Virus record (IMG/VR): IMGVR_UViG_3300042475_004124
Coordinates: 46,102-110,101 of that record
Length of the DNA stretch: 64,000 nucleotides
DNA from: a virus
Strand: one strand, 5' to 3'
Each line of letters starts with the position of its first letter. Within the stretch, counting starts at the first letter, position 1. Below the pieces are notes generated by a model, which was given only the letters and a program-made list of their open reading frames with translations, searched no databases and had not been told where the DNA came from. Below are positions 1 to 64,000 of the stretch, piece after piece. A program made the position numbers and the translations under genes.

Positions 1-792
1 TATAAGTTGGAAGCAGGAGTCATTAAGTTTCAAAAGCCCTTGAGAACAATTGAGGACACAGAAAAGGGAGCTAATAGGGAAGTAACGCTATATGCCAGAA
101 ATGTTGTTAGGGAGGCAGGCTTTACAACCAGTAGGCTTGGTTACGCGTTGGGAATTCAGCTGTCGGATAAGGTCTACTCAAAAGTTCCGTTTAAGTATCT
201 GTGGAGGCTTGGTACTTACGGACCTACCTATTTAGACATGCTGAACATGCTAGGATCCTGTTCCGGCACTCCTGTTACGCAAAAAGACGAAACAGTCGAG
301 GTCTTTGAACTTCAGCAAGGCTTAGCTCTAATCATTACAGACTCCGGAGCTTATGCAACCTCTGCCTACAAGTCTAACCCTATAAAAATAAACCAGATAC
401 TGCCTCAAGGTACGCCCTTAGACTCTCGGCTGCAGATACTCCACGATAAGGATATATACTTAGCAGCCGATATACCGGCCGTATATAGAGATCCTAAGAC
501 TTTTAAATACGGACGCAGTTCGGCAATAGCCAGCTCGATGGTAATTATTAAATGCGATATTCAGGGGCCTCAAGCAGCGGCTTTAAAAGCATTTAAGACC
601 ATGCTGCCAGTCGATGTTAAGGTGCTTATATTTACAAATATAGACGTTCCAGCGACTTCAATAAACCAAGCAAATTTTAGCTTTAACACTAAAGCTTCGT
701 ACAGCCAGATAGTTCCCGCTTTGACTATAAATGAAAGTCAGGCTTCTGTTAAAGCCACAGCGAAGGTAAAATACTCAATCTACGGATATTGA
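1..792 (+). CDS. Hypothetical virion-region protein, 5' truncated by window edge
   Basis: The reading frame is open to base 1, so the gene very likely begins upstream. A TTG at position 7 could serve as a start but no ribosome binding site can be seen. The visible 263 residues are mixed alpha/beta without a recognisable motif, signal peptide or membrane segment. The gene ends 3 bases before the next gene and opens a run of virion-type genes, so a structural role in tail or capsid decoration is likely from context only. I do not recognise the family. Confidence 0.6.
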   Translation, partial: YKLEAGVIKFQKPLRTIEDTEKGANREVTLYARNVVREAGFTTSRLGYALGIQLSDKVYSKVPFKYLWRLGTYGPTYLDMLNMLGSCSGTPVTQKDETVEVFELQQGLALIITDSGAYATSAYKSNPIKINQILPQGTPLDSRLQILHDKDIYLAADIPAVYRDPKTFKYGRSSAIASSMVIIKCDIQGPQAAALKAFKTMLPVDVKVLIFTNIDVPATSINQANFSFNTKASYSQIVPALTINESQASVKATAKVKYSIYGY

Positions 793-795
793 TCT

Positions 796-1299
796 ATGAT
801 CACCACATTTACTGCAGAACTTCCATTAGGTATTGCCCGAGCTGTAGCTGAGCAGCCGCATAAGATCTACCTGTACTTAGAGTACACCAATAATGCCGGT
901 AATATTCCTGTCGGCTTTACAAGTGCTGCAGCTATATCTAATTTTTCAAATCCAAAAACATACTACAGCGAACTTTCAAATAAGAACTATTTGAGAGTAC
1001 CAGCAATCAGAGATCCAAATCTCATCTCTACTGTAGTTGGAAGTACCTACTCAACCACCACTAATTTCTTTGGGCAGTCTAGCGCCACCTCCGCTGGAGA
1101 GTTAGGTGGAACCGCCTTCGGCACAGGCTCCATATGCTATGGGGCAGCCCTGGTATTAGCCGAGGTGGAAAATGAGCGTACTTCAGATATTATCCTAGCT
1201 CGTGCTTACTTCACCGGCGGAGCTGAGTACCTAACCAAGACGGCTAGCTCTGAGCTTTTTGTAACTTTCCCTCTTACTGTTAGCGTAACGGCGCCATAA
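796..1299 (+). CDS. Hypothetical virion-region protein
   Basis: 167 residues, ATG start three bases after the previous stop. It is rich in Ser, Thr, Ala and Gly with many short hydrophobic strands, as expected of a beta-rich structural protein. There are no cysteine clusters and no membrane segment. Being packed between two structural-type genes suggests a virion component, perhaps a small tail or baseplate protein. No family is recognised. Confidence 0.65.
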   Translation: MITTFTAELPLGIARAVAEQPHKIYLYLEYTNNAGNIPVGFTSAAAISNFSNPKTYYSELSNKNYLRVPAIRDPNLISTVVGSTYSTTTNFFGQSSATSAGELGGTAFGTGSICYGAALVLAEVENERTSDIILARAYFTGGAEYLTKTASSELFVTFPLTVSVTAP

Positions 1300-1303
1300 T
1301 CCT

Positions 1304-3511
1304 ATGAGCTCAATTCAACCCTGGCAGAGCGTAATCGAGACTATCAAAAACGGTGAGCCAATCACCGCTGAGGTCGCAAATCGCGCCATTGCACAACTGG
1401 CTTATCGCACGCAGCACCTCAAGGATCGCCAGGATGCGCAGAGTCTTGCCGCCGCTATATTCATTACTGGTGCTCCTTTTACAGACGATGTAAAAACAGG
1501 CCATGTAGTTTACTTTAATTCGACTGCGTCAAAGTTTGCTCCCGCCTATGCAGACATGGAGTACAAGGACGGATACCTGCAAGCTACCGAGTCCTCGACG
1601 GTTGCGGGTATAGTCGTATACAAGGATACTGCCAACTCCGGAGTCATTGTAGTTGAGGGCTTAGTAGACCCGTCTCTCTACGTGGCCATTGACTGCACTG
1701 GCGAATCAATTGTTAGCAATCTGCTGCTGAATCCGCAGGATCGTGGAGTGCTGTATCTAAGCTCAGGTGCGCTAAACGCAGGCACAATCACTCCTAAGCC
1801 AGGACTAGTCAGCGTTCCAGTATGCACTTTGCTGGACGATACGCACTTGCTGGTTCGTCCTCCGCTGACCACTGCCCTAGATACGCAGGCTTTGAGATTC
1901 CCTTTGACCGCTCGTCCGGCAACTCCCGAGCTGGTACTTACTCGTATATTTGGATCTAACCCCGAGGCTTTTCCAGCAGGGGCAGCAACTGCTCTACTTG
2001 CAGGCACGGCGGTTCAACTATACAGTCACAACTACGCTACGCCTGACACTATAGGTAATATCTATCTTACCGGCGTAGTGCATTCCATTACGTCAGGAGA
2101 GCTTAGGCTCAAGGATGTAGTTCTTACCAAGTACGGCATTGAGCAGCTCAATTTAAATAACGCTGATTATTCTTTAGTGTTTAAGGCTGCTGCTTCGTTG
2201 GGAATTGCTGTTAAGGTTACTGGCACCGTTACAGGCTATAGAGTTAGCTATGGGGCAAACTCTAGCACTGCCGCTCAGGCAACATCCTACGTATCCTTGA
2301 TTGACTCCACCTCTCCTACCGTAGGATATTTAATAAAGGGGCAGTACGTAGATCCTACTTTGCCTGGTTGGCTGCCGGCAACAGGACAGTACTTTCCAAA
2401 TGTTCCAATTCCAAATGGTGCTAAGTACGGATATAACTTTGATGCAGATCCCAGACTTCATCAACTCTTTCCGGAGACGGTAGTCGGCACTTACGTGGTA
2501 TTCAAGGACGGTGTAGCGCAAACCGACATCAGCGTTGTCGTAAACAGCAATGGCATATGGTGGAAAGACGCGTTTAACTCCTTGCCTTGGCACAAGATCA
2601 ACGGCAAGCACGTACTACCAGATACCAACGTAAAGTTCACAGACTGGAGCTTAGCAGATGCTGCTCAGATAGTGGCTCCTACGGATCTTACGCTGGTTTA
2701 CACCAAGCTAATTAGTGGAGGTATCAAGGTAGTAACTAGTCTTGAGACTCCTGCAGACTCTCCTATTACGATATCAGATCCTGACGGCAGACCTGCGACT
2801 ACTGGACCGCTTATCATAAAGGCTGGGTTCACGGTAACGGATGCCTCCACGACCGAGGCGGGATCCCTAGTAGTTAAGGATATATCTAACTTTGCAATGA
2901 AGCGTGGCCGGGTGGTAGAACGCATCATCGCAGGCACTAACATCAGCCTTAACTCCACCTTTGCAAACGGCCAGGGAGAGGTCACAGTAGGAGTTGCTGG
3001 ACTGGATGGAAAGCTGGAAGGGCAGCCGGACATTCTGACAATCGACGATATCCTTATAGAGAAGGATGCCGTTACAAGCATATTCTATTCGGCAATGCCT
3101 CCGGGCAAGAACTCCTCCATTCTCGGGAAGGTAGATATTCCAGGCTATTTGGAAGGCAGCTATAAGCTCAATCTAGTTATTACCTTCTTGGCGCTGCATA
3201 CGTCGGGAGCGGTACAGATGCCGGCATTGGATTTGAGCTGGGTTACCATGAAACCTCCTCCTACCACAACGCCTGCTACGAAATACAACCTTACGAATGC
3301 TGCTAATATCGTAAATGGGGCTGTATCGGGCGGCCTATCTATACTTACAGGTACAGCCACCCCTAAAGACTACTTTATCACACAGGTGGAGCTAGACACC
3401 GCCTATGCAGGCGGAGAGACTTTCTTTAAGCTGGCTCGCTCCTCTACTGATGGATACTCTGGAAAACTCGGAATAGTGTCTTTAAGGTACAAGTTCGTTA
3501 AATCAACTTAA
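1304..3511 (+). CDS. Large tail/baseplate-like structural protein
   Basis: 735 residues with an ATG start 4 bases after the upstream stop. The N-terminal 45 residues look helical and resemble the oligomerising start of many phage baseplate or fibre proteins. The rest is repetitive, beta-rich and Thr/Ser/Gly/Pro-rich with few charged runs. Near residues 490-560 there is a segment of the type ending in short beta repeats before a C-terminal compact domain (about residues 585-735). Length, composition and position before the modular paralogue array suggest a virion protein contacting tail or host. This is inference from composition; no named family is recognised. Confidence 0.6.
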   Translation: MSSIQPWQSVIETIKNGEPITAEVANRAIAQLAYRTQHLKDRQDAQSLAAAIFITGAPFTDDVKTGHVVYFNSTASKFAPAYADMEYKDGYLQATESSTVAGIVVYKDTANSGVIVVEGLVDPSLYVAIDCTGESIVSNLLLNPQDRGVLYLSSGALNAGTITPKPGLVSVPVCTLLDDTHLLVRPPLTTALDTQALRFPLTARPATPELVLTRIFGSNPEAFPAGAATALLAGTAVQLYSHNYATPDTIGNIYLTGVVHSITSGELRLKDVVLTKYGIEQLNLNNADYSLVFKAAASLGIAVKVTGTVTGYRVSYGANSSTAAQATSYVSLIDSTSPTVGYLIKGQYVDPTLPGWLPATGQYFPNVPIPNGAKYGYNFDADPRLHQLFPETVVGTYVVFKDGVAQTDISVVVNSNGIWWKDAFNSLPWHKINGKHVLPDTNVKFTDWSLADAAQIVAPTDLTLVYTKLISGGIKVVTSLETPADSPITISDPDGRPATTGPLIIKAGFTVTDASTTEAGSLVVKDISNFAMKRGRVVERIIAGTNISLNSTFANGQGEVTVGVAGLDGKLEGQPDILTIDDILIEKDAVTSIFYSAMPPGKNSSILGKVDIPGYLEGSYKLNLVITFLALHTSGAVQMPALDLSWVTMKPPPTTTPATKYNLTNAANIVNGAVSGGLSILTGTATPKDYFITQVELDTAYAGGETFFKLARSSTDGYSGKLGIVSLRYKFVKST

Positions 3512-3530
3512 AATTTAGATAAGCCAGGCA

Positions 3531-3555
3531 TTCAGTAAACTAGGCTTCCTGGCTT
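3531..3555 (+). terminator. Intergenic hairpin before the modular protein array
   Basis: AAGCCAGG (3531-3538) pairs perfectly with CCTGGCTT (3548-3555), giving 8 bp with a 9-base loop, in the 53-base gap between two genes. There is no T tract after it. The ribosome binding site GGAGG (3556-3560) of the next gene follows directly. It may be a weak terminator, a processing site or a structure that affects initiation. Confidence 0.35.
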
Positions 3556-3564
3556 GGAGGCTTT

Positions 3565-4527
3565 ATGTCAGCAATTATTGGAACTGAATGGCTTAACTCT
3601 AACTCTCTGAGAAACTACCCTCTTAGCCAGCTCGCTACTCAGAAGGCTAATAACTCATCGTTTGAGCTGCCAAACGAAGTGTTTGTGGACATGAAGCTGG
3701 CGGTGCCTTATATGCCGGGCCTGAAGCCATCCGGCTTTTACATCAGCTCGATTACCGTATATCCGCAAGGATTCGTATTTGAGCTCGGATACGACGGAGA
3801 GTTCCAAGCTCCCAGTGTTGCCGTATCCTCGCCTGTAGCTTTTACAGGATTTTCGCAATACTCTTCCGTAGCCATAAAGGGAGTTACGTCGTCTTCTGAT
3901 TACGACTTCTCACAGATATCTGGAGTAGCAATTTTAGGAGATATCTCCGGACTTCAAAACGCTATAGGCACTCTGACCTTTAACCTTGCTGCGACTAGAG
4001 TAGAGGCTACGGTAGTATCCTTTGGGATTAAGAGAATCAGCGGAATTAGAGTCGTAAACTCTGGGTTTACTACTCCAGTGCTGTCTGGACAGATATCTCT
4101 AACCAGCGGATCTAATCACAGCATATCCGTAACTTCTTCCTCAGGATACAGCTCGCTTAGATTCAATGCTGTTGATGGAGGTGGACTTACAGAAACATGC
4201 GACTGCAACGATATAGAGCTAAGTCCGTGCATCAGAACAATAAACGGCCTTACCGGAGACCCACAAGGCAACGTTTCCATAGTGGGTGGCGACTGCGTAT
4301 TTGTTAATACCAGCAGCGACGGAATCTCGATCTCAGATACCTGCGCCAAGCCTTGCTGCGGATGCAACGAACTTAACGTGGTCGTTGGAGACGTAGATAA
4401 CCTGAACAACAAGCTAAGCACCTTGGCCAATGAAATAACCATTCTTGCCAGCTCTGTGGCACAGCTGCAGAACATATGCTTGACGTCTTCGGTTGACTCT
4501 ACGAGCTGCGCGCAGGACGGAGGTTGA
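3565..4527 (+). CDS. Modular virion protein, array member 1
   Basis: 320 residues, ATG preceded by GGAGG. The N-terminal part carries the phrase LNSNSLRNYPL near residue 10, followed by VDMKLAVP, both echoed in array members 3 and 4. Around residues 220-270 there is an INGLTGDPQGNVSI module, then GDC and a CAKPCCGC cysteine motif, matched in member 2. The last 50 residues are helical with heptad-like leucines, a likely coiled coil. INGxxG-type modules are known from phage tail-fibre proteins. The gene is first of five tandem related genes, which suggests host-contact or virion-decoration proteins. The paralogy is my own comparison by eye. Confidence 0.65.
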   Translation: MSAIIGTEWLNSNSLRNYPLSQLATQKANNSSFELPNEVFVDMKLAVPYMPGLKPSGFYISSITVYPQGFVFELGYDGEFQAPSVAVSSPVAFTGFSQYSSVAIKGVTSSSDYDFSQISGVAILGDISGLQNAIGTLTFNLAATRVEATVVSFGIKRISGIRVVNSGFTTPVLSGQISLTSGSNHSISVTSSSGYSSLRFNAVDGGGLTETCDCNDIELSPCIRTINGLTGDPQGNVSIVGGDCVFVNTSSDGISISDTCAKPCCGCNELNVVVGDVDNLNNKLSTLANEITILASSVAQLQNICLTSSVDSTSCAQDGG

Positions 4528-4528
4528 T

Positions 4529-6424
4529 ATGAGCCCTACGAAGTATGCAGCGGGCTTTCTAGAGGAGTGCGAGGCCAACGGACTGCCCTTCCTGTCCACT
4601 GCTCCGACCGGAAATCCGCCAATAGTGGCATTTAAGGTATTCGCAGCCGGTGCTTTAAGCAGCGCAATGCTGGAGTATGTAAGCATAGCCTTGAATCCTG
4701 GCCTCGGACCCAAACTAAAATGTAACGTAATTACTTCTGCAGGCCAGCTGTTCAGCCGGCAAGATTTTGAAAACGCAATAAGTACTACGAACGGCCCATA
4801 TGACACATCTCAGACTCTGTACAGGACGGAGGAGTCGCTAGGCGGATACGTATACGGTACGCTGGCTAATGTTCAAAAAGGCTACTATATAACCTACGTA
4901 ATTATTGATGGGGTAGAGTTCAGCTCGTATCCAATCAATCAATATCCGCTGGCTCCGTTTTGCTTGGAGCCGGAGGTTGGAACTGTAGCTCTGGATGTCG
5001 ATAATGCTATCCTGCCAGCAAGACCAGTACACGTATTGGAAGGGTATAACTATGCCCTGGACTACTCTGCAGAAGATCCTGTAGCTGTAACTTTCAGCGT
5101 ATCTCCTGGGGCCGGGCTAGGAGTAGAGCCTTGCGACACTGTTCCTGCTATCGAGCAGGTGCTGCGCAGAATCAACGGCCAAGAGGCCAACGATAAAGGC
5201 GAATTTTCGATACAGGCGCAAACAGCAGACTGCATCAGCGTAGACAGCAGGTACATAAATGGCTCTAATCCTCAAGTGGCCCTGAACTCACACTGTGCTC
5301 CCTGCTGCAGATGCCAAGATTATAAAGACGTATCGGATTACACTAAGGGTGTGGCCGTTCTGTACCATAAAGCGGTAAAGCGATTAGGCGAGCTGGTCAC
5401 CGAATACAACGTGATTACGCAGCGGTTCAACAGCAGAATTGCATGCTGTCAGACTGCCGGCTCGTTTACTCCAAGATTTAGACTTTGGCCACAACAAAAC
5501 TTTAAGCTGCAGATTCAGGCCATGGCCGAGAACAACACCGGCCATACGATCCGCGCACTGTCGATGAAGCTGAAGCATGCAGTGACTGCTAAATACAATA
5601 TGGAGGCTACTGACGAGAATGGTGTGTCTTATTCCATAGCTCAAGGTCAGCCTATTGCCTGTATTCCAATATCTGACGCATCATATCTTTACTATAAGAA
5701 TCTAAATCCTACTAACAAGGGGCTTCTATTCAATATAGAGTCGCAGGGCGTAATAGAGACCAGCGTGGACTTGTCGTCGCTTCCAATTACGTCTTGCCAG
5801 CAAGAACAGCCTAACGATATTCCTTCATGCACAGGGTATCTAATGATCACCTCGGGTCTGGTCATTGTAGATCCTATATTCAGAAAAATAGTCAATCTAA
5901 ACGCCAGCCCTGGCTATGTAGACATAAACCTGACATTTACGTATTTTGGCAGCTCTCCGACTCCTCAGGGATCTCCTTGCGGACAGGCCAGCAATAGAGT
6001 GATTGCGGAAAACATAAAGAAGACTGCCGCCATGGCGCCTAACAAGAAGTCCGTCAATCCGTGTCCGTCTGCGACTGCTTCTTACTTGCTTATCGGAACT
6101 GATAGAAGCGTTAGAGTGAAGTTCTCCGACGCCGTACACGGCCAGTCCTCCGTGTCTCTGCTATACCGTACGTTTGCTGATAACGCCTGGACAGACGCCG
6201 GAAGTGTGTCTATTCCGCTAAATCTGACAGGGCAGTACGATGCCTTGCTAGGCAGCATACCTAGTGAGTACACTGGCGCCATTCAAGTGGTAGCTAAGTA
6301 TACTCCTCCTCCGACAGGACAACCTGCCGGATTTGTCACTAAGTGCAAGGCTGTCGATGCCTCAGATGACGAAGTAGATATTCCTGCGGGAGAGTTCGAG
6401 ACGGCAGCAACCATAATTATCTGA
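4529..6424 (+). CDS. Modular virion protein, array member 2
   Basis: 631 residues. The ATG at 4529 is chosen because GGAGG sits at 4518-4522 and it starts one base after the preceding stop; an in-frame ATG 36 bases upstream would overlap the previous gene. The first 170 residues form an N-terminal domain, then INGQEANDKGEFSI (about residue 220) and a HCAPCCRC motif parallel member 1. The C-terminal half contains beta-rich segments and isolated cysteines. Context and shared modules suggest a virion surface protein. Cysteine pairs such as CCRC are unusual in phage structural proteins and might bind metal or form disulphides outside the cell. Confidence 0.65.
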   Translation: MSPTKYAAGFLEECEANGLPFLSTAPTGNPPIVAFKVFAAGALSSAMLEYVSIALNPGLGPKLKCNVITSAGQLFSRQDFENAISTTNGPYDTSQTLYRTEESLGGYVYGTLANVQKGYYITYVIIDGVEFSSYPINQYPLAPFCLEPEVGTVALDVDNAILPARPVHVLEGYNYALDYSAEDPVAVTFSVSPGAGLGVEPCDTVPAIEQVLRRINGQEANDKGEFSIQAQTADCISVDSRYINGSNPQVALNSHCAPCCRCQDYKDVSDYTKGVAVLYHKAVKRLGELVTEYNVITQRFNSRIACCQTAGSFTPRFRLWPQQNFKLQIQAMAENNTGHTIRALSMKLKHAVTAKYNMEATDENGVSYSIAQGQPIACIPISDASYLYYKNLNPTNKGLLFNIESQGVIETSVDLSSLPITSCQQEQPNDIPSCTGYLMITSGLVIVDPIFRKIVNLNASPGYVDINLTFTYFGSSPTPQGSPCGQASNRVIAENIKKTAAMAPNKKSVNPCPSATASYLLIGTDRSVRVKFSDAVHGQSSVSLLYRTFADNAWTDAGSVSIPLNLTGQYDALLGSIPSEYTGAIQVVAKYTPPPTGQPAGFVTKCKAVDASDDEVDIPAGEFETAATIII

Positions 6425-6432
6425 GGCCAACT

Positions 6433-7986
6433 ATGAAAGTAGTAAGTAGAGACTTCCTCAACGACAATGAATATCGACGATATCCCGTGGCTGAAAGGGC
6501 TACTCTGGAGCCCTACGCCTCTACGGACGTCTCTGCAGTAAACTCTTTATTGGTAGATATGAAGCTCGTGGTGCCTGGGGCAGTGGCTGCATGCGCATTT
6601 GTAGCCAGCATAAAGACAACCCGGTCTTTGGTAACTCTCACAATAATGGGATCTCAGACGCATCCCTTTTCTCCAGATACTCCTGCTGCCACTATTTCAA
6701 ATGAGCAATATTCAGTACTTGGGGCTTTTGTACTTGCCACTGTTCAGGTGCGGAGAACTAACAGTCTTCCGGGCTCTATAGTGCATTTACAGCCCGAGGT
6801 TCCTGGAGTTGGCGGATGGGTGGTTTTCGGTTCCGGAGTTCTTACAGAGGGCTCCTGGTCTTTCTCTGGACCTCAGGCTTCGATGATATCGGACTCTTGC
6901 ATAAGTAGATACGAATATGGCGGAGTTACGACTATAGGAAAGCAGGGATTCGACACCACAGTAGACGGCAAGGTGCAGCTGGTGGGCCAGAACGGATTGG
7001 AAGTGGTGTCCGATTCCAAAGGCCTGGCTATTCAATTCAGCGGCACTAAGTCTGAGGTGAGGCAGAGCCTGCAGGCATTTATAGGCCAGTGCGGAGGACG
7101 CCCGGAATCTAACACTTGTGCGTTTAATGCCATAAGAAGCCTCAACGGCTTAGTCCCCCAGGGCGAAGACCGAGAGCTTGTAATAGTCCTAGATAAGCCT
7201 ATGTACGCCAGATACGAAGGTGCCGGAGACAAAGAGACTGTAGTCATATCCTCAGATTTGCCATTAGAGGCATTTTGCAAGGGAAGATTGGAAATACCGG
7301 AGACCTGCGGTACTGTCCAAGGCTTGGCTCAATTCACCAGCACTTATTCTCAGCCACCTGCTCAAGACAGAGTGTCGTTAAATACAAATACCAAGCTTAC
7401 ATTTGAGATATTTGATGGCGTATCCAGCTATTCCTACTCGTTCAGTTATTTGCAGCAGCATCCAACTCGACCCTCGGTAGCTATATTTGGTACTACTTCT
7501 CCTATATTCTTTTTTGGAGAGACTTTAAACGCTCTTCACGTCGATGCTGCTCTAGGAGAGTGGCAGCTTTATGGAAATGACGGAGTAAGTCTGGTTGCGT
7601 TTGGCGGATTGAATACCAACCTCAGATCCAATCGTGAGGTGGTATACGGAAACGACAGCTACGCACTTACTCTTGGACCAACGACGATCTACGACACTAT
7701 CGGCGTTACTGAGATATCTGTTGGTATTAGTGCTCTAGATACATTCCCAGAATCCGGAATTTACATGAGAGTAGGTTACGGCCTGTATCAGCACAGTTCG
7801 AATCCGGCCTGCATGTTGGAAATTCGTGGAGCTCCAAACGACGCTTGGGCAATAGTGTCCAACGGCTCTGTATTGGCGGCAGGTGTGCTGTCAGCCCAAG
7901 GAATAGGCACCCTGGTACAAAACTACACCAGAAGCAATGGCCTACCTGGAATAAGAACGATAGGCGTAGCAGGAGCAGCGTCGTGA
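6433..7986 (+). CDS. Modular virion protein, array member 3
   Basis: 517 residues, ATG start 8 bases after the previous stop. The opening (residues 5-20) reads RDFLNDNEYRRYPV, followed by LLVDMKLVVPG, the same layout as member 1. A SLNGLVPQGED module and the phrase YARYE lie near residues 235-260, the latter echoed as FTRYE in member 4. The C-terminal 200 residues are beta-rich without cysteine clusters. It overlaps the next gene by four bases. Probable host-contact or virion-surface protein by paralogy and context. Confidence 0.65.
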   Translation: MKVVSRDFLNDNEYRRYPVAERATLEPYASTDVSAVNSLLVDMKLVVPGAVAACAFVASIKTTRSLVTLTIMGSQTHPFSPDTPAATISNEQYSVLGAFVLATVQVRRTNSLPGSIVHLQPEVPGVGGWVVFGSGVLTEGSWSFSGPQASMISDSCISRYEYGGVTTIGKQGFDTTVDGKVQLVGQNGLEVVSDSKGLAIQFSGTKSEVRQSLQAFIGQCGGRPESNTCAFNAIRSLNGLVPQGEDRELVIVLDKPMYARYEGAGDKETVVISSDLPLEAFCKGRLEIPETCGTVQGLAQFTSTYSQPPAQDRVSLNTNTKLTFEIFDGVSSYSYSFSYLQQHPTRPSVAIFGTTSPIFFFGETLNALHVDAALGEWQLYGNDGVSLVAFGGLNTNLRSNREVVYGNDSYALTLGPTTIYDTIGVTEISVGISALDTFPESGIYMRVGYGLYQHSSNPACMLEIRGAPNDAWAIVSNGSVLAAGVLSAQGIGTLVQNYTRSNGLPGIRTIGVAGAAS

Positions 7987-8816
7987 ATACAATTCCGCAT
8001 TTAGAATGGCGTAATTTAAACGCAAGTAGAAACTATCCCTTTTTGGATAGCAGCACTCTTTCTTTTAGCTCCGGCTTTTTGCCTCAGAGCTGGATTGTAG
8101 ACGCAAGAATATATGCAAGAGGTAACTATGCGTCTGAGCAGCCCTGCTATGTCAGCAGAGTAACCAGGACTGATGCTATGGTTGCATTACAATTAAGCTC
8201 AGCAGCTGGAGACGTACTGGGAGAGGCCAAGATAGAATTTGGCTCTACCAAAGAACAAATATCGATATTTGACTCCGAAGGCGTACTTGGAGGATGCTTG
8301 GTAATCGATCCAAGTAAAAGCTTCTTGCTGCAATCCGTGGACGAAGGACAATACGAACTTACTCCTGAGGCTGCCACCTTTTTGCCAGCTGTTTGCGAGT
8401 ACCTGCCCAAAAACCAAGTTCAGTCTTTGAATGAAAAGTCCGGCGATATCACTCTGACGGGTAACGAGGGCATTAGAGTAGATCGACTGGACTCCAACAC
8501 TATTAAAATTAGCGTTCTAGGTGATCCTCACTTCACTAGATACGAGTGCGTAGATCCCAACTACCCTCAGTCTGAAGTCTTGAACCTTAACGGAATATTC
8601 CTAAAGAACATAACTTTAGTGCACTATGTAAAAACTCTCGAGGGTTCCTTGGTTGGACCGTTTGCAACTAAGTTAAAACAAAAAGCGGATGGTTCAGTGG
8701 TGCTTTCGTTGAAGACAGCCGCCTTCAACCCGATACAAGATACTAGGGAACTTAGACCTGCTTTCCGTATAACTACCGAGGGCAATTCGATTATCTTTAG
8801 CATGGCGGGAGGTTAA
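7983..8816 (+). CDS. Modular virion protein, array member 4 (GTG start)
   Basis: 277 residues. The GTG at 7983 is chosen because AGGAG lies at 7971-7975 and the start forms a GTGA overlap with the previous stop; a longer frame reaching back into the previous gene has no support. The opening contains LEWRNLNASRNYPF, the clearest copy of the array's N-terminal motif, and later LNEKSGDITLTGNEGI (about residue 148) and FTRYE. The GDITLTGNEGI phrase is typical of beta-prism modules in tail fibres. The gene ends one base before member 5. Confidence 0.65.
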   Translation: MNTIPHLEWRNLNASRNYPFLDSSTLSFSSGFLPQSWIVDARIYARGNYASEQPCYVSRVTRTDAMVALQLSSAAGDVLGEAKIEFGSTKEQISIFDSEGVLGGCLVIDPSKSFLLQSVDEGQYELTPEAATFLPAVCEYLPKNQVQSLNEKSGDITLTGNEGIRVDRLDSNTIKISVLGDPHFTRYECVDPNYPQSEVLNLNGIFLKNITLVHYVKTLEGSLVGPFATKLKQKADGSVVLSLKTAAFNPIQDTRELRPAFRITTEGNSIIFSMAGG

Positions 8817-8817
8817 A

Positions 8818-9735
8818 GTGTACGACGCCTTTAGTAGCATATCCTATCCCTTAGCGTCCATTGCAGGCAACAGTAGTCAAATAGATGCTTTGCGCAAGAC
8901 TTTAGTTGACTTTAAAATATATGTAACCGGCGATTCTTTTGTAGAGGCGCCATTTGTAGAGCTGGCATCACTGCACAAAGCTCCAGGTCAGCCGCTGAGG
9001 GTAAGAATAAACTTATTGGTTGGGCCTACTGTGATAGGTAATCCAGTACTGGAATTTGCAGACGATGCTTATGCTACGCAGGAATATGTGCGATACCATT
9101 TTGATTCGCAGGACTTTCCTACTTTAGCTGCATACTCCGTTGAGGGTTATATCTGCTTTAGCAATCTTCAAAACCTGTTTACTCCCTTTGCTGCGGCTGA
9201 GCCTATATTTGTCTACGCTGCATTTGAGCCAAGCACGGCAGTAGCTTTGTGCAAGCAACGAGTTAATGAGATAACTTGTAGAAGCGCTTTGCCTTTACTG
9301 CAGCAAACCGACACTCTTAGATATACCGACGAATCCCAGCCGGTTGTAGGCGACGTGAAGTTGGTCGCCGGGGACAATTGCACTATCTCGGTTCTCACTA
9401 ATACTCGCACTGTGATAATAGGCGCTCAGCAGGGTGCAAACGACTCTCAGGCTGAGCAGTGTGGACCGTGGGTAGAAAAAATTAACTCCAAGGACATACT
9501 GTGCAACGAGGGAATTTACAGCATTTCTGGAGTGGAGCCTGACGCAAATGGCGATGTAAAGATTGTCGCACAAAGTCCATTGGCAGTCAGTGCGTTTACA
9601 AGAGCAGAGCTGAACGCTGTAAATGCTGACTTCCTTAACAGTTCGGTTTTGTCTGGCTTTCCGCATATAATACGCTTTATATACGTAGGGCTGCCTCAAA
9701 GTTCAGATAATCCAAACGTATTTAACTGCCAGTAA
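8818..9735 (+). CDS. Modular virion protein, array member 5 (GTG start)
   Basis: 305 residues starting with GTG, preceded by GGGAGG at 8807-8812. The N-terminal domain includes ISYPLASI and VDFKIYV, matching the positions of RNYP and VDMKL in the other members. Two modules follow: VVGDVKLVAGDNCTISV (about residues 175-195) and DANGDVKIV (about residue 242), each next to cysteines. It closes the five-gene array. The repeated GDVxI phrase with following DNC or TDC strongly suggests common ancestry with members 1 and 2. Confidence 0.6.
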   Translation: MYDAFSSISYPLASIAGNSSQIDALRKTLVDFKIYVTGDSFVEAPFVELASLHKAPGQPLRVRINLLVGPTVIGNPVLEFADDAYATQEYVRYHFDSQDFPTLAAYSVEGYICFSNLQNLFTPFAAAEPIFVYAAFEPSTAVALCKQRVNEITCRSALPLLQQTDTLRYTDESQPVVGDVKLVAGDNCTISVLTNTRTVIIGAQQGANDSQAEQCGPWVEKINSKDILCNEGIYSISGVEPDANGDVKIVAQSPLAVSAFTRAELNAVNADFLNSSVLSGFPHIIRFIYVGLPQSSDNPNVFNCQ

Positions 9736-9743
9736 GGATCTAT

Positions 9744-10868
9744 ATGAGCCTAGATAAATGCATTCCTATTCCACCAATTACTGGACCGGGCTGCGTATCG
9801 CTACCTGTCTCTGTAGATTGTGACTCAGGTCAAATCCCTGTTGAGATATGCATACCGGATCCAAGAGATCCCGATGGGCCAAAATGCGTTAACGATAACG
9901 CCAGACGTCCTTGGCCGACTCCACCCCCTGCAGAGATAGGCTGTAACCCAGTAAGCTTACAAGTCACCAACACTCCTGCAGCAGAAGACGATCCAGATCA
10001 GACTATTCGACTGGAGGGCGGAGTATCCTACATTTCAGGCGACGCCTGTTTGCCGCAGGTGAATTTAAACTTGGTAGTGCCGCCCAACATTGCTTCTGGC
10101 GGAGGCTCTCCAAACATAAGCGGCTTTGGATATACCACTTATGCAGATTGTGCACGAGTAGGCCCCACACAAAATGATCGCTACAAAACTCCTCAGGAGT
10201 TCTTTGCGAAGGCAACGGGAGCTGCCGCATTTGTACCTAAAACATTAGGAGAGATGGGAAACAATGCCTGCGAACCTCTGTGTGACGCTAGATCTAGATA
10301 TGGGGCGCAGGTAGCGAAGTTTAACTTGATAGGGCCTCTGTTAGCAGAGATAACCGGCTCAGTTCCCCAAACGTACCACAATATAGCCGGCAGATCTATT
10401 GCAACTGGGTGGTCGTATGCCTGGACTCCGTCCTTCTGCGTAACGGCTGCAAATATGTGTTTGCCTGCCTGCTTTCCAGCCTCTTGGGCAAACTACAATA
10501 CATCGCTGCCTTATACCGCGGCTTGGAACAACAAAGAGATGGTGTACGACAAGTATCTAACGCCTGGAATAAGTCTTGAGGCGCAGGTTAAAAAGGGGTA
10601 TAAGCCTGTACCTGTTATGAACGGAACTCAGGTGCTTATGTACGGCTGGATTCCCTGGGGAGTACTTGAGGGAGAAAGCGGACCTGTTCCCAACTACGAC
10701 GCATGTCAGTGTCCTATGGTTTGGTTCTTTAGCGAACAGGTGGCTTTTGACGGAGACTGTGAAGAGGGCGTAGGTACAGATGCTGGCCTCACCTCCATGT
10801 TGCCTACTCGTTCTATAACCTCAGCAGGAATGTTCTTCGGATCGCCCGACAATGCCAATCGAGTTTAA
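9744..10868 (+). CDS. Cysteine- and proline-rich virion-region protein
   Basis: 374 residues. The first 90 residues are Pro-rich with regularly spaced cysteines, and a second group of cysteines lies near residues 175-250 and 315-335. The middle contains a glycine-rich turn (SGGGSPNISG) and Trp/Tyr-rich beta segments. No family is recognised. Its place after the modular array and before the extremely cysteine-rich protein suggests a surface-exposed virion component. It overlaps the following gene by 17 bases. Confidence 0.6.
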   Translation: MSLDKCIPIPPITGPGCVSLPVSVDCDSGQIPVEICIPDPRDPDGPKCVNDNARRPWPTPPPAEIGCNPVSLQVTNTPAAEDDPDQTIRLEGGVSYISGDACLPQVNLNLVVPPNIASGGGSPNISGFGYTTYADCARVGPTQNDRYKTPQEFFAKATGAAAFVPKTLGEMGNNACEPLCDARSRYGAQVAKFNLIGPLLAEITGSVPQTYHNIAGRSIATGWSYAWTPSFCVTAANMCLPACFPASWANYNTSLPYTAAWNNKEMVYDKYLTPGISLEAQVKKGYKPVPVMNGTQVLMYGWIPWGVLEGESGPVPNYDACQCPMVWFFSEQVAFDGDCEEGVGTDAGLTSMLPTRSITSAGMFFGSPDNANRV

Positions 10869-11130
10869 AAGCACAATTCAGAGATATTCAATTCAAGCTG
10901 GAGTAGTTCCTACTCCGGCGGAACTGTATCCTGGAGAGCTTGCTTTAAACCTGGCTGACGGAAAACTATTTACGTTAAATATAACCGGGTCAGTCATAGA
11001 TTTGACTGCACTCAACAGTCAATTTAGTCTATCTGGATCGTTGGACGGAGATCTGCTCGTATTCAATGCCACTACTGGCAGATACGAAGCAACTCCGGCT
11101 AAAGACGTTCTAGACGGAGGATCTTATTAA
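10852..11130 (+). CDS. Small tail-fibre-type N-terminal module protein
   Basis: 92 residues. The segment PGELALNLADGKLF at about residues 26-40 is the kind of motif seen at the start of phage fibre and adhesin proteins (PxxGExxxxxxxGxLF), where it helps attach the protein to the particle. The start overlaps the previous gene by 17 bases and the stop overlaps the next start (TAATG). A short adaptor or fibre base protein is plausible. Confidence 0.6.
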   Translation: MPIEFKSTIQRYSIQAGVVPTPAELYPGELALNLADGKLFTLNITGSVIDLTALNSQFSLSGSLDGDLLVFNATTGRYEATPAKDVLDGGSY

Positions 11131-11534
11131 TGGCCAACCTATCTATAAATTTCATAACTACTACTGTTAGAGAGGGAAATCAAGATCCTCACTATAGAGT
11201 TCAGATCACTACTGGTGTCAGCGGCACTACGGGTTCTTTCGTTGACGGCAATTTGCTTTTAATTAAACGTAAGAACGATTTAGAAGGACCAGTAGACGTT
11301 TTTTACGGTATTGTTAAGGCCGTGGATTTCTCTATGTTTAGAAAGGCTGCCCCTAATGCAGGGCAGGATTTCTATAGAGCTAACGCGTGGAATCTGGTTT
11401 TCTACAACCAACAGACATTAAACGATGCAATTAGTTTAATGAAGAACCAGATAGACATACTATCAGAAGACATATCTATACTTACTAAGTACACAAACCG
11501 AAGATCGGAAACACACAACTCGCCCTCATTTTAA
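11130..11534 (+). CDS. Hypothetical virion-region protein
   Basis: 134 residues, ATG overlapping the previous stop. It has a beta-rich N-terminal half (VxITTGVSGTTG) and a C-terminal helical stretch (about residues 95-125) with an NQIDILSEDISIL heptad-like pattern, suggesting oligomerisation. No known motif. Likely a small virion protein by context. Confidence 0.55.
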   Translation: MANLSINFITTTVREGNQDPHYRVQITTGVSGTTGSFVDGNLLLIKRKNDLEGPVDVFYGIVKAVDFSMFRKAAPNAGQDFYRANAWNLVFYNQQTLNDAISLMKNQIDILSEDISILTKYTNRRSETHNSPSF

Positions 11535-11543
11535 GGTAATAAC

Positions 11544-11828
11544 ATGAAGAAGTTTGCAATGACGTACTCTACGGTACACGGGCTACTAAACAACGCAGAG
11601 GTAAGAGCCGTAAGTCCGGTCATCAAGGCTGCCTACGATGCCGTCGAGACAGAGACCTCCGCTCAAGGCTGCTCAGCTTGCGCAAAAAGAAAACGCATGA
11701 GCGACGCTGTAAATCAGCTGCTGGCTCAGCTTCAGGGATCCTCCGAGCTAGAGCTAGATAGAATTAAGAAAGCCTTAGGGGTTGAAGTCCTGGTTTTTCC
11801 AAACGGACTTAGTTTCATAGAGCGCTGA
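11544..11828 (+). CDS. Small helical protein with CSAC motif
   Basis: 94 residues, mostly alpha-helical, with a CSACAKRKR segment (about residues 43-51) that may bind metal or nucleic acid. The stop overlaps the next start (TGATG), so it is probably translationally coupled to the cysteine-rich protein that follows. Function unknown. Confidence 0.55.
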   Translation: MKKFAMTYSTVHGLLNNAEVRAVSPVIKAAYDAVETETSAQGCSACAKRKRMSDAVNQLLAQLQGSSELELDRIKKALGVEVLVFPNGLSFIER

Positions 11829-12859
11829 TGGGCGTTTTTAATCCGGCAATTGTATGTTGTTGCGACCAGGGATTGAACCTGTGTTGTTTAAGTGTAACTT
11901 TGTCTAAAGTTTGCCCTACCTCAGAGGAAGACCCCGAAAATTGCGGCATGGTGCCCGGGGATCCTCAGACTGTTACCTGGTCTCAAAAGTTTAGATACTG
12001 TGTAGCAAAAGAGGAAGACTGCAATTGCCAGATACTTGTACAAGGTACTACTCCTCAGCCTGACGGGGCTACACCCGGCCCAGGCGGTTTCGTGGAGCAA
12101 GATGTAATTGATTGCCAAGCGTCTTACTTTGCGGACGTAAAATGCGATAGTCCAGAAGCAGAAGAGGCATGCAGCGGCGGTCAGGGGATATGTCCTAATT
12201 GGATATGCGGACCGTGCGAGCCTATCATTAGCGGCTGTGTAATATCAGAGGACGGTACTTGTCCTCCTGTTCCGCAGTGTGAGCCGAAAGACTGCTGTAC
12301 TCCGCCGCCAATCGAACTATGCTGCTGTAGGACTATAGTGAATGGCTGTATAACCAGCGCTAGTTGTGAGCCTTGCCCCGCAGTTCCTACTTCGGGAAAT
12401 GGGCAAAATGGAACGGTGTGCGGACCCGTCTCCAACTGCGATGAGTGCGATGCTGAGCTTAGCGTAGGCATAACTACTCTATGCTGTTCTAGTTGCTATT
12501 ATTCGGACTCAGCCGCCTACGGAGATCCCAATCCAGGAGATGGTATTCCGGAAGGGTGGGCGGCATCCTGCCCGCCTGGCATAACTACATGTTGCAACGA
12601 TTGTCTGTCCGGAACTTGTGAGGGCTATGCGTGCATGCCTCCATGCTCTCAAGGGCCCCCTGCTAATATATGTCCATGTCCGCTAGCCCCTACATCTCCA
12701 GGATGTACCGCTTTTCAAGCGCAGCAACGCTCTACCTACGGTAATATGGAAAACTCCGCAGAAGGCAACTATCTTAAAGGGCTCATATACGATCCTAGTA
12801 CTGGCACTTATCGACAAAATACCTTGTTGTTTTTTGGATATGGATACAATCAACTATGA
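11828..12859 (+). CDS. Extremely cysteine-rich virion-region protein
   Basis: 343 residues, of which I count about 43 cysteines (roughly 12 percent), in CCC, CC, CxC and CxxC spacings across residues 10-300, mixed with Pro, Gly and acidic residues. The last 50 residues are cysteine-free and aromatic-rich. No signal peptide or membrane segment is seen. Such a composition suggests many disulphides in a particle surface protein or a multi-metal cluster protein. It is flanked by TGATG and ATGA overlaps, so it is co-translated with its neighbours. I know of no named phage family that it matches. Confidence 0.6.
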   Translation: MGVFNPAIVCCCDQGLNLCCLSVTLSKVCPTSEEDPENCGMVPGDPQTVTWSQKFRYCVAKEEDCNCQILVQGTTPQPDGATPGPGGFVEQDVIDCQASYFADVKCDSPEAEEACSGGQGICPNWICGPCEPIISGCVISEDGTCPPVPQCEPKDCCTPPPIELCCCRTIVNGCITSASCEPCPAVPTSGNGQNGTVCGPVSNCDECDAELSVGITTLCCSSCYYSDSAAYGDPNPGDGIPEGWAASCPPGITTCCNDCLSGTCEGYACMPPCSQGPPANICPCPLAPTSPGCTAFQAQQRSTYGNMENSAEGNYLKGLIYDPSTGTYRQNTLLFFGYGYNQL

Positions 12860-13776
12860 AGGCATTTCACTCATTTAGGGCGGACAAGTTCTTACCTTAT
12901 CTAGATATGATTGGCGGTAGGGAACTTATAAAGCCAGCGGTCTACATAATGGCATTGTCAGCTGCAACCATACGAAAGCACCATGATGATTTTACCTTGA
13001 TCACGGACGACGCAGGTAAAGAATTGGCCGAAGAGTGCCAGCTACCGTATAGCAGCATATTATCAGTAGGAAAATCTTTTAATTCCGATCCTTGCGTTTG
13101 GATTCAAAGCAAACTACATACTTACCAAACTATCAAAGAGCCATTCGTACATTTCGATAACGACATATTTCTATGGGAGCCGTTACCAGCGGGGTTTTTG
13201 GATAACGAGGTAGTCGGATTCCACTCCGAGACATTCTTATGGTACAAGTACGAACTGTATAGAAAAGAGCTTTTAGAGGCAGGTATATCCTTACCTGCAT
13301 TGAGAGAAACTCACTGGACTAACCGAATGCCGATAAACATGGCAATATTCGGAGGTCAGAACTGGCAAGCAATAAATCAGTACGCTGAATTCATAGATGA
13401 ATATCTGCAGGACCGCAACTATATGCGAGACGCAACGGAACAGCAGAAATCTGCCTTTGAAAGAAGTATTGCCTTGGTAGAGCAGATGTGGGTTAGTTAC
13501 CTGATTCAAGATAGGATGAAAGTACCTATTACCACGCTGCTTACGGAAGAGAATATACAAAGAGGAGAGGGTGACCTTAAGCTCACGCACTTGCATGGGT
13601 TCAAGCAAAAGGCCATGAAAGAAGGTAAGACCCTGGAGCTACTGATTAAGTTAGACAGCAAGTTGAAGGAAGTAAACCCTGCAGTACACTCTGCCGTACA
13701 GAAGTACGTCACTGCAGAAGTCGATATCTCTGCGATGATAAAGGAGCAATCTAATGGTCAGAATCTGTCCGAATAA
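12856..13776 (+). CDS. Probable GT-A type glycosyltransferase
   Basis: 306 residues. HFDNDIFLWEP places a DND motif at residues 101-103, where GT-A fold enzymes carry the metal-binding DxD. The preceding strand and the helix KLHTYQTI fit the nucleotide-sugar domain, and a later WTNRMPINMAIFGG segment fits the acceptor region of glycosyltransferases in the same fold. It probably transfers a sugar to a virion protein or a host structure. It starts in an ATGA overlap with the cysteine-rich gene, which makes a virion substrate attractive, but the sugar and acceptor are unknown. Confidence 0.6.
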   Translation: MKAFHSFRADKFLPYLDMIGGRELIKPAVYIMALSAATIRKHHDDFTLITDDAGKELAEECQLPYSSILSVGKSFNSDPCVWIQSKLHTYQTIKEPFVHFDNDIFLWEPLPAGFLDNEVVGFHSETFLWYKYELYRKELLEAGISLPALRETHWTNRMPINMAIFGGQNWQAINQYAEFIDEYLQDRNYMRDATEQQKSAFERSIALVEQMWVSYLIQDRMKVPITTLLTEENIQRGEGDLKLTHLHGFKQKAMKEGKTLELLIKLDSKLKEVNPAVHSAVQKYVTAEVDISAMIKEQSNGQNLSE

Positions 13777-14017
13777 AAAGCACGAAGTTACGAATGACGG
13801 ACTATGCGTCTTCGTAGAAGGTCCGTCCTCGTTGGCGCTGACTTCTCCTGAGGCTCAAAGAATGGTCTTTAATTACGTTAAAGAGTCTGGGCTTCAGGGC
13901 TACGGCATGAATAAGTTTATACCTAACGCAGATGCAAAGATCGAAGGACCTTACTCGTTCCAAGGCCACTGGCTTCTGCTGCCAAGCCAATGGAATAGAA
14001 ACTCCATTCGCGTATGA
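13754..14017 (+). CDS. Small hypothetical protein
   Basis: 87 residues, ATG start inside the last 23 bases of the glycosyltransferase gene and ATGA overlap with the next gene. It begins with MVRICPNKKHEV and has a compact alpha/beta pattern ending in aromatic residues. No motif is recognised. The tight overlaps argue that it is real and co-expressed. Confidence 0.55.
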   Translation: MVRICPNKKHEVTNDGLCVFVEGPSSLALTSPEAQRMVFNYVKESGLQGYGMNKFIPNADAKIEGPYSFQGHWLLLPSQWNRNSIRV

Positions 14018-14307
14018 GCACCACGTTGTCAAAGTCCGAAGAGAAGCTGTTCGTCCATAAGCCCGAGTGGGAGGCCAAGCTGCTCCCTGTCTGCGAGGCA
14101 CTTAAGCTATCCGGATTTGATATAGCAATCATTGCGGACATAATGCGTCAGCTTCAGTTGGAGTCCGTGCTTCCAACTAAATTTTCAATAGTCAATAACC
14201 GGTATCTGGTGTACAAGCACGACTTGGTTTACGATCTGGTTAAAGCTCAACCGCTGTTTGAGCAACCCAACGAAGCCAAGAAGATGGCAGTAATATTCTG
14301 GCTCTGA
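14014..14307 (+). CDS. Small hypothetical helical protein
   Basis: 97 residues, ATGA start. Predominantly helical with amphipathic segments; no cysteine cluster, membrane segment or known motif. It lies in a run of small overlapping genes behind the virion block. Function unknown. Confidence 0.55.
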   Translation: MSTTLSKSEEKLFVHKPEWEAKLLPVCEALKLSGFDIAIIADIMRQLQLESVLPTKFSIVNNRYLVYKHDLVYDLVKAQPLFEQPNEAKKMAVIFWL

Positions 14308-14315
14308 GGCTAACA

Positions 14316-14615
14316 ATGAAAGTGAAGTTGCGTAACAACACGTGGGAGTTGGTAAGGACGGATCTCCAAGCAAATATTCGCGGAGAGATAGATCCGCCCT
14401 CCTATGTCAAGAAGCGCATAAAGCTTTCAAACAAGTTGTCAAAGCAAGCAGAGGTACTTGAGGTGCTGTTGCACGAATGCCTACACGGCTGCTTCTGGGA
14501 CATGGATGAGGAAGCTATAGATAAGGCAGCCTACGACATAGCAAAAGTTTTACACAAACTAGGCGCACGGATAGACGTAGACTCAGTACCACAAAAAAGA
14601 GCTAACCCTAGGTGA
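14316..14615 (+). CDS. Small HExxH zinc metallopeptidase-like protein
   Basis: 99 residues. The helix LLHECLHGCF contains HECLH at residues 53-57, the HExxH zinc site of gluzincin-type peptidases, and a downstream acidic helix (MDEEAIDKAAYDI) could give the third ligand. The size is that of minimal SprT/ImmA-like phage proteins. The substrate is unknown. Processing of virion proteins or a host regulator is possible. The zinc motif is seen; the peptidase activity is inferred. Confidence 0.6.
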   Translation: MKVKLRNNTWELVRTDLQANIRGEIDPPSYVKKRIKLSNKLSKQAEVLEVLLHECLHGCFWDMDEEAIDKAAYDIAKVLHKLGARIDVDSVPQKRANPR

Positions 14616-14620
14616 CACAT

Positions 14621-14788
14621 ATGGATACGATGAGTTTGGTATTTATGGGCCTGCTGATCTTGACCACGCTGTTAAATATGGCCGTGATATTTGAGATGAT
14701 TTATGATATAGTTATGGCACGATATAAGCGAAAGTGCCCGCATATATCCATAGCTCTCAAATTCGGCACTCCAAGGAGCAGGGGATAA
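14621..14788 (+). CDS. Short membrane protein, 55 residues
   Basis: ATG at 14621, stop 14786-14788. The first 32 residues form one hydrophobic segment (LVFMGLLILTTLLNMAVIF), followed by a basic tail (ARYKRKCPH), so the C terminus is expected in the cytoplasm. A GGTGAC stretch upstream (14611-14616) is a weak ribosome binding site. It fits exactly between its neighbours. Role unknown; small phage membrane proteins often act in lysis or superinfection control. Confidence 0.5.
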   Translation: MDTMSLVFMGLLILTTLLNMAVIFEMIYDIVMARYKRKCPHISIALKFGTPRSRG

Positions 14789-14789
14789 C

Positions 14790-15122
14790 ATGGCCAGCAT
14801 TAGCAACATTCAAGAAGTCGACGTAACAGTATCGTTTAAGTTCACCAGTGGCGCAGACGTCCAAGTCCGCAATATCGTATGGAGCGTTTCTGACGCAACC
14901 ATCATTGATGTTGCCGTAAGCGTAGAAGACGCAGCAAAAGCAGTAGTAGCTTCCAAGGGTCCAGTTGGCGTCGCCAAGGTCCTTGTCCAGGCCGAATACG
15001 CTCAAGTCGCCGCTGACGGCGTAGAGACCGTATTCCCGGTAGCTGGCGAAGCCGAGGTCATCGTTACCGAAGCCGGCGTCGTTGTGGCAAACTTTGAATT
15101 TGGCGAGCCCAGAAACCGCTGA
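14790..15122 (+). CDS. Ala/Val-rich beta protein, possible decoration protein
   Basis: 110 residues, ATG preceded by AGGAG (14774-14778) and GGGG. The sequence is almost free of aromatic residues, very rich in Val, Ala and Glu, and alternates in a pattern typical of an Ig-like beta sandwich. It is the last gene before a bidirectional terminator. Codon use is noticeably GC-richer and more uniform than its neighbours, which is common in highly expressed structural genes. A head decoration protein is one guess; the family is not recognised. Confidence 0.55.
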   Translation: MASISNIQEVDVTVSFKFTSGADVQVRNIVWSVSDATIIDVAVSVEDAAKAVVASKGPVGVAKVLVQAEYAQVAADGVETVFPVAGEAEVIVTEAGVVVANFEFGEPRNR

Positions 15123-15134
15123 TATACTAACTAC

Positions 15135-15194
15135 TGTAGGCCGATGAGTCCTATTTAGGAGAGACGTTCTCTCCGCTCGCATGTCGGTACTACA
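15135..15194 (+). ncRNA. Candidate structured RNA element in 3' UTR
   Basis: The 60-base stretch folds into one long imperfect stem. TGTAG (15135-15139) pairs with CTACA (15190-15194), GCCGA with TCGGT (15184-15188), TGAG with CTCG (15176-15179), and the tip is GGAGAGA-CGT-TCTCTCC (15158-15174). It contains CCGATGAGTCC, close to the hammerhead CTGATGAG core but with a changed core base and no GAAA. It may be a 3' protective structure or a degenerate or divergent small ribozyme. Confidence 0.4.
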
Positions 15195-15200
15195 AATAGC

Positions 15201-15232
15201 AAAACCCAGGGCCAAAGCCCTGGGTTTTGTTT
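15201..15232. terminator. Bidirectional rho-independent terminator
   Basis: AAAACCCAGGGC (15201-15212) pairs perfectly with GCCCTGGGTTTT (15217-15228) over a CAAA loop. The stem is A-rich on one side and T-rich on the other, so it should terminate transcription in both directions. It sits between the plus-strand virion genes and the convergent minus-strand operon that ends at 15269. Confidence 0.9.
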
Positions 15233-15268
15233 ATATAGCACTTAGGTTTTATACCAGCAGGTCTTGTA

Positions 15269-15865
15269 TTATTCTTGACTGGGCTTCGCCTTCGGCGCGT
15301 ACTTTTCTCTATAGTAGTCGGCGTGCTCGTCTGTATAGATCCCTGCTGTGGGCACCCAACTCGGTAGCCACTCGGGACGTATTAAGGTCATTGTTGCAGG
15401 GTCAAACCCAGACTCTACCCATTCCTCGTCTCGGGTTAGCGGCATATCGATCTTGTCCGGTTCAGCGTCTATGCGCTCTTTATTAGCTCGGTATACCTGG
15501 CTTGGAGAAACCCCAAGAGAGTCCAAGGCCTTAGTTAGATTTGGATACTTTTTCCCCTCTTTATCGATAACATGCCTATCTAGGGAGTAGTCTCCTATGC
15601 CTTTAACTGCTGCGCCGCTACCAGCTCCAATTAATGCACCCATAAGAGCACCCTTGAGTTTAGACTGTCCTCGCAATGCATTAATCAAAGTGCCTATACC
15701 CGCACCTGCTAAACCGCCACCTCCGGCATAAATACCGTAATTGGCCAGCTGATTGCTACTTGGATTTAGTATAGGGAAATATACGGGAGCCTTGTTGGGG
15801 TTATCTACTTGCGGCCTACCGGCCTTCTTAAGCATACGCTGAATATTGTTTGCTACTTTAATCAT
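15269..15865 (-). CDS. Glycine-zipper membrane virion-type protein
   Basis: 198 residues starting MIKVANNIQRML. Residues about 42-92 hold two glycine/alanine-rich hydrophobic stretches (YAGGGGLAGAGIGTLI and ALMGALIGAGSGAAV) separated by a short basic turn, a glycine-zipper hairpin that could insert in membranes. The C-terminal half is polar and ends in lysine-rich residues. It is the last gene of the minus-strand operon. Together with the similar zipper in the upstream gene it may be an internal virion or DNA-ejection protein. The name is inferred from the zipper and context. Confidence 0.55.
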   Translation of the reverse strand: MIKVANNIQRMLKKAGRPQVDNPNKAPVYFPILNPSSNQLANYGIYAGGGGLAGAGIGTLINALRGQSKLKGALMGALIGAGSGAAVKGIGDYSLDRHVIDKEGKKYPNLTKALDSLGVSPSQVYRANKERIDAEPDKIDMPLTRDEEWVESGFDPATMTLIRPEWLPSWVPTAGIYTDEHADYYREKYAPKAKPSQE

Positions 15866-15917
15866 CTTATTAGTCCTTTATTATTAGCTGACGCTGAATA
15901 CTGTTTGCTACTTTAAT
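15836..15917 (-). repeat. Near-perfect direct repeat of a gene start
   Basis: Bases 15836-15862 and 15891-15917 differ at one of 27 positions. On the minus strand the first copy encodes IKVANNIQR at the start of the 198-residue protein. The second lies just after the stop of the upstream gene and encodes IKVANSIQR without its own ATG. It looks like the remnant of a duplicated or deleted gene start. Confidence 0.75.
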
Positions 15918-16828
15918 TAGCCCATCAAGCCTTTTCTTACTAGCTGGCGCTGGAAGTCTCTGGCCATCTGAGCCTTTAGTCTAGGGTCGCTGAAGAGCTC
16001 GACGTCTCCTAGGTCGGCTCCTACAGGAAGATCTTCCATCAGGTCTTCGATCTCTTTGTTCTTTCTGGTTCGGCTTCCATAGCCATACAGCAATCCGCCT
16101 AGGCCTCCAGCTGTACCGCCAATCAAGGCACCTAGAGGAGCACTCTTCTCCAGTAGGGCTCCAGTGCCTGCACCAGCGCCTGCGCCTAGTAGAGCGCCCA
16201 TGAGTCCAGTTCCTAGCCCGGCCCAGGTTGGACTGGACAGTTGGCTGGAGATTGGATCTGCCTCAGTGGGAAACAGCATTGGGAACATCTGAGCCTTAGC
16301 TCTGTCGACTTCAAGCTGCTCTTCTGGCGTAAAGTATCTCTTGCAGCCAAATCCAGGAGTGCACTTGATGGGTACATCTAGGATAGTATCTGAGGCAAAG
16401 GTGTTGGCCTCTTTGGTCTTATTGCCCCAGTTGTCAGCTCCAACCTCACGGCACTTGGTTACCGCACCTGAGGCATAGGCCGAGGGCCATACGTCATATC
16501 TGGCCTTTACCTTACGAGTGCAGGCATCGTCCTTTTTCTTTTCTTCTTCGGACTTCTTGCCCCAGCTGTCACCTCTGCCCTTTTCCTTGCATGCTCCAGG
16601 AGTCGGACGACATGCAGGATAATCTCCTCGCTCCTCGCCAGAAGACCGTCCGCAGGCCTTGTAGCCTCCGGATCCATCCGGTGCATTGCAGTCCACCCAG
16701 CCGCCCCTAGAGCCCTTTTCGCCCTTACGACTGAACCAGTCGTGCAGAGACTTCTCCTTGCTGGCCTCACGCTTGGCTTCGGCCTGCTTTAGTAACATTG
16801 TTGTAATGTTGTGGCTAATTGAAATCAT
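15917..16828 (-). CDS. PSAYASG-motif protein with glycine zipper
   Basis: 303 residues; the start at 16828 forms ATGA with the upstream stop and gives MISISHNITTML, resembling the MIKVANNI starts nearby. Residues about 25-75 hold a WVDCNAPDGSGGYKACGR-like cysteine block and RPTPGAC. Near residue 120 is RYDVWPSAYASGAVTKCR, a motif I know from proteins of large phages and giant viruses (DUF5872-like). A double glycine zipper (GLGTGLMGALLGAGAGAG, then GALIGGTAGGLGGLLYG) follows near residues 200-255. Likely a virion-associated protein; its exact role is unknown. Confidence 0.6.
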   Translation of the reverse strand: MISISHNITTMLLKQAEAKREASKEKSLHDWFSRKGEKGSRGGWVDCNAPDGSGGYKACGRSSGEERGDYPACRPTPGACKEKGRGDSWGKKSEEEKKKDDACTRKVKARYDVWPSAYASGAVTKCREVGADNWGNKTKEANTFASDTILDVPIKCTPGFGCKRYFTPEEQLEVDRAKAQMFPMLFPTEADPISSQLSSPTWAGLGTGLMGALLGAGAGAGTGALLEKSAPLGALIGGTAGGLGGLLYGYGSRTRKNKEIEDLMEDLPVGADLGDVELFSDPRLKAQMARDFQRQLVRKGLMG

Positions 16829-17526
16829 TTGCTGAGTCCGTTGGCGAAGTTCTGTACGAATTTGTTCCAAGCTCCGTTGTCTTTGTTTACCAAAGGAGCG
16901 TTGTTAAGCTCTAGCATCATTTTTGCCAGCCGTCTTTCCACGTATGCCTTTACGTCTTCCTGAAAAGCCAGCTGATCCTGAATCATGATCTGCATAGCTT
17001 CCGAGGTATCCGCGTTAGATTCCACGTTTGCTGCGTAGTCACCAGGTCCCATATCGGCAACCTTGGCTAGTACTTGCGGAGGCCGGTATAAACCCTGCTC
17101 CTTGCACACTTCTCCAATGTACCTACGGACATCGGAGCCCAGGCGTTCTGGCGTGCTGCTGTCCAGCATGGTCAATTCGGTGATTGCCCAGGCGCATTCA
17201 TAGACATCGGCAATATCAAACACATCGTAGCTTAGCGGAGTACCGTTAAGCACATTTGCCGTGTTCATGAATGTCGATACGTCCGAGTGAACGAGGTCGG
17301 ACGTAAGGGAAGTCCAAAGAGACCAAACTTTGTCTGTACTGATAGCTGGAATATCGGATACCCCGAAACCTTCCTCAATTTCTTGGCGGAAGGCTTCTGG
17401 GTCCATATCAAAGATTTCCTGGCCGTACGAGTCCAAGACCATAACGAGGAGCGTGGTCCCGACGGTATCACGACTGCGCCAGAGTTGCTCATAGGTTTGC
17501 TTAGATGTTACGGATTTTACAGGCAT
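16825..17526 (-). CDS. Hypothetical virion-operon protein
   Basis: 233 residues, soluble and mainly helical, with an acidic central part and a lysine-containing C terminus. The N-terminal third mentions TTLLVMVLDSYGQEIF, a beta-alpha pattern typical of globular domains. ATGA overlap with the downstream gene indicates co-translation. No family is recognised. Context suggests head or internal virion protein. Confidence 0.55.
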   Translation of the reverse strand: MPVKSVTSKQTYEQLWRSRDTVGTTLLVMVLDSYGQEIFDMDPEAFRQEIEEGFGVSDIPAISTDKVWSLWTSLTSDLVHSDVSTFMNTANVLNGTPLSYDVFDIADVYECAWAITELTMLDSSTPERLGSDVRRYIGEVCKEQGLYRPPQVLAKVADMGPGDYAANVESNADTSEAMQIMIQDQLAFQEDVKAYVERRLAKMMLELNNAPLVNKDNGAWNKFVQNFANGLSK

Positions 17527-17531
17527 TACTT

Positions 17532-17825
17532 TTATTTAACTTTACTTAGAAAGTCATTGAGCAAGAGGCTGCCGAGTTGCTGGCGAGCTGGCTCAGGAAA
17601 TTTGCCTTTCATAAGCGCTGTATCTATAGCGTTAATTGTTGCGTTCAACTTTTGCGAGAAGTCATCATCGCTCATTGTTTCGTAGAAATCGTCAGGAGAG
17701 TATGGAAACTTTAGATTGATTTTCTTTCTATTTTTTAGACCATATAATTGCCAAGGACCTTCTCCTTGGTTTGCAGAAGCTTTAATTAAAGCTAGCGCAG
17801 TTAAGTTGCTTGCTACTTTAATCAT
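17532..17825 (-). CDS. Small protein with MIKVASN start
   Basis: 97 residues. It begins MIKVASNLTALALIKAS, sharing both protein and DNA sequence (ATGATTAAAGTAGCAA) with the start of the 198-residue protein of the same operon. The remainder is polar and helical. It starts directly at the stop of the 448-residue gene. The conserved start may be a targeting or packaging tag removed or recognised during assembly, which is inference. Confidence 0.55.
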   Translation of the reverse strand: MIKVASNLTALALIKASANQGEGPWQLYGLKNRKKINLKFPYSPDDFYETMSDDDFSQKLNATINAIDTALMKGKFPEPARQQLGSLLLNDFLSKVK

Positions 17826-19171
17826 TACTGCATTCCTTGGGTCATGCCCATTTGAGAGTTTGCTGCGTTCTGTTCGTGCTGTTGTCGGGCTTGTCTGGCC
17901 TTTACAGCTGCTAATCCGGCCTGAGCATCCAAGGCGTCTAGCTTGGCCTGCTCCTTCTTCTCGTTCATTCTAGCCTCGAACGAAGTATCGTCTTCGCCAG
18001 GCATAGGGTTAGTGTCGTCAACTGGCATCTGCTGAGGCATCATCATGCCCATGTTAGCTTCCTTGAACAGTCTGTCCACGAAGTCGTAGGCAGTTTCTGG
18101 AATATATCCAGCTGTCTTGATGGCCTGTTCGAAGCGCTTTGCTTCTGGCTTCGGCAAAGTTGGCAGTATCTCGGCAGCTTTGCTGCGGTCCACGTTGAAT
18201 CCATCGGTCTGGCAGTATGACAGGAAGTCATCGCCGGCGATCTTCAAACCCTTCTCAAGCTGGTGATCGCTGATCTTGGTGAGATCGACAGGCATTCCGG
18301 TCGTAAGATGAATTACTGTATCGGCAACGGCTGCTGCCTTGGTGACATTTACTCTAAAGCACGCATCGACAGGATGTTGAATGGCTGAACCCCACTTGGT
18401 GTTAAGTCCGTGCTTGACATCCAGAGCCTCTAGCGCGCTAGAGATAAGTTCTCCGCTATGGCAGATATCAAACGGCCGTGCATTGAGATCGTTTGCAATC
18501 TTCAGCAGCTCGTCCTCAAGAGAGTCCCAACGCATGGTGGATATGGCGCTGAGCCTGTCGGTAATCGCCGTTGCGATCTTGCAGTTGATGTTTGCGTAGA
18601 CCTCTGGATTGGCCAGCTTGTCCAAGTAGACCGCTGTTTGATTGGCTAACTTTAAAGTATCTGCCTTGGACAACAGTCTGGCGGCTGCTTGCTTTTGAAT
18701 TGAAATCGGAAACCGACTTCTGTTCTGATAGAGCCATTCTGCACTGGCAGTAGCGGCTTCTTTGGTGTGATCCGGGCAACGCTCTACTCTGGCTCCACGA
18801 TACTCAAACGAGATTGCGTACGAAGCCGGAATAGTTTCCAGGTCAAAAGCTTTTTTAATCTGTTCTACGTCGCCAGCTATGCCCCAGATCTGAGCAGCTT
18901 TAAGCAACTTTGCTTCAGCTTGTTTACTGGTCGAAGAGCTGCTACACTGATTGCCGTAGAAGTAAAGGGCGGAGCACCAGCAGTTGGCCTTTGTGTTTAA
19001 GGCAAACTTCTTGTTGAGGCCGTCAGCAAAAGCGTCGGATGGGATGTCTTGCAGGTTTTCCTTGGAGAGTACACTTGCCGACTTTACGTACTCTGGCATT
19101 GGTACCTGCTTGATGAAGGCATTATAGTACTTTTTAGAGACGTCATCAGTTATGTCAATCCAGCGACTCAT
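17825..19171 (-). CDS. Large helical virion-type protein, first gene of minus operon
   Basis: 448 residues, mostly alpha-helical and alanine/lysine-rich, with a CWCSALYFYGNQC segment near residue 63. A methionine/glutamine-rich C-terminal tail (MGMMMPQQM, later NSQMGMTQGMQ) is preceded by a KKEQAKLDALDAQAGLAAVKARQARQQ coiled-coil-like stretch, given here only as composition. AAGGAA lies upstream of the ATG. Its first 20 bases overlap the divergent plus-strand gene. Internal virion or scaffold-like protein is a reasonable guess; the family is not recognised. Confidence 0.55.
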   Translation of the reverse strand: MSRWIDITDDVSKKYYNAFIKQVPMPEYVKSASVLSKENLQDIPSDAFADGLNKKFALNTKANCWCSALYFYGNQCSSSSTSKQAEAKLLKAAQIWGIAGDVEQIKKAFDLETIPASYAISFEYRGARVERCPDHTKEAATASAEWLYQNRSRFPISIQKQAAARLLSKADTLKLANQTAVYLDKLANPEVYANINCKIATAITDRLSAISTMRWDSLEDELLKIANDLNARPFDICHSGELISSALEALDVKHGLNTKWGSAIQHPVDACFRVNVTKAAAVADTVIHLTTGMPVDLTKISDHQLEKGLKIAGDDFLSYCQTDGFNVDRSKAAEILPTLPKPEAKRFEQAIKTAGYIPETAYDFVDRLFKEANMGMMMPQQMPVDDTNPMPGEDDTSFEARMNEKKEQAKLDALDAQAGLAAVKARQARQQHEQNAANSQMGMTQGMQ

Positions 19172-21824
19172 AGATGGTGTTCCTTCGGAAGAGTTCTACT
19201 CGACCTTCCATTATACAAAAATCTTGAAACTTCTGGGCTACGACGGGCCTGCTAAGGCAGGTGCTTATGTTCGATGTCCTAAGTGCAAAACAGCAAGTAT
19301 GCTAGTTTCCAGCCTGTTACCGTTTGAGGGTTGGATGTACTGCGACAAGTGCAAACTAGCATGCGAAGGTTTGCAACTATACGGCCAAGCGTACAAAATC
19401 TCAAACCCAGAAGAGTTAATAGACGCTGTTGCAAAGGATCTCAAAGTAAAGTCTGTAAATGTAGAGGATAAAATAGCATACTCCACCTTCTACAATAAAC
19501 AGTATTTACAGCTTCAAAAGACTTGGCAGGTGGCTAAAGCCGCCATGCACCCAGTAGCAAACAGACTTGCTAGTGGAAGATTAAACGAATTAAACCTATG
19601 GCTAGGTCAAGAAGTCTTTAACAGAGGCTTGGCTGCCTGGTTTGGATTTGGATTTAAACACGAATTAGAGGAGCTGCTTCAATCCAGCATTCCCGGAATT
19701 GGAAAATCGCCAGACGGTCTTTTGGTAATTCCATTTTATATAAAGCCTGGTTTTATTAGCGGGTTTGGATTTATTGGAAATAAAGACCATATGTCCTATC
19801 TAAACTTGTTAGAAGGGCACGGAGGAGGATTCTGTGGGCTTAACGAATGCCATAAGCATGAGTCTGAGTCCGTGCATGTGTTGACTCATCCGCTACAGGC
19901 AGCCAGAATAGTTCAAAAATGCGCAGTAGAAAGGTATAACAAACTTTCAATAGTGGCCAAGACTCCCATTGGAGAGCTGGAGCCACTGCTGCTCAACAAG
20001 CCAACTGTTATGTGGGTTGACGACCCGGACTCCAGTTTCATGAAGACTTGCATCAAGGCAAGAAACTTCAAGGTGATGATAGATGACACTCCGTACATCT
20101 GGAAACCGGCAGAAAAGGTATCCAAGATGTGGGAGGGCAGCTTTATGCCGTCGGTTCACGCACAGATCAAGGACAACAATCTGCTGGACCCTTTAGATTT
20201 CTTGGTTACCGAGCTGCTCACAATGGGTTCAGCCAATGCAAGAAACGTCATTGATGGTCTGGAATTGACCGAGTTTCAAAAGAATCTAATCTTGGCTTCC
20301 TGTACGGATGAGGTCAGAGCCGAACTAGCTCCACTACTTAATCACATATTGGAATCTCAGCCATTAGTCTTAGACAAGAAGATCTTCTTTGAGAGAGACG
20401 GAAAGCTTTGGATCCAGGGATCTCGGGAAGTCGTCGACGAGATTGTATGTAATGCAATTGTGCGCATTTCTCACATCTGCAGAATAAAGCAGGGAGGTGC
20501 GGCTGCCATATTTGGAAAGTTGTTATTTGAAGGCAAGGAAATATCGTTTCAGATATCAGAAGACGACATAGAGGAGCAGCCCGGTAAGGTATTGGCCTAC
20601 ATAGCTGCCTCGGCAGGATTGTCTAAGCAGCCATTTGTAGCCGACTCGATATCTAAAAAATACCTCGACATCATAATGAGGCTGAGTTCTCCAGAGGTCC
20701 ACTCCTCGCAGAACTATGTAGGCTTTGACGCCGACACTGGCAGATTTAACCTACCACGGGTATCTATAGACACCGACCAGATTAGAGTAGGTGTGCCTTT
20801 TGTAATGAGTGAGGTCGAGCCCCCATGCTCCAACGTAGTGGTTGAAGCTGGTCTGACGGTCAAGAAGATATCTAATATATTTGAGCACGGTCCGGAGACG
20901 GTAGCCTATCTAGGGGCTATGGCGAGCCTAGTGGCAGGAATAAACAACCTCGTAGATCAGAAGCCAAGGACAAACCTGATGCTGGTGGGCAACAAGGGCT
21001 CCTTGGCGGAATACATCTTCGACATACTTAGAATAGATTTAGGTCTAGAGCATATAACTCTATCGTCAAGAGACGACGTGGAAATGGCTCAGGCTGTTGC
21101 GGAAATGCACCAGGTACCTGTAGCCATCGACGGCATTCGATCTAGAGCCAAGCTGTTGGCTGAGTGGGCCGAAGGGGCCAAGAACAGCATAGTGCTGGCC
21201 AATTCGACAGTAGCGTCGGCTATGGCTGCAGACAAGGACTGGGAGTTCCTGAGGGCTGATATAGAGTTTACGGAGGAGACCCGGGCATTAATCAATAGCG
21301 AGAACGTATTTCCGTTCTTTATGCAGTACGCTTTGACCGTAAGGCCCACGTCATCCCACTCCATGCTGGACAGTTTGAAGTATCTAGCAAAGAGCCTTGA
21401 TTTGAACCCCGGAGTATTGGACTCCGCCAAGGTAATGCTGTCGGCTAAAGGTTACATAAACACCAAGTCCTCTGGAGTCCAGCTTATAAACTTCATTCAA
21501 GAAGGCGTAGAGCAGGGCATGTTCAAGATGTTTACGGGAGACTCTGCCAAGAAGAGATACGTGGTTTTAAAGAACCCAATGGAGGACACGGTCTCCATAG
21601 ACCTAACTAACCTCCTGGGCCAGATGCGCTTCTACAATCTACCTGTAGTTACCTGGGAGTCTGCAGTAGGTCACTTAAAGAGCCTAGGTGCCATAGAGGC
21701 CCACAAGGAAGACCATCTATTACTGGTGTTTCCAAAGCCTCTTTGGAATAGTCTGGTAGCTGCCATCAAGAGAATGCGCAGTCTAAGACGAGCAGCCTTA
21801 ACCAGCTTAATAGAGCTGCACTGA
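19152..21824 (+). CDS. Zinc-ribbon primase/helicase-like protein, 890 residues
   Basis: An N-terminal zinc ribbon has CPKC at residues 42-45 and CDKC at 64-67. A Toprim-like region follows near residues 230-320 (HVLTHPLQAARIV, then VMWVDDPDSSF with acidic residues). The C-terminal third has an ATPase-like segment NLMLVGNKGSLAEYIF whose P-loop lacks the standard GKS/T. This order resembles primase-helicase proteins, but it may be degenerate. A second, smaller primase lies at 33240, so this one could be a specialised or inactive paralogue. The ATG overlaps the divergent minus gene by 20 bases and has no good ribosome binding site; a TTG at 19224 is an alternative. Confidence 0.45.
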   Translation: MSIQRLIDGVPSEEFYSTFHYTKILKLLGYDGPAKAGAYVRCPKCKTASMLVSSLLPFEGWMYCDKCKLACEGLQLYGQAYKISNPEELIDAVAKDLKVKSVNVEDKIAYSTFYNKQYLQLQKTWQVAKAAMHPVANRLASGRLNELNLWLGQEVFNRGLAAWFGFGFKHELEELLQSSIPGIGKSPDGLLVIPFYIKPGFISGFGFIGNKDHMSYLNLLEGHGGGFCGLNECHKHESESVHVLTHPLQAARIVQKCAVERYNKLSIVAKTPIGELEPLLLNKPTVMWVDDPDSSFMKTCIKARNFKVMIDDTPYIWKPAEKVSKMWEGSFMPSVHAQIKDNNLLDPLDFLVTELLTMGSANARNVIDGLELTEFQKNLILASCTDEVRAELAPLLNHILESQPLVLDKKIFFERDGKLWIQGSREVVDEIVCNAIVRISHICRIKQGGAAAIFGKLLFEGKEISFQISEDDIEEQPGKVLAYIAASAGLSKQPFVADSISKKYLDIIMRLSSPEVHSSQNYVGFDADTGRFNLPRVSIDTDQIRVGVPFVMSEVEPPCSNVVVEAGLTVKKISNIFEHGPETVAYLGAMASLVAGINNLVDQKPRTNLMLVGNKGSLAEYIFDILRIDLGLEHITLSSRDDVEMAQAVAEMHQVPVAIDGIRSRAKLLAEWAEGAKNSIVLANSTVASAMAADKDWEFLRADIEFTEETRALINSENVFPFFMQYALTVRPTSSHSMLDSLKYLAKSLDLNPGVLDSAKVMLSAKGYINTKSSGVQLINFIQEGVEQGMFKMFTGDSAKKRYVVLKNPMEDTVSIDLTNLLGQMRFYNLPVVTWESAVGHLKSLGAIEAHKEDHLLLVFPKPLWNSLVAAIKRMRSLRRAALTSLIELH

Positions 21825-21828
21825 ATGT

Positions 21829-21854
21829 GTTAATATAATTTAGTGCTGATTCGC
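21829..21854 (+). promoter_or_regulatory. Spaced motif GTTAANATA-N12-TTCGC, copy A
   Basis: GTTAATATA (21829-21837) is followed after exactly 12 bases by TTCGC. It contains TATAAT, a perfect sigma-70 -10 hexamer, at 21834-21839. It has the same layout as copies at 21899 and 56314. No gene follows on this strand before 23966. Confidence 0.4.
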
Positions 21855-21898
21855 TCTTTAGCGGCTAAATCGCCTCGGTAAAATAGCCGCCAAATCGA

Positions 21899-21924
21899 GT
21901 TAACATAATTTGATGGTTCTTCGC
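21899..21924 (+). promoter_or_regulatory. Spaced motif GTTAANATA-N12-TTCGC, copy B
   Basis: GTTAACATA (21899-21907) then 12 bases then TTCGC (21920-21924). The TTCGC lies in the loop of a GATGG/CCATC hairpin. Downstream CGCCAT and TGGCAC phrases recur after copy D at 56314, so the shared unit may be longer than the motif itself. Confidence 0.4.
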
Positions 21925-21944
21925 CATCACTCCTGGCACAAAGC

Positions 21945-22000
21945 CACCCATAATCTTAAGCAAATCTTATTCAACAATAAGCAGCTTAGGGTTATGGGTG
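21945..22000. ncRNA. Long three-stem hairpin
   Basis: CACCCATAA (21945-21953) pairs with TTATGGGTG (21992-22000), TAAGC (21957-21961) with GCTTA (21984-21988), and CTTATT (21966-21971) with AATAAG (21976-21981) over a CAAC loop. This gives 20 base pairs interrupted by two small internal loops. The absence of T tracts argues against a simple terminator. Confidence 0.5.
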
Positions 22001-22041
22001 CAATAAAGTTTGAACCTATAGCAAAACTTTCGACTTAGCTA

Positions 22042-23967
22042 TTAATCAAATTCGTGCCCGCCGTAATACGTGTTGGGACTACCCATGCTTACGTGCTCGT
22101 CTCCGTCCAGGACTTCGTCCAACAGGTTTGGAATCAGTTCTGGATATCTTCTCCATAGGGATATGACGGCAAAAGCCACGGCATGCAGGAAGTCATCCGG
22201 CATTCCTGGATTACGACGAATGAATCTCCGCTCGGTTCCGAACATACTTTCGCTGCTTTCTTCGTAAACAGCCAAGAAGTGATTCATTATGTTCTCTCCA
22301 GCCGAATCTACCAGGCTGTCGTACTGAGGAAACCGAATGTTCTTGTTCTTGATTGCAAGACATACGGCCGCAATGACCTTGCTTTTGTCCAGGTTGTAGT
22401 AGCTGGTAGGATTGATATCAGTCGGAGGAACAAACTGCAGCAGAGACTTGATACTGCCACTTGCCGCATAACGGCAATTGATCAGCCGAGAGTCAGGCAC
22501 TCCTACGCTGCGCATGATGCTGAGTCTTACTTCGCCTGCGACGGCAACGTCGTGTGCGATGGCGCTGCAATTAAATGCATTTGCGATGTCGATGACTTCC
22601 TTGGTTTCCAGGACAGAATCGGTCATGGCCTGAAACACGTGCCCGAAAATAATGTCAATCTTGTCCTCGACGGGCAGATAGCAAGCCACGGCGGCTGCAG
22701 TCATCGACTGAAACCGACTACCTTTTCCACCCCAGTCAACTCCAAGAACTCTATCTGCGTATTTGTGCGCATTTACGCTATTGTCTTTGGAGTTAGGGGC
22801 CAGTACGCACACCTGCTTTAGCTCAGTCTGACTAACCAGCCTTTGTCCTTCGTCGCAAGCCTCACCCAAGACTTCGTTTATGAACGTGGCTGGGCTGGTC
22901 AACTCTCTCTTAAGGACCAAGGAACGCCAGTTCTTGGGATTGGCATAGTGTACGGGAGCGATTACCTGAGGAACATGGTAGCTAGGAAAGGTAGCCGACT
23001 TCTCCTTGTACTTGTGGACCCAGAAGCCCTTCTCCGGCTCTAAAGGCCTATGGCATTTGGCGCAGCAGAACCCCTCAGGTCTAATCATGTCAAGAACTCC
23101 AAGCCCAGGTCCAGAACCTTCAACGGTAGGAATGTTCCAGTGATTGCAGGTTTCGCAACGCATGAACCATTCTGCCTGGCTGGACTGAAGCCGAAGCTGT
23201 TCAATAACGTTGTCGATGGTCTTGCTGGTGCCTGCATACATTTCCGATCTTTTTTCGGATGCAGACATACACTCTCTGACGATATCCAGGAATTCCGGAT
23301 TGAGATCCTGAATCTCGTCCATTCTTATTCCGTCCACGGCAAGACCACGGATTCTGTCCACCGACAACTTGGCGAACGAGAACCACAACTCCGACCCGTT
23401 CTTGAAGGTCTTCTGCATGACGGAATCGACGCAGTTCTTGTCCATCAGTTGGTCCTTGATGTAGGACTCGTGGACAAACTGCCGTATGTACTGGTGACTA
23501 AATCTTCTAATCTGCTCGAATTGCGGAGCCATGTACAGAACTTTAAACCTGTTGATGGCTGCTGCTTGCAACACACCTTGGGCGGCAATGTGTGTGGACT
23601 TGCCGACCTGTCTGGCACATACCAGTAAAGTACGATCAGGAAGATTCGGATAGAAGAGAGGCTCAAAGAACTTGTGCTTTACCAGAGTGAACGGCCGACC
23701 GTTCAATCGCAGCATTGAAGTCAGTCGAATTGGCGAGGAGTTGTTGAGATCCAGATAGAACTTGAGGAACTTTGAAAATTCGTTTATATCAAGTCTACTG
23801 TTGAGCTCGGCCAACTTCTCCGGCGCCATCGAGAAGATCTTGTCGTCTATGTCGTCGACTTCACAAATCGATTTCATGTTCTGGGCCATGTCGACTACCC
23901 ATCGAGGCGCAAGAGCCTTGAGGTCTACTTTGGCCTTTTCTTCGCTAATCTTATTGGAGTCGTTCAT
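22042..23967 (-). CDS. terL: Terminase large subunit
   Basis: 641 residues, the usual size. The packaging ATPase has Walker A CARQVGKST (residues 117-125) and Walker B with D217 and catalytic E218. A zinc-ribbon insertion uses CETC (271-274) and CCAKC (301-305). The nuclease domain shows D411 in GVDWGG, D473 in AHDVAV and D591/D592 in MPDDF, the expected metal-binding acids. It cuts and pumps concatemeric DNA into the prohead through the portal. The gene stands alone on the minus strand and its start codon interlocks with the divergent plus gene in the tetramer CATG. No small terminase subunit is recognised nearby. Confidence 0.93.
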   Translation of the reverse strand: MNDSNKISEEKAKVDLKALAPRWVVDMAQNMKSICEVDDIDDKIFSMAPEKLAELNSRLDINEFSKFLKFYLDLNNSSPIRLTSMLRLNGRPFTLVKHKFFEPLFYPNLPDRTLLVCARQVGKSTHIAAQGVLQAAAINRFKVLYMAPQFEQIRRFSHQYIRQFVHESYIKDQLMDKNCVDSVMQKTFKNGSELWFSFAKLSVDRIRGLAVDGIRMDEIQDLNPEFLDIVRECMSASEKRSEMYAGTSKTIDNVIEQLRLQSSQAEWFMRCETCNHWNIPTVEGSGPGLGVLDMIRPEGFCCAKCHRPLEPEKGFWVHKYKEKSATFPSYHVPQVIAPVHYANPKNWRSLVLKRELTSPATFINEVLGEACDEGQRLVSQTELKQVCVLAPNSKDNSVNAHKYADRVLGVDWGGKGSRFQSMTAAAVACYLPVEDKIDIIFGHVFQAMTDSVLETKEVIDIANAFNCSAIAHDVAVAGEVRLSIMRSVGVPDSRLINCRYAASGSIKSLLQFVPPTDINPTSYYNLDKSKVIAAVCLAIKNKNIRFPQYDSLVDSAGENIMNHFLAVYEESSESMFGTERRFIRRNPGMPDDFLHAVAFAVISLWRRYPELIPNLLDEVLDGDEHVSMGSPNTYYGGHEFD

Positions 23968-24181
23968 GCAAAATGCTCAAAAACCCGAGGACGTCATTCT
24001 CAGGATTGTGCGGGAATTCATAATTGCAGCATATACTCTTTTCATATTGCTGGCAACTGGATTCATCGTGGTAGGTAAATTCACATTTGATGTCTTGTAT
24101 CGCATAGTGGAGCAGTACAAGCATAGACAGCAAGAAAAGAAGTATGTAGAATGTGCCCCTCCAAAACAAGGTAACCAATGA
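23966..24181 (+). CDS. Small single-pass membrane protein
   Basis: 71 residues. The ATG at 23966 is chosen because GGAG (23956-23959) precedes it by 6 bases; a longer frame would run through the terminase gene. One hydrophobic segment (about residues 18-40) is followed by a basic, glutamine-rich tail. It shares the CATG start tetramer with the divergent terminase gene. Function unknown. Confidence 0.55.
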   Translation: MQNAQKPEDVILRIVREFIIAAYTLFILLATGFIVVGKFTFDVLYRIVEQYKHRQQEKKYVECAPPKQGNQ

Positions 24182-24357
24182 CAAACAGAATCAGATCAGA
24201 ATCTCCCGACGAGTTCCTAAAGAATGCCGGACTCACTGGCTACGATCCAACCCTTACTCCTAAAGAGACTACGCCTACAATCGACAAACTGAAGATCAAG
24301 TCTTTAAACCAGCCTAAGGACGGAACAGAATCCAAAGACTGCAAAGATTGTGAGTAA
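24178..24357 (+). CDS. Small polar protein, 59 residues
   Basis: ATG in an ATGA overlap with the upstream membrane protein gene, stop TAA at 24355. The protein is charged and Thr/Pro-rich and ends in CKDCE, a possible metal or thiol motif. It is flanked by two membrane microproteins in the same run. Function unknown; the overlap chain on both sides supports it being translated. Confidence 0.5.
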   Translation: MTNRIRSESPDEFLKNAGLTGYDPTLTPKETTPTIDKLKIKSLNQPKDGTESKDCKDCE

Positions 24358-24366
24358 GGAACCGCA

Positions 24367-24477
24367 TTGTTCGCCCTCATTTGCATAATTTTCCTAGTCT
24401 TCTTCTTCATCAATCCCTGCCTCACTTTGTCAATTGCCTTGTTGGCTTTAATCGGCTACGGCATACTTAAAAAATGA
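24367..24477 (+). CDS. Hydrophobic microprotein, 36 residues (TTG start)
   Basis: A TTG at 24367 is preceded by AAGGA (24356-24360), and the frame ends in an exact ATGA overlap with the next gene. The product is nearly all hydrophobic: a LICIIFLVFFFIN segment, then NPC, then LSIALLALIGYGIL and a KK end. Two short membrane segments are likely. Small hydrophobic proteins of this kind may be holin-like or may partner the downstream membrane protein; this is inference. Confidence 0.45.
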   Translation: MFALICIIFLVFFFINPCLTLSIALLALIGYGILKK

Positions 24478-24788
24478 TCGACTGGACTCTAACTGTAATC
24501 TTGTCTTCCGTGGTACTCGGATCCATGTCCTACATGGCCGTATGGGGAATGCACAATTTTGAAATCACCGTTGACACCATTATGGCATGGGCAGATAGGC
24601 AGGAATCTTTCCTGCAGAAGATGATATCCTGCCCGATCTGCTTTGGTGTTCAGATGACTCTGGCCTTGACGTCTATGCACTGCTTGGTATTCGGACTTGG
24701 ATTGTGGAGCTGGGTATCTATATCCTTGCTTGGCAGCTTGACAGCCCTGTTGATGACTCGGCTGGATCCGCTTACTGACCGTAAATAA
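24474..24788 (+). CDS. Membrane protein with CPICFG motif
   Basis: 104 residues with two or three membrane segments (about 5-25, 58-78 and 80-95). A CPICFG motif sits at the edge of the second segment, reminiscent of small membrane families with a CxxC before a transmembrane helix (DUF1360-like), though I cannot assign it firmly. It is the last of four overlapping small genes and is followed by a weak terminator-like hairpin. Confidence 0.55.
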   Translation: MIDWTLTVILSSVVLGSMSYMAVWGMHNFEITVDTIMAWADRQESFLQKMISCPICFGVQMTLALTSMHCLVFGLGLWSWVSISLLGSLTALLMTRLDPLTDRK

Positions 24789-24803
24789 GCAAACTTAAAT
24801 CGT

Positions 24804-24835
24804 AGCCGTATCCGGAATGTCCGGAGGCTGTTTAC
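24804..24835 (+). terminator. Weak terminator-like hairpin
   Basis: AGCC (24804-24807) and CCGGA (24812-24816) pair with TCCGG (24820-24824) and GGCT (24826-24829), with ATG as the loop, followed by GTTTACTT. It sits in the 69-base gap before the DNA metabolism genes. The stem is interrupted and the T tract is poor. Confidence 0.4.
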
Positions 24836-24857
24836 TTCAAATGTCGAGATAACACGA

Positions 24858-25979
24858 ATGCCAAAACCAATACTTGCATTTTGTGCCGACCTGCAGGCTA
24901 GGGAGTCTGCGTATAGATCGGTAAAGGAATTGCGAGGCGACGACCTATATGCATTGGCTCAGGTCGTAGACAAGTGCCTGGAGCTGAATGTTCCACTGAT
25001 TCTCGGCGGCGACCAGGTCGATACACCGACCATTGGCGACGAGCATACCGTGGAGCTGCGGAAGATACTGACTAGGCTACCGGTTCAAAGCAGCTGGTAC
25101 GTGGACGGCAATCACGAACGGGGATTCAAGCGACTATGTCTCGAGGGCGGGAGCGCAGCCGTTTCCAACAACCTTGAGCAGGCTCAGCAGATCAAGCTTG
25201 GCAACTATACGGTAGCCGGCTACAACTGGCGAACTAGGCGGCAATGGGAGGCCTATCTGGAGTCCAACACTCTGGTCGATGCCGATATCCTGGTGCTGCA
25301 CGGTTTTGCATCGCAAGTCGTTCCTGCACTTGGACTTCCGCCAGACGAGGCACCTTTGTGCGACATGGACCTAAACTGGTTTGACGGAAAGTACCGCTTG
25401 GTCCTCATGGGCGACATTCACATGGAATGGGAGTGGCGAGGATCCAAGGGCACTCGCTTCTTGTACTCCGGCTCTATGTGGATGCACCGCCTTGGCGAAC
25501 CTGAGAACAAGTCGTTCCTGGTGGTTTACGACGATCTCAGCATCGAGAAGGTGCCGCTGCGATGCCGGCCATTTCTTAGGACTGATGTTAAGAATGCAGA
25601 AGACCTGAAAAGAATTCAAACGTGGCTTGACAACGCAGTCAAGGCCCCATACGTTTCGGACATGCAGCAGTACATGGGCAACAAGCTACCCAGACTGCAT
25701 GCGACAATACCTTCTGACGTGCTTGCCGAGCTCAGCGTTGGGCTAGACGCATTCAGAGAAAAGGCATTTGTATTCGAGAAGGTGGACACATCTCACGATA
25801 GGGATCTATCCGAGATAAAGGGATCCCTGGACGAAAAGGTAGATTTGAGTACCGCACTCGGTAAGCTCGTAGATGAGCAGAATCCGACAGATCAGGAGGC
25901 GGCGGAATTCGTAAAGCAGGCAATGGAGCTTGGCTTCGACGTCGCCATGGATAACTTGAAGAAAAAGGTAGGAATCTAA
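24858..25979 (+). CDS. SbcD/gp47-like metallophosphoesterase nuclease subunit
   Basis: 373 residues. Calcineurin-like phosphoesterase motifs appear in order: D11-x-Q13 (in place of the usual DxH), GGDQVD (50-55), GNHE (84-87), LHG (147-149) and GDIHM (185-189). This is the nuclease partner of SbcC-type ATPases, known in T4 as gp47. The pair processes DNA ends and feeds recombination-dependent replication. The ATPase partner lies three genes downstream. The Q in place of H in the first motif is worth noting but occurs among relatives. The start is the first ATG after the gap; the stop overlaps the next start (TAATG). Confidence 0.8.
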   Translation: MPKPILAFCADLQARESAYRSVKELRGDDLYALAQVVDKCLELNVPLILGGDQVDTPTIGDEHTVELRKILTRLPVQSSWYVDGNHERGFKRLCLEGGSAAVSNNLEQAQQIKLGNYTVAGYNWRTRRQWEAYLESNTLVDADILVLHGFASQVVPALGLPPDEAPLCDMDLNWFDGKYRLVLMGDIHMEWEWRGSKGTRFLYSGSMWMHRLGEPENKSFLVVYDDLSIEKVPLRCRPFLRTDVKNAEDLKRIQTWLDNAVKAPYVSDMQQYMGNKLPRLHATIPSDVLAELSVGLDAFREKAFVFEKVDTSHDRDLSEIKGSLDEKVDLSTALGKLVDEQNPTDQEAAEFVKQAMELGFDVAMDNLKKKVGI

Positions 25980-26662
25980 TGCCAGCAAAGACTAAAACCA
26001 AAAGACCAGTAAAGAACTCTACTGTTGCAGTAAAGTCTCGGTCAAAGACTCCGGTCAAGACCAAGCCTCAGTCGACCAACTCTCTTAAGGGTAAGAGCAA
26101 GAGCGAAATTCGCGTAATGATCGCAAAGGACGTGCTTGCTCAACTTAAGTCCAAGTCCTACTGCGCCATGCAGGGATGCTGGGTGGAGGACAAGAAGCTG
26201 GGCGGCTTTGACGACTACTGCACCGTGCAGTTTGAGAAAGACGAGAATGTCAAGGCTGTTTCAGCAAGCGAATACGTAGGCAAGTTGAAAGCCTGCAAGG
26301 TCTGCGCTCTTGGCAGTATCTTTGTGTCCCAGGTACGAATCGGAGACGACTTCAAGCTGTCTGACGTGCAGAATGCGTATGACGTATTTGAATGGCTGGA
26401 AAACAGTCCTCTTAAGCGCTACTTCTCGGTGAATCAGTTGGAGCTGCTCGAAGCGTGCTTTGAAGGACACCATGGAATGTACGGAGACAGCATGGATGGC
26501 GTCAACGAATTGGTATCCGCCTCCTACGAATCTCAGTTTCCTCAAGACAAGGACCGACTGACTGCAATAATGAAAAACATCGTGCGTAACAACGGAAAGT
26601 TCATTCCCGAACAGGATTTGACTCTAGAAGGCGTTTTGAAAGCCGCTAACATCGACTATTGA
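25979..26662 (+). CDS. Hypothetical protein between nuclease subunits
   Basis: 227 residues. The first 45 residues are very rich in Lys, Thr, Pro and Ser, probably disordered and DNA-binding. The rest is a compact domain with CAMQGC and CKVCALGS cysteine phrases (about residues 60-105) and a helical end with aromatic residues. It is translationally coupled to the metallophosphoesterase. A role with the SbcCD-like complex is possible; no family is recognised. Confidence 0.55.
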   Translation: MPAKTKTKRPVKNSTVAVKSRSKTPVKTKPQSTNSLKGKSKSEIRVMIAKDVLAQLKSKSYCAMQGCWVEDKKLGGFDDYCTVQFEKDENVKAVSASEYVGKLKACKVCALGSIFVSQVRIGDDFKLSDVQNAYDVFEWLENSPLKRYFSVNQLELLEACFEGHHGMYGDSMDGVNELVSASYESQFPQDKDRLTAIMKNIVRNNGKFIPEQDLTLEGVLKAANIDY

Positions 26663-26672
26663 GGAGTTTCAC

Positions 26673-27314
26673 ATGAGCCTTATTGACCGCATTCTCAACG
26701 GCGATTTTGACGACGAACAGGACAGCGTTCCATCCGTGAAGACCAGCAGTATGCGTGGATCCGAAGGCACCAAGCCTCGTCACACAGACCCGACTGACGA
26801 ACCGTTGGAGGACGAAGAGGACGACATGACCGAAGAAGAATTTGAGGACATTCCTTCCGAGGAGGTTGACGACGAGGGTCCTGATGTTATTATGGAGGCC
26901 AACTCCGACATCCCCTCAGACGAATGGATGAAGGAGTACGCAGCAGAAAACGGATTGGATATCGAAGAACCTGAGCCGGCATTGGCTGCGCCGACTCAGT
27001 ATGTGGAAAAACCCAAGCAGTCCAAGGTTAGAGAAATCAACAAGAACAAGAACATGACTACTGAAAACACCAACAACACCGCAGAGAGCACTCCCAAGCA
27101 GTCGACCACCAAGACCTCCACGGAGGCCAAGAAGCGCGGCGCTCCGTACAAGCTCACCGAGCACGCTGAAGAGGTTTGCCGGCTCTACAACGAGGGCGTC
27201 GGAGCAAAGACGATCGCAGAGAAGTTCGGCGTTTCGGTCAGCTGCGTCATCAACACGCTGAAGCGCAACAACATCTCCATCCGTCCGAAGGGCCGTCGCA
27301 AGACCAACGACTGA
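26673..27314 (+). CDS. Acidic protein with C-terminal helix-turn-helix
   Basis: 213 residues. Residues 1-95 are highly acidic and disordered, followed by a Lys/Asn/Thr-rich linker. The last 60 residues (KRGAPYKLTEHAEEVC onward) form a resolvase-type helix-turn-helix with the phrase GAKTIAEKFGVSVSCVINTL and a basic tail GRRKTND. It is probably a DNA-binding protein. The acidic-basic split recalls regulators or DNA mimics tethered to a DNA-binding domain. It lies directly upstream of the SbcC-like gene. Confidence 0.6.
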   Translation: MSLIDRILNGDFDDEQDSVPSVKTSSMRGSEGTKPRHTDPTDEPLEDEEDDMTEEEFEDIPSEEVDDEGPDVIMEANSDIPSDEWMKEYAAENGLDIEEPEPALAAPTQYVEKPKQSKVREINKNKNMTTENTNNTAESTPKQSTTKTSTEAKKRGAPYKLTEHAEEVCRLYNEGVGAKTIAEKFGVSVSCVINTLKRNNISIRPKGRRKTND

Positions 27315-27324
27315 GATTTAAAAC

Positions 27325-29502
27325 ATGAAGCTGCTCTCCCTGAAGGGCAGGAACATCGGTCTCCTCAAGGGAGACTTCGAGTTTGAGTTCGACGACGCAC
27401 TGACGGTCATCACTGGACCGATCGGCTGCGGCAAGTCAACCATACTCACGATGATCCGAGCGTCCCTCACCAACTCGTTTCCAGGGAACGCAGGTAGCTG
27501 GGCCTCCTGGGGTACACCACCCCAGGAGGCCTGTTACTTTATTGCGTCCTGGCGCATCGGAAACAAGGTTCTGCATATTGCAAAGGCGGTCTCTGGCGAG
27601 AAGAAGTTCGGCACTCTGAACATTCCTAGACTTAGAATCGAGCACGATGACGGAAAGGTCGAGGAGGTCTTTGCCTCCAAGGAAGCTCTGGAAAAGACTC
27701 ATGCGCTGATTCCAGTTCCAGCCAGCATTATCGACGGCCACCTGATCGTGGACCAGGATTCCATCACGGCTCCTGTGTCGTCCACTCCTGCGAAGTTTAA
27801 GGAAATTATTCATACTCTCACCCGTACCAATGAGCTTGAGACGCTCAGAGGCCAGGTGCGAGATGTGATGATGTCTGTCACGGTTCCGGATGTACAGGGC
27901 CCTTTGCTGGAGGCCAAGACAGAACTGAACCTGATGCAAGGCGAGGCAAATCGCATCGAGTCCGAACTGACAGAGTTGGCTCGTCAATACAACTCTATGC
28001 AGCTGCAGGAGGTGTCTGCCCGCTTGGATATCCTGGACAAGATCAAGAAGAATGACGATAAGCGAACGCAGCTGGAGGCCAACCGGACTACGGCAATGTC
28101 TGCTTATTCGCAGTTGCAGCAGCAGCTGAAAGTCCAGGAGACTGCAATAGGACAACTTCAGGTAGAGCGTGCTGCGAAGGCTGCAGAGGCAGAAGAAGCC
28201 AAGAAAGCTTTGTACTCTGCAGATATGTTGCTTACTGCCAACAAGCGCAAGGAGGCGCTGTTGGACAGTGCGGTCAATCTTGCCGCAAAGCTGCAGGAAT
28301 GCATGGCTAGCCAGCCGGCGCAACCTGCAGATGAGAGGCCTCAGCTTGGCGCCGACACTTGGCTGCTTGATCGCATTTCCGAACTTAAGCAGGAACTGAT
28401 GCTGATGCAGAAGCGCCTGGAATTGATCGAAAAGGGTCAATGTCCAGAATGCGGCACCAGCACTGCGGTCTGTGCTCACGACCTTGAGCAGATCAAGGAA
28501 GCGATTGCACAAAAGACGGCTGAGGTAAACTTGGCCGTGCAGACTCTTGCCGAGGTACGCAGAATAGAAAAAGAATGGCAGGGCTACGAGAAGGCTGTGC
28601 AGGAAGCAACGCAGTGCGCTGAGACTACTATGGCTAAGGCCATGGAGGTCGACCAGGAGCTGCAGACAATGCAGGATCTGCCGAAGATGACTCCCGAAAT
28701 CAAGGCTGCTCTAAGCAGAGTGGCTAGCAATTTCGACATGCTGGAGCGTAGTGTCAGTTCTGCAGAAAACAGCATAAGCGCCGTCAAGGGCCACATTCAG
28801 TCTCAGATTGACATGATGTCCTTGATCGACACTCAACTTGCAGACATACCTCCTGCTAGGTTTGATGCAAATGAGTACGCCAGTCTGGAAAAGCGAAATC
28901 AGGACGGCTTGGCCATAAAGCAGAAAGCAGCAAAGCTAGAGGGTAGCCAGGAATCTACCTTGCAGGGTCTCGATAGGGCAAAAGCGAAGGTTGACGCACA
29001 GGAAAAGCGAGCAGCCTCGGTCAAGCCAATAGAAGACTTTAGGAGGATTCTGGACAAGGTCAACACCATTCTGATGAAGGATGGCTTGCCTCGTCTGCTG
29101 TCATTGCAGTACATGCAGAAGCTCAATGAGCGTCTGGCGTTCTATTTGCGTACGATCAATGCCGACTTCTCGGCCTTTATCGACGAGAACCTGGAGTTCA
29201 TGGCTCGAAAGTCCGACGGCCTGGTTCACCACGCCAAGAGACTTTCTGGCGGTCAGAAGCAGCAGGCTAGTGTCTGCTATCTCCTGGCCGTGAATGATGT
29301 GTTTGCCAGCACTCTCGGAGTATTGGCCCTGGACGAGCCTTCAGGCGCGATGCAGGAATCCAACTCCCGAGATCTGGCTGAGGCGTTCAACTATCTGGCC
29401 AAGATGGGCCAGCAGACCGGACGCCAGTTCATTGTAATCACTCACAGCAACGCTCTTGCGGCACTAGGCTGCAAGAACATCTCCTTGGAAGGTCACGAGT
29501 AA
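27325..29502 (+). CDS. SbcC/gp46-like SMC-family ATPase
   Basis: 725 residues. Walker A GPIGCGKS lies at residues 31-38, long coiled-coil arms surround a zinc-hook CPEC at 373-376, the ABC signature LSGGQ starts at residue 640, and Walker B ends in D670-E671. This is the ATPase half of the SbcCD/Rad50-Mre11 family (T4 gp46). With the metallophosphoesterase at 24858 it should resect DNA ends for recombination. A 12-bp perfect hairpin lies inside the gene at 27501-27531. Confidence 0.85.
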   Translation: MKLLSLKGRNIGLLKGDFEFEFDDALTVITGPIGCGKSTILTMIRASLTNSFPGNAGSWASWGTPPQEACYFIASWRIGNKVLHIAKAVSGEKKFGTLNIPRLRIEHDDGKVEEVFASKEALEKTHALIPVPASIIDGHLIVDQDSITAPVSSTPAKFKEIIHTLTRTNELETLRGQVRDVMMSVTVPDVQGPLLEAKTELNLMQGEANRIESELTELARQYNSMQLQEVSARLDILDKIKKNDDKRTQLEANRTTAMSAYSQLQQQLKVQETAIGQLQVERAAKAAEAEEAKKALYSADMLLTANKRKEALLDSAVNLAAKLQECMASQPAQPADERPQLGADTWLLDRISELKQELMLMQKRLELIEKGQCPECGTSTAVCAHDLEQIKEAIAQKTAEVNLAVQTLAEVRRIEKEWQGYEKAVQEATQCAETTMAKAMEVDQELQTMQDLPKMTPEIKAALSRVASNFDMLERSVSSAENSISAVKGHIQSQIDMMSLIDTQLADIPPARFDANEYASLEKRNQDGLAIKQKAAKLEGSQESTLQGLDRAKAKVDAQEKRAASVKPIEDFRRILDKVNTILMKDGLPRLLSLQYMQKLNERLAFYLRTINADFSAFIDENLEFMARKSDGLVHHAKRLSGGQKQQASVCYLLAVNDVFASTLGVLALDEPSGAMQESNSRDLAEAFNYLAKMGQQTGRQFIVITHSNALAALGCKNISLEGHE
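27501..27531 (+). repeat. 12-bp perfect hairpin inside the SbcC-like gene
   Basis: GGCCTCCTGGGG (27501-27512) pairs with CCCCAGGAGGCC (27520-27531) over a TACACCA loop, about 180 bases into the coding region. It is GC-rich and should fold stably in the mRNA, possibly slowing ribosomes or transcription. Confidence 0.7.
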
Positions 29503-29792
29503 TGCCTACCATTGCCCATGTCACTCTTTCGGCTGATTGCGTCGAGGCGATCAAGCTCATCACGAAGGTCGATTTTCAGAACACGCAGTGCGTTCCGTCG
29601 GCCCAAGCCTACACTCTGGCGAAGAAGATTAGGAACTTCTTGACTGTTCGCAACCGGGACGAGTACACTAAGTTCATGAGCTACTACAATCTGGAGGAGC
29701 TCATCGAAAGTAACGCTTTGCTGACCCAAATCGCAGATGAGTTTGCGGATGCCCATCAGCATGACTGCGGCGTAGTCGTAATTCTTCAATAG
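29502..29792 (+). CDS. Small hypothetical protein
   Basis: 96 residues, TAATG overlap with the SbcC-like gene. Alpha/beta composition with no recognisable motif; it ends HDCGVVVILQ. Located between the ATPase and the helicase, it may serve the recombination machinery. Function unknown. Confidence 0.55.
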   Translation: MPTIAHVTLSADCVEAIKLITKVDFQNTQCVPSAQAYTLAKKIRNFLTVRNRDEYTKFMSYYNLEELIESNALLTQIADEFADAHQHDCGVVVILQ

Positions 29793-29801
29793 AGGTGAAG
29801 T

Positions 29802-31247
29802 ATGGCCAACAATAAAAAGGTAGTTTTGCAGCGAATTATGCGGTTTATCCGCACTCCGGACGGCCCACACCTGGACGTACTGCAGAAGGAGTTTCGGTAT
29901 CTGCACAGAAGCCAGGTTCGTGAACCCGGTCGTGCCCCCAGGATTGTCAGCACTCCCGTGGATCTGTATGCCATGCAGGATGGCTGGATGTACTTTCCGT
30001 GTGGATTACAGGAGCGCTGCCTACAAGTGTTGGCTAGAGCTGGGTTTACGCCGGAGTACTCCGACCTAAGACCTGGCAAGCTTCCCGTTCCGGATGCCTC
30101 TAAGCTGGTCGGGCTTCGGCCCGGCCAGCTGGAGGTAATCCAGGAAATCGTGAGAGCGGACTTCGGCATAGTGGACGCCCTGACAGGTTTCGGCAAGGGC
30201 GTGGTGATCGAGAAGGTCATCGAGCTGTACCCAAGGCAAAAGCATGCCGTCATTACCAAGTCGAAGAGCGTCTGCAATCAGCTGTACGATCGACTCAAGA
30301 AGGTGTTTCCAAAGGCAGGAGTCTGGAACTCCGATAAGCATTTGGAAGGAAATCCGTTGGTATCAACCAGTGGATCTCTAGGTAGCCTTCCTCTGGAGAC
30401 CTTCGAGGTAGTTCAGTTGGACGAGGTGCACGAACTGCTGACTCCTTCGTTTCTGGAGTACTATCCGTTATTCAGCGGATGCAAGCTAATCTCCTACTCT
30501 GCGTCTCCCGACCAGCGCATGGACAATTCCGCATTGGCCATGGAGGCATACTTCGGAAACAAGATTTCCAAGGTCGACTACCAGGAAGGAGTCGAACTAG
30601 GTTTGGTTGTTCCCATTGAAGTATGGAAAGTAAACTGGGGTTGCCAGCCGGTCGACGTACTCAGAAGCTTCAAAAATGACGTGAAGCGTGCTCGCTTAGG
30701 CTACTGGGCTAACCTGGCTCGCAACAACGCGATAGCCAGAGTGGTCTATGAGGAGATCCCTGCACGGGTGTCCGAGCAGGATCCCCAGATTCTAATTCTG
30801 GTAGACAAGATCGAACATGCCCTGGAACTGAAGAAGTACCTGCCGGATTTTACTTGTGTCTATGGCGAGATGGATGACGCTACGGCACAGGCATTCAAGA
30901 AGGCTAAGTTACTTGATGGCGATCCAATCACCAGAAAGCAGGCAGATGAGATTCGCAGTAAGTTCTCTGCAGGAACCTTGAAGAGAGCGATTGCTACAGG
31001 TATATGGAGCACTGGAGTGGACTTCCCCAGTCTGTCGGTCATCATTCGTGCCGATGGAGGAGCAAGCGCCATCAAGGACATTCAGATGCCTGGAAGAGTC
31101 TGCCGAATAGCGACAGGCAAGAGCAAGGGCATTCTGGTTGACTTTGCAGACAACTACGATGTTTGGACGGCTAGACGGTCCAAGACTCGGTTTGAAAGCT
31201 ACGAGGCCAAGCAATGGGATATACTCCCAGTGAATTTGAAGCAATAG
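29802..31247 (+). CDS. SF2 DNA helicase, UvsW-like
   Basis: 481 residues, ATG preceded by GAGGTGAAG. Walker A is TGFGKG (residues 128-133) and the DEVH box is at 207-210. Motif VI appears as MPGRVCR near residue 430, preceded by a conserved STGVDFP phrase. The N-terminal 95 residues look like the DNA-binding or phage-specific domain of T4 UvsW and its relatives. Such enzymes unwind branched and R-loop structures and help change from origin-dependent to recombination-dependent replication. It overlaps the next gene by 34 bases. Confidence 0.8.
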   Translation: MANNKKVVLQRIMRFIRTPDGPHLDVLQKEFRYLHRSQVREPGRAPRIVSTPVDLYAMQDGWMYFPCGLQERCLQVLARAGFTPEYSDLRPGKLPVPDASKLVGLRPGQLEVIQEIVRADFGIVDALTGFGKGVVIEKVIELYPRQKHAVITKSKSVCNQLYDRLKKVFPKAGVWNSDKHLEGNPLVSTSGSLGSLPLETFEVVQLDEVHELLTPSFLEYYPLFSGCKLISYSASPDQRMDNSALAMEAYFGNKISKVDYQEGVELGLVVPIEVWKVNWGCQPVDVLRSFKNDVKRARLGYWANLARNNAIARVVYEEIPARVSEQDPQILILVDKIEHALELKKYLPDFTCVYGEMDDATAQAFKKAKLLDGDPITRKQADEIRSKFSAGTLKRAIATGIWSTGVDFPSLSVIIRADGGASAIKDIQMPGRVCRIATGKSKGILVDFADNYDVWTARRSKTRFESYEAKQWDILPVNLKQ

Positions 31248-31783
31248 CTAAAAAGCTAAAGCATTACTACGGCCTCACTAAAAAATCAATTACTGGATCT
31301 GAAAAGGACTACCAAGTGGCAGTCCACAGCACCAACAAAACATACAACAGCCGATGGATGGACATAGCCCGATGGGCACTTATAAACGATGTCGATCCAA
31401 GAGCTTACGTAGATTGGTGCTTTCAGAAAGAATTTCCCGGCTATCCGATGCCGTCAAAGTTTGCATCTGTCGGCTTTCAGCGTGAATACCTGAATGCCGG
31501 AAAGCCAGATCCAGAGTATTCAAAATTGAAGTTGAAGTACGAGTTGATGGTCAAGAGACTAGAAAGACTATGCGAGACTGCTGATCTCGTAGAGTGTCTA
31601 GTAGATCCCTTGAATACATTTGATCCGTTCTTCATGTACGTGATTGCAAGAAAGGTGGAGCGCCATCATGAGCTTCCTCAAGATATACTGCTCAAGGCAA
31701 AGCACCAAGTGCACTGCATGCCAGTATATGCTGAAAAGTTCAAGGAGATCGTTCCCGAGGAGCTGTTCATTCCATGGACCTGA
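31214..31783 (+). CDS. Hypothetical protein between two helicases
   Basis: 189 residues. The ATG at 31214 has GAGG seven bases upstream and lies in the end of the UvsW-like gene. The protein is helical and basic, without known motif. Its position directly upstream of the replicative helicase, overlapping it by 10 bases, suggests a helicase loader or replisome accessory protein; this is only inference from synteny with other phage replisomes. Confidence 0.55.
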   Translation: MGYTPSEFEAIAKKLKHYYGLTKKSITGSEKDYQVAVHSTNKTYNSRWMDIARWALINDVDPRAYVDWCFQKEFPGYPMPSKFASVGFQREYLNAGKPDPEYSKLKLKYELMVKRLERLCETADLVECLVDPLNTFDPFFMYVIARKVERHHELPQDILLKAKHQVHCMPVYAEKFKEIVPEELFIPWT

Positions 31784-33243
31784 GTCACGCTAACAACAAG
31801 TGGCTTGTCCTGGGCATGCTCAGGTCAAGCGAAGTAATGGGAATGATCGTCCAGCGCCTGAAGTTGGAGGACTTTCGCGACAACGAGACTCCGTTGCGCG
31901 TAGCCTTCATCATTGGCAGCAGATGGCACGCCACCAGCAAGACCCCCGTTCCTTACGAAGTCGCAGTCAGCGCGTTCATGGACGAGCTGGTTCCGAACAG
32001 GGTGCTGAACGATGCCGAGGCATTGCATTTTGGAGATATCCTGCACTGGGCCTACAACTCAGTGGCGGAATTCGACGAGCACAAAGCCTATGTGCTGGAA
32101 TTCCTGCATAAGTTTCTGATTGACCGCAAGGTCCGTCCCGCTGCTTTTGGCATTGATCGTGCCGAGGACATCGTGGACAAGGTGCAGGAACTGACCAGGA
32201 CTATTGCCAGCACTTCCATCAGCCGGGCCAAGTTCATAGATCCATTCATGAGCGCAACTCCCATGCTCTCCAATGCAGTACGGAGACCTTGGGGTGTAGA
32301 CTGGGTCGATATTGTGACTAGCGGAGGTGCAACCACCGGAGAGACGACTTTGTTCCTGGCTCCATCCGGTGGCGGCAAGACCCTGACCAACATTCAGCTG
32401 GCCACGACTGCGGCCTTGAACGGAGAGGACTCATTGATCCTCACCTACGAGCAAAATGCGGAAGGCATCACCAACCGTATCTACGCATTTGCCATGGGAA
32501 TACCGATCTCCTCATTTGTGGGACTTAGCAAAGAGGGATTCGAGGCCAACAAAGGACTGAAGGCCAAGTATGACAAGGTGCGGGAGAGGCTTGCTGGAAG
32601 GCTGATGATCGTTGACATGCTCGAAGCCGCACAGAACAACGGTGGCGGCGGCGGTGGCGCTAACGAGGTCGAGCTGATCGTCAAGCAGGCACGAGATTCC
32701 GGAAAGGAACCACGGTATGTAGGCATCGACTGGCTCGGGCCGATGGCAAACAACTATATGGCTGTACGGGGAATAAACACCTCAGAGCAGACCAAGATCA
32801 TGAATCAGATGGCCGACGACTTGCGCAAGGTCGGCAGCAATCTGAAAGTGAACATATTTGTGTACCATCAGCTGGGCACCACGGCTTCGGCCAGTGGCCC
32901 CCAGCGAAAGCCCGAAGCCACCGATGCCTACATGTGCCGCACTCTGCACCACTACATGGATACGGTGATCTGCGTAGGCAATCGCGACAAGGAAAGCAAC
33001 ATGGCCTGGGTCAATGCTCCAAAGGTTCGCAATGGTGCCCCCTTCATGGATTCTCTAATCCAGATGGACGGCGCTTTGTCCCGTTGGAAGCTGGTGGACA
33101 AGTCGGAAGTGAACACCGAGACCATGAAGCTGTACAACCAGAAGTCTGGAGCTCAGTCGGAAGAAGAGGACGCACCCTCCACCGGGAAGCGTCGTCGTGA
33201 TCCGCTGGCCTTCAACGAAACCGTGAGGTCTCATCTGGGATGA
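31774..33243 (+). CDS. Replicative DnaB-like helicase
   Basis: 489 residues. The RecA-like motor has Walker A APSGGGKT (residues 196-203) and a Walker B with GIDWLGP near residue 320. A Q/H-type motif is visible around VYHQLG, and a poly-glycine loop is present near residue 290. The N-terminal 150 residues form the helical primase-interacting domain. It unwinds the replication fork 5' to 3' as a hexamer. The stop overlaps the primase start by four bases, as is common for helicase-primase pairs. Confidence 0.83.
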   Translation: MDLSHANNKWLVLGMLRSSEVMGMIVQRLKLEDFRDNETPLRVAFIIGSRWHATSKTPVPYEVAVSAFMDELVPNRVLNDAEALHFGDILHWAYNSVAEFDEHKAYVLEFLHKFLIDRKVRPAAFGIDRAEDIVDKVQELTRTIASTSISRAKFIDPFMSATPMLSNAVRRPWGVDWVDIVTSGGATTGETTLFLAPSGGGKTLTNIQLATTAALNGEDSLILTYEQNAEGITNRIYAFAMGIPISSFVGLSKEGFEANKGLKAKYDKVRERLAGRLMIVDMLEAAQNNGGGGGGANEVELIVKQARDSGKEPRYVGIDWLGPMANNYMAVRGINTSEQTKIMNQMADDLRKVGSNLKVNIFVYHQLGTTASASGPQRKPEATDAYMCRTLHHYMDTVICVGNRDKESNMAWVNAPKVRNGAPFMDSLIQMDGALSRWKLVDKSEVNTETMKLYNQKSGAQSEEEDAPSTGKRRRDPLAFNETVRSHLG

Positions 33244-34370
33244 AGTACATAAACGATATCCTTGTAAAGGCTCTGAAGAAAAAGTTTGGAAAAGTGCAGG
33301 TCACCAACGCGGGAGTCGAAGCCAAATACCATGTCGTAGAGGACAAGATTGCGGCATGGGCTTCTGCAAGAAGCGGCAATCCGGAAGCAAGCTCCAAGAG
33401 AATCAATCTCATAAACTGGGGCGAAACCTATTCGGTAAATTGTCCTCGCTGTAACGACAAGAGATCTCGGCTGTACATCAGTCATCTATGGGGCACCTAT
33501 TGCGAGCAAGCGGGTAGAAAGCTGTTCTCTTGCGTAAAGTGCCATAACGAAAGCTGCTACTGGGGAGATCTGTGGAACGTGCTTTACGGCGCTGACTACG
33601 ATCCGACAACGACGCAAAAGTCAGAGGACCTAAAGACGGGCATGGATGCCGAGGTCCGAAGAATGGAGTTGCCTGGGGCAGTAGAAGATCTAATTCCGAT
33701 AAACCAGCTTAGCGATGACCATCCGGTCATACAGTATCTGGTGTCTCGTAACTTTGCCGACATAGACATGTTGGCCAATGAATATCAGTTCTGCTATTGC
33801 AGCAAGAGCCCATGGCATAAAAGATTCACGGACTCTGCAGGCAATTGGCACACGGTGACTCCTGAGCACAGATTGATAATTCCAAACGTACAGCAAGGCG
33901 TATGGAATGGCTGGCTTGCCAGATATATAGGAGACATTCCCAAGGATCCCAATACCGGCAAGGCAGTCATTCAAAAGTATTTGAATGCTCCCGGCTACTC
34001 GTTTGGCTCCACGCTGTACAGGCTGGAGGCTGCGCAAAAATTCACAGACGGAAAGTTTTGCATTGTTTGTGAAGGGGCCCTATCTGCCATTGCCTGTGGA
34101 TTTGCAGGAGTCTGCACCTTTGGCATGTATCCAAGGCCAATGCAGCAGGAGATGCTGGCAGAATCGTTCAAGGATGGACAAATAGTCTTCATGGTCGAGC
34201 ACGAAGCAGCAGTTAATGGCAAGATTTTTGACATAATTGCGTCTTTGAATCAAAAGATTGCAAAAGGATGTCTTGCAATAGAACTGCCGAAGGGCCAGGA
34301 TCCAGCCAACATGACGACTTCGGAACTCATGGAAGCTGTGCTTAACAAGCAAAGAGAAAACTCAAGGTAA
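33240..34370 (+). CDS. DNA primase with zinc finger and Toprim domain
   Basis: 376 residues. CPRC at residues 68-71 and CVKC at 98-101 form the zinc finger that reads primase start sites. A Toprim domain follows with VCEGALSAIA (about residues 277-286). The position that normally carries DxD reads VEHEA, so acidic residues are Glu. A GQDPANM phrase near residue 360 matches the family's KDPAD-type end. It should make RNA primers for the polymerase. It is coupled to the helicase gene by a four-base overlap. Confidence 0.75.
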   Translation: MKYINDILVKALKKKFGKVQVTNAGVEAKYHVVEDKIAAWASARSGNPEASSKRINLINWGETYSVNCPRCNDKRSRLYISHLWGTYCEQAGRKLFSCVKCHNESCYWGDLWNVLYGADYDPTTTQKSEDLKTGMDAEVRRMELPGAVEDLIPINQLSDDHPVIQYLVSRNFADIDMLANEYQFCYCSKSPWHKRFTDSAGNWHTVTPEHRLIIPNVQQGVWNGWLARYIGDIPKDPNTGKAVIQKYLNAPGYSFGSTLYRLEAAQKFTDGKFCIVCEGALSAIACGFAGVCTFGMYPRPMQQEMLAESFKDGQIVFMVEHEAAVNGKIFDIIASLNQKIAKGCLAIELPKGQDPANMTTSELMEAVLNKQRENSR

Positions 34371-34374
34371 GGCA

Positions 34375-34662
34375 ATGGAACAATCAAATTCAAATACTAC
34401 GACTGTCAACACTCCTCCCGAAACCAAGCCGTTGAAGATGTGGAAGGTGTTGGTCCACAACGATGACGTAAACACGTACATACACGTAATCAAATGTCTA
34501 ATGCAGATTCTCAGAATGGACCCTCACATGGCTCTAGTAAAGACCACAGAGGTAGACAAAAATGGTTTTTCTATCGTCGAAGTAACGCACAAAGAACGGG
34601 CGGAACTGCTAAAAGATCAGCTAGTGTCCTTAAGCCTCACCTGCACCATCGAGCCGGACTAA
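34375..34662 (+). CDS. ClpS-like N-degron adaptor
   Basis: 95 residues, near the usual ClpS length. The core WKVLVHNDDVNTYIHVI carries N29-D30-D31 at the place where ClpS holds the N-terminal degron, followed by the ClpS fold pattern ending KERAELLKDQL. The histidine normally found in the second pocket segment (bacterial VHxxG) appears to be Asp or Val here, and the T-P-M after the aspartates is changed. ClpS delivers N-end-rule substrates to ClpAP or ClpCP. The phage protein may redirect or block host degradation. It sits between primase and polymerase. Confidence 0.75.
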   Translation: MEQSNSNTTTVNTPPETKPLKMWKVLVHNDDVNTYIHVIKCLMQILRMDPHMALVKTTEVDKNGFSIVEVTHKERAELLKDQLVSLSLTCTIEPD

Positions 34663-34664
34663 AA

Positions 34665-37553
34665 ATGACAATACAAACAACTGTGGAAGAGAACGTACAG
34701 AAGTACGGCTCTATGGCCGTGGCCAGAGCCTTGCAATACAGTCAGACAATCGAGCACTCCTTTCAAGAGATGCTCATGAGTAGAAGCAGGATCTGCCTGA
34801 ACGTAAATGGAATCAGCTCTCCTATTCAGCTGCTGCCTGGCATTCACCTCAAGTCTGTGTTCAATACTACTGCTCCTCAGGGCAAGACAAATGCGCATTT
34901 GCTGCCAACTCCTGAGCTGGGTCCTGCTCCTTGCAGAATAATGCTGGTAGGTTGCTGGCCAAACTCTCGTGAGAACGACAACTCTCGGCTGTACTGCGGA
35001 GAGTGGGTTTCCGAATTCGAGGATCTGGTCGCTAAGACAGGATTTCCAGTATCTGCTTGCTACTACACCACTTACGTCAAACACTATGTGGACGGCAAAA
35101 AGACGGCGATCCCAAAAGATCTGGTCGAGGACTACTCCGCTGCGTTCAAGAAGGAGCTTGAGCTGGCCAAGCCAGAACTTGTAATCCTGCTGGGTGCAAA
35201 AGTGCTGAAGGCCGTCCTGGGCGCTAGAGCTACGGTTGAGAAGTACAAGAACCGTACGATGTCGGCAGAGGAAAGTCCGTTGGGCATAAAGACGGCCATC
35301 ATGACTGACTTCTCCGCCATTATCCACATGCCTGAAGTACGTGCAGCAATAGCCCTGGACATGACTCGGATAGCCAACGAACTGGCTAGCGGACAGGTAA
35401 CCGTAAAGGACGACACTCATATCTCCTACACCTGCGTGTACTCGCTGGACCAGTTGCAGCAACACCTGCAGACAATTGAGCAGGAGTACTCAGGCTGGGT
35501 TTCCGTGGACTGCGAATGGGGCGGCGGAAACCACCTCAGCGGCGAACTGCGGTGCATTCAGTTCAGCTGGGCTCCAGGCAAGGCGCTGGTAGCGGTATTC
35601 AATCACGCCAACATGCAGCCCAGTCCTCTTGGCCAGAACAAGCAGCAGGCCTGGAGTCTGATAAAGCAATTTGTGGAAAACGGCAAGACAAAGCTAATAG
35701 GCCACTTCATACGAGCCGACTTGCCGTGGCTTCAGCACAACGGAGTAAACGTCACCCTACCTGCACTCACAGGCTGGGATACTGCCTTGGCTGGGCACTT
35801 GCTGGACGAGAACTGGGCACAGGGTCTGGAGGTATACACAGCCAGGCACACTCAGATGGGCAGGTATGAACTTGCCTTGAATGCCTGGATCAAGGAAAGC
35901 AAGTACGACGTCGACGAGCACGGCTACGGAGGAATTCCGGACGACGTGCTGTTTCCGTATGCTGCTCAGGACGCAGATGCCACTTTCCGCATATTCCTGA
36001 TTCAATATGCAGAAATGATGCGCCATGAGAACGAGAGAGTGCGGACGCTGTTCGAGACCGTGGTCATGCCTGCCACTCTGCCGATTCTTGAGATCGAGAC
36101 TACTGGCATGAACGTTGACAGAGACCGGTTGGAGCTGCTTTCTCACAAGTACACTGCTAAGCGCACTGAACTTACGGAAAAGCTCCGAGGTCTGCTCAAC
36201 TGGCCGGATTTCAATCCCGATTCTCCGGTGCAGAAGGCAGCGGCTTTGTTCGGCTGGGTAAAGCAAGGCAGCAAGCCCAGCTTTCCACCAACTGCCACTC
36301 TATGTAGGTTTGAGCCCATCAAGGCTACAAATGACGCAAAGTGGTCCAAGCTTCTGGAAAAGCCGGAAAAACTGGCGTCGTATACTCCGTCTACAGATCG
36401 TTCTGTTCTTACCAGCTTGCTGCTAATTCATAAAGATAACGAGCTGGTTAACACCATGCTGCTGTACACTGCGGTAGCTCAGACCGTGAAGACATTCACG
36501 GGAGAGTTCGTGGAGCTGCCCGATGGCGGTCACTCGGTGGATGGCGGTATTCTGCCTAAGCTGTGGTGTGATGGCCGAGTCCATACTCGCATTAGGCAGA
36601 CCGTCGAGACTGGGCGTTACGGACACTCGGATCCCAACATGGCTCAGCTGCCAAAGACCGCGGAGGACCTTGTTAGCAAGGCCTTCAAGGACAAGCAGCA
36701 GCAGATACCTTCAATCCGTTCCTGCTTCAGAGCGGATCCTGGTTGGGCCTTGCTGGATTGCGACTGGGTGCAGGCCGAGCTTTTCGTCATGGCGTGGCTC
36801 TCCGGAGACACCAACATGCAGCAGAAGCTTAGCGATCCCGGATCGGACTTCCACTCCGAGGTCGCCATAGAAATGTTCCGCCTGGATAAGCCACCGGCGG
36901 ACTATGCCAAAGGCAAGAAAGATTGGCTGAAGGAAACCGGAAACACAAAGTACAGAACCATTGCGAAAACTATCACCTTCGGAATTGCGTACGGTCGTGG
37001 CGGAGCGGCCATCAAAGAAGCGGTATATATGGAAGGAGTCAACATTACGCTGGAAGAAGCTCAAGAGGCTGTGGACAAGTTTAAAGCGACTTTTCCTCAG
37101 CTTGCACATTGGCTGATTTCGCAGCAGGAAAAGGTCGGCAGCCAGGGATATGTCGAAAACGGATTCGGCCGACGTCGTCGGTTCGAGCATACCGAGGACA
37201 ACGAGCTGCTGGCTCATCAGAAGCGTCAGGCGATGAATGCACCGATTCAGGGCACGGTAGGCGACTTAATGTCGTTGGCCCTGGTAAACCTATACATGAT
37301 CCGTGAGGCCGAGCGTCCTCACCTTCAGTACAGGGTTCTCATGAGCGTGCACGATCAGGTTATCGTCAGCTGCCCCGTAGAGCAGATTGAGGAGACCATG
37401 GAGGTCATGAGAATGGCAATGTGCGAAAGATGCAGGATTCCGAACAATGACTTGGTACTTGGCATTGATCCGGAGGTCTGCATTCGTTGGAGCGAACCCT
37501 TGACAGACGAGGACGTCGCTACCTATCCTGTTCTAGGCAAGTACAAGAAGTGA
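34665..37553 (+). CDS. UDG-like / PolA-type DNA polymerase fusion
   Basis: 962 residues. The ATG at 34665, right after the clpS-like stop, is used; a longer frame through clpS is not supported. Residues about 75-240 resemble family 4 uracil-DNA glycosylases (RIMLVGCWPN, then LVILLGAKVL), with the catalytic GExPG phrase replaced by GCWPN. A 3'-5' exonuclease domain starts with D282-x-E284. Polymerase motif A is D698-C-D700 in LLDCDWVQAEL, motif B is KTITFGIAYGRG, and motif C is H896-D897. SPO1-group phages have a similar UDG-polymerase fusion. It is the replicative polymerase. Confidence 0.9.
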   Translation: MTIQTTVEENVQKYGSMAVARALQYSQTIEHSFQEMLMSRSRICLNVNGISSPIQLLPGIHLKSVFNTTAPQGKTNAHLLPTPELGPAPCRIMLVGCWPNSRENDNSRLYCGEWVSEFEDLVAKTGFPVSACYYTTYVKHYVDGKKTAIPKDLVEDYSAAFKKELELAKPELVILLGAKVLKAVLGARATVEKYKNRTMSAEESPLGIKTAIMTDFSAIIHMPEVRAAIALDMTRIANELASGQVTVKDDTHISYTCVYSLDQLQQHLQTIEQEYSGWVSVDCEWGGGNHLSGELRCIQFSWAPGKALVAVFNHANMQPSPLGQNKQQAWSLIKQFVENGKTKLIGHFIRADLPWLQHNGVNVTLPALTGWDTALAGHLLDENWAQGLEVYTARHTQMGRYELALNAWIKESKYDVDEHGYGGIPDDVLFPYAAQDADATFRIFLIQYAEMMRHENERVRTLFETVVMPATLPILEIETTGMNVDRDRLELLSHKYTAKRTELTEKLRGLLNWPDFNPDSPVQKAAALFGWVKQGSKPSFPPTATLCRFEPIKATNDAKWSKLLEKPEKLASYTPSTDRSVLTSLLLIHKDNELVNTMLLYTAVAQTVKTFTGEFVELPDGGHSVDGGILPKLWCDGRVHTRIRQTVETGRYGHSDPNMAQLPKTAEDLVSKAFKDKQQQIPSIRSCFRADPGWALLDCDWVQAELFVMAWLSGDTNMQQKLSDPGSDFHSEVAIEMFRLDKPPADYAKGKKDWLKETGNTKYRTIAKTITFGIAYGRGGAAIKEAVYMEGVNITLEEAQEAVDKFKATFPQLAHWLISQQEKVGSQGYVENGFGRRRRFEHTEDNELLAHQKRQAMNAPIQGTVGDLMSLALVNLYMIREAERPHLQYRVLMSVHDQVIVSCPVEQIEETMEVMRMAMCERCRIPNNDLVLGIDPEVCIRWSEPLTDEDVATYPVLGKYKK

Positions 37554-37596
37554 TCTGCAAACTCTTTATTCACAAACCCTAAGGAAAAACACACAA

Positions 37597-39024
37597 ATGG
37601 CTTTCGACTTCAACAAGGCTGTCCATCAGGACAGCAAGACCGGCACTGGCTCTCGCAGCTCAGACTATCAGAAGATGTTCACCGACGATGCTCCAAGCCT
37701 GGGCTACGTGTCCAGCAAGGCGCCGTGCGAGTTCATCATCGTTCCTCCCCACCCCACCTATGGAGCCAGCACCGCTATGACCTCGGGCGGCTTCCGTCAG
37801 GATCAGCTGCGTGGAGTGGTCCCGACTCTCGGCCAGTACGGCATCGACTGGGTCATGGTCTACCGCAAGGTCGGCAATGATCCGGATATGCGCAAGCGCA
37901 AGGACATCCTGGCCATCAACATGGTCGAGGGTCCTGATGGCATGACCGTGCAGACCGAGCGTGACTGGGGCAATGGCTACAAGAGCCCTATGTACAAGCT
38001 CCGCGAGTACCTCTGGAAGGCCGGCGGCGGTCACAAGTACGACAAGTCGGCTCGTCGTTCGATTCCGACCATCAATGTCGACACCAGCACGGCAAAGTAT
38101 CGTCGTGCTCTGGAACTCGTCCCGGTGGATTCAAATGATTTGAATGCTCCACTTGGTCGTGCTGCTCGTACGCTGTTCCTGCAGGGCTTCGTCATCAGCA
38201 ATGCTGGCATCAACTACACGCAGGACGAGGACGGCCAGCCCTGCTGGCCACGCCACAAGATCCTGATGATCAATCAGGTCTCGGCAATCAAGTCTCGTGA
38301 GGATGCCCGTATCAAGGAAGGCTTCTACGACGCATGGTTTGAGCGAGTCGACGGAATGCCTATGGATCCTGAGACCGTTGTCGACACCTACGGCGACATC
38401 TCTCAGAGCCTGGAGGCTCAGATGGCTTGGGAGGCTGGATTCAAGCACGGAGACTTTGCGTCTGTGCAGAAGCTGGTCACCTTCAGCAGCTATGCCTCCG
38501 GTCCTGCCGGCATCGCCACCTACAGCTGCTCGGTGCAGAACTTGGCGGATCGTTTCGGCCCGGCGTATTCGCTGCCCGATGAGGTCCTTTCCAAGGTCCG
38601 TCCGTTCAGCGACTACATCCTGGAGAACAACGAGAAGCTGCAGATTCAGTGGCTGCTTGAGCTGTTCCCCGGTGATGAGTGGGCGATGATCGAAGCCGGA
38701 ATCATCTCTGATGGCAGCAACCGAGTGGCTATGAACGGATTTGCAGCTCCTGCTGCAGCTCCGGCACCTGCTGCAGCTCCGGCGCCGGTTCCAGTGCCTG
38801 CTCCTGCTAGAGCCCCGATTGCTGCTCCAGCAGTATCCGCTCGCCCTGTGGCTGCTCCAGCCGCACAGCGTCCCGGATTGGCAACGCCGACTCCAGTTGT
38901 TCCAGTTTCAGCTACTCCCAGCCCTGCAACTCCCAGCATTCCGGCACCTGGCGGAACCAACCTCTCCGCGCAGATGAAGGCCATGATGGACAAGCTTCAG
39001 GGAAGCGTCAATAAGAACGGCTGA
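37597..39024 (+). CDS. Probable replication protein, ssDNA-binding candidate
   Basis: 475 residues with ATG after AAGGAAAAAC. A globular domain (about residues 1-385) with many aromatic and basic residues is followed by a Pro/Ala-rich linker (about 385-450) and a short helical end. Being between the polymerase and the UvsX-type recombinase, where T4-like phages encode or recruit gp32, makes a single-strand binding protein likely. No OB-fold motif can be seen by eye, so this is inference. GCTGTCC/GGACAGC forms a hairpin within the first 40 bases of coding (37618-37635). Confidence 0.5.
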   Translation: MAFDFNKAVHQDSKTGTGSRSSDYQKMFTDDAPSLGYVSSKAPCEFIIVPPHPTYGASTAMTSGGFRQDQLRGVVPTLGQYGIDWVMVYRKVGNDPDMRKRKDILAINMVEGPDGMTVQTERDWGNGYKSPMYKLREYLWKAGGGHKYDKSARRSIPTINVDTSTAKYRRALELVPVDSNDLNAPLGRAARTLFLQGFVISNAGINYTQDEDGQPCWPRHKILMINQVSAIKSREDARIKEGFYDAWFERVDGMPMDPETVVDTYGDISQSLEAQMAWEAGFKHGDFASVQKLVTFSSYASGPAGIATYSCSVQNLADRFGPAYSLPDEVLSKVRPFSDYILENNEKLQIQWLLELFPGDEWAMIEAGIISDGSNRVAMNGFAAPAAAPAPAAAPAPVPVPAPARAPIAAPAVSARPVAAPAAQRPGLATPTPVVPVSATPSPATPSIPAPGGTNLSAQMKAMMDKLQGSVNKNG

Positions 39025-39042
39025 AGAAAGGAATAAAACTCA

Positions 39043-40284
39043 ATGGCAAAAAAGAAGAAAGACGAAGAAAAGGAAAACCCCTCAAACCTCGATCCTGGGA
39101 TCGAGGCTTTGATGGCCCATGCTAAGAAAGCCGGTAACGACCAGGTCTGCCTTGCGGCAGACCTGGCCGACCGGGTATGGGGCATTCCTTGCGATCACCT
39201 CTCCTATCGCTGGCTTTGCGACAATACCTGCTATCAAATGAGCAGAATTATCGGCGTGGCCGGAATGAAGGAGAGCTGTAAGTCTGCATTTGCGATGACC
39301 TTGGCCAAGGTGTGGATGGACTTAGGTGGCATGTGCATCTATGTCGACACCGAAAACAAGAAGAGTCCTGCTCTCTACAAAGCCGTCGTCGGGGCTGCCA
39401 ACACTCTACGTACCTTGGAGTACGTAGCGTTCAGCACCGAGCAATGGCAGGAGCAGGTTCTGGACGCTCTTCGTTTCTCGTCCACAGAGGCATCTCTGCA
39501 GGACAGGCCAGTGATGTTCGTTATTGACTCACTGGGCGGTGTTGACACCAAGGAGACCGATGCCCGCATTGAAAAGGAAGGCGGCATCAATCCTCGCAAT
39601 ACCGGCGGCATGATCAAGTGCAAGTCTCACAACGAGTTTTTCCGGCACGTGAACAAGCACCTGTACATGCAGCCATACGCCTTGGTCTACATCAATCACT
39701 TGTCGGACGACCCCAATAGCCCTATTCAAGGTGCTAAGCGGAAGCCCGGAGGTACTGGTCAAGACTACCATGCAGTACTTGACCTTTGGTTCTCGGTCGT
39801 AAAGGGTACTCCTGTCTACAAGGCGACTCGTGGCTTTACGGAAAAAATCCTCAAGATCACCGTAAACAAGAATTCCATGGGTGCCAGCAAGCGTAACATC
39901 GAGATTCCTTATCGCTGGAAGGGCGATGAGGAGACCAATCAGATTGGCGAATGCTGGTTTGACTGGGATGCCGCTACGGCCATGCTGCTTACGGACGATA
40001 GTCCGACTGGCGTAAAGAGTCGATTGAAGGACATCGTCAACGTGACCGTAAACAGCAACAAGTACAGCTGCAAGGAGCTGGGTTTGGTTGCCGTTACGGA
40101 CTCAGAGATGGGTGCTGCGATTCGACGCAACGTGGAAATGCGAGAAAGACTTTCCGATGCCTTGGGCATCAATCGCATGAAGGTTTACCCAATGCTTCAA
40201 ATCGAGGACAAGTCTGTGTACGAGGAGACTAGGTACTCCAAGGCACAGGCTCCCAAGGAAGCAGATATCTCCGAACAGGAGTAA
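39043..40284 (+). CDS. UvsX-type RecA recombinase
   Basis: 413 residues, ATG with AAGGAATAAAAC upstream. Walker A is GMKESCKS at residues 74-81; as in T4 UvsX (GPSKSFKS) the second glycine is replaced. Walker B is VMFVIDSLGG, and a DNA-loop region with GGTGQDYHAVLDLW lies near residue 236. It forms filaments on single-stranded DNA and drives strand exchange. It follows the putative ssDNA-binding gene. Two hairpins (39087-39106 and 39141-39166) lie in the first 125 bases of the gene. Confidence 0.85.
   Translation: MAKKKKDEEKENPSNLDPGIEALMAHAKKAGNDQVCLAADLADRVWGIPCDHLSYRWLCDNTCYQMSRIIGVAGMKESCKSAFAMTLAKVWMDLGGMCIYVDTENKKSPALYKAVVGAANTLRTLEYVAFSTEQWQEQVLDALRFSSTEASLQDRPVMFVIDSLGGVDTKETDARIEKEGGINPRNTGGMIKCKSHNEFFRHVNKHLYMQPYALVYINHLSDDPNSPIQGAKRKPGGTGQDYHAVLDLWFSVVKGTPVYKATRGFTEKILKITVNKNSMGASKRNIEIPYRWKGDEETNQIGECWFDWDAATAMLLTDDSPTGVKSRLKDIVNVTVNSNKYSCKELGLVAVTDSEMGAAIRRNVEMRERLSDALGINRMKVYPMLQIEDKSVYEETRYSKAQAPKEADISEQE
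39141..39166 (+). repeat. 11-bp perfect hairpin inside the recombinase gene
   Basis: CCAGGTCTGCC (39141-39151) pairs with GGCAGACCTGG (39156-39166) over a TTGC loop. A second hairpin, CCTCGATC/GATCGAGG with CTGG loop (39087-39106), lies just upstream. Both should fold in the mRNA leader end of the coding region. Confidence 0.7.
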
Positions 40285-40286
40285 CG

Positions 40287-40805
40287 ATGAAGGAAAACGA
40301 GAAACCCGATTTCTTCGATACGTTTGAAGAATACAAGCAAAAGCGTGAAACAGGACGACAGGTGGTCTATGAAAATAAGATCTGCCGAAAGCTGATCACG
40401 CGGCTGTTTGAAAAGGGTAGCTCGGAGCGAGAGTACTGGACCACTCGGCTGGAGGCGAGCAGTGAGCCTCTGGCCGAGGTCCAGGATCTTATGAGCCCGT
40501 TCTGCCTTACTACGCATAGGTTGCAGAGCTGGAGCATCAACGAACTACTCGGACCTCCGACTAAGATGGCGCAACTACCTCTTTGGCAAGAATTTGCAGC
40601 AAAAGTAGAGCAATGCGACCCTAAGCAAATTCCTGCAATGGCCTTTTACAATTCGGTGATAGGGCAGGATATGATCATTCATACCGGCCTCAATACCAAA
40701 ATGCCTAATGGCTATTTTCGTTTAATGAGAACTTCAACCTCAGGAGACGGTGGAGTAGTCATTGACACTCTGGACGGCTTCATGGAGTTAATCGCGGGAC
40801 ATTAA
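40287..40805 (+). CDS. Hypothetical protein downstream of recombinase
   Basis: 172 residues, ATG two bases after the recombinase stop. Charged helical N terminus (FDTFEEYKQKRETG) and a C-terminal alpha/beta part. No motif recognised. The tight coupling to the recombinase suggests a mediator or accessory role, which is inference only. Confidence 0.55.
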   Translation: MKENEKPDFFDTFEEYKQKRETGRQVVYENKICRKLITRLFEKGSSEREYWTTRLEASSEPLAEVQDLMSPFCLTTHRLQSWSINELLGPPTKMAQLPLWQEFAAKVEQCDPKQIPAMAFYNSVIGQDMIIHTGLNTKMPNGYFRLMRTSTSGDGGVVIDTLDGFMELIAGH

Positions 40806-41173
40806 TGCAATACACGACGCTGTTGGAAGATAAAACCGTCGAACGCCTAAAACAAGAATTACCAAGAGTCTATCCTGGTCTTTGGATGTTGGATCTAGAC
40901 CCTAATTGCGATAAATTGATTCTCGGCCCATATGATACTGTGGCTGATGCTCATGATAGTCGCGACTACATCTGGCACTATGGGGATAGATACGGGCGCT
41001 ATCTTTGGCTGCTCAGTACCAAGTCCGCAGAGATAATCAAAGGTAACATCCGAGATGCAGATTTTGTGGAGATATCCATAGACACCATGCCCTTGGAGGT
41101 AGTAGGATTCCGAATGAAGCTTAATGGAGTTTCAGACTGGATCAGGCCACCTACCAGAAAGATTAAAAAATGA
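40805..41173 (+). CDS. Hypothetical protein
   Basis: 122 residues, TAATG start and ATGA end overlap. Aromatic-rich (Tyr and Trp in DYIWHYGDRYGRYLWLL) with a basic C terminus. Small globular protein; no family recognised. Confidence 0.5.
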   Translation: MQYTTLLEDKTVERLKQELPRVYPGLWMLDLDPNCDKLILGPYDTVADAHDSRDYIWHYGDRYGRYLWLLSTKSAEIIKGNIRDADFVEISIDTMPLEVVGFRMKLNGVSDWIRPPTRKIKK

Positions 41174-41712
41174 ATGACAGCAAACCAGAACGAATTCCTC
41201 TAAGGGATTCTTTGGCATTTACGATAAAAGCAGCAATCACAGATGCATCTGCGTTTAGTCAGTACGTGCTCAAAGAATATGCCCCCAAGTGCCAAGGTCC
41301 TTTGGCAATAAGCAAAAGCCCTGCCAAACATACATTGGAAAACTGCCTTTACGATGAAATCTGCGGCTGGCTAGATACTCCTACCATTACCGGAGTTTCT
41401 ATACTCAGCATCGAGGTAGGACCACCTGCATTTAAAAATCATATTCTAAACGAAGAGCCGAGAGTTAACTTTCGGGAATTCATCGATTTAGGGTATGATA
41501 TCTGCAAGCTTGAAACGTCTGCCAAAAAGAATTCAAATTTTGTATTGGTAGACAGGGAGAGACTAGAGCAGCTTAAACAAAGAGCAAAGTGGCTGCTAGA
41601 GCATGCAGATAAGGTTGAGTTCCATGAGTCCAAGCCCCAGAAAACGTCCAGACAAGTGGGTAATAGCCTACGAGAAAGACGGCTTCCTGGTGGACTACCT
41701 ACGCCACCCTGA
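41170..41712 (+). CDS. Hypothetical protein overlapping the next gene by 89 bases
   Basis: 180 residues, ATGA start. The body (1-145) is globular; the last 30 residues, which overlap the next gene, are basic and low in complexity (SLRERRLPGG). No known motif. The long overlap is unusual for this genome and may mean the C terminus is dispensable or the next start is wrong. Confidence 0.5.
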   Translation: MNDSKPERIPLRDSLAFTIKAAITDASAFSQYVLKEYAPKCQGPLAISKSPAKHTLENCLYDEICGWLDTPTITGVSILSIEVGPPAFKNHILNEEPRVNFREFIDLGYDICKLETSAKKNSNFVLVDRERLEQLKQRAKWLLEHADKVEFHESKPQKTSRQVGNSLRERRLPGGLPTPP

Positions 41713-41839
41713 CTTCATCTTCGATAACATAGAACTAGCCTACGAGAGAAAGGCCGACGCTCAAGTATTGCTGAGCAAGGCCTTTGCTCATATAAAGCTA
41801 GTCAATGTTTTCGTCGCACCTTTAAGAGACTTCTCCTGA
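41624..41839 (+). CDS. Small hypothetical protein
   Basis: 71 residues with start at ATG 41624, with AAGG nine bases before it. Basic start (MSPSPRKRPDKW) then an alpha/beta core. It overlaps the previous gene by 89 bases and its stop overlaps the next start. Function unknown. Confidence 0.45.
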   Translation: MSPSPRKRPDKWVIAYEKDGFLVDYLRHPDFIFDNIELAYERKADAQVLLSKAFAHIKLVNVFVAPLRDFS

Positions 41840-42411
41840 TGGCAAAATACGTAGCGTATATCCCAGGAATGGATTCATTCCTGATGGATGGCAACACTCC
41901 GTTCATAGACGAAGAAAAAGAAGTACGCAGAGTCATAGCCGACGAAACGGTACATCCCAAGCACTACGAGGCCAAGCCGGTAAGTTTCCTCAAGACCTGG
42001 GCCAAAAAGCAACAAGATAAAGAAGCAGAAGTCAAGCCTTTTAGGTTCTCTCCCCCGTCTCCAGAATTCCACTACACTCCAGCTGAAGGCCAGCATCGGT
42101 ATGCTTTAGTGGTTGGAGACGAGAACATTTCTAAAAGCGGACTTGCAGTAAAGCACTTTGAAACTCGGGAAGAAGGCGTTATATTTGCCAAGAGGTCAAT
42201 CGCCGGATTGACCAAGGAATTTCCCGCACTAGGGTACTACTTACTGGACACTGAAAATCATGTCTACACCGACGGAATCACAATCGGAAGTCACTGGAGA
42301 GCCGAAGATTACGTGCCTGGGAAAGGCAACGGGTCGACTGGCGGGCTACATATCGGGACGCCAGAAACTCCCGCCAGAAAACGAGGCAGAAAGCCTAGAG
42401 CCACAAACTGA
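41839..42411 (+). CDS. Hypothetical protein upstream of the dNTP diphosphohydrolase-like gene
   Basis: 190 residues, start overlapping the previous stop. Mixed charge, with a KRGRKPRATN AT-hook-like basic end. The last 152 bases overlap the next gene in another frame. The end at 42411 falls about where the conserved domain of the next gene begins, so a +1 frameshift fusion is conceivable. Function unknown. Confidence 0.5.
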   Translation: MAKYVAYIPGMDSFLMDGNTPFIDEEKEVRRVIADETVHPKHYEAKPVSFLKTWAKKQQDKEAEVKPFRFSPPSPEFHYTPAEGQHRYALVVGDENISKSGLAVKHFETREEGVIFAKRSIAGLTKEFPALGYYLLDTENHVYTDGITIGSHWRAEDYVPGKGNGSTGGLHIGTPETPARKRGRKPRATN

Positions 42412-42775
42412 CGAAGACCAATACGGGTTTAACTTCGCAAACGATAATCGCACCTTTGGATCCGGAGCCAAGCGCGATTCCGCAGCAGGAAAGCCTAGAC
42501 CGGATCTCCTATCTCCATTCGCTACCATGCGTCGTGGTAGAGTTATGGAACTAGGAGCCAGAAAGTACGGAGATCGGAACTGGGAAAAGGGCATGCCTCT
42601 GAGCGTGTTTGCAGCCTCGGCAAACAGGCACTTCATTCAGTTTATGATGGGTGCTACAGACGAGGATCATTTGGCACATTGCGCATTTAACCTTGATGCA
42701 ATTATGCACGGACAGGAGATGATTCGCCGTGGACTTTGGCCAGCCGAATACAACGATCTTCCTAAGTACGAATGA
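42260..42775 (+). CDS. dATP/dGTP diphosphohydrolase-like protein (DUF5664 type)
   Basis: 171 residues. Residues from about 68 carry the family's pattern: GSGAKRDSAAGKPRPDLLSP, then GARKYGDRNWEKG, an RH in ASANRHF, and DEDHLAHCAFN. This is the fold of MazG/DUF5664-type enzymes that hydrolyse purine dNTPs to monophosphates. No PurZ partner is seen, so a Z-genome is not indicated. The N-terminal 50 residues overlap the previous gene. It could clear host dNTPs or balance pools with ThyX and RNR. Confidence 0.65.
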   Translation: MSTPTESQSEVTGEPKITCLGKATGRLAGYISGRQKLPPENEAESLEPQTDEDQYGFNFANDNRTFGSGAKRDSAAGKPRPDLLSPFATMRRGRVMELGARKYGDRNWEKGMPLSVFAASANRHFIQFMMGATDEDHLAHCAFNLDAIMHGQEMIRRGLWPAEYNDLPKYE

Positions 42776-42785
42776 TGAAAGCGAA

Positions 42786-42926
42786 ATGGAAAAGCCCTTT
42801 AAAGACATAAATCTAGACGCCCTGGACTTCAAGCTAAGCCTAATTCCAATTGTCAATAAGGTCGACGACCAAGACTCCTTCCTTTCGGAAATTCCAGAAG
42901 AAGTATTTGAACCCAATGAAGAATGA
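42786..42926 (+). CDS. Small acidic protein, 46 residues
   Basis: ATG at 42786 chosen because it follows the previous stop by 10 bases with GAAAG upstream; longer frames enter the previous gene. The product is acidic and helical (DALDFKLSLIPIV). Its end overlaps the ThyX start by 11 bases. Function unknown. Confidence 0.4.
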   Translation: MEKPFKDINLDALDFKLSLIPIVNKVDDQDSFLSEIPEEVFEPNEE

Positions 42927-43800
42927 AATTTCTGTAGGGCCTGCTGGCTGGGTACGACTGGTAGACACCATGCCTGGAATGCAAAGCGGCACTTTAGATG
43001 TCGCTATAGTCCAAGCTGCCCGCACCTCCAATGGTGCAGGCAGCAAGGGCCCGGAGAGCGATCAATCCTTGATTCGCTATCTGATGCGACATAGGCATAC
43101 CTCACCGTTTGAAATGGTGGAGTTTAAGTTTCATCTTAAAATGCCTATCTTTGTGGCTAGGCAATGGATGAGACACAGAATGGCCAGCATTAATGAATAC
43201 AGTGCTCGGTATTCTGCAGTTCCTGATGCCTGCGCCATTCCCAAGGTCACAGACATTCGCACTCAATCCTACGTAAATAAGCAGGGCTCCGACCTGCTTG
43301 ACTTTCCTGGTAATGAGGCAAGTGCCTTTGTAGACGAGATGAAGCTGCTCTATAAGCAGGCTTATGGCGCCTATACCGAGGCTTTGAATGCAGGCGTGGC
43401 TAGAGAGCAAGCACGAATGATCTTGCCTCAAAACATGTACACTGAGTTCTACTGGAAGATAGACCTGCATAATCTTTTAAACTTTTTGAAGCTGCGAATG
43501 GATTCGCATGCTCAAAAAGAAATTCAAGACTTTGCAAAAGCCTGCCATAGCCTGATTGCTCCGCTGGTCCCTGTGACTATGCAGGCATTTGAAGATTATG
43601 TTTTAAATGCAGTGACTTTGTCCAAAGTGGACATAGCTTGTTTAAAAGAACTTTTAAACAACAGTGAGGCTTCGGAAAAATCCAACAAAGCCATAAGCCT
43701 CTTAAGCAAAACGGAAGCTGCAGAGTTTGAAGAAAAGCTTCGAGTGCTACAATCAGGATTAGTTAAGCGGTTCTTGTTAGCAAGAGAAAAACAACCATGA
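42916..43800 (+). CDS. thyX: Flavin-dependent thymidylate synthase ThyX
   Basis: 294 residues with start at ATG 42916, near the usual length. The ThyX signature RHRxxSxNExSxRY is present as RHRMASINEYSARY at residues 86-99, and an earlier RHTSPFEM segment matches the FAD-binding region. It makes dTMP from dUMP using folate and FAD, independent of host ThyA. It belongs to the nucleotide supply genes with the RNR at 47954. It overlaps the following gene by four bases. Confidence 0.93.
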   Translation: MKNEISVGPAGWVRLVDTMPGMQSGTLDVAIVQAARTSNGAGSKGPESDQSLIRYLMRHRHTSPFEMVEFKFHLKMPIFVARQWMRHRMASINEYSARYSAVPDACAIPKVTDIRTQSYVNKQGSDLLDFPGNEASAFVDEMKLLYKQAYGAYTEALNAGVAREQARMILPQNMYTEFYWKIDLHNLLNFLKLRMDSHAQKEIQDFAKACHSLIAPLVPVTMQAFEDYVLNAVTLSKVDIACLKELLNNSEASEKSNKAISLLSKTEAAEFEEKLRVLQSGLVKRFLLAREKQP

Positions 43801-44354
43801 ATGAGCAAGTCGAGTTTGTAGTAGTCGGCCTTAACTCTATAGGTCGAACTTTAGCAGGATTGATTTCGGTTAGCGAGCTGGGCTCCGTGACTTTGGTGGA
43901 CGATAAAAAGGTGTCTGCCAAGTGCGTAACCTCGGGATACCTGGACATTGACGTGGGCCAGTATCGAACGGATGCCACTGCTGACGCAATCAAGGAGATA
44001 AACCCAAAGGCAAAAATTTCCAAGAAAATGCGTTTAGACGACGACACATTGGAAAGCCTGACCTCCAAGATAAACGGAAATACCGTTCTGCTCTGCTGCG
44101 ACAGCATGAGCCCAAAGGCCAGACAGCACATCTGCGCAGAGATGAAGAACTGCTGCCAGGCAATTTACTTTTTCGGCTTTGAGGATACTGATGGGGCAGG
44201 CAAGGTCGTGCGCCTCACCGCAAATAACTATAATGCTGAAAAAGCCTTAGAAGAAATACCAGCAGGTAGAGAATTGCCGGAAGAGGGCAAGAAGCTTGCC
44301 GCAAAAGCATTTGCTATGCAGGTCTCCTCGGGACACGAGCTCACGATAATCTAA
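43797..44354 (+). CDS. E1/ThiF-like adenylating-fold protein
   Basis: 185 residues, ATGA overlap with thyX. The start FVVVGLNSIG and LGSVTLVDD matches the Rossmann nucleotide-binding strand-turn-strand of ThiF/MoeB/E1 enzymes, and IKEINPKAKIS matches their next conserved strand. The classical GxGGxG is changed to GLNSIG, and no C-terminal catalytic cysteine domain is present. E1-like proteins activate ubiquitin-like or sulphur-carrier proteins by adenylation. No Ubl or JAB gene is seen in the window. It may be an enzyme with a new substrate or a degenerate homologue. Confidence 0.6.
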   Translation: MNEQVEFVVVGLNSIGRTLAGLISVSELGSVTLVDDKKVSAKCVTSGYLDIDVGQYRTDATADAIKEINPKAKISKKMRLDDDTLESLTSKINGNTVLLCCDSMSPKARQHICAEMKNCCQAIYFFGFEDTDGAGKVVRLTANNYNAEKALEEIPAGRELPEEGKKLAAKAFAMQVSSGHELTII

Positions 44355-44370
44355 TTACGGCATTTACTTT

Positions 44371-44406
44371 AAGGGTAGGGTTGTTGAAAGACAGCCCTAC
44401 CCTTTT
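44371..44406 (+). terminator. Rho-independent terminator before tail-fibre-like gene
   Basis: AAGGGTAGGG (44371-44380) pairs with CCCTACCCTT (44395-44404) over a 14-base loop, followed by TTTT overlap. It separates the DNA metabolism run from the tail-fibre-like gene. Confidence 0.85.
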
Positions 44407-44417
44407 ACTCTAAATCA

Positions 44418-44429
44418 GGTAAAATAGCC
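44418..44429 (+). promoter_or_regulatory. Promoter-like GGTAAAATAGCC
   Basis: The 12-mer GGTAAAATAGCC stands immediately before ATG 44432 and occurs again at 21877-21888 in the noncoding island. TAAAAT resembles a -10 box, so transcription might start at or next to the ATG. There is no strong ribosome binding site, only AGG at 44417-44419. Confidence 0.4.
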
Positions 44430-44431
44430 CC

Positions 44432-46975
44432 ATGGCTTCGCTAATAGACCTTGGTTTGTACAAGATCATTTCGGAAAAACAGCTAATAGATAACTACAAT
44501 CTATTAGTTGATGCTTTAAATTCCAACTTTGATTTTACGTTAGGCCAGGTTTCTAGCCCTATACCTGATCCTGCGTTAGGAGCAGTTAACGACGTACTGA
44601 CGATCAAGCCCGGCTTTACGCTGGGCTACGAATCTTTAAACACGCTAATAAGCGTACAGTCAGTATTTTCTGCGTTCCTAGCCTCAGGCCCCCAGCAACT
44701 GCGGCTGGATAGCAATCTGACCATAGGTTTGCTGGCATCTTCACAGGCGGCAAATGAGTACGTCATAGCTGCCACGCTGCCAGGAGGAACGGTACAAGAC
44801 AAAGTTGTTTTTAAACAACTTAGCGGCATTGGCGATATGCAGGAACTGCATACCGTCAAACAGTTTCAAGTAACGGCCAACAACGCATCTCTTACCGTAT
44901 CTACAGGCTACTTCCAGGTTAATGCTCTGCAGGTGGCTACATATCAGCTGCCTACAAATGCACCGACAGTAAACCAAATACTGCAGGCCAATGCATCTGG
45001 AAACTTGGAGTTCCAAACTCCTTTTCAGCCTGTAACTTTCGATGGAAGCCAGTACGCGTTTGCTACAAAAAAGCCACTAGGCTTCCAAGAAGTAGTATAT
45101 CCAGTCTACAACATTGATTTTGCAGCATCAGCAGGTCTGGGATATACCTCCGCCTGGACAGATAACAGCGCTAGGCTCTACTTTGACATAGCTGGACAGC
45201 CCGTCATGCAGCTAGTTAAGCCGCAGGATGTATCGGGCAACTCTGTAAAGCCGTACGTTCAAATGGCGGGAGCGTTGGCTCTAGCTAGCTCTAGCAACAT
45301 AGACCCTCTGAGCAATCCAATAGGTGGGCTATGGTACGACTCAGGCATTGAAGGACTTGTAGTAAATACGGCAAGTGGAAGAAAATACATAAGCAGTCAG
45401 TCGTTGACTGCTTCTGTAAATACGGAAGAGTCAAAAGACTTTGTCCTTCAGCCGGCATCCACTCTGTCTGTCGATGCAGGAACTGAACAAAAGCCAGCAC
45501 TTAACATCGGAACTGCGGGTCTTACTTCCGACAACTCAAGCCTAAAGATCATAGTTCAAAATACAGCAATTGCTCAGATCTCGTCGGAAGGTCTTGCTTC
45601 TGCAAATGCATTGGCCACAGGCACAGCAAAAGTCGTCCTCACTGACTCTGTAGGAATCAACAATCCTGCTAAGCCAACATATGCCTTCTCTGGATCGGAA
45701 GGACTAGGAGTGTTTAGGTCCAATACGGATGCACTGGCAGTTGCCGTAAAGGGCCAGGCTGTCATAGAGTTCTCAGAGGCCAAGGTAAACGTCAAAGGCA
45801 GCCAGGTATCAAACGTGGGCGCCCCAGTTGAACCTGCTGATGCCGCCAATAAAGAATACGTAGATGCCAGAATACCTGTAGGCACTACTCCTGGATCGTT
45901 GCCGATAGTCTCCTCTGGTTCGACTTCAAAATACGTACAGAGCGATGCAAAGTACTTAAACGGCACTTTGGAAATAGGAAGCTCCTCTGCCCCTGCATCG
46001 TTTAGGATGAACTCATCCAGTGGCGGCGCTGCCATCATAAAGGCGCCAAGTACAGTAAATAATGTAGTGTTCGAGTTGCCCAGCAACTCTTTGAACAATG
46101 GCGTCCTGCAGAGCGTCAATGGACGCACTCAATGGGTGGACATAAACTCACTAACAACAAATGTCCTTAAGGCGGACGGAACTGTTCAGCTCAGCAAGGG
46201 CTTGAACATTAGTTCTGATTCCGCTCCAGCAAATCCCCTGATAGGCAAATCCGGTACGGGAATGTACGCCTCGACGGAAAGCTCCGTAAAGGTGGGATTC
46301 TCGGCCAGCGGTAAACGACTGCTTGAGGCAAATGCATCTACTGATGCGCTGGTGGGCGCCACGGATTCGTTCAACGCCCCGTACATTCGCCTGTCTAACA
46401 CCATAAGCAACTACTCCTCCGTGCTGAGCACCGGCGTTCCAACATACGCCTTTGCAGGAGAGTCTCAGACCGGAGTTGGCCAAACTCAGGTACAAAGCGT
46501 AAGCCTGATAGTCAACGGCGCTGCCAAGCTGTCAGCAGGAACAAATGGACTTAGTGCCCACAACAATCGAGTTATTGCGGTGGCGGATCCTGTCCAGTCC
46601 TCTGATGTGGCTACAAAAAATTACGTAGACACGATGGTAAAACCACGCAAGGAGCTAAGCTTTCTTGTGCAGAGTTTGCCGGTTGGCTGGAGCTCAGGCT
46701 CGGCCATAATCCTATCCATCTACGACAAGGCGCTTATATTCAGCAGCGCTACCGGAGTGCTGACGTACGAATCAGCATCGGATAATAAACTAGTTGTAGT
46801 GCCATCAGACTTCTCCACTAATCCTGACTGTCAGGTATACTTGGATAATCTTCGCCTGGTCAAGATGGCAAGGACCAGCGGCGTGAGAGAAGTAACCTAC
46901 GGTACGCCTAGGTCGATCATACTAAACTACAATTTATCAGTCGGACAGGTTGTAACTATACACCTACCTGGCTAG
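44432..46975 (+). CDS. Tail-fibre-like protein
   Basis: 847 residues, beta-rich and Ser/Ala/Asn-rich. Two copies of the fibre motif DAANKEYVD and DVATKNYVD (about residues 475 and 730) mark segments found in phage tail fibres. Several repeats of the type NPxxPTYAFxGxxxxGV and VKVGFSxSGK are visible between them, and short collagen-free beta repeats fill the rest. The C-terminal 120 residues form a compact domain. It probably binds host surfaces. It is alone among replication and nucleotide genes, with its own terminator and promoter-like sequence upstream. Confidence 0.75.
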   Translation: MASLIDLGLYKIISEKQLIDNYNLLVDALNSNFDFTLGQVSSPIPDPALGAVNDVLTIKPGFTLGYESLNTLISVQSVFSAFLASGPQQLRLDSNLTIGLLASSQAANEYVIAATLPGGTVQDKVVFKQLSGIGDMQELHTVKQFQVTANNASLTVSTGYFQVNALQVATYQLPTNAPTVNQILQANASGNLEFQTPFQPVTFDGSQYAFATKKPLGFQEVVYPVYNIDFAASAGLGYTSAWTDNSARLYFDIAGQPVMQLVKPQDVSGNSVKPYVQMAGALALASSSNIDPLSNPIGGLWYDSGIEGLVVNTASGRKYISSQSLTASVNTEESKDFVLQPASTLSVDAGTEQKPALNIGTAGLTSDNSSLKIIVQNTAIAQISSEGLASANALATGTAKVVLTDSVGINNPAKPTYAFSGSEGLGVFRSNTDALAVAVKGQAVIEFSEAKVNVKGSQVSNVGAPVEPADAANKEYVDARIPVGTTPGSLPIVSSGSTSKYVQSDAKYLNGTLEIGSSSAPASFRMNSSSGGAAIIKAPSTVNNVVFELPSNSLNNGVLQSVNGRTQWVDINSLTTNVLKADGTVQLSKGLNISSDSAPANPLIGKSGTGMYASTESSVKVGFSASGKRLLEANASTDALVGATDSFNAPYIRLSNTISNYSSVLSTGVPTYAFAGESQTGVGQTQVQSVSLIVNGAAKLSAGTNGLSAHNNRVIAVADPVQSSDVATKNYVDTMVKPRKELSFLVQSLPVGWSSGSAIILSIYDKALIFSSATGVLTYESASDNKLVVVPSDFSTNPDCQVYLDNLRLVKMARTSGVREVTYGTPRSIILNYNLSVGQVVTIHLPG

Positions 46976-46986
46976 GATAAGCCCCC

Positions 46987-47952
46987 ATGCAAAACACAAT
47001 GTCCGCCCAGGACGCAAAAGCGTTCCGGGATGTTATCGACTTAAACTACACGCCTTATCGAATGGCTCCATACCTGGTCAAGCTGATGGACGCTCAGATA
47101 GACACTCTGATAAAGCTGGGTGGGATGGATATTGGTTACGGGCTCGGGGAATCCCTGAAGCTGTACTACGAAACAAAATCCATGGACCACCTGGCTAGAA
47201 ATTGGAAAAATCATATCAGCAGCACTTTGCCAAACTATGAGATACGTGCAATTGTTCGTAGGCTCGCTTTGACCAAGGTTTTTAAGCGAGGAACAAGAAA
47301 GTGTTTTGGCAAACTAGCAAGCGCAGAAACAGCAGAAACCAGTCGAATGTATAAGTGTCCAGCATTGGGGACCTGCAAAACAACCTGGCCTTGTCGCAGC
47401 ATGTTTTGTCCAAACTGCAGAATGCGACTTGCAAACAAAACATATCAAGAATTTAAACAAAACCTGGAAGGAAGAGATCTTAAAACTCTACACGCAAAGA
47501 TTGTAGAGATAGACATTCCTTTTACAGCAAAACGCTACGGCTACACTCCGGTTATCGACGACGCATTGTTGCAAAAGATAATCCGGCGATTGAAGAAATT
47601 TAACTACATTGGGTGCAAGACTTTAGGTGCATCGATACTAGATAAAGTGCCATACGTATCTGTTAGGATTGCACTAATTTCTTCTGATGGCAAAGAAAAA
47701 GAAATGAACAGCCAGTTAGTTAAATTTCAAAAATATCTGCGAAAACACGAACCTCATAAAAGAGTCAGCATCCACAGCGTAGAAGGGCTCGACAACATAT
47801 CTGTCGAGCTATATGATGCTAGTCCGATCTACTTACTGGGGCTTACCCCAGAAGGCTTCTCCAGCAGTATTTTGCAACATACTGTGGAGGAGTTTAGAAC
47901 GGCGGTAAGAAGTAAAAAGAAAGTTCTGTTTTTTGGAACAGGAGTAAAGTAA
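46987..47952 (+). CDS. Rep-like zinc-binding protein
   Basis: 321 residues. Cysteines at 124, 130, 136, 141 and 144 give CRSMFCPNC, followed by RMRL, the pattern of zinc motifs in rolling-circle Rep_1 and IS91-type proteins. The C-terminal KKKVLFFGTGVK also recalls the end of Rep_1 proteins. A clear HUH histidine pair is not visible; PHKRVSIHS (about residue 257) may be a degenerate trace. The gene is AT- and lysine-richer than its neighbours, consistent with acquisition. It may nick DNA at an origin, bind RNA, or be inactive. Confidence 0.45.
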   Translation: MQNTMSAQDAKAFRDVIDLNYTPYRMAPYLVKLMDAQIDTLIKLGGMDIGYGLGESLKLYYETKSMDHLARNWKNHISSTLPNYEIRAIVRRLALTKVFKRGTRKCFGKLASAETAETSRMYKCPALGTCKTTWPCRSMFCPNCRMRLANKTYQEFKQNLEGRDLKTLHAKIVEIDIPFTAKRYGYTPVIDDALLQKIIRRLKKFNYIGCKTLGASILDKVPYVSVRIALISSDGKEKEMNSQLVKFQKYLRKHEPHKRVSIHSVEGLDNISVELYDASPIYLLGLTPEGFSSSILQHTVEEFRTAVRSKKKVLFFGTGVK

Positions 47953-47953
47953 G

Positions 47954-50455
47954 TTGAGCCCACAGACTATTTCCCCAGTTAACACCAACAAGCCCGCAAC
48001 TCAAAAGCACTACACTTACGAGCAGGCCTTAGAAGCTTCTACGGAATACTTTGGAGGCGATGACCTTGCCGCTAGAGTCTTCATCGACAAGTATGCTCTT
48101 CGAGATGGACAGCAGAATCTCCTGGAGGCGACTCCGGAGCACATGCATCGCAGAATTGCCAAAGAGTTTGCCAGAATAGAAGCAGGCAAGTTTGCGAAGC
48201 CCTACACCGAAGACCAGATCTTCGATGCCTTGCACAAGTTCGCAAGAATCGTTCCTCAAGGCAGCCCAATGTACGGCATTGGCAACCCCTATCAGGTCAT
48301 CAGTCTCAGCAACTGCTATGTGCTTCAAAGCCCGGAAGACTCGTATGCCGGAATTTGCCGTGCAGACGAGGAGCTGGTGCAGATCAGCAAGCGTAGAGGA
48401 GGCTGTGGAATCGACTTGGGCACTCTGCGTCCCGAAGGTTCCTTGACCAAGAATGCTGCAAGAACCAGCACCGGTACAATTCCGTTTGCAGAGCGCTTCT
48501 CCAACTCGATTCGCGAGGTTGGTCAAAACGGTCGTCGTGGAGCTCTGATGCTCACGCAGTCCATTCACCATCCCGACGTTGAAAAGTTCATAAAGTGCAA
48601 GAGAGATCTCACAAAGGTAACCGGAGCCAACATTTCGGTGCGCCTCACGGACTCCTTCTTGAATGCCGTTGAGCAGGACCAGGAGTACACTCAGTACTGG
48701 CCAGACGCAGGTAAGGCCAAGGTGGAAGACAAGGTACGGGCTCGAGACATCTGGAACATGCTCATCGAGGCTGCTCACGCAACGGCCGAACCAGGCATGC
48801 TGATGTGGGACAACATCCTCCGGGAAAGCATTCCTGACTGCTATGCAGACCAGGGATTTAAGACTGTATGCACCAATCCGTGCTCGGAGATTCCTTTGTC
48901 GGCATACGACTCCTGCCGACTCATGTTGGTAAACGCCTACTCATATGTGTCCAAGCCGTTTACCAAGGAAGCAAAGTTTGACTTTGATTCCTTCCGGCAG
49001 GACGCATACATGTGCCAGAGACTTATGGACGACATGGTGGATCTGGAGTTGGAGTGCATTGATCGCATTCTCAACAAGATCGCCAACGACCCTGAGGACG
49101 CTGAGCTGAAGACCCGGGAGACCGCACTTTGGATCAAGGTTCGTAATGCCGCTAGAAACGGCCGACGCACCGGCTCCGGACAGACAGCTATTGGCGACAC
49201 CTTGGCAGCCTTGGGCATCGGCTACGGCTCCAAGGAAGGCATCTCCATGATCGATAGCATCTATCGGGAGTTCAAGCTTTCCTGCTATCGGTCCTCTGTA
49301 GACATGGCTAAGGAGCTAGGAGCCTTCCCAATCTACAGCGCAGAAAGAGAGCTGGAGAATCCCTTCCTGCTGCGAATCTCACAGGAGGATCCGAAGCTCT
49401 ATGCCGACATGCAGAAGTACGGCCGACGCAATATCGCACTGCTTACCACTGCTCCGTGCGGCTCGGTGTCGATCCTTACGCAGACCAGTTCGGGCATTGA
49501 GCCGCAGTTCATGATCAAGCCGTACACCCGACGCAAGAAGGGCAATCCTGGCGACAAGAACTTCCGATCTGATTTTGTGGATCAGAATGGAGACCACTGG
49601 ATGGAATTTACGGTATATCCACCCAAGGTCTCTGAGTGGATGCAGATCACCGGAGAGTCCGACCTGGACAAGAGTCCCTGGGCTGGCTCTACTGCACCTG
49701 AGTTGAACTGGGAGGCCCGAGTGGAGCTGCAGGCTACTGCGCAGCGACACATTGACCACGCCATCAGCAGTACGGTAAATCTACCTGCCGATACTACCGT
49801 GGATACGGTAAACCAGATTTACCTCAAGGCTTGGAAGTCTGGCTGCAAGGGCATGACGATCTACAGAGACGGATGCCGTACCGGAGTTCTGGTGGCCAAG
49901 GAGGAAAAGAAGAAGGACGTGAGCTACAAGCGTCCCGAGATCTTGCCTTGCGAGGTGCACCACCACACCGTGGGAGGCGTGCCTTACTTCGTCCTGGTAA
50001 GCACTAGGAATGGAGCTCCTTATGAGATCTTCGCTGGAGTCAATCACAACGAAGACGGAGACTCCATTATCCCCAAGCGATTTAAGGGCGGTACTTTGAC
50101 GAAGATGGCCAGAGGCCACTATAAGGGTGAGTTCATCGACAATAAGAACGAAGGTGAGATCCTCACTCTTAACAGGCTTGGTAATTTGGTGTCCAGCGAA
50201 GAAGGCGCAATTACGAGACTTATCTCTACCGCACTACGCCACGGAGTAGAGATTCACTACATTGTCCATCAGCTGGAAAAGGTCACTGGAGACATGTTCT
50301 CTTTCTCCAAGACCGTTGCCCGCACCTTGAAGAAGTTCATTCCCGACGGAACTGAAGTCAAGGGAGAGACATGCAGCTCGTGTCAGTCGGAAAGTCTGGT
50401 GCGACAGGAAGGGTGCGTTACCTGTAAGTCCTGCGGCAGCAGCAAGTGTGGTTAA
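47954..50455 (+). CDS. nrdJ: Class II (B12-dependent) ribonucleotide reductase
   Basis: 833 residues starting with TTG at 47954, supported by AGGAG nine bases upstream. The family's features are seen in order: SNCYVL near residue 118, the radical-site NPCSE at 308-312, and PCGSVSILTQTSSGIEPQF. A cysteine-rich tail (CSSC, later CVTC and CGSSKC) probably binds zinc and shuttles reducing power. Adenosylcobalamin-dependent enzymes reduce NTPs or NDPs without an oxygen-dependent subunit. It supplies dNTPs along with ThyX. Confidence 0.92.
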   Translation: MSPQTISPVNTNKPATQKHYTYEQALEASTEYFGGDDLAARVFIDKYALRDGQQNLLEATPEHMHRRIAKEFARIEAGKFAKPYTEDQIFDALHKFARIVPQGSPMYGIGNPYQVISLSNCYVLQSPEDSYAGICRADEELVQISKRRGGCGIDLGTLRPEGSLTKNAARTSTGTIPFAERFSNSIREVGQNGRRGALMLTQSIHHPDVEKFIKCKRDLTKVTGANISVRLTDSFLNAVEQDQEYTQYWPDAGKAKVEDKVRARDIWNMLIEAAHATAEPGMLMWDNILRESIPDCYADQGFKTVCTNPCSEIPLSAYDSCRLMLVNAYSYVSKPFTKEAKFDFDSFRQDAYMCQRLMDDMVDLELECIDRILNKIANDPEDAELKTRETALWIKVRNAARNGRRTGSGQTAIGDTLAALGIGYGSKEGISMIDSIYREFKLSCYRSSVDMAKELGAFPIYSAERELENPFLLRISQEDPKLYADMQKYGRRNIALLTTAPCGSVSILTQTSSGIEPQFMIKPYTRRKKGNPGDKNFRSDFVDQNGDHWMEFTVYPPKVSEWMQITGESDLDKSPWAGSTAPELNWEARVELQATAQRHIDHAISSTVNLPADTTVDTVNQIYLKAWKSGCKGMTIYRDGCRTGVLVAKEEKKKDVSYKRPEILPCEVHHHTVGGVPYFVLVSTRNGAPYEIFAGVNHNEDGDSIIPKRFKGGTLTKMARGHYKGEFIDNKNEGEILTLNRLGNLVSSEEGAITRLISTALRHGVEIHYIVHQLEKVTGDMFSFSKTVARTLKKFIPDGTEVKGETCSSCQSESLVRQEGCVTCKSCGSSKCG

Positions 50456-50470
50456 TTTGAAAGGAAAGCA

Positions 50471-50836
50471 ATGAGTAAGTTTGAAGCAGTGTCTACCGGA
50501 AATATCGCAAATACTCCGCTCAAGGCAAATGTCGGAGTTATGAGCCCCACAGAAAAAGCAGCATTTGAGTCGCAGATCACAGACGCTGTAACTCAGGCGC
50601 AGCCGCAAGCAGAATCTGTTTGGGAAACTGTTAGCGAAGAGCGCTGGGCGGACAATCGACTTGGCGAGACGATCGCTAACAAGTTCCAGCGTGTCACTCG
50701 TCGCATGCCTGTCTCTGGTGGATACCTGTACGCAGTGGCCACCTATGCGATGACGTACGTCAGAGGCGTGTCGGATTCCAGCATTACCGAAACAATGCAA
50801 TTCGTGCCAGAGACCGGGGTAAAGTCTAAGAAGTAA
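50471..50836 (+). CDS. Hypothetical protein
   Basis: 121 residues with AAAGGAAAGC upstream. A polar N-terminal half is followed by a hydrophobic SGGYLYAVATYAMTYV stretch that could be a buried helix rather than a membrane segment. No motif recognised. It ends 25 bases before the large regulatory hairpin. Confidence 0.5.
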   Translation: MSKFEAVSTGNIANTPLKANVGVMSPTEKAAFESQITDAVTQAQPQAESVWETVSEERWADNRLGETIANKFQRVTRRMPVSGGYLYAVATYAMTYVRGVSDSSITETMQFVPETGVKSKK

Positions 50837-50861
50837 AGTTGCACTAAATTCATAAATGCGG

Positions 50862-50905
50862 TAAACAGTGGTGTAAGGAGCTAATATGCCTTACACCACT
50901 GTTTA
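50862..50905 (+). promoter_or_regulatory. 17-bp perfect hairpin enclosing ribosome binding site and start codon
   Basis: TAAACAGTGGTGTAAGG (50862-50878) pairs perfectly with its complement at 50889-50905. The 10-base loop AGCTAATATG contains the end of the AAGGAG ribosome binding site and the start codon 50886-50888. In mRNA this would hide the Shine-Dalgarno sequence; in DNA it is a palindrome fit for a dimeric protein. It may also end transcription from upstream. Confidence 0.85.
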
Positions 50906-51323
50906 TTTGCAATACTCTGAAAGTAGAAACGACGACCCGGATTACGACGACGACTCAGACGACGAGAGAGACGAAGACTCCGACGATTTTGACTACGAAG
51001 ATAGCGAAGAACGCTGCTTCATAGAATTTAATCCTATACGGCTTACGGCTAAGGAACCGCGAGGAGACTCTGTGGAACTGGAGCTTGAGTTTGAGGCCGA
51101 GGTTGGAGAAACTCTACACCTAGTAGTTGTTAGATACAACAATCATAGGACTGGCGTCCTAGAAGACTGGTGCGTAGAGCAGGTCTTTAAAAATGGCGAT
51201 GATGCCGAAGAGCTGGTAGAAAGTCTAGAAGACGGCCTAGCCAATGCCGAATGCGCCGAAGATAGACATGGAGAGTCCGTAGTTGTTAAAGCCGAGGTTT
51301 TCAGCATGCAGCTGCATAGGTAA
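50886..51323 (+). CDS. Acidic protein translated from within a hairpin
   Basis: 145 residues. Residues 12-45 are nearly all Asp, Glu, Ser and Tyr (DDDSDDERDEDSDDFDYED), followed by a beta-rich domain and a short helical end. The charge suggests a DNA mimic or chaperone-like protein. The start codon lies in the loop of a 17-bp hairpin, so expression should be tightly controlled, perhaps by its own product. No family recognised. Confidence 0.55.
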   Translation: MPYTTVYLQYSESRNDDPDYDDDSDDERDEDSDDFDYEDSEERCFIEFNPIRLTAKEPRGDSVELELEFEAEVGETLHLVVVRYNNHRTGVLEDWCVEQVFKNGDDAEELVESLEDGLANAECAEDRHGESVVVKAEVFSMQLHR

Positions 51324-51331
51324 TAATTCTA

Positions 51332-51421
51332 ATGCAAAAACCCAAATGGCAACTTCTCAAAGCCATAGGTATAGTGTTGCTATGGGCAACATTAATCGCA
51401 TCGTTAAATGGGTGGCGCTGA
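51332..51421 (+). CDS. Possible hydrophobic micro-ORF of 29 residues
   Basis: ATG at 51332, stop 51419-51421. The product is a basic start (MQKPKWQLLK) followed by a single hydrophobic segment (AIGIVLLWATLIASL). It overlaps the following lipoprotein start by 40 bases in another frame, recalling the overlapped layout of spanin pairs, but it is far shorter. Ribosome binding site support is weak (AGG 11 bases away). It may just be coupling. Confidence 0.3.
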   Translation: MQKPKWQLLKAIGIVLLWATLIASLNGWR

Positions 51422-52293
51422 CTCTGCTATTTGTACTATGCAGCTGTGAAAGCGCACCTAAGATCCCCAAGGATCCTATCAAGCCTGCGTCTAGTTCGAC
51501 TGGCCTGCAGTCTCTATTGGACAATACCAAGGACAACGTGCAGGACATTGAGCGGGACTCCAAGATAATCATCGCAGAGTCCGCTACAGCAGTACAGGCG
51601 TTGGATACTGTTTACCCTGTCGTGGAACCGGAACACAAGCCTGCCGTAGACTCCGCGATAAACTCTTTGCACGAGATAGACAGCAAGGCAGACAACATAC
51701 TAGAGGCTGCTGCGGATCTTGACAAAGAAACGCAAAAGCTAGAAACTTTAGTAGAGCAGGTCGATCAGCTGGAAGATCAACTGATTAAGCTCAATAGTGC
51801 CGTCGAGACTAGTCGCGGCAAAGCGTTGGAAAAACTCTACGGGTATATAACGATGTTCTGGGTAATCGGATTTTCATTACTTGCAATAGGGGCTGCCGTA
51901 GCCTTCTTTCTCAATAAGGCGTACGGTGCATCCATTGTTCTACTTGGTCTGCTGATGGTCGGGTTTGCCTCGGCATCGCAGTACTACATGGAGCAAATAG
52001 CCCAGGTGGGTGCAGTGCTGCTGATTGCGGGATTCCTGGTTGGAGTTGGAATGATCAGCTGGGAAGTTTTTAAAGCCAAGCGCACCGACGAAGCCATAAA
52101 GGAAGTTGTCGAAATCGTGGAGATACTCAAGGAGTCCATGACAGACAGCGAGAAGGACCGTATCTTTGGTCCGGACGGTGTGGTCTCCAGAGTGCAGTCT
52201 GACTTCACCAAGCAGCTGGTTGCAAAGATCCGAGAGAAAAACGGCTTTAAAACACTTAAAGAAGTAAAGACAGAAAACGCAAAACCAGCGTAA
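51382..52293 (+). CDS. Lipoprotein with coiled coil and membrane segments
   Basis: 303 residues from ATG 51382; a 12-residue longer start at 51346 is possible. The signal peptide ends in LCSC, a lipobox with the lipidated Cys near residue 20. Residues about 60-155 form a coiled coil (DKETQKLETLVEQVDQLED), followed by three hydrophobic segments near 155-235 and a charged cytoplasm-type tail. A lipid anchor plus internal membrane helices is unusual. It might be a superinfection-exclusion or envelope protein. No spanin identity is claimed. Confidence 0.6.
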   Translation: MGNINRIVKWVALTLLFVLCSCESAPKIPKDPIKPASSSTGLQSLLDNTKDNVQDIERDSKIIIAESATAVQALDTVYPVVEPEHKPAVDSAINSLHEIDSKADNILEAAADLDKETQKLETLVEQVDQLEDQLIKLNSAVETSRGKALEKLYGYITMFWVIGFSLLAIGAAVAFFLNKAYGASIVLLGLLMVGFASASQYYMEQIAQVGAVLLIAGFLVGVGMISWEVFKAKRTDEAIKEVVEIVEILKESMTDSEKDRIFGPDGVVSRVQSDFTKQLVAKIREKNGFKTLKEVKTENAKPA

Positions 52294-52305
52294 AGGAACA
52301 AACCG

Positions 52306-52635
52306 ATGGCAATAGTCCCACGACTTGAAGAGCAGGAAATGCTAAACAACTTTCAGCCCCTGCAGGACATGGTGGTCATCCGAAAGTGGAAGGCCCCTGA
52401 AACCACAACGGCTGGAATTATCGTTCCGGAAGATCGCAAGGACTATCAGTCCAAGCGAGGCACCGTGATCAAGGTAGGCAACTGCAGCAATCTAAAGGCC
52501 AACAAGTTGCCTATTCCAGACATCAAGGTAGGAGACGAGGTTCTGTTTAGCGCATTTGCAGGCTCGGAAATTCCCATGCCTGAGGGATATCTGATCATGC
52601 GCATAGGGGAGATCCTAGGCGTATTGGAGCCTTGA
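52306..52635 (+). CDS. GroES-like co-chaperonin
   Basis: 109 residues with AAAGGAAC upstream. The pattern LQDMVVIRKWKAPETTTAG then IIVPED matches the Cpn10 core before the mobile loop, and KVGDEVLFSAFAGSEI and YLIMRIGEILGVLEP match the roof and final strand. T4 gp31 is a phage example that replaces host GroES to fold the capsid protein with GroEL. A similar job here is likely. TGATG overlap with the next gene. Confidence 0.85.
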   Translation: MAIVPRLEEQEMLNNFQPLQDMVVIRKWKAPETTTAGIIVPEDRKDYQSKRGTVIKVGNCSNLKANKLPIPDIKVGDEVLFSAFAGSEIPMPEGYLIMRIGEILGVLEP

Positions 52636-53561
52636 TGTACAACAAGACTTTCATGCCGGTCAGCAAGGACTACAAGTTGGCCGATATGGAGGGCAGTTTC
52701 AAGCCTCCAAAAAAGCCTGTCTATAACCGTCCAGACCAGTGCATCGAGGTCTTGACGGCCATGCAGAACATTATAGCTAGAAAAAAGCTGCAGCTGATAG
52801 GTAAGCCTTTGAGCCAGGAGAACCTGGCAGCTCTGATACGGGCAATGAGAGAGGTAACAGGCTGCGAACCTGAGATAGGCCGAGGTCTGCTACAGCCCTT
52901 TCTCAACTGCCTTATAACCAAGAGAATCCAGGACCTTATCTGTTGGCAGGTGGCCGGCAATAGAAAGCTGGCAAAGGAGCGGACGGTACTGCTCTACTCC
53001 GGCAAGCCTGAAGAGCTGGGCTGGATGAGCTGCGCCATAGCCGAGCATCTGGAAGACCCTACTAACGTCCTAGGCTGCTACCGCCTGAAAGTCTTGGACG
53101 GACCTGCCGCTGGATTTGATATGTACATGAAGGTACCTAAGTCCTTCAGTCGCATGTCTTATGCCGTGGGAGCCTGCTACAAGGTGGACAAGCAGCGCAT
53201 AAAGCTGGCAGATCCCCGGCAAGCAGTTCAGATGCAAATGTTGGTATATCCAGACTCCATTCCGTTGTTGCAGTTTGAGCCTCACGTTGGGCACACTACC
53301 GCAAGGCTCAACATAAAAGATAATTCAGTTGGGTTGCTGCGAGCTACGCCAAAACAGAAGAAGTTCAACCTTAAGCTGATGCAAGACCGTAAGAAAAATT
53401 GCATAAGATTTCTTACAACGGATTGCTCCAAATGCTGGGTTGGGTATGATTCGTGCCCTAGAGGTACTCAACCTAACACTGAAGTTCAACTGCCTGCTAG
53501 TGTAAGCATCACCATTCAAGGAAAGAACCTATGTCCGAAGACGATTTCCGAAGAAGCCTAG
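52635..53561 (+). CDS. Hypothetical protein with C-terminal cysteine cluster
   Basis: 308 residues from the ATG at 52635 (TGATG overlap). Mainly helical in the first 110 residues, then alpha/beta, ending with CSKCWVGYDSCPRGT (about residues 271-285), a possible zinc site. No known family. It overlaps the following gene by 31 bases. Confidence 0.5.
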   Translation: MYNKTFMPVSKDYKLADMEGSFKPPKKPVYNRPDQCIEVLTAMQNIIARKKLQLIGKPLSQENLAALIRAMREVTGCEPEIGRGLLQPFLNCLITKRIQDLICWQVAGNRKLAKERTVLLYSGKPEELGWMSCAIAEHLEDPTNVLGCYRLKVLDGPAAGFDMYMKVPKSFSRMSYAVGACYKVDKQRIKLADPRQAVQMQMLVYPDSIPLLQFEPHVGHTTARLNIKDNSVGLLRATPKQKKFNLKLMQDRKKNCIRFLTTDCSKCWVGYDSCPRGTQPNTEVQLPASVSITIQGKNLCPKTISEEA

Positions 53562-54037
53562 ACATCCCAGTCAACATGGCTCTGCCGTTCAACCCGAGAC
53601 ACATGCTCTCTGTTAGCCCACGCGGAGTCATGTCTGCCAATGAGAGCTATGTTCCTCAGCACGACATGATCAACTGTGTGCCTGGTGCTTTCGTAGGCAT
53701 GTGCAATCTGATTCAGCATGTGGATACCTACACGTCTACTCAGACGCTGCAGATCTCCGAGGAAGAGATGGGCAAGGCAGTGCTGGCCCTACGATACGTG
53801 CTGTCTCGCGAGGGCTTGCACCACGCTACTCCCGAGGACGCATACAAGGCTTCGGGTTTTACCAACCTGTCATGGCAGGCACGTACCTGGGTTCTCAAGA
53901 ACCTGGGCGACATCATGGTTAGAATGTGGCATCAAGCCGCCATTGCCCGTGTCAGCGACTTCAAGCAGTACATGGACTCGCCGGTTAACAATGCTGCCGA
54001 AAACGTACTCAAGTCTTTCAACAGAGGATTGGAATGA
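53531..54037 (+). CDS. Hypothetical helical protein
   Basis: 168 residues, start within the preceding gene. Soluble, helical; contains a proline-rich beginning and a HHATPEDAYKASGF segment that could be a short helix-loop-helix. No recognised domain. ATGA overlap at its end. Confidence 0.5.
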   Translation: MSEDDFRRSLDIPVNMALPFNPRHMLSVSPRGVMSANESYVPQHDMINCVPGAFVGMCNLIQHVDTYTSTQTLQISEEEMGKAVLALRYVLSREGLHHATPEDAYKASGFTNLSWQARTWVLKNLGDIMVRMWHQAAIARVSDFKQYMDSPVNNAAENVLKSFNRGLE

Positions 54038-54483
54038 CCGCAGAAACCCACGTAGGAAAGTTTGCTGTAAATGAAAATGGCCAGCTAGGCTACATCGTAG
54101 AGCAGCATACCCTGGGATCTCAGATCGCCTATACAGGCATTCCCATAAGCGATGCACCCATTTGGATTTCTCTCAATCCGCAGATCATTGCAGAGAAACC
54201 ATGCCCCAGTGCCCTGATGGACATCGTCATGGAGATTGCTCCGCCAAACAAGGTGTTTGGAAAGATGACCGAGAACAAGGATTTAAACATTCCCTCCGGC
54301 CACATCAATATCCAAGGCGCCAACTTTGGAGGACCTCCGGACTGGGTAAGCTTTAGCTTCAATCCAGAGAAGGATTTAAAGGACTTCTTCAACTACTTGA
54401 AGCCAAACAATCCGATGAAACCACCGGAATCTGACGACTTCAAAATTGACACGAACGAAGCAGACGACGAAGATGTCGACTGA
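54034..54483 (+). CDS. Hypothetical protein with acidic tail
   Basis: 149 residues, ATGA start. Beta-rich body and a very acidic C-terminal tail (DTNEADDEDVD). Directly upstream of, and overlapping by one base with, the RuvC-like gene. An acidic tail like this is known from single-strand binding proteins, but no OB motif is visible. Confidence 0.5.
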   Translation: MTAETHVGKFAVNENGQLGYIVEQHTLGSQIAYTGIPISDAPIWISLNPQIIAEKPCPSALMDIVMEIAPPNKVFGKMTENKDLNIPSGHINIQGANFGGPPDWVSFSFNPEKDLKDFFNYLKPNNPMKPPESDDFKIDTNEADDEDVD

Positions 54484-55079
54484 TGACTGACAAAACCCTT
54501 CCCCATATCGTTTGCCTCGACCTGGCTCTGGCTAATACCGGAGTCGCTGTTCTTGCGCTTAGTCCGGACAAAGACGACCTCCTCTGGGTGGATACGATCC
54601 ACACAGAGAAGTCGGACAAAGCCACTATGCGGAAAGGCAAGATGAAGGTCTCGGACGACGAATGGAGAAGAGTTACCGAACTCGTCAGATCGCTGGAGCA
54701 GGCACTCATGAGATGGTCTCCATGCCATATATTCATAGAGTGTCCAACCGGAGGATCCAAGAGCGCACAGGCAGCCAAAAGCATGGCCTTAGCCAGGGGT
54801 GCCGCTTGCGCTGTAATAGACGGGTTTAGGACTCCAGTCACGCTAGTTACTCCCTTTGAAGCCAAGAAGGCAGCTACAGGAGTTAGCGCCGCTAGTAAAC
54901 AGGATGTAAAGAAAGCCATGCGTGCCAAGTTTCCAACCTTTGACGGTTGGATAGTAGGCAAGAGAGGTCAAGTCCTGGAAGGGCGCAACGAACACGTATA
55001 TGACGCGCTGTCCGTCTACATGGCAGCAACCACCACCAAATCCTACAAGGAACTTAAAAATGGCAGAGACTGTTTCTAA
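54483..55079 (+). CDS. RuvC-like Holliday junction resolvase
   Basis: 198 residues. The RNase H fold carries D13 in CLDLALANTG, E86 in IFIECPTGG, and D174 in EHVYDALSVY, consistent with the metal-binding acids of RuvC-type enzymes. A KKAATGVSAASKQDVKKAM segment (about residue 128) matches the RuvC dimer and DNA region. It would cut branched DNA before packaging. No separate T7- or T4-type resolvase is seen. Confidence 0.75.
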   Translation: MTDKTLPHIVCLDLALANTGVAVLALSPDKDDLLWVDTIHTEKSDKATMRKGKMKVSDDEWRRVTELVRSLEQALMRWSPCHIFIECPTGGSKSAQAAKSMALARGAACAVIDGFRTPVTLVTPFEAKKAATGVSAASKQDVKKAMRAKFPTFDGWIVGKRGQVLEGRNEHVYDALSVYMAATTTKSYKELKNGRDCF

Positions 55080-55392
55080 GCAAGTATCGTTGCTCAACGA
55101 AAGCACCACGTTTACGCGCATTCCCAATCCAGAGGGAGAAGGTGAACTGCTGGAGGTCAAGGTGACCACCAAGGTCCGTACCCAACTGGGGATCATGCAT
55201 GACACCACGCAGAGCTTTGTGCTCAGTGGCCAGGACGCATCTGATACCTTGGCTTCCCTCCGAGTCATTCACAACAACCTTCAGCTGCTGCTAATGAAGG
55301 CTCAGCAGGAGGCAGATCAGGCACCTCAGGCCTCTACTCAGGAGAAGAGCGCAGCTAGCCCTTCGCTTGAAGTAGTCGGCGCAGGCGAATAA
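55060..55392 (+). CDS. Hypothetical small protein
   Basis: 110 residues from the ATG at 55060 (AAGGA upstream), overlapping the RuvC-like gene by 20 bases. A beta N-terminal half, then a helix and a Gln/Ala/Ser-rich tail. No motif recognised. Confidence 0.5.
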   Translation: MAETVSKQVSLLNESTTFTRIPNPEGEGELLEVKVTTKVRTQLGIMHDTTQSFVLSGQDASDTLASLRVIHNNLQLLLMKAQQEADQAPQASTQEKSAASPSLEVVGAGE

Positions 55393-55396
55393 AAGC

Positions 55397-56044
55397 ATGT
55401 CCGACTCCTCCACCAATAGAGTGTTCACGCCGGCTGCTGCCGCATTGGCTCCAATGAGTACGGAGCTGGTGCTGGAGGATGCCGTCGCTCCAAAGGACGA
55501 GCTGCAAAGTTGGACCAAAGATTACGATCTTTTCTTTGTAAACACTTTGCACATGTACCTGCGTATTCCAGTTAGTCTTTTTGAGCTCTATGCAAAGGAG
55601 TTCAACAAGCAGCTTCGAATAATGCATTTTGTACTGCCTGAACCTCTATTGGTGGAGGACGTCATGCCGCCGGTGGGATTTGCAACCCCTGAGCCAGGTT
55701 GGAGCCGGTTTCTGCACGGCATGCCGAAGGAAGATTGGCCTCACTTCAAGCACTGGCTGACCAATTCAAAATGGTTGGCGCAGAATGCAGAAGGAGAAAA
55801 GATTCTATACGGCTGTGAACCGGAAGACATCGAGGTACGAGATCCCGTAAAACTGCAGACCATGCAGGTGGTCGGTATAAAGGAATTTGTACCCATCACA
55901 TTCTTCATGCCGTCTAACCTTTCTGGCAGGCTATACCTTAACCAGAAGAACGGACCTCCGTTTAGCTGTGTCTACGTAGCTAGAAATGGCCCCGGCGCAG
56001 GAGAAGCTGCAGCCCTGTTCAAGAAGCTGAGAGAAGTAATATGA
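55397..56044 (+). CDS. Hypothetical protein
   Basis: 215 residues. N-terminal 45 residues low-complexity, then a Trp/Phe-rich alpha/beta domain and a glycine-rich GPGAGEAAALF near the end. Function unknown; ATGA overlap with the next gene. Confidence 0.5.
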   Translation: MSDSSTNRVFTPAAAALAPMSTELVLEDAVAPKDELQSWTKDYDLFFVNTLHMYLRIPVSLFELYAKEFNKQLRIMHFVLPEPLLVEDVMPPVGFATPEPGWSRFLHGMPKEDWPHFKHWLTNSKWLAQNAEGEKILYGCEPEDIEVRDPVKLQTMQVVGIKEFVPITFFMPSNLSGRLYLNQKNGPPFSCVYVARNGPGAGEAAALFKKLREVI

Positions 56045-56301
56045 GAATCAACTTTCACGAAACAGATCCGATGGAAGCAGAGTCCTCGTTTCCCAAGGAT
56101 AGCAAGGGCATAGCGATGATCGTAGAGCCGGCGTTCTACGGCAAGTCAAAGAGTGCCATGGTATGCGTAGTCACCAGTACCAGTAATAACGGAAAGTGGC
56201 TGCATAGGTATAGGCTCAAGGCAACCGATACCGGCAAGCTGGTACTGGAAGATCTAGGCGAACCGCGCAAGCTAGACGTGGATACTCCGGCGCTTAAATA
56301 A
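56041..56301 (+). CDS. Small hypothetical protein
   Basis: 86 residues, ATGA start. Beta-rich (SAMVCVVTST, YRLKATDTGKL); no recognised motif. It is the last gene before a noncoding spacer with a spaced motif and a terminator. Confidence 0.5.
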   Translation: MRINFHETDPMEAESSFPKDSKGIAMIVEPAFYGKSKSAMVCVVTSTSNNGKWLHRYRLKATDTGKLVLEDLGEPRKLDVDTPALK

Positions 56302-56313
56302 GCCCATAAATGA

Positions 56314-56339
56314 GTTAAAATATCTTGGTACCGTTTCGC
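56314..56339 (+). promoter_or_regulatory. Spaced motif GTTAANATA-N12-TTCGC, copy D
   Basis: GTTAAAATA (56314-56322), 12 bases, TTCGC (56335-56339), identical in layout to the two copies in the 21.8 kb island. A CCATGA/TCATGG hairpin follows at 56339-56355. A terminator stands between it and the next gene, suggesting a short leader RNA. Confidence 0.45.
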
Positions 56340-56377
56340 CATGAACCGGTCATGGTGCACGGATGCCAAAAGAACCT

Positions 56378-56403
56378 CCGCCGATCTGCAGTCGGCGGTT
56401 TTT
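56378..56403 (+). terminator. Rho-independent terminator
   Basis: CCGCCGA (56378-56384) pairs with TCGGCGG (56392-56398) over TCTGCAG, followed by TTTTT. It lies 20 bases before the next gene start and downstream of a spaced motif, consistent with an attenuator or small RNA end. Confidence 0.85.
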
Positions 56404-56423
56404 ACTTGTAAGGGGTGTATGAA

Positions 56424-57485
56424 ATGAGGCACTGCAAGGAAGCAGTCGTCAACGAGCCTGTGGCAATAACCAAAGCCTACGGCTACATCAACGAATGGGG
56501 ACCAACTTATTCCGAGAGGTTCCGGAATAGGAATTCCCTGTTCATCGGACCAGCCGATACCACGGCATGTGCGCTAATCATGCGCATGCAGGATGGGACT
56601 GTAAGTCAGATGTTCTGCCTACTGCACCACTGGTGCGAAGGCAGCAATCGCCATCTGGATTTCAGCACCAGCGTGGAGTTCGCAGTCGACATCGAGGACT
56701 TCGAGCCTCGGTGGATCTTCGACGGCGAAGAAGTCGATCTGGCCCAGCTGGTCCAGACCAAAAACAGCGAAGCAGCAAATGCTGCCCGCATGGTTTGTTC
56801 TGGCGTTCCAGCACTAGGTGTTCTGGCGTACAAGGTTCACCTAATCGACGAGGCCTGTTGTAACAACAGGCTTTACTGCAACGAACCCATGTTGTGGGTT
56901 CCTCGGCAGGGGGTGGATACCGCCACCAATGCCATAGAGCCCTTCCTGAGCTTCATCTGCTCGGGTATGGGCGGAATCATGACTCCGACTCATGTCAGAG
57001 TCAGGGATCTGATCCAGAAGGCGTACGGGCTAACTCCTTGGCAGATGTACGCCAATGCGGGATGCCGGCCTGATATCCTGATGATGGATATCAGCAAGAA
57101 GAGCGGTATGCTTGGACAGCTAATCAAGATCATTTCCGACATGATCGAGCATCCACTCGAAATGCTGGGAATAGATCAGAAGTCCCTGCCTAAGCTGTTG
57201 TCTCGTGAGCAAGAGCGAGACTTCCGGAATTCCGTGCCCTGGTTCGTTGTCGATCAGGACAACTACTCGGTGCCAGAGCATGAGGAATGCTTCTTGATGG
57301 CGCGTAGGATGGACACCTACCAGCTAAAGTACAAGAAGCACATTCCGGCTGAACAGCTGGGGTTCAAGATGCCTGTGTTGGATGAACTTCGGCAGCAGAT
57401 GCATCCTGCCGAAACCGCACCCAGGCAAAAGCCGCCGGAGATAGTTGAGGTCAAACCCTCGACGCCGGCAGCTGTCACATCATAA
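56424..57485 (+). CDS. Hypothetical protein with proline-rich tail
   Basis: 353 residues. The ATG at 56424 is chosen over an in-frame GTG at 56415 because AAGGGG (56410-56414) is correctly spaced. The body is a large alpha/beta domain with a CCNNRLYCNEPMLW stretch near residue 150; the last 25 residues are Pro- and Lys-rich. Two perfect hairpins lie inside (56853-56871 and 56883-56901). No family is recognised. A terminator stands on both sides of the gene. Confidence 0.55.
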   Translation: MRHCKEAVVNEPVAITKAYGYINEWGPTYSERFRNRNSLFIGPADTTACALIMRMQDGTVSQMFCLLHHWCEGSNRHLDFSTSVEFAVDIEDFEPRWIFDGEEVDLAQLVQTKNSEAANAARMVCSGVPALGVLAYKVHLIDEACCNNRLYCNEPMLWVPRQGVDTATNAIEPFLSFICSGMGGIMTPTHVRVRDLIQKAYGLTPWQMYANAGCRPDILMMDISKKSGMLGQLIKIISDMIEHPLEMLGIDQKSLPKLLSREQERDFRNSVPWFVVDQDNYSVPEHEECFLMARRMDTYQLKYKKHIPAEQLGFKMPVLDELRQQMHPAETAPRQKPPEIVEVKPSTPAAVTS

Positions 57486-57510
57486 TCCTAACACGATTAT
57501 TGACACCCCA

Positions 57511-57558
57511 CCTATCCCGGGACCACCTGCTGATTACAGGTGGTCCCGGGTAGGTTTT
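57511..57558 (+). terminator. Strong rho-independent terminator
   Basis: CCTATCCCGGGACCACCTG (57511-57529) pairs with CAGGTGGTCCCGGGTAGG (57537-57554), with one bulged T, over a CTGATTA-type loop, then TTTTGT. This is the most stable stem-loop in the window and ends the transcript of the preceding gene. Confidence 0.95.
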
Positions 57559-57569
57559 GTCTCTTAACC

Positions 57570-57589
57570 GCAGGTACTACCCTGCTTTT
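57570..57589 (+). terminator. Second small hairpin with T tract
   Basis: GCAGG (57570-57574) pairs with CCTGC (57581-57585) over TACTAC, followed by TTTT. It stands between the strong terminator and the next gene, perhaps a backup or a leader attenuator. Confidence 0.55.
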
Positions 57590-57606
57590 AGCAATCAAAG
57601 GACATC

Positions 57607-58056
57607 ATGCTTTCAAACTACATTGCACACGTGATCAGAGCTCTTGACAAGGCTAAGGTGATGCCGGTCGAACAGATTCAAAAGGTGACCGGCCTGGATC
57701 CCCACACCTACGATAGAGTCATCCAGGGAACCAATGGCCAGCATATCCGCATAGAGAACGTCGACCGGCTGGTCGAGTTCTTTGGCATGGGTATCTTCAG
57801 TTCTGGCTTTGTCAAGGAGTCATTTGTGTCCAGCAACTCGCAGTACAAAACCTGGGAGGGTCTGGATACCGACGAGCAGCTGCTGATCAACGTGGCAGGA
57901 GTGTACACCACTACCTCTAAGTCTCCGATCAGCAGCCTGAACTACACCAAAGAATGTGCTTATTTCCTGGAGACCTGCGATACGCTGATCTCCATCATCA
58001 AGGACACAGGAGCAAATGACGATGACGGAACCGACGACGGCGAAGACCAACAGTAA
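57607..58056 (+). CDS. Probable HTH-type protein with acidic tail
   Basis: 149 residues with AAAGGACATC upstream. Residues about 15-62 (MPVEQIQKVTGLDPHTYDRV, then GQHIRIENVDRLVEFFGM) fit a Cro/CI-type helix-turn-helix: helix, turn with Gly, recognition helix, and a final LVEFFG. A short acidic C-terminal tail (DDDGTDDGEDQQ) follows. It probably regulates the MoxR/VWA unit that follows or another operon. It overlaps the next gene by 41 bases. Confidence 0.5.
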   Translation: MLSNYIAHVIRALDKAKVMPVEQIQKVTGLDPHTYDRVIQGTNGQHIRIENVDRLVEFFGMGIFSSGFVKESFVSSNSQYKTWEGLDTDEQLLINVAGVYTTTSKSPISSLNYTKECAYFLETCDTLISIIKDTGANDDDGTDDGEDQQ

Positions 58057-58273
58057 AAAGAGTAGCCTGTGGCTGCTGCAAATACCGTATCACTGGGATA
58101 AAGAAAAGTCTCCTCATCTGATACTGCCGATGACCTCCAAGGAGCAGGCAAAGGAGTACGTAGATCAGTACAAAGAACAAAAGAACGAAGAGCACTACTT
58201 CCTCTTGCTAGAGGGGACGTTGATCCCCACCTCCAACTGGGTTCCGGAAGACTTCACCTACCACGTCTATTGA
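58016..58273 (+). CDS. Small hypothetical protein
   Basis: 85 residues, ATG at 58016 with AGGAG five bases upstream (a second ATG lies at 58022). Contains aromatic residues and a KEQAKEYVDQYKEQ helix. Its position between the HTH-like protein and the MoxR gene suggests a partner of one of them. No family recognised. Confidence 0.45.
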   Translation: MTMTEPTTAKTNSKKSSLWLLQIPYHWDKEKSPHLILPMTSKEQAKEYVDQYKEQKNEEHYFLLLEGTLIPTSNWVPEDFTYHVY

Positions 58274-58297
58274 GTTTAAATCAAGGAAAACACGAAA

Positions 58298-59323
58298 ATG
58301 GCCGCATCAATCAACTACGTAGAAAAGCTCAAGCAGTATCGTAACGCAAATGTCCCTCTGCTCATCTTCGGTGGTCCCGGCATCGGCAAGTCCGAGATCT
58401 GCAAGGCTGCTGCCGATGGCGACGAGGTCAAGGACGTCCGACTCAGCATGCTCGAGCCTGTCGACATGCGCGGCATGCCGGTCGTCAATCGCAAGGGAGA
58501 CGGCTCCGAGTTCAGTGTCGAGTGGGCCAAGCCCGACTTCCTGCCAAAGGACGGCAAGGGCATCATTCTCTTCGACGAGCTGAACACCGCCGACCCCAGC
58601 GTCCAGAATGCGGCACTGCAGTTCATCCTGGATCGTCGCTGTGGTCCGCACAAGCTCGGTGACGGCTGGTGGATCGTGGCCTGCGGCAACAAGTCCAGCC
58701 ACAAGGCTCACGTCAATCCGCTGTCTGCTCCTCTCCGCAATCGCTTTGTAATTCTGGAGATGCAGCCGGACTTCAACCAGTGGCGCAACTGGGCGATGAA
58801 CAATCTCATCCACGAGAACGTGCTGGGCTTCATGAGCAGCACCAGCGGCCAGCACCTGTACTCCGATCCTCAGGACGAGTACGGCAACTTCCCCACTCCT
58901 CGTGGTTGGACCATGGTTTCCCGACTCCTGCGCAACAACATCACGGAGCGTGAGGCCATCGAGGGTGCCATCGGCAAGGGTGCTGCAAACTGGTTCATCC
59001 AGTACTGCAACGAGATCAAGGTGATGCCTGACATCGACGCCTTGCTTGACGGCAAGGCCACATACCAGGACGGGCCAAACAAGCTGTCGGTGACCTATGC
59101 GGTCGTCAGCAACATCCTCTATCGTGCCCTGCGCAATCCCAACCTGATCGACAAGGGCGCCAACGTCATGATGTCGATCCGCCCCGAGATTAGCTCTCTG
59201 TACTTCGGCGGCTTGCTGCAGCAGAAGAACGAGAAGTTCATGCTAGCCGTGATGAAGTCTACCAACGCAAAGAACTGGCTTTCCAAGCACCGCAGTCTCC
59301 TGGTCCCATTCGAGGTGGAATAA
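58298..59323 (+). CDS. MoxR-type AAA+ ATPase
   Basis: 341 residues. Walker A GGPGIGKS at residues 25-32 and Walker B with D93-E94 in ILFDELN, followed by the MoxR-type ACGNKSS sensor-1 segment and a PLRNRF arginine-finger region near residue 145. MoxR proteins act as chaperones, usually with a VWA protein, to insert metals or remodel complexes. Codons are strongly GC-ending compared with neighbouring genes. The stop overlaps the VWA gene start (TAATG), so the pair is co-translated. Confidence 0.85.
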   Translation: MAASINYVEKLKQYRNANVPLLIFGGPGIGKSEICKAAADGDEVKDVRLSMLEPVDMRGMPVVNRKGDGSEFSVEWAKPDFLPKDGKGIILFDELNTADPSVQNAALQFILDRRCGPHKLGDGWWIVACGNKSSHKAHVNPLSAPLRNRFVILEMQPDFNQWRNWAMNNLIHENVLGFMSSTSGQHLYSDPQDEYGNFPTPRGWTMVSRLLRNNITEREAIEGAIGKGAANWFIQYCNEIKVMPDIDALLDGKATYQDGPNKLSVTYAVVSNILYRALRNPNLIDKGANVMMSIRPEISSLYFGGLLQQKNEKFMLAVMKSTNAKNWLSKHRSLLVPFEVE

Positions 59324-60564
59324 TGTCGCAAATTGATCCAGTTGTAATTCAGACGGCCAAGAAACGACTAGACAAGTCCATGTTTCGCATGTTTCAGGAC
59401 TTTCCGTTCTGGGCCTTTCTGATAGAGAAGTGCAATGTCCGCCTTACCGAGGATGAAAAGAAGGTGCCGACCGCCTGCATCGACAGGAACGGCAACATCT
59501 ACTTCAACCGCACTTTCTTCACGTCGTTGTCCGACACCATGATTCACTTCGTTCTTGCGCACGAGGTGATGCATATGCTGCTGGATCATCACAATCGTCT
59601 GGGTGGTCGTCAGGCGTTCCTGTGGAATGTGGCTGGCGACGTGTTGATCAACGAGATGCTGCAGGACCACTTTACGTCCAAGGGCACTCGTCTGGATCTA
59701 TCCAGCTATGTCACGTCGAGAGGCCTGAACATAGACATAGATCACAACACGATCACCACCGAGGAGGTTTACGAACTTATCCTGAAGAACTCTCCTCCCA
59801 AGAAGCGTGGAACAAAGGGCGAGGGTGGCGGCCAGGGAGAAGGAGGCATCCAGGACGGCAACGATCTGGCCGACTTCGAGCCTGGTGAAGGTCCGGATGG
59901 TCAGGACATTCGTACGGCATCCGAGGATACTCCTCAGAATGCCAAGGAGTGGGCGGATGCCGGTCTTGAGGCTGCTACCCGCAGTCGAATGGCTGGAAGC
60001 TGTCCTGCCTTCATGGAACGGCAGATAGATAAGCTGCTTAATCCGGAGGTCAGTTGGAACGATGTGCTGGCCTACTACCTGCGGAACAAGTTCTGCATGA
60101 CCAATAGGAACCGGCACACCTTTACTCCGCCCAATCGCAGATATCTGTATCAGGACGTAATCCTGACCAGCCGCATTGGCAAGAAGAAGCCCAGCATCGC
60201 ATTCTCCATCGACACCTCTGGATCCATGTCCCCACAGGACATCTCCAAGGGAGTCTCGGAATTGGATGCCATCCGCAAGCTTTACAAGGTGCCGGTGTAT
60301 CTGCTGGAGGCAGACTACACTGTCCATCGGGCAAAGTGGGTTCAGCACAACGAGGAGATCCCATCGCTTAAGGGCGGCGGAGGAACTTCGTTTGTTCCGG
60401 TCATGGACCATCTTAAGCAGAACAAGCCAGACATAGACGTGCTGGTGTACTTCACCGACGGCTACGGTGAATTTGGGTCAGACCCTGGCTTTGATGTCAT
60501 CTGGGTAATCAACAGTGACGTCAAGGCGCCTTACGGCAAAACCATTCGCATCAACAACCCCTGA
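59323..60564 (+). CDS. VWA protein with HExxH motif (DUF2201-like)
   Basis: 413 residues. HEVMH at residues 80-84 is a zinc-binding metallopeptidase site. A Gly/Asp-rich linker follows (about 165-210), then a VWA domain with the MIDAS motif D297-T-S-G-S301. The order matches putative metallopeptidase plus VWA proteins paired with MoxR ATPases. It probably acts on a phage or host protein complex. Peptidase activity is not shown by sequence; the domain may only bind metal. The gene ends before a long GC-rich hairpin. Confidence 0.8.
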   Translation: MSQIDPVVIQTAKKRLDKSMFRMFQDFPFWAFLIEKCNVRLTEDEKKVPTACIDRNGNIYFNRTFFTSLSDTMIHFVLAHEVMHMLLDHHNRLGGRQAFLWNVAGDVLINEMLQDHFTSKGTRLDLSSYVTSRGLNIDIDHNTITTEEVYELILKNSPPKKRGTKGEGGGQGEGGIQDGNDLADFEPGEGPDGQDIRTASEDTPQNAKEWADAGLEAATRSRMAGSCPAFMERQIDKLLNPEVSWNDVLAYYLRNKFCMTNRNRHTFTPPNRRYLYQDVILTSRIGKKKPSIAFSIDTSGSMSPQDISKGVSELDAIRKLYKVPVYLLEADYTVHRAKWVQHNEEIPSLKGGGGTSFVPVMDHLKQNKPDIDVLVYFTDGYGEFGSDPGFDVIWVINSDVKAPYGKTIRINNP

Positions 60565-60570
60565 CAGGAG

Positions 60571-60608
60571 CAGGGCGGAGGCGAGTGGTTTGCCTCCGCC
60601 CTGAATTT
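60571..60608 (+). terminator. GC-rich terminator hairpin
   Basis: CAGGGCGGAGGC (60571-60582) pairs perfectly with GCCTCCGCCCTG (60592-60603) over a 9-base loop, followed by AATTTG. The stem is strong but the T tract is weak. It closes the MoxR/VWA unit. Confidence 0.75.
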
Positions 60609-60610
60609 GC

Positions 60611-62059
60611 ATGAAGTACTACATAACTCTCGAACAGAACTTTGTAGACGTTCGCCTATTCAATCAAAATGCCTCAAACAGCGGCACAGTCATACCAAAG
60701 AACTTTTATGCGCAGCCAGAGCCTTTCTTCCTGGGCAACCTGCTGCATGTGCCTTTGGTGATGGGGCTTAATCAAGGCGGAGGCGTACTGGGCTTCGTCA
60801 AGGCCAAGGTTGCCAATACTCTCAGTCTTGGAGACAATCAGATTCGGATTATCCTTGGCGCTGAAGATTTGAAGCAGGCAGGCGTACGGCTCTCTGCCCA
60901 AAGCCTGAAGATGCTCAAGACGCTCAGGGCCAACAACAAGGCGTTCGAGCAGGACTACAACTGGAGCTCTCGTGGCTTCAAGTGCAAGGCGGAGGAAGCC
61001 GTTAAGTGCCTGGCCTTCAAGTATTTGGAGTTTGCCGACGACCGAGCCTTCCTGGACCACCTCACAGCTCAGGAATATTCTCTACACGCCAGGGTTGTCG
61101 ACAAGCGTAATCAGATGACCGCCGTGTATGCCGAAGTATTTCAGTACTTTCAGACGAGTGAAAAAAGTCATTGGGCTCAAAGAAATCTCGGCAACAGACT
61201 GAGTTACGGCATCGTCCGCACCATGCAGCCAGTGGACGAGAACTGCACGATCAAATGGCGCAAGCCCAGCAAGAACAGCAAGTGGCCGTATACTTTGGAT
61301 CACCACTGGTTCTCCTGCCAGGAATCTCCTGTAGCCATGGCACACCACACCATGGCTGCGTTGATGAGCAAGGACGGAGGTAGAAACAGAGATCAGCTGA
61401 TGCTCAATCTGCCTATATTCCAGAATATCCGCAGCCTGGAGACCTGCAGAAAACTACTGGAGCACTTCTTCGTCAATCTAAAGCAGACGCTACAGCCTCA
61501 TAGCTCGATGTTCGGACACTACTGCTCCATGCTTAACGACTTCGAGTGGCCGACTACTCGGTATTCTCACAAGCGCCTAAGTCCAGAAATGTTTCCGGTA
61601 AAAGCAGCATTGGCCCTCGGAGTATTACCGACATTTGATGAATCAGGAACGTTCCAAAAATTCGTACCAGTTAATGGAACTTTGCACGCCAATGAAAAGA
61701 CGATCTATATCGAGATGTCGTCTAACTTCTTGTCGGATCGTAGACCTGAGCAAGCGTTGCTGCTACTGTACAGTGTTGGGCTAATTTCTCTAGAAGACTT
61801 GGAAAAAGTCCTTGGTCCGGTGTCTCAGAATGAAGAGTCTTTGAAGGACAGCCTGGACAAGATTCAGTTGCAAATGAGCAGAAATGTCGTATGCTGCCTA
61901 CCGTTGGATGCAGCTAATCAAACAGTGGGTAAGATGTTGGCTAAGTACGGCATCTCTCAGGATTCGATTAGCTCCAGCAGCAAGGACTTGGCAGCTATAG
62001 ATCCGGACGATCTGGAAACTGCCATTAACGACACCGCAGAAGATTGCATAACCATCTGA
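60611..62059 (+). CDS. Large hypothetical protein
   Basis: 482 residues, ATG a few bases after the terminator; no strong ribosome binding site is seen. It is a soluble alpha/beta protein with a basic middle region (KWRKPSKNSKW) and an acidic tail (DPDDLETAINDTAEDC). No known family. As the first gene after the MoxR/VWA unit it may be read from its own promoter. Function unknown. Confidence 0.55.
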   Translation: MKYYITLEQNFVDVRLFNQNASNSGTVIPKNFYAQPEPFFLGNLLHVPLVMGLNQGGGVLGFVKAKVANTLSLGDNQIRIILGAEDLKQAGVRLSAQSLKMLKTLRANNKAFEQDYNWSSRGFKCKAEEAVKCLAFKYLEFADDRAFLDHLTAQEYSLHARVVDKRNQMTAVYAEVFQYFQTSEKSHWAQRNLGNRLSYGIVRTMQPVDENCTIKWRKPSKNSKWPYTLDHHWFSCQESPVAMAHHTMAALMSKDGGRNRDQLMLNLPIFQNIRSLETCRKLLEHFFVNLKQTLQPHSSMFGHYCSMLNDFEWPTTRYSHKRLSPEMFPVKAALALGVLPTFDESGTFQKFVPVNGTLHANEKTIYIEMSSNFLSDRRPEQALLLLYSVGLISLEDLEKVLGPVSQNEESLKDSLDKIQLQMSRNVVCCLPLDAANQTVGKMLAKYGISQDSISSSSKDLAAIDPDDLETAINDTAEDCITI

Positions 62060-62065
62060 CCGTCA

Positions 62066-62722
62066 ATGAGCAGCAACTCCCCCAGACCTAATACTAGTAA
62101 ACCCCTAGGCCTAAAAGTGGCTAAGGGTCCAGGTGCGCCTAAGCAGGCAAACCAAGTAACTAATAATAGTGATGGCTGGGCTGCAGTTGCCAACATTCCT
62201 GTTCCTCCTTCCTCTGAAAGTCGAGACTTTAAAAAGCCTTTGGGTTTAAGCCCAGTGCTAGTAAATGGAGCGAAGGTGCCTGCTCAAACAGACCCTGAGA
62301 CGTCTATTGAGCCTGCAGTACGACAGGAGCCTGCTAAGACGGAACATCCTAAGAAGGACCTTGGGGGGCAACCTGCCCCCCAAGGCCTTTCTTTTACCCC
62401 TCAAACGGCTGCAGTAAAAGTAGTCGAGCTCGATTGGTATGGGGCTAAGCTGGTACTTAACTGTTTAAATGTTATTTATCAACCTGCAAATTTAGCCAGA
62501 GGCGGGCAGAAATGGCTAATGCTGGAAATGCCTTTAGACCCTCAAACGAGTAGACCGCCGTGGACTCCACCCGTCGCGGAACTACAACAAGATGGTAGAA
62601 TATCCGTGCCTGAGTTCAAGTGTATTGTCGAAGGCGAAGAGCTGCTATGCCAGATCCTGAACATAGAGCTCTACGATAGAGTTCAGAAAAAGTATGTGGT
62701 AGTCTTTAGAGTGCTTAATTAA
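62066..62722 (+). CDS. Hypothetical protein with disordered N terminus and intragenic hairpin
   Basis: 218 residues. Residues 1-110 are Pro/Lys/Ser-rich and probably disordered; residues 115-218 form a compact beta-rich domain. A very strong hairpin (62355-62389) lies at the border between the two parts, followed by a T-rich stretch. It may separate expression of the two halves or stall ribosomes. Function unknown. Confidence 0.5.
   Translation: MSSNSPRPNTSKPLGLKVAKGPGAPKQANQVTNNSDGWAAVANIPVPPSSESRDFKKPLGLSPVLVNGAKVPAQTDPETSIEPAVRQEPAKTEHPKKDLGGQPAPQGLSFTPQTAAVKVVELDWYGAKLVLNCLNVIYQPANLARGGQKWLMLEMPLDPQTSRPPWTPPVAELQQDGRISVPEFKCIVEGEELLCQILNIELYDRVQKKYVVVFRVLN
62352..62389 (+). repeat. Long perfect hairpin inside a coding region
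   Basis: CCTTGGGGGGCA (62359-62370) pairs perfectly with TGCCCCCCAAGG (62374-62385) over ACC. The stem is extended by AAGG (62354-62357) with CCTT (62386-62389) around one bulged A. CTTTTACCC follows, so it resembles an intragenic terminator. Confidence 0.8.
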
Positions 62723-62801
62723 AACAACATTAGACGCTAAAAAATCTACCGCATAAATTAAATCGTTTGTTTAAAATCTCAAATAACTTTCTTTAAATAC
62801 T

Positions 62802-62972
62802 ATGTCAGAATCCGAATTCATCAAAAAAGGCGTTGTGGAGCGCGAGACCGAAGCGCAACCAGTGAAAACTGCCTCTGACGAAGTTTTTGAAAAAGTCAGA
62901 GCATGTACTCCCACTTGTCGCTGTAATTGTAAGGCAAAGCAAAAAGGAGCTGCTAATGAAGATAGTAAATAA
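62802..62972 (+). CDS. Small cysteine-containing protein, 56 residues
   Basis: ATG at 62802 in the noncoding-to-portal transition, stop TAA 62970-62972. The second half contains CTPTCRCNC, a compact metal-binding or disulphide motif, surrounded by charged residues. It overlaps the ankyrin gene by 17 bases. Upstream 79 bases (62723-62801) are AT-rich and probably hold the promoter. Function unknown. Confidence 0.5.
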   Translation: MSESEFIKKGVVERETEAQPVKTASDEVFEKVRACTPTCRCNCKAKQKGAANEDSK

Positions 62973-63294
62973 CATTCAAGAGGCAATTCCGGTATTGGTA
63001 GTATCTGTGATGAACAGCGATCTACCGATGGTCAATGCCTTGTTGGATAAGTTTCCAAAGCTAATTGAGTTGCGGGATAAGAGGGGTCGCACTCTTCTTA
63101 TGATGGCTGCGTACCTTGGCGACCCCAGCATCATTAACTACCTGGTATCCTTCTTCATCATCGCCAACCCCAAACTAGATCCTAACGTAGAGGATGAAGA
63201 CGGGCTAAATGCCCATGACTGGGCGGTACTGGGTGGCAATGAATTCGGCCGCAGTCTATTGATGAAGGTCATGGACTCAGAGGATGAACAGTAA
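62956..63294 (+). CDS. Ankyrin-repeat protein
   Basis: 112 residues with start at ATG 62956, AGGAG six bases upstream. Two to three ankyrin units are visible: one ending ELRDKRGRTLLMMAAYLGD and one ending DEDGLNAHDWAVLGGNEFG, with the helix pairs between them. Ankyrin proteins bind other proteins. It begins MKIVNNIQ, similar to the MIKVANNIQ start of a virion-region protein. It overlaps the probable portal gene by one base and may be an assembly or host-modulating factor. Confidence 0.75.
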   Translation: MKIVNNIQEAIPVLVVSVMNSDLPMVNALLDKFPKLIELRDKRGRTLLMMAAYLGDPSIINYLVSFFIIANPKLDPNVEDEDGLNAHDWAVLGGNEFGRSLLMKVMDSEDEQ

Positions 63295-64000
63295 TGCCTG
63301 ATTTTTCGTCGTCGTCCGTTCAAATGTCTGGAAGAAGGCAGCTAGCGCATGCCGAGCATGCTCCTAGCCCGTTTTTGGACTACGCATCTCTGCACCTGCC
63401 TACCAATCTAAACGAGGCATTTGAGATTGCGGAAACCATGTACTACAGCAACCGTACTTTTGCGCAAGCTGTAGAGTATGTGGTCAGCTACTTCACAGGC
63501 ACGGACATAAACATTGTTTCGGATGACGAGGAAAAGGCCAATCAGTACAAGAAGTTTTTAGTTGAAAAACTGGACTTGAAGACGTTGCTGTTCATGATAG
63601 GCCGAGACGTAAAGGTCTACGGAAACAGCTGCGTATCCGTCCTGGCGCCTTTCAAGAGATTCCTTACTTGCAATAGTTGCGGTGCCAGCAGACCGATTCA
63701 AACCCTGGATTACAAGTTTACCATCAACCACGGGTTTAATTTCCAGTGCCCAAGCTGCGGCAAGAACAGCAGCTGCATGAATCCGGACGATCGGCCTACG
63801 CTACAGGAGAACGAGATCTACATCAAGCGCTGGCCAATCAAGCAGATGCGCATTGTAGCTCACCAGTACGGCGGAAAGCCAGACTATTTCTACGAAGTGC
63901 CTCCGCAAGACGTACAGCAGATACAGGCAGGAAACAAGAAGTACCTGGAGAGCGTACCTTGGGGCCTAGTGCAATCTGTGCGTTCAGGAACGTTGTTTCA
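63294..64000 (+). CDS. Probable portal protein, 3' truncated by window edge
   Basis: The visible 235 residues begin MPDFSSSSVQ, with TAATG overlap. The phrase MYYSNRTFAQAVEYVV, then IGRDVKVYGNSCVSV and PFKRFLTCNSC with a second CPSC, matches the layout of portal proteins of large phages with a zinc insertion. Portals form the dodecameric ring through which TerL packs DNA. The identity is probable, not certain, as the C-terminal half is outside the window. Confidence 0.65.
   Translation, partial: MPDFSSSSVQMSGRRQLAHAEHAPSPFLDYASLHLPTNLNEAFEIAETMYYSNRTFAQAVEYVVSYFTGTDINIVSDDEEKANQYKKFLVEKLDLKTLLFMIGRDVKVYGNSCVSVLAPFKRFLTCNSCGASRPIQTLDYKFTINHGFNFQCPSCGKNSSCMNPDDRPTLQENEIYIKRWPIKQMRIVAHQYGGKPDYFYEVPPQDVQQIQAGNKKYLESVPWGLVQSVRSGTLF

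Follow-up and report, generated by a model that had tools for sequence, protein, structure and literature searches.

In phage T4, stems similar to the one described here silence the long transcripts of e, soc, 49, and I-TevI, and for e and I-TevI, late transcripts that lack the 5′ strand of the stem are documented as translated (PMC3014915, PMC2988022). The gene mobE of phage Aeh1, also a late gene, likewise has an inhibitory hairpin at its ribosome-binding site (PMC3014915, PMC2988022). The start codon of the MS2 coat gene lies, together with a partial GGAG, inside a hairpin whose stability sets the level of coat synthesis (PMC9894550). The locus that we describe here very probably belongs to this known kind of control, the start-occluding hairpin, in an unusually strong and frozen form.

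The window, that is, the whole stretch of DNA analyzed, comprises 64,000 nt of IMGVR_UViG_3300042475_004124, itself a 110,101-bp virus record; a longer contig (G001; 174,569 bp) is 99.999% identical to this record over the whole of the record. The genome is that of a tailed phage, with genes for terminase, DNA polymerase, ribonucleotide reductase, thymidylate synthase, and GroES, and its terminase shares no more than about 29% identity with those of annotated phages among the best matches listed. The phages that carry the hairpin are a group of uncultured bacteriophages, mostly from lakes. ARAGORN identified no tRNA in the window; outside it, several tRNA-like sequences lie between small genes at ~145.8–148.4 kb of G001 (reverse-complement coordinates). 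Genes are closely packed here, and the hairpin is situated at a gap of 49 bp that lies 3′ of the genes for ribonucleotide reductase and for a 121-aa protein (50471–50836, + strand); from the stop codon of the latter gene, it is 25 nt to the 5′ arm and 49 nt to the ATG of the gene that follows. The reductase (47954–50455; 833 aa) shares ~41–47% identity with reductases of huge uncultured phages and crAss-like phages, and several of the reductases that match it are annotated as B12-dependent.

The gene whose start is enclosed by the hairpin (50886–51323, + strand) encodes a 145-aa protein of no known family. The earlier note on this DNA had called this protein acidic, in agreement with its composition (44 Asp + Glu vs 12 Lys + Arg). 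The protein has no PHROG, and the window's version of it has no Pfam match; comparison with PDB sequences gave weak matches only, over short stretches, and the structural model (mean pLDDT 62) had no fold match at an E of 0.001 or less. A tblastn search against annotated phages gave no match, and no relative was found in the bacterial genomes searched.

The 5′ arm of the hairpin, TAAACAGTGGTGTAAGG (50862–50878, + strand), lies in the non-coding leader and is conserved in 8 distinct relatives; it is 100% complementary over 17 nt to the 3′ arm, CCTTACACCACTGTTTA (50889–50905, + strand), and the two arms enclose the 10-nt loop AGCTAATATG (50879–50888, + strand). The ATG (50886–50888) forms the last three bases of the loop, and hence the 3′ arm consists of codons 2 to 7 of the 145-codon gene (codons 2–6 plus two bases of codon 7, encoding P Y T T V Y), and these codons are frozen. 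The Shine-Dalgarno sequence AAGGAG (50875–50880, + strand) is divided between stem and loop, with AAGG as the last four bases of the 5′ arm and AG in the loop. These observations agree with the 17-pair perfect stem and the 10-base loop, holding AG of the Shine-Dalgarno and the ATG, that the earlier note had reported; its description of the start codon as “displayed” is true of the ATG only, because most of the Shine-Dalgarno (AAGG) sits inside the 5′ arm.

The hairpin is confirmed and falls far outside what chance would produce. Among perfect inverted repeats of the window whose arms are separated by 30 nt or less, it is the longest, and only ~4e-5 perfect stems (17 or more pairs, loop of 3–12 nt) would be expected in 64 kb of the window’s base composition, which bears out the initial estimate of far less than one per 64 kb. 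Folding of the leader RNA, which had been proposed as a check, gave −33.6 kcal/mol for 91 nt (z = −6.8), with 0 of 200 shuffles equally stable; the computed value for the isolated hairpin is −25.5 kcal/mol. Ranked by stability of the start region, the hairpin gene is first among the 216 called genes of G001, and it ranks 1/120 in G002, 1/65 in G004, and 2/43 in G005. Other inverted repeats were also encountered: a 14-bp perfect repeat with a 7-nt loop (57516–57550 of the window), intergenic and followed within a few bases by TTTT, is probably an ordinary terminator, and a 25-bp perfect hairpin with a 6-nt loop lies where no gene was called in G004 (L064; 7824–7879 of the reversed contig).

A stem followed by the U-rich TTTATTTG might also act as a transcription attenuator or terminator, stopping polymerase that enters from upstream, and the TTTATTT after the CAGTGGTGTAAGG stem is invariant in all hairpin lineages. 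We regard this as very improbable, given that most of the U-rich stretch forms pairs with the A-rich foot of the 5′ arm, that it codes for protein (Val/Ile-Tyr-Leu), that a loop of 10–11 nt is long for an intrinsic terminator, and that centering on the ATG would be needless for a terminator; the hairpin was also not listed by the terminator scan, the loop limit of which is 8.

Homologs of the 145-aa protein were collected by searching with the protein, with a profile, and with a further profile limited to the C-terminal part (blind to the hairpin), which together gave 17 contigs. The hairpin is present in 13 of them, as 8 distinct sequences, with proteins down to about 42% identical to each other. 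The four contigs in which it is absent represent two lineages: L085–L087, which are one phage (protein about 45% identical over the full alignment) in which the gene starts 13 nt after the 121-aa homolog, and L088 (protein 29% identical). The protein tree of the family is poorly supported. The earlier note had held that its reading would fail if related phages encoded the gene with no conserved complementarity; complementarity is kept in 13/13 contigs of the close clade and is missing from the four distant contigs, which makes it a clade-specific feature. As judged from these contigs, then, the hairpin is a trait of a single clade. L036 has an extra gene between the 121-aa homolog and the hairpin, and the hairpin remains with the 145-aa gene. 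This inserted gene (L068, reverse strand, ~3690–2373; ~440 codons) has a signal-like start, and it has no counterpart in the relatives whose upstream region was read.

When viral sequences were scanned for the 5′ arm with an ATG, the 3′ arm was found only in the 13 family members among the at least 122 matches listed, and no convincing further copies of the element were found in seven related records. A second gene of like architecture (G002, position 16875; 13-bp stem, 10-nt loop) was rejected because an in-frame start lies 63 nt upstream in G001 and G002 and the stretch reads as conserved coding sequence, which places the stem inside a coding region.

Within the hairpin clade, variation avoids the stem. 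Across seven representatives, 3 of the 17 columns in each arm are variable, vs 18/25 just upstream and 13/25 just downstream; the count for the 5′ arm takes in a one-base deletion in L036, where the stem is reduced from 17 to 15 pairs. Codons for invariant residues are free of synonymous change in 4/4 cases in the stem vs 2/31 in the rest of the gene, and a scan tolerant of synonymous substitutions retrieved 13 family members, all with the 5′ arm and with 0 synonymous variants in codons 3–7. The phage of L036 is G+C-rich, and its stem codons ACT, ATT, and TAT each make up 13% of their synonymous class in that phage.

Positions 50866 and 50901 (+ strand) form a pair that is C-G in six sequences and U-A in two: 50866 is C in the window and T in L033 and L036, and its partner is G (Val) in the window and A (Ile) in the same two. 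As 50901 is the first base of codon 6, an amino acid change (Val6-Ile) accompanies the change in the non-coding leader. L035, which is 73% identical to L033, has C-G, and at least two double changes are therefore required on the tree. At each of the two loop-closing pairs, G-C has changed to G-U, in L030 and L078. The 5′ AG and the final ATG of the loop are invariant, its middle varies in sequence and in length (10 nt, or 11 nt in L033/L035), and the 3′ arm begins exactly after the ATG in every hairpin lineage. The formal covariation signal is thin because the arms hardly vary: the score is modest (matched by 21/500 shuffles), with one pair changed on both sides. Taken together, the alignments show that the hairpin has been kept by selection on pairing. 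G-U changes in mid-stem that would be silent are never seen, and conservation beyond the needs of pairing hints at recognition of the sequence as well.

It is this excess of sequence conservation over pairing that keeps a DNA operator under consideration. In such an arrangement, the arms would be half-sites for a dimeric repressor, perhaps the gene’s own product, that blocks transcription across the gene start; in favor of this, the arms are conserved in sequence as well as in pairing, and the genomes searched hold essentially no other such site. We nevertheless consider an operator unlikely. The spacing of the arms is not fixed, and the shift between 10 and 11 nt would rotate the half-sites against each other; perfect 17-bp half-sites kept through a symmetrical double change would be unusual for an operator. 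The G-U type changes at the loop-closing pairs also speak against it, as does the exact alignment of the symmetry with the ATG and Shine-Dalgarno, which holds for every lineage. The product itself is strongly acidic and has no DNA-binding family.

The same sequence freeze, which also exceeds what protein coding needs, together with the unchanging loop 5′ AG and final ATG, would suit an RNA-protein operator or processing site, at which a phage or host protein recognizes the sequence of the stem-loop and sets or relieves a block. Candidates would be RNase III, for which a helix of 17–22 bp is a plausible substrate, or a translational repressor resembling MS2 coat protein or T4 gp43. The middle of the loop is variable in both sequence and length, no partner was identified, and G001 holds no convincing second copy of the motif; we think a dedicated site of this kind quite unlikely. 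A sequence-specific RNA-binding protein or RNase III could also act on top of a hairpin that occludes ribosome binding.

The C-G/U-A change, the G-U closing pairs, the change in loop length, the frozen synonymous sites, and the register with the ATG favor base pairing in RNA. We estimate a probability of about two in three that the hairpin is a cis-acting mRNA structure that occludes ribosome binding at the 145-codon gene. The earlier note had offered “an mRNA switch or a dimeric operator”; of these, a cis-acting mRNA element at the ribosome-binding site is retained and the operator is disfavored, and as regards a switch, the analysis revealed neither a ligand nor a protein partner nor an alternative fold, and no Rfam model (riboswitch, leader, thermometer) matched the window at its gathering threshold.

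On transcripts that arrive from the upstream genes (ribonucleotide reductase and the 121-aa gene), the leader strand would pair with codons 2–7, with four Shine-Dalgarno bases buried in the stem and the AUG confined to a small loop, such that 30S initiation would be blocked or limited to the moment before the 3′ arm is transcribed. We infer that the hairpin lowers translation. The calculated cost of opening 50874–50900 on a long transcript is about 27 kcal/mol, falling to 3.4–7.8 kcal/mol if the 5′ end of the transcript lies at 50872–50876. For a growing RNA, opening of the Shine-Dalgarno and AUG is calculated to cost 1.4 kcal/mol if the RNA ends at the ATG, and 11 kcal/mol for an RNA that extends to 50900 and whose lower stem stays closed. 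By the same physics as in the MS2 and T4 hairpins, the gene would be expected to be silent on read-through RNA, or to be open to initiation only until the 3′ arm has emerged. Translational coupling to the 121-aa gene was considered and rejected, as the stop codon of that gene ends 25 nt before the stem and a terminating ribosome would probably not melt it. A conserved short upstream ORF was likewise rejected: L030, L078, L033, and L035 have not retained the candidates, which are ATGCGGTAA (window) and ATGGGGTAA (L026).

Relief of the block would most likely come from a separate transcript with its 5′ end within that arm of the hairpin, the arrangement of T4 e, soc, 49, and I-TevI; alternatively, initiation could take place on nascent RNA, or the hairpin could be bound by a protein or cleaved. 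Neither a T4-type late promoter (TATAAATA) nor TATAAT was found in the 5′ arm, and a T4-type late promoter regulon was rejected, as TATAAATA is not enriched before genes. TATAAT occurs just upstream of the stem in L036 alone, and also precedes several genes of the structural region. The combination TTGCAY-N17-TAAAYA (TTGCAC-N17-TAAACA at 50839–50867 of the window) is kept in all hairpin lineages except L036; its candidate first half is TTGCAC (50839–50844, + strand), TAAAYA lies at the foot of the 5′ arm, and the spacer between them diverges among relatives. It may be a promoter of a novel type that overlaps the 5′ arm, in which case the transcript would start near 50873–50876; a promoter at this left edge could also be covered by the repressor of a DNA operator. 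The combination precedes no other called gene, and to our knowledge resembles no known promoter.

The motif TGCTATAAT, of the extended −10 type, occurs shortly before several structural-region genes of G001 (L045–L053; 11021, 26497, and 36823, reverse-complement coordinates), with counterparts in G002, which suggests that the phage uses a host holoenzyme of the sigma-70 type. No phage-encoded sigma-70 region 2 scored over the cut-off in G001, G002, or two outgroup phages; a search for a T7-type polymerase gave no match, but the controls gave none either.

More tentatively, and on balance doubtfully, the 44-nt hairpin may be a translational lock recognized sequence-specifically by an undescribed phage factor, which would freeze the leader and the first codons and couple Val6-Ile to a leader base. 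If this is true, release of the lock would amount to a new signal in these phages, specific to a stage or to a stress. Early or unchecked expression of the 145-aa gene is apparently something that the phage cannot afford, and the coupling of a leader base to a protein residue offers a clean case of co-evolution between mRNA structure and protein sequence. Start-occluding hairpins are known mainly from T4-like and RNA phages, and here one is tightly conserved in an uncultured lineage distant in its terminase. New in this case are the near-invariant arms with a coupled amino acid change and the lack of a recognizable release promoter, as well as the phage lineage, the extreme stability, the ATG in the loop, and a 3′ arm that is entirely coding.

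Among the systems compared, the T4 gene 43 operator is likewise a hairpin near a phage start codon that is conserved among relatives (PMC3014915), although it sits some 40 bases 5′ of the start codon, where gp43 binds it, whereas the hairpin of the window encloses the start. The MS2 replicase (RdRp) operator is also a stem-loop with a start codon and a potential target for a repressor (PMC9894550); it is bound by coat protein, whereas the window hairpin has a much longer perfect stem and no known binder. With the MS2 coat initiator, it shares the presence of the start codon and a partial Shine-Dalgarno within one short hairpin; the coat hairpin, however, is 27 nt long and weak enough for translation, whereas that of the window is 44 nt long (−25.5 kcal/mol), belongs to a double-stranded-DNA phage, and at a calculated ~27 kcal/mol to open on a long transcript would be too stable for equilibrium translation. 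The features in common with T4 e, soc, 49, and I-TevI are a DNA phage, a gene downstream of others, a stable stem that buries the Shine-Dalgarno and/or AUG, a stem that truncation of the 5′ arm would open (as calculated here), and maintenance of the stem by selection in related phages. In the T4 type, the 5′ arm contains or adjoins a late promoter, whereas at the window hairpin no known promoter motif was recognized, TTGCAC-N17-TAAACA being at most a candidate; and unlike the T4 type, the window hairpin has its AUG in the loop, its 3′ arm is wholly coding, and its sequence has stayed frozen between lineages whose proteins are as little as about 42% identical.
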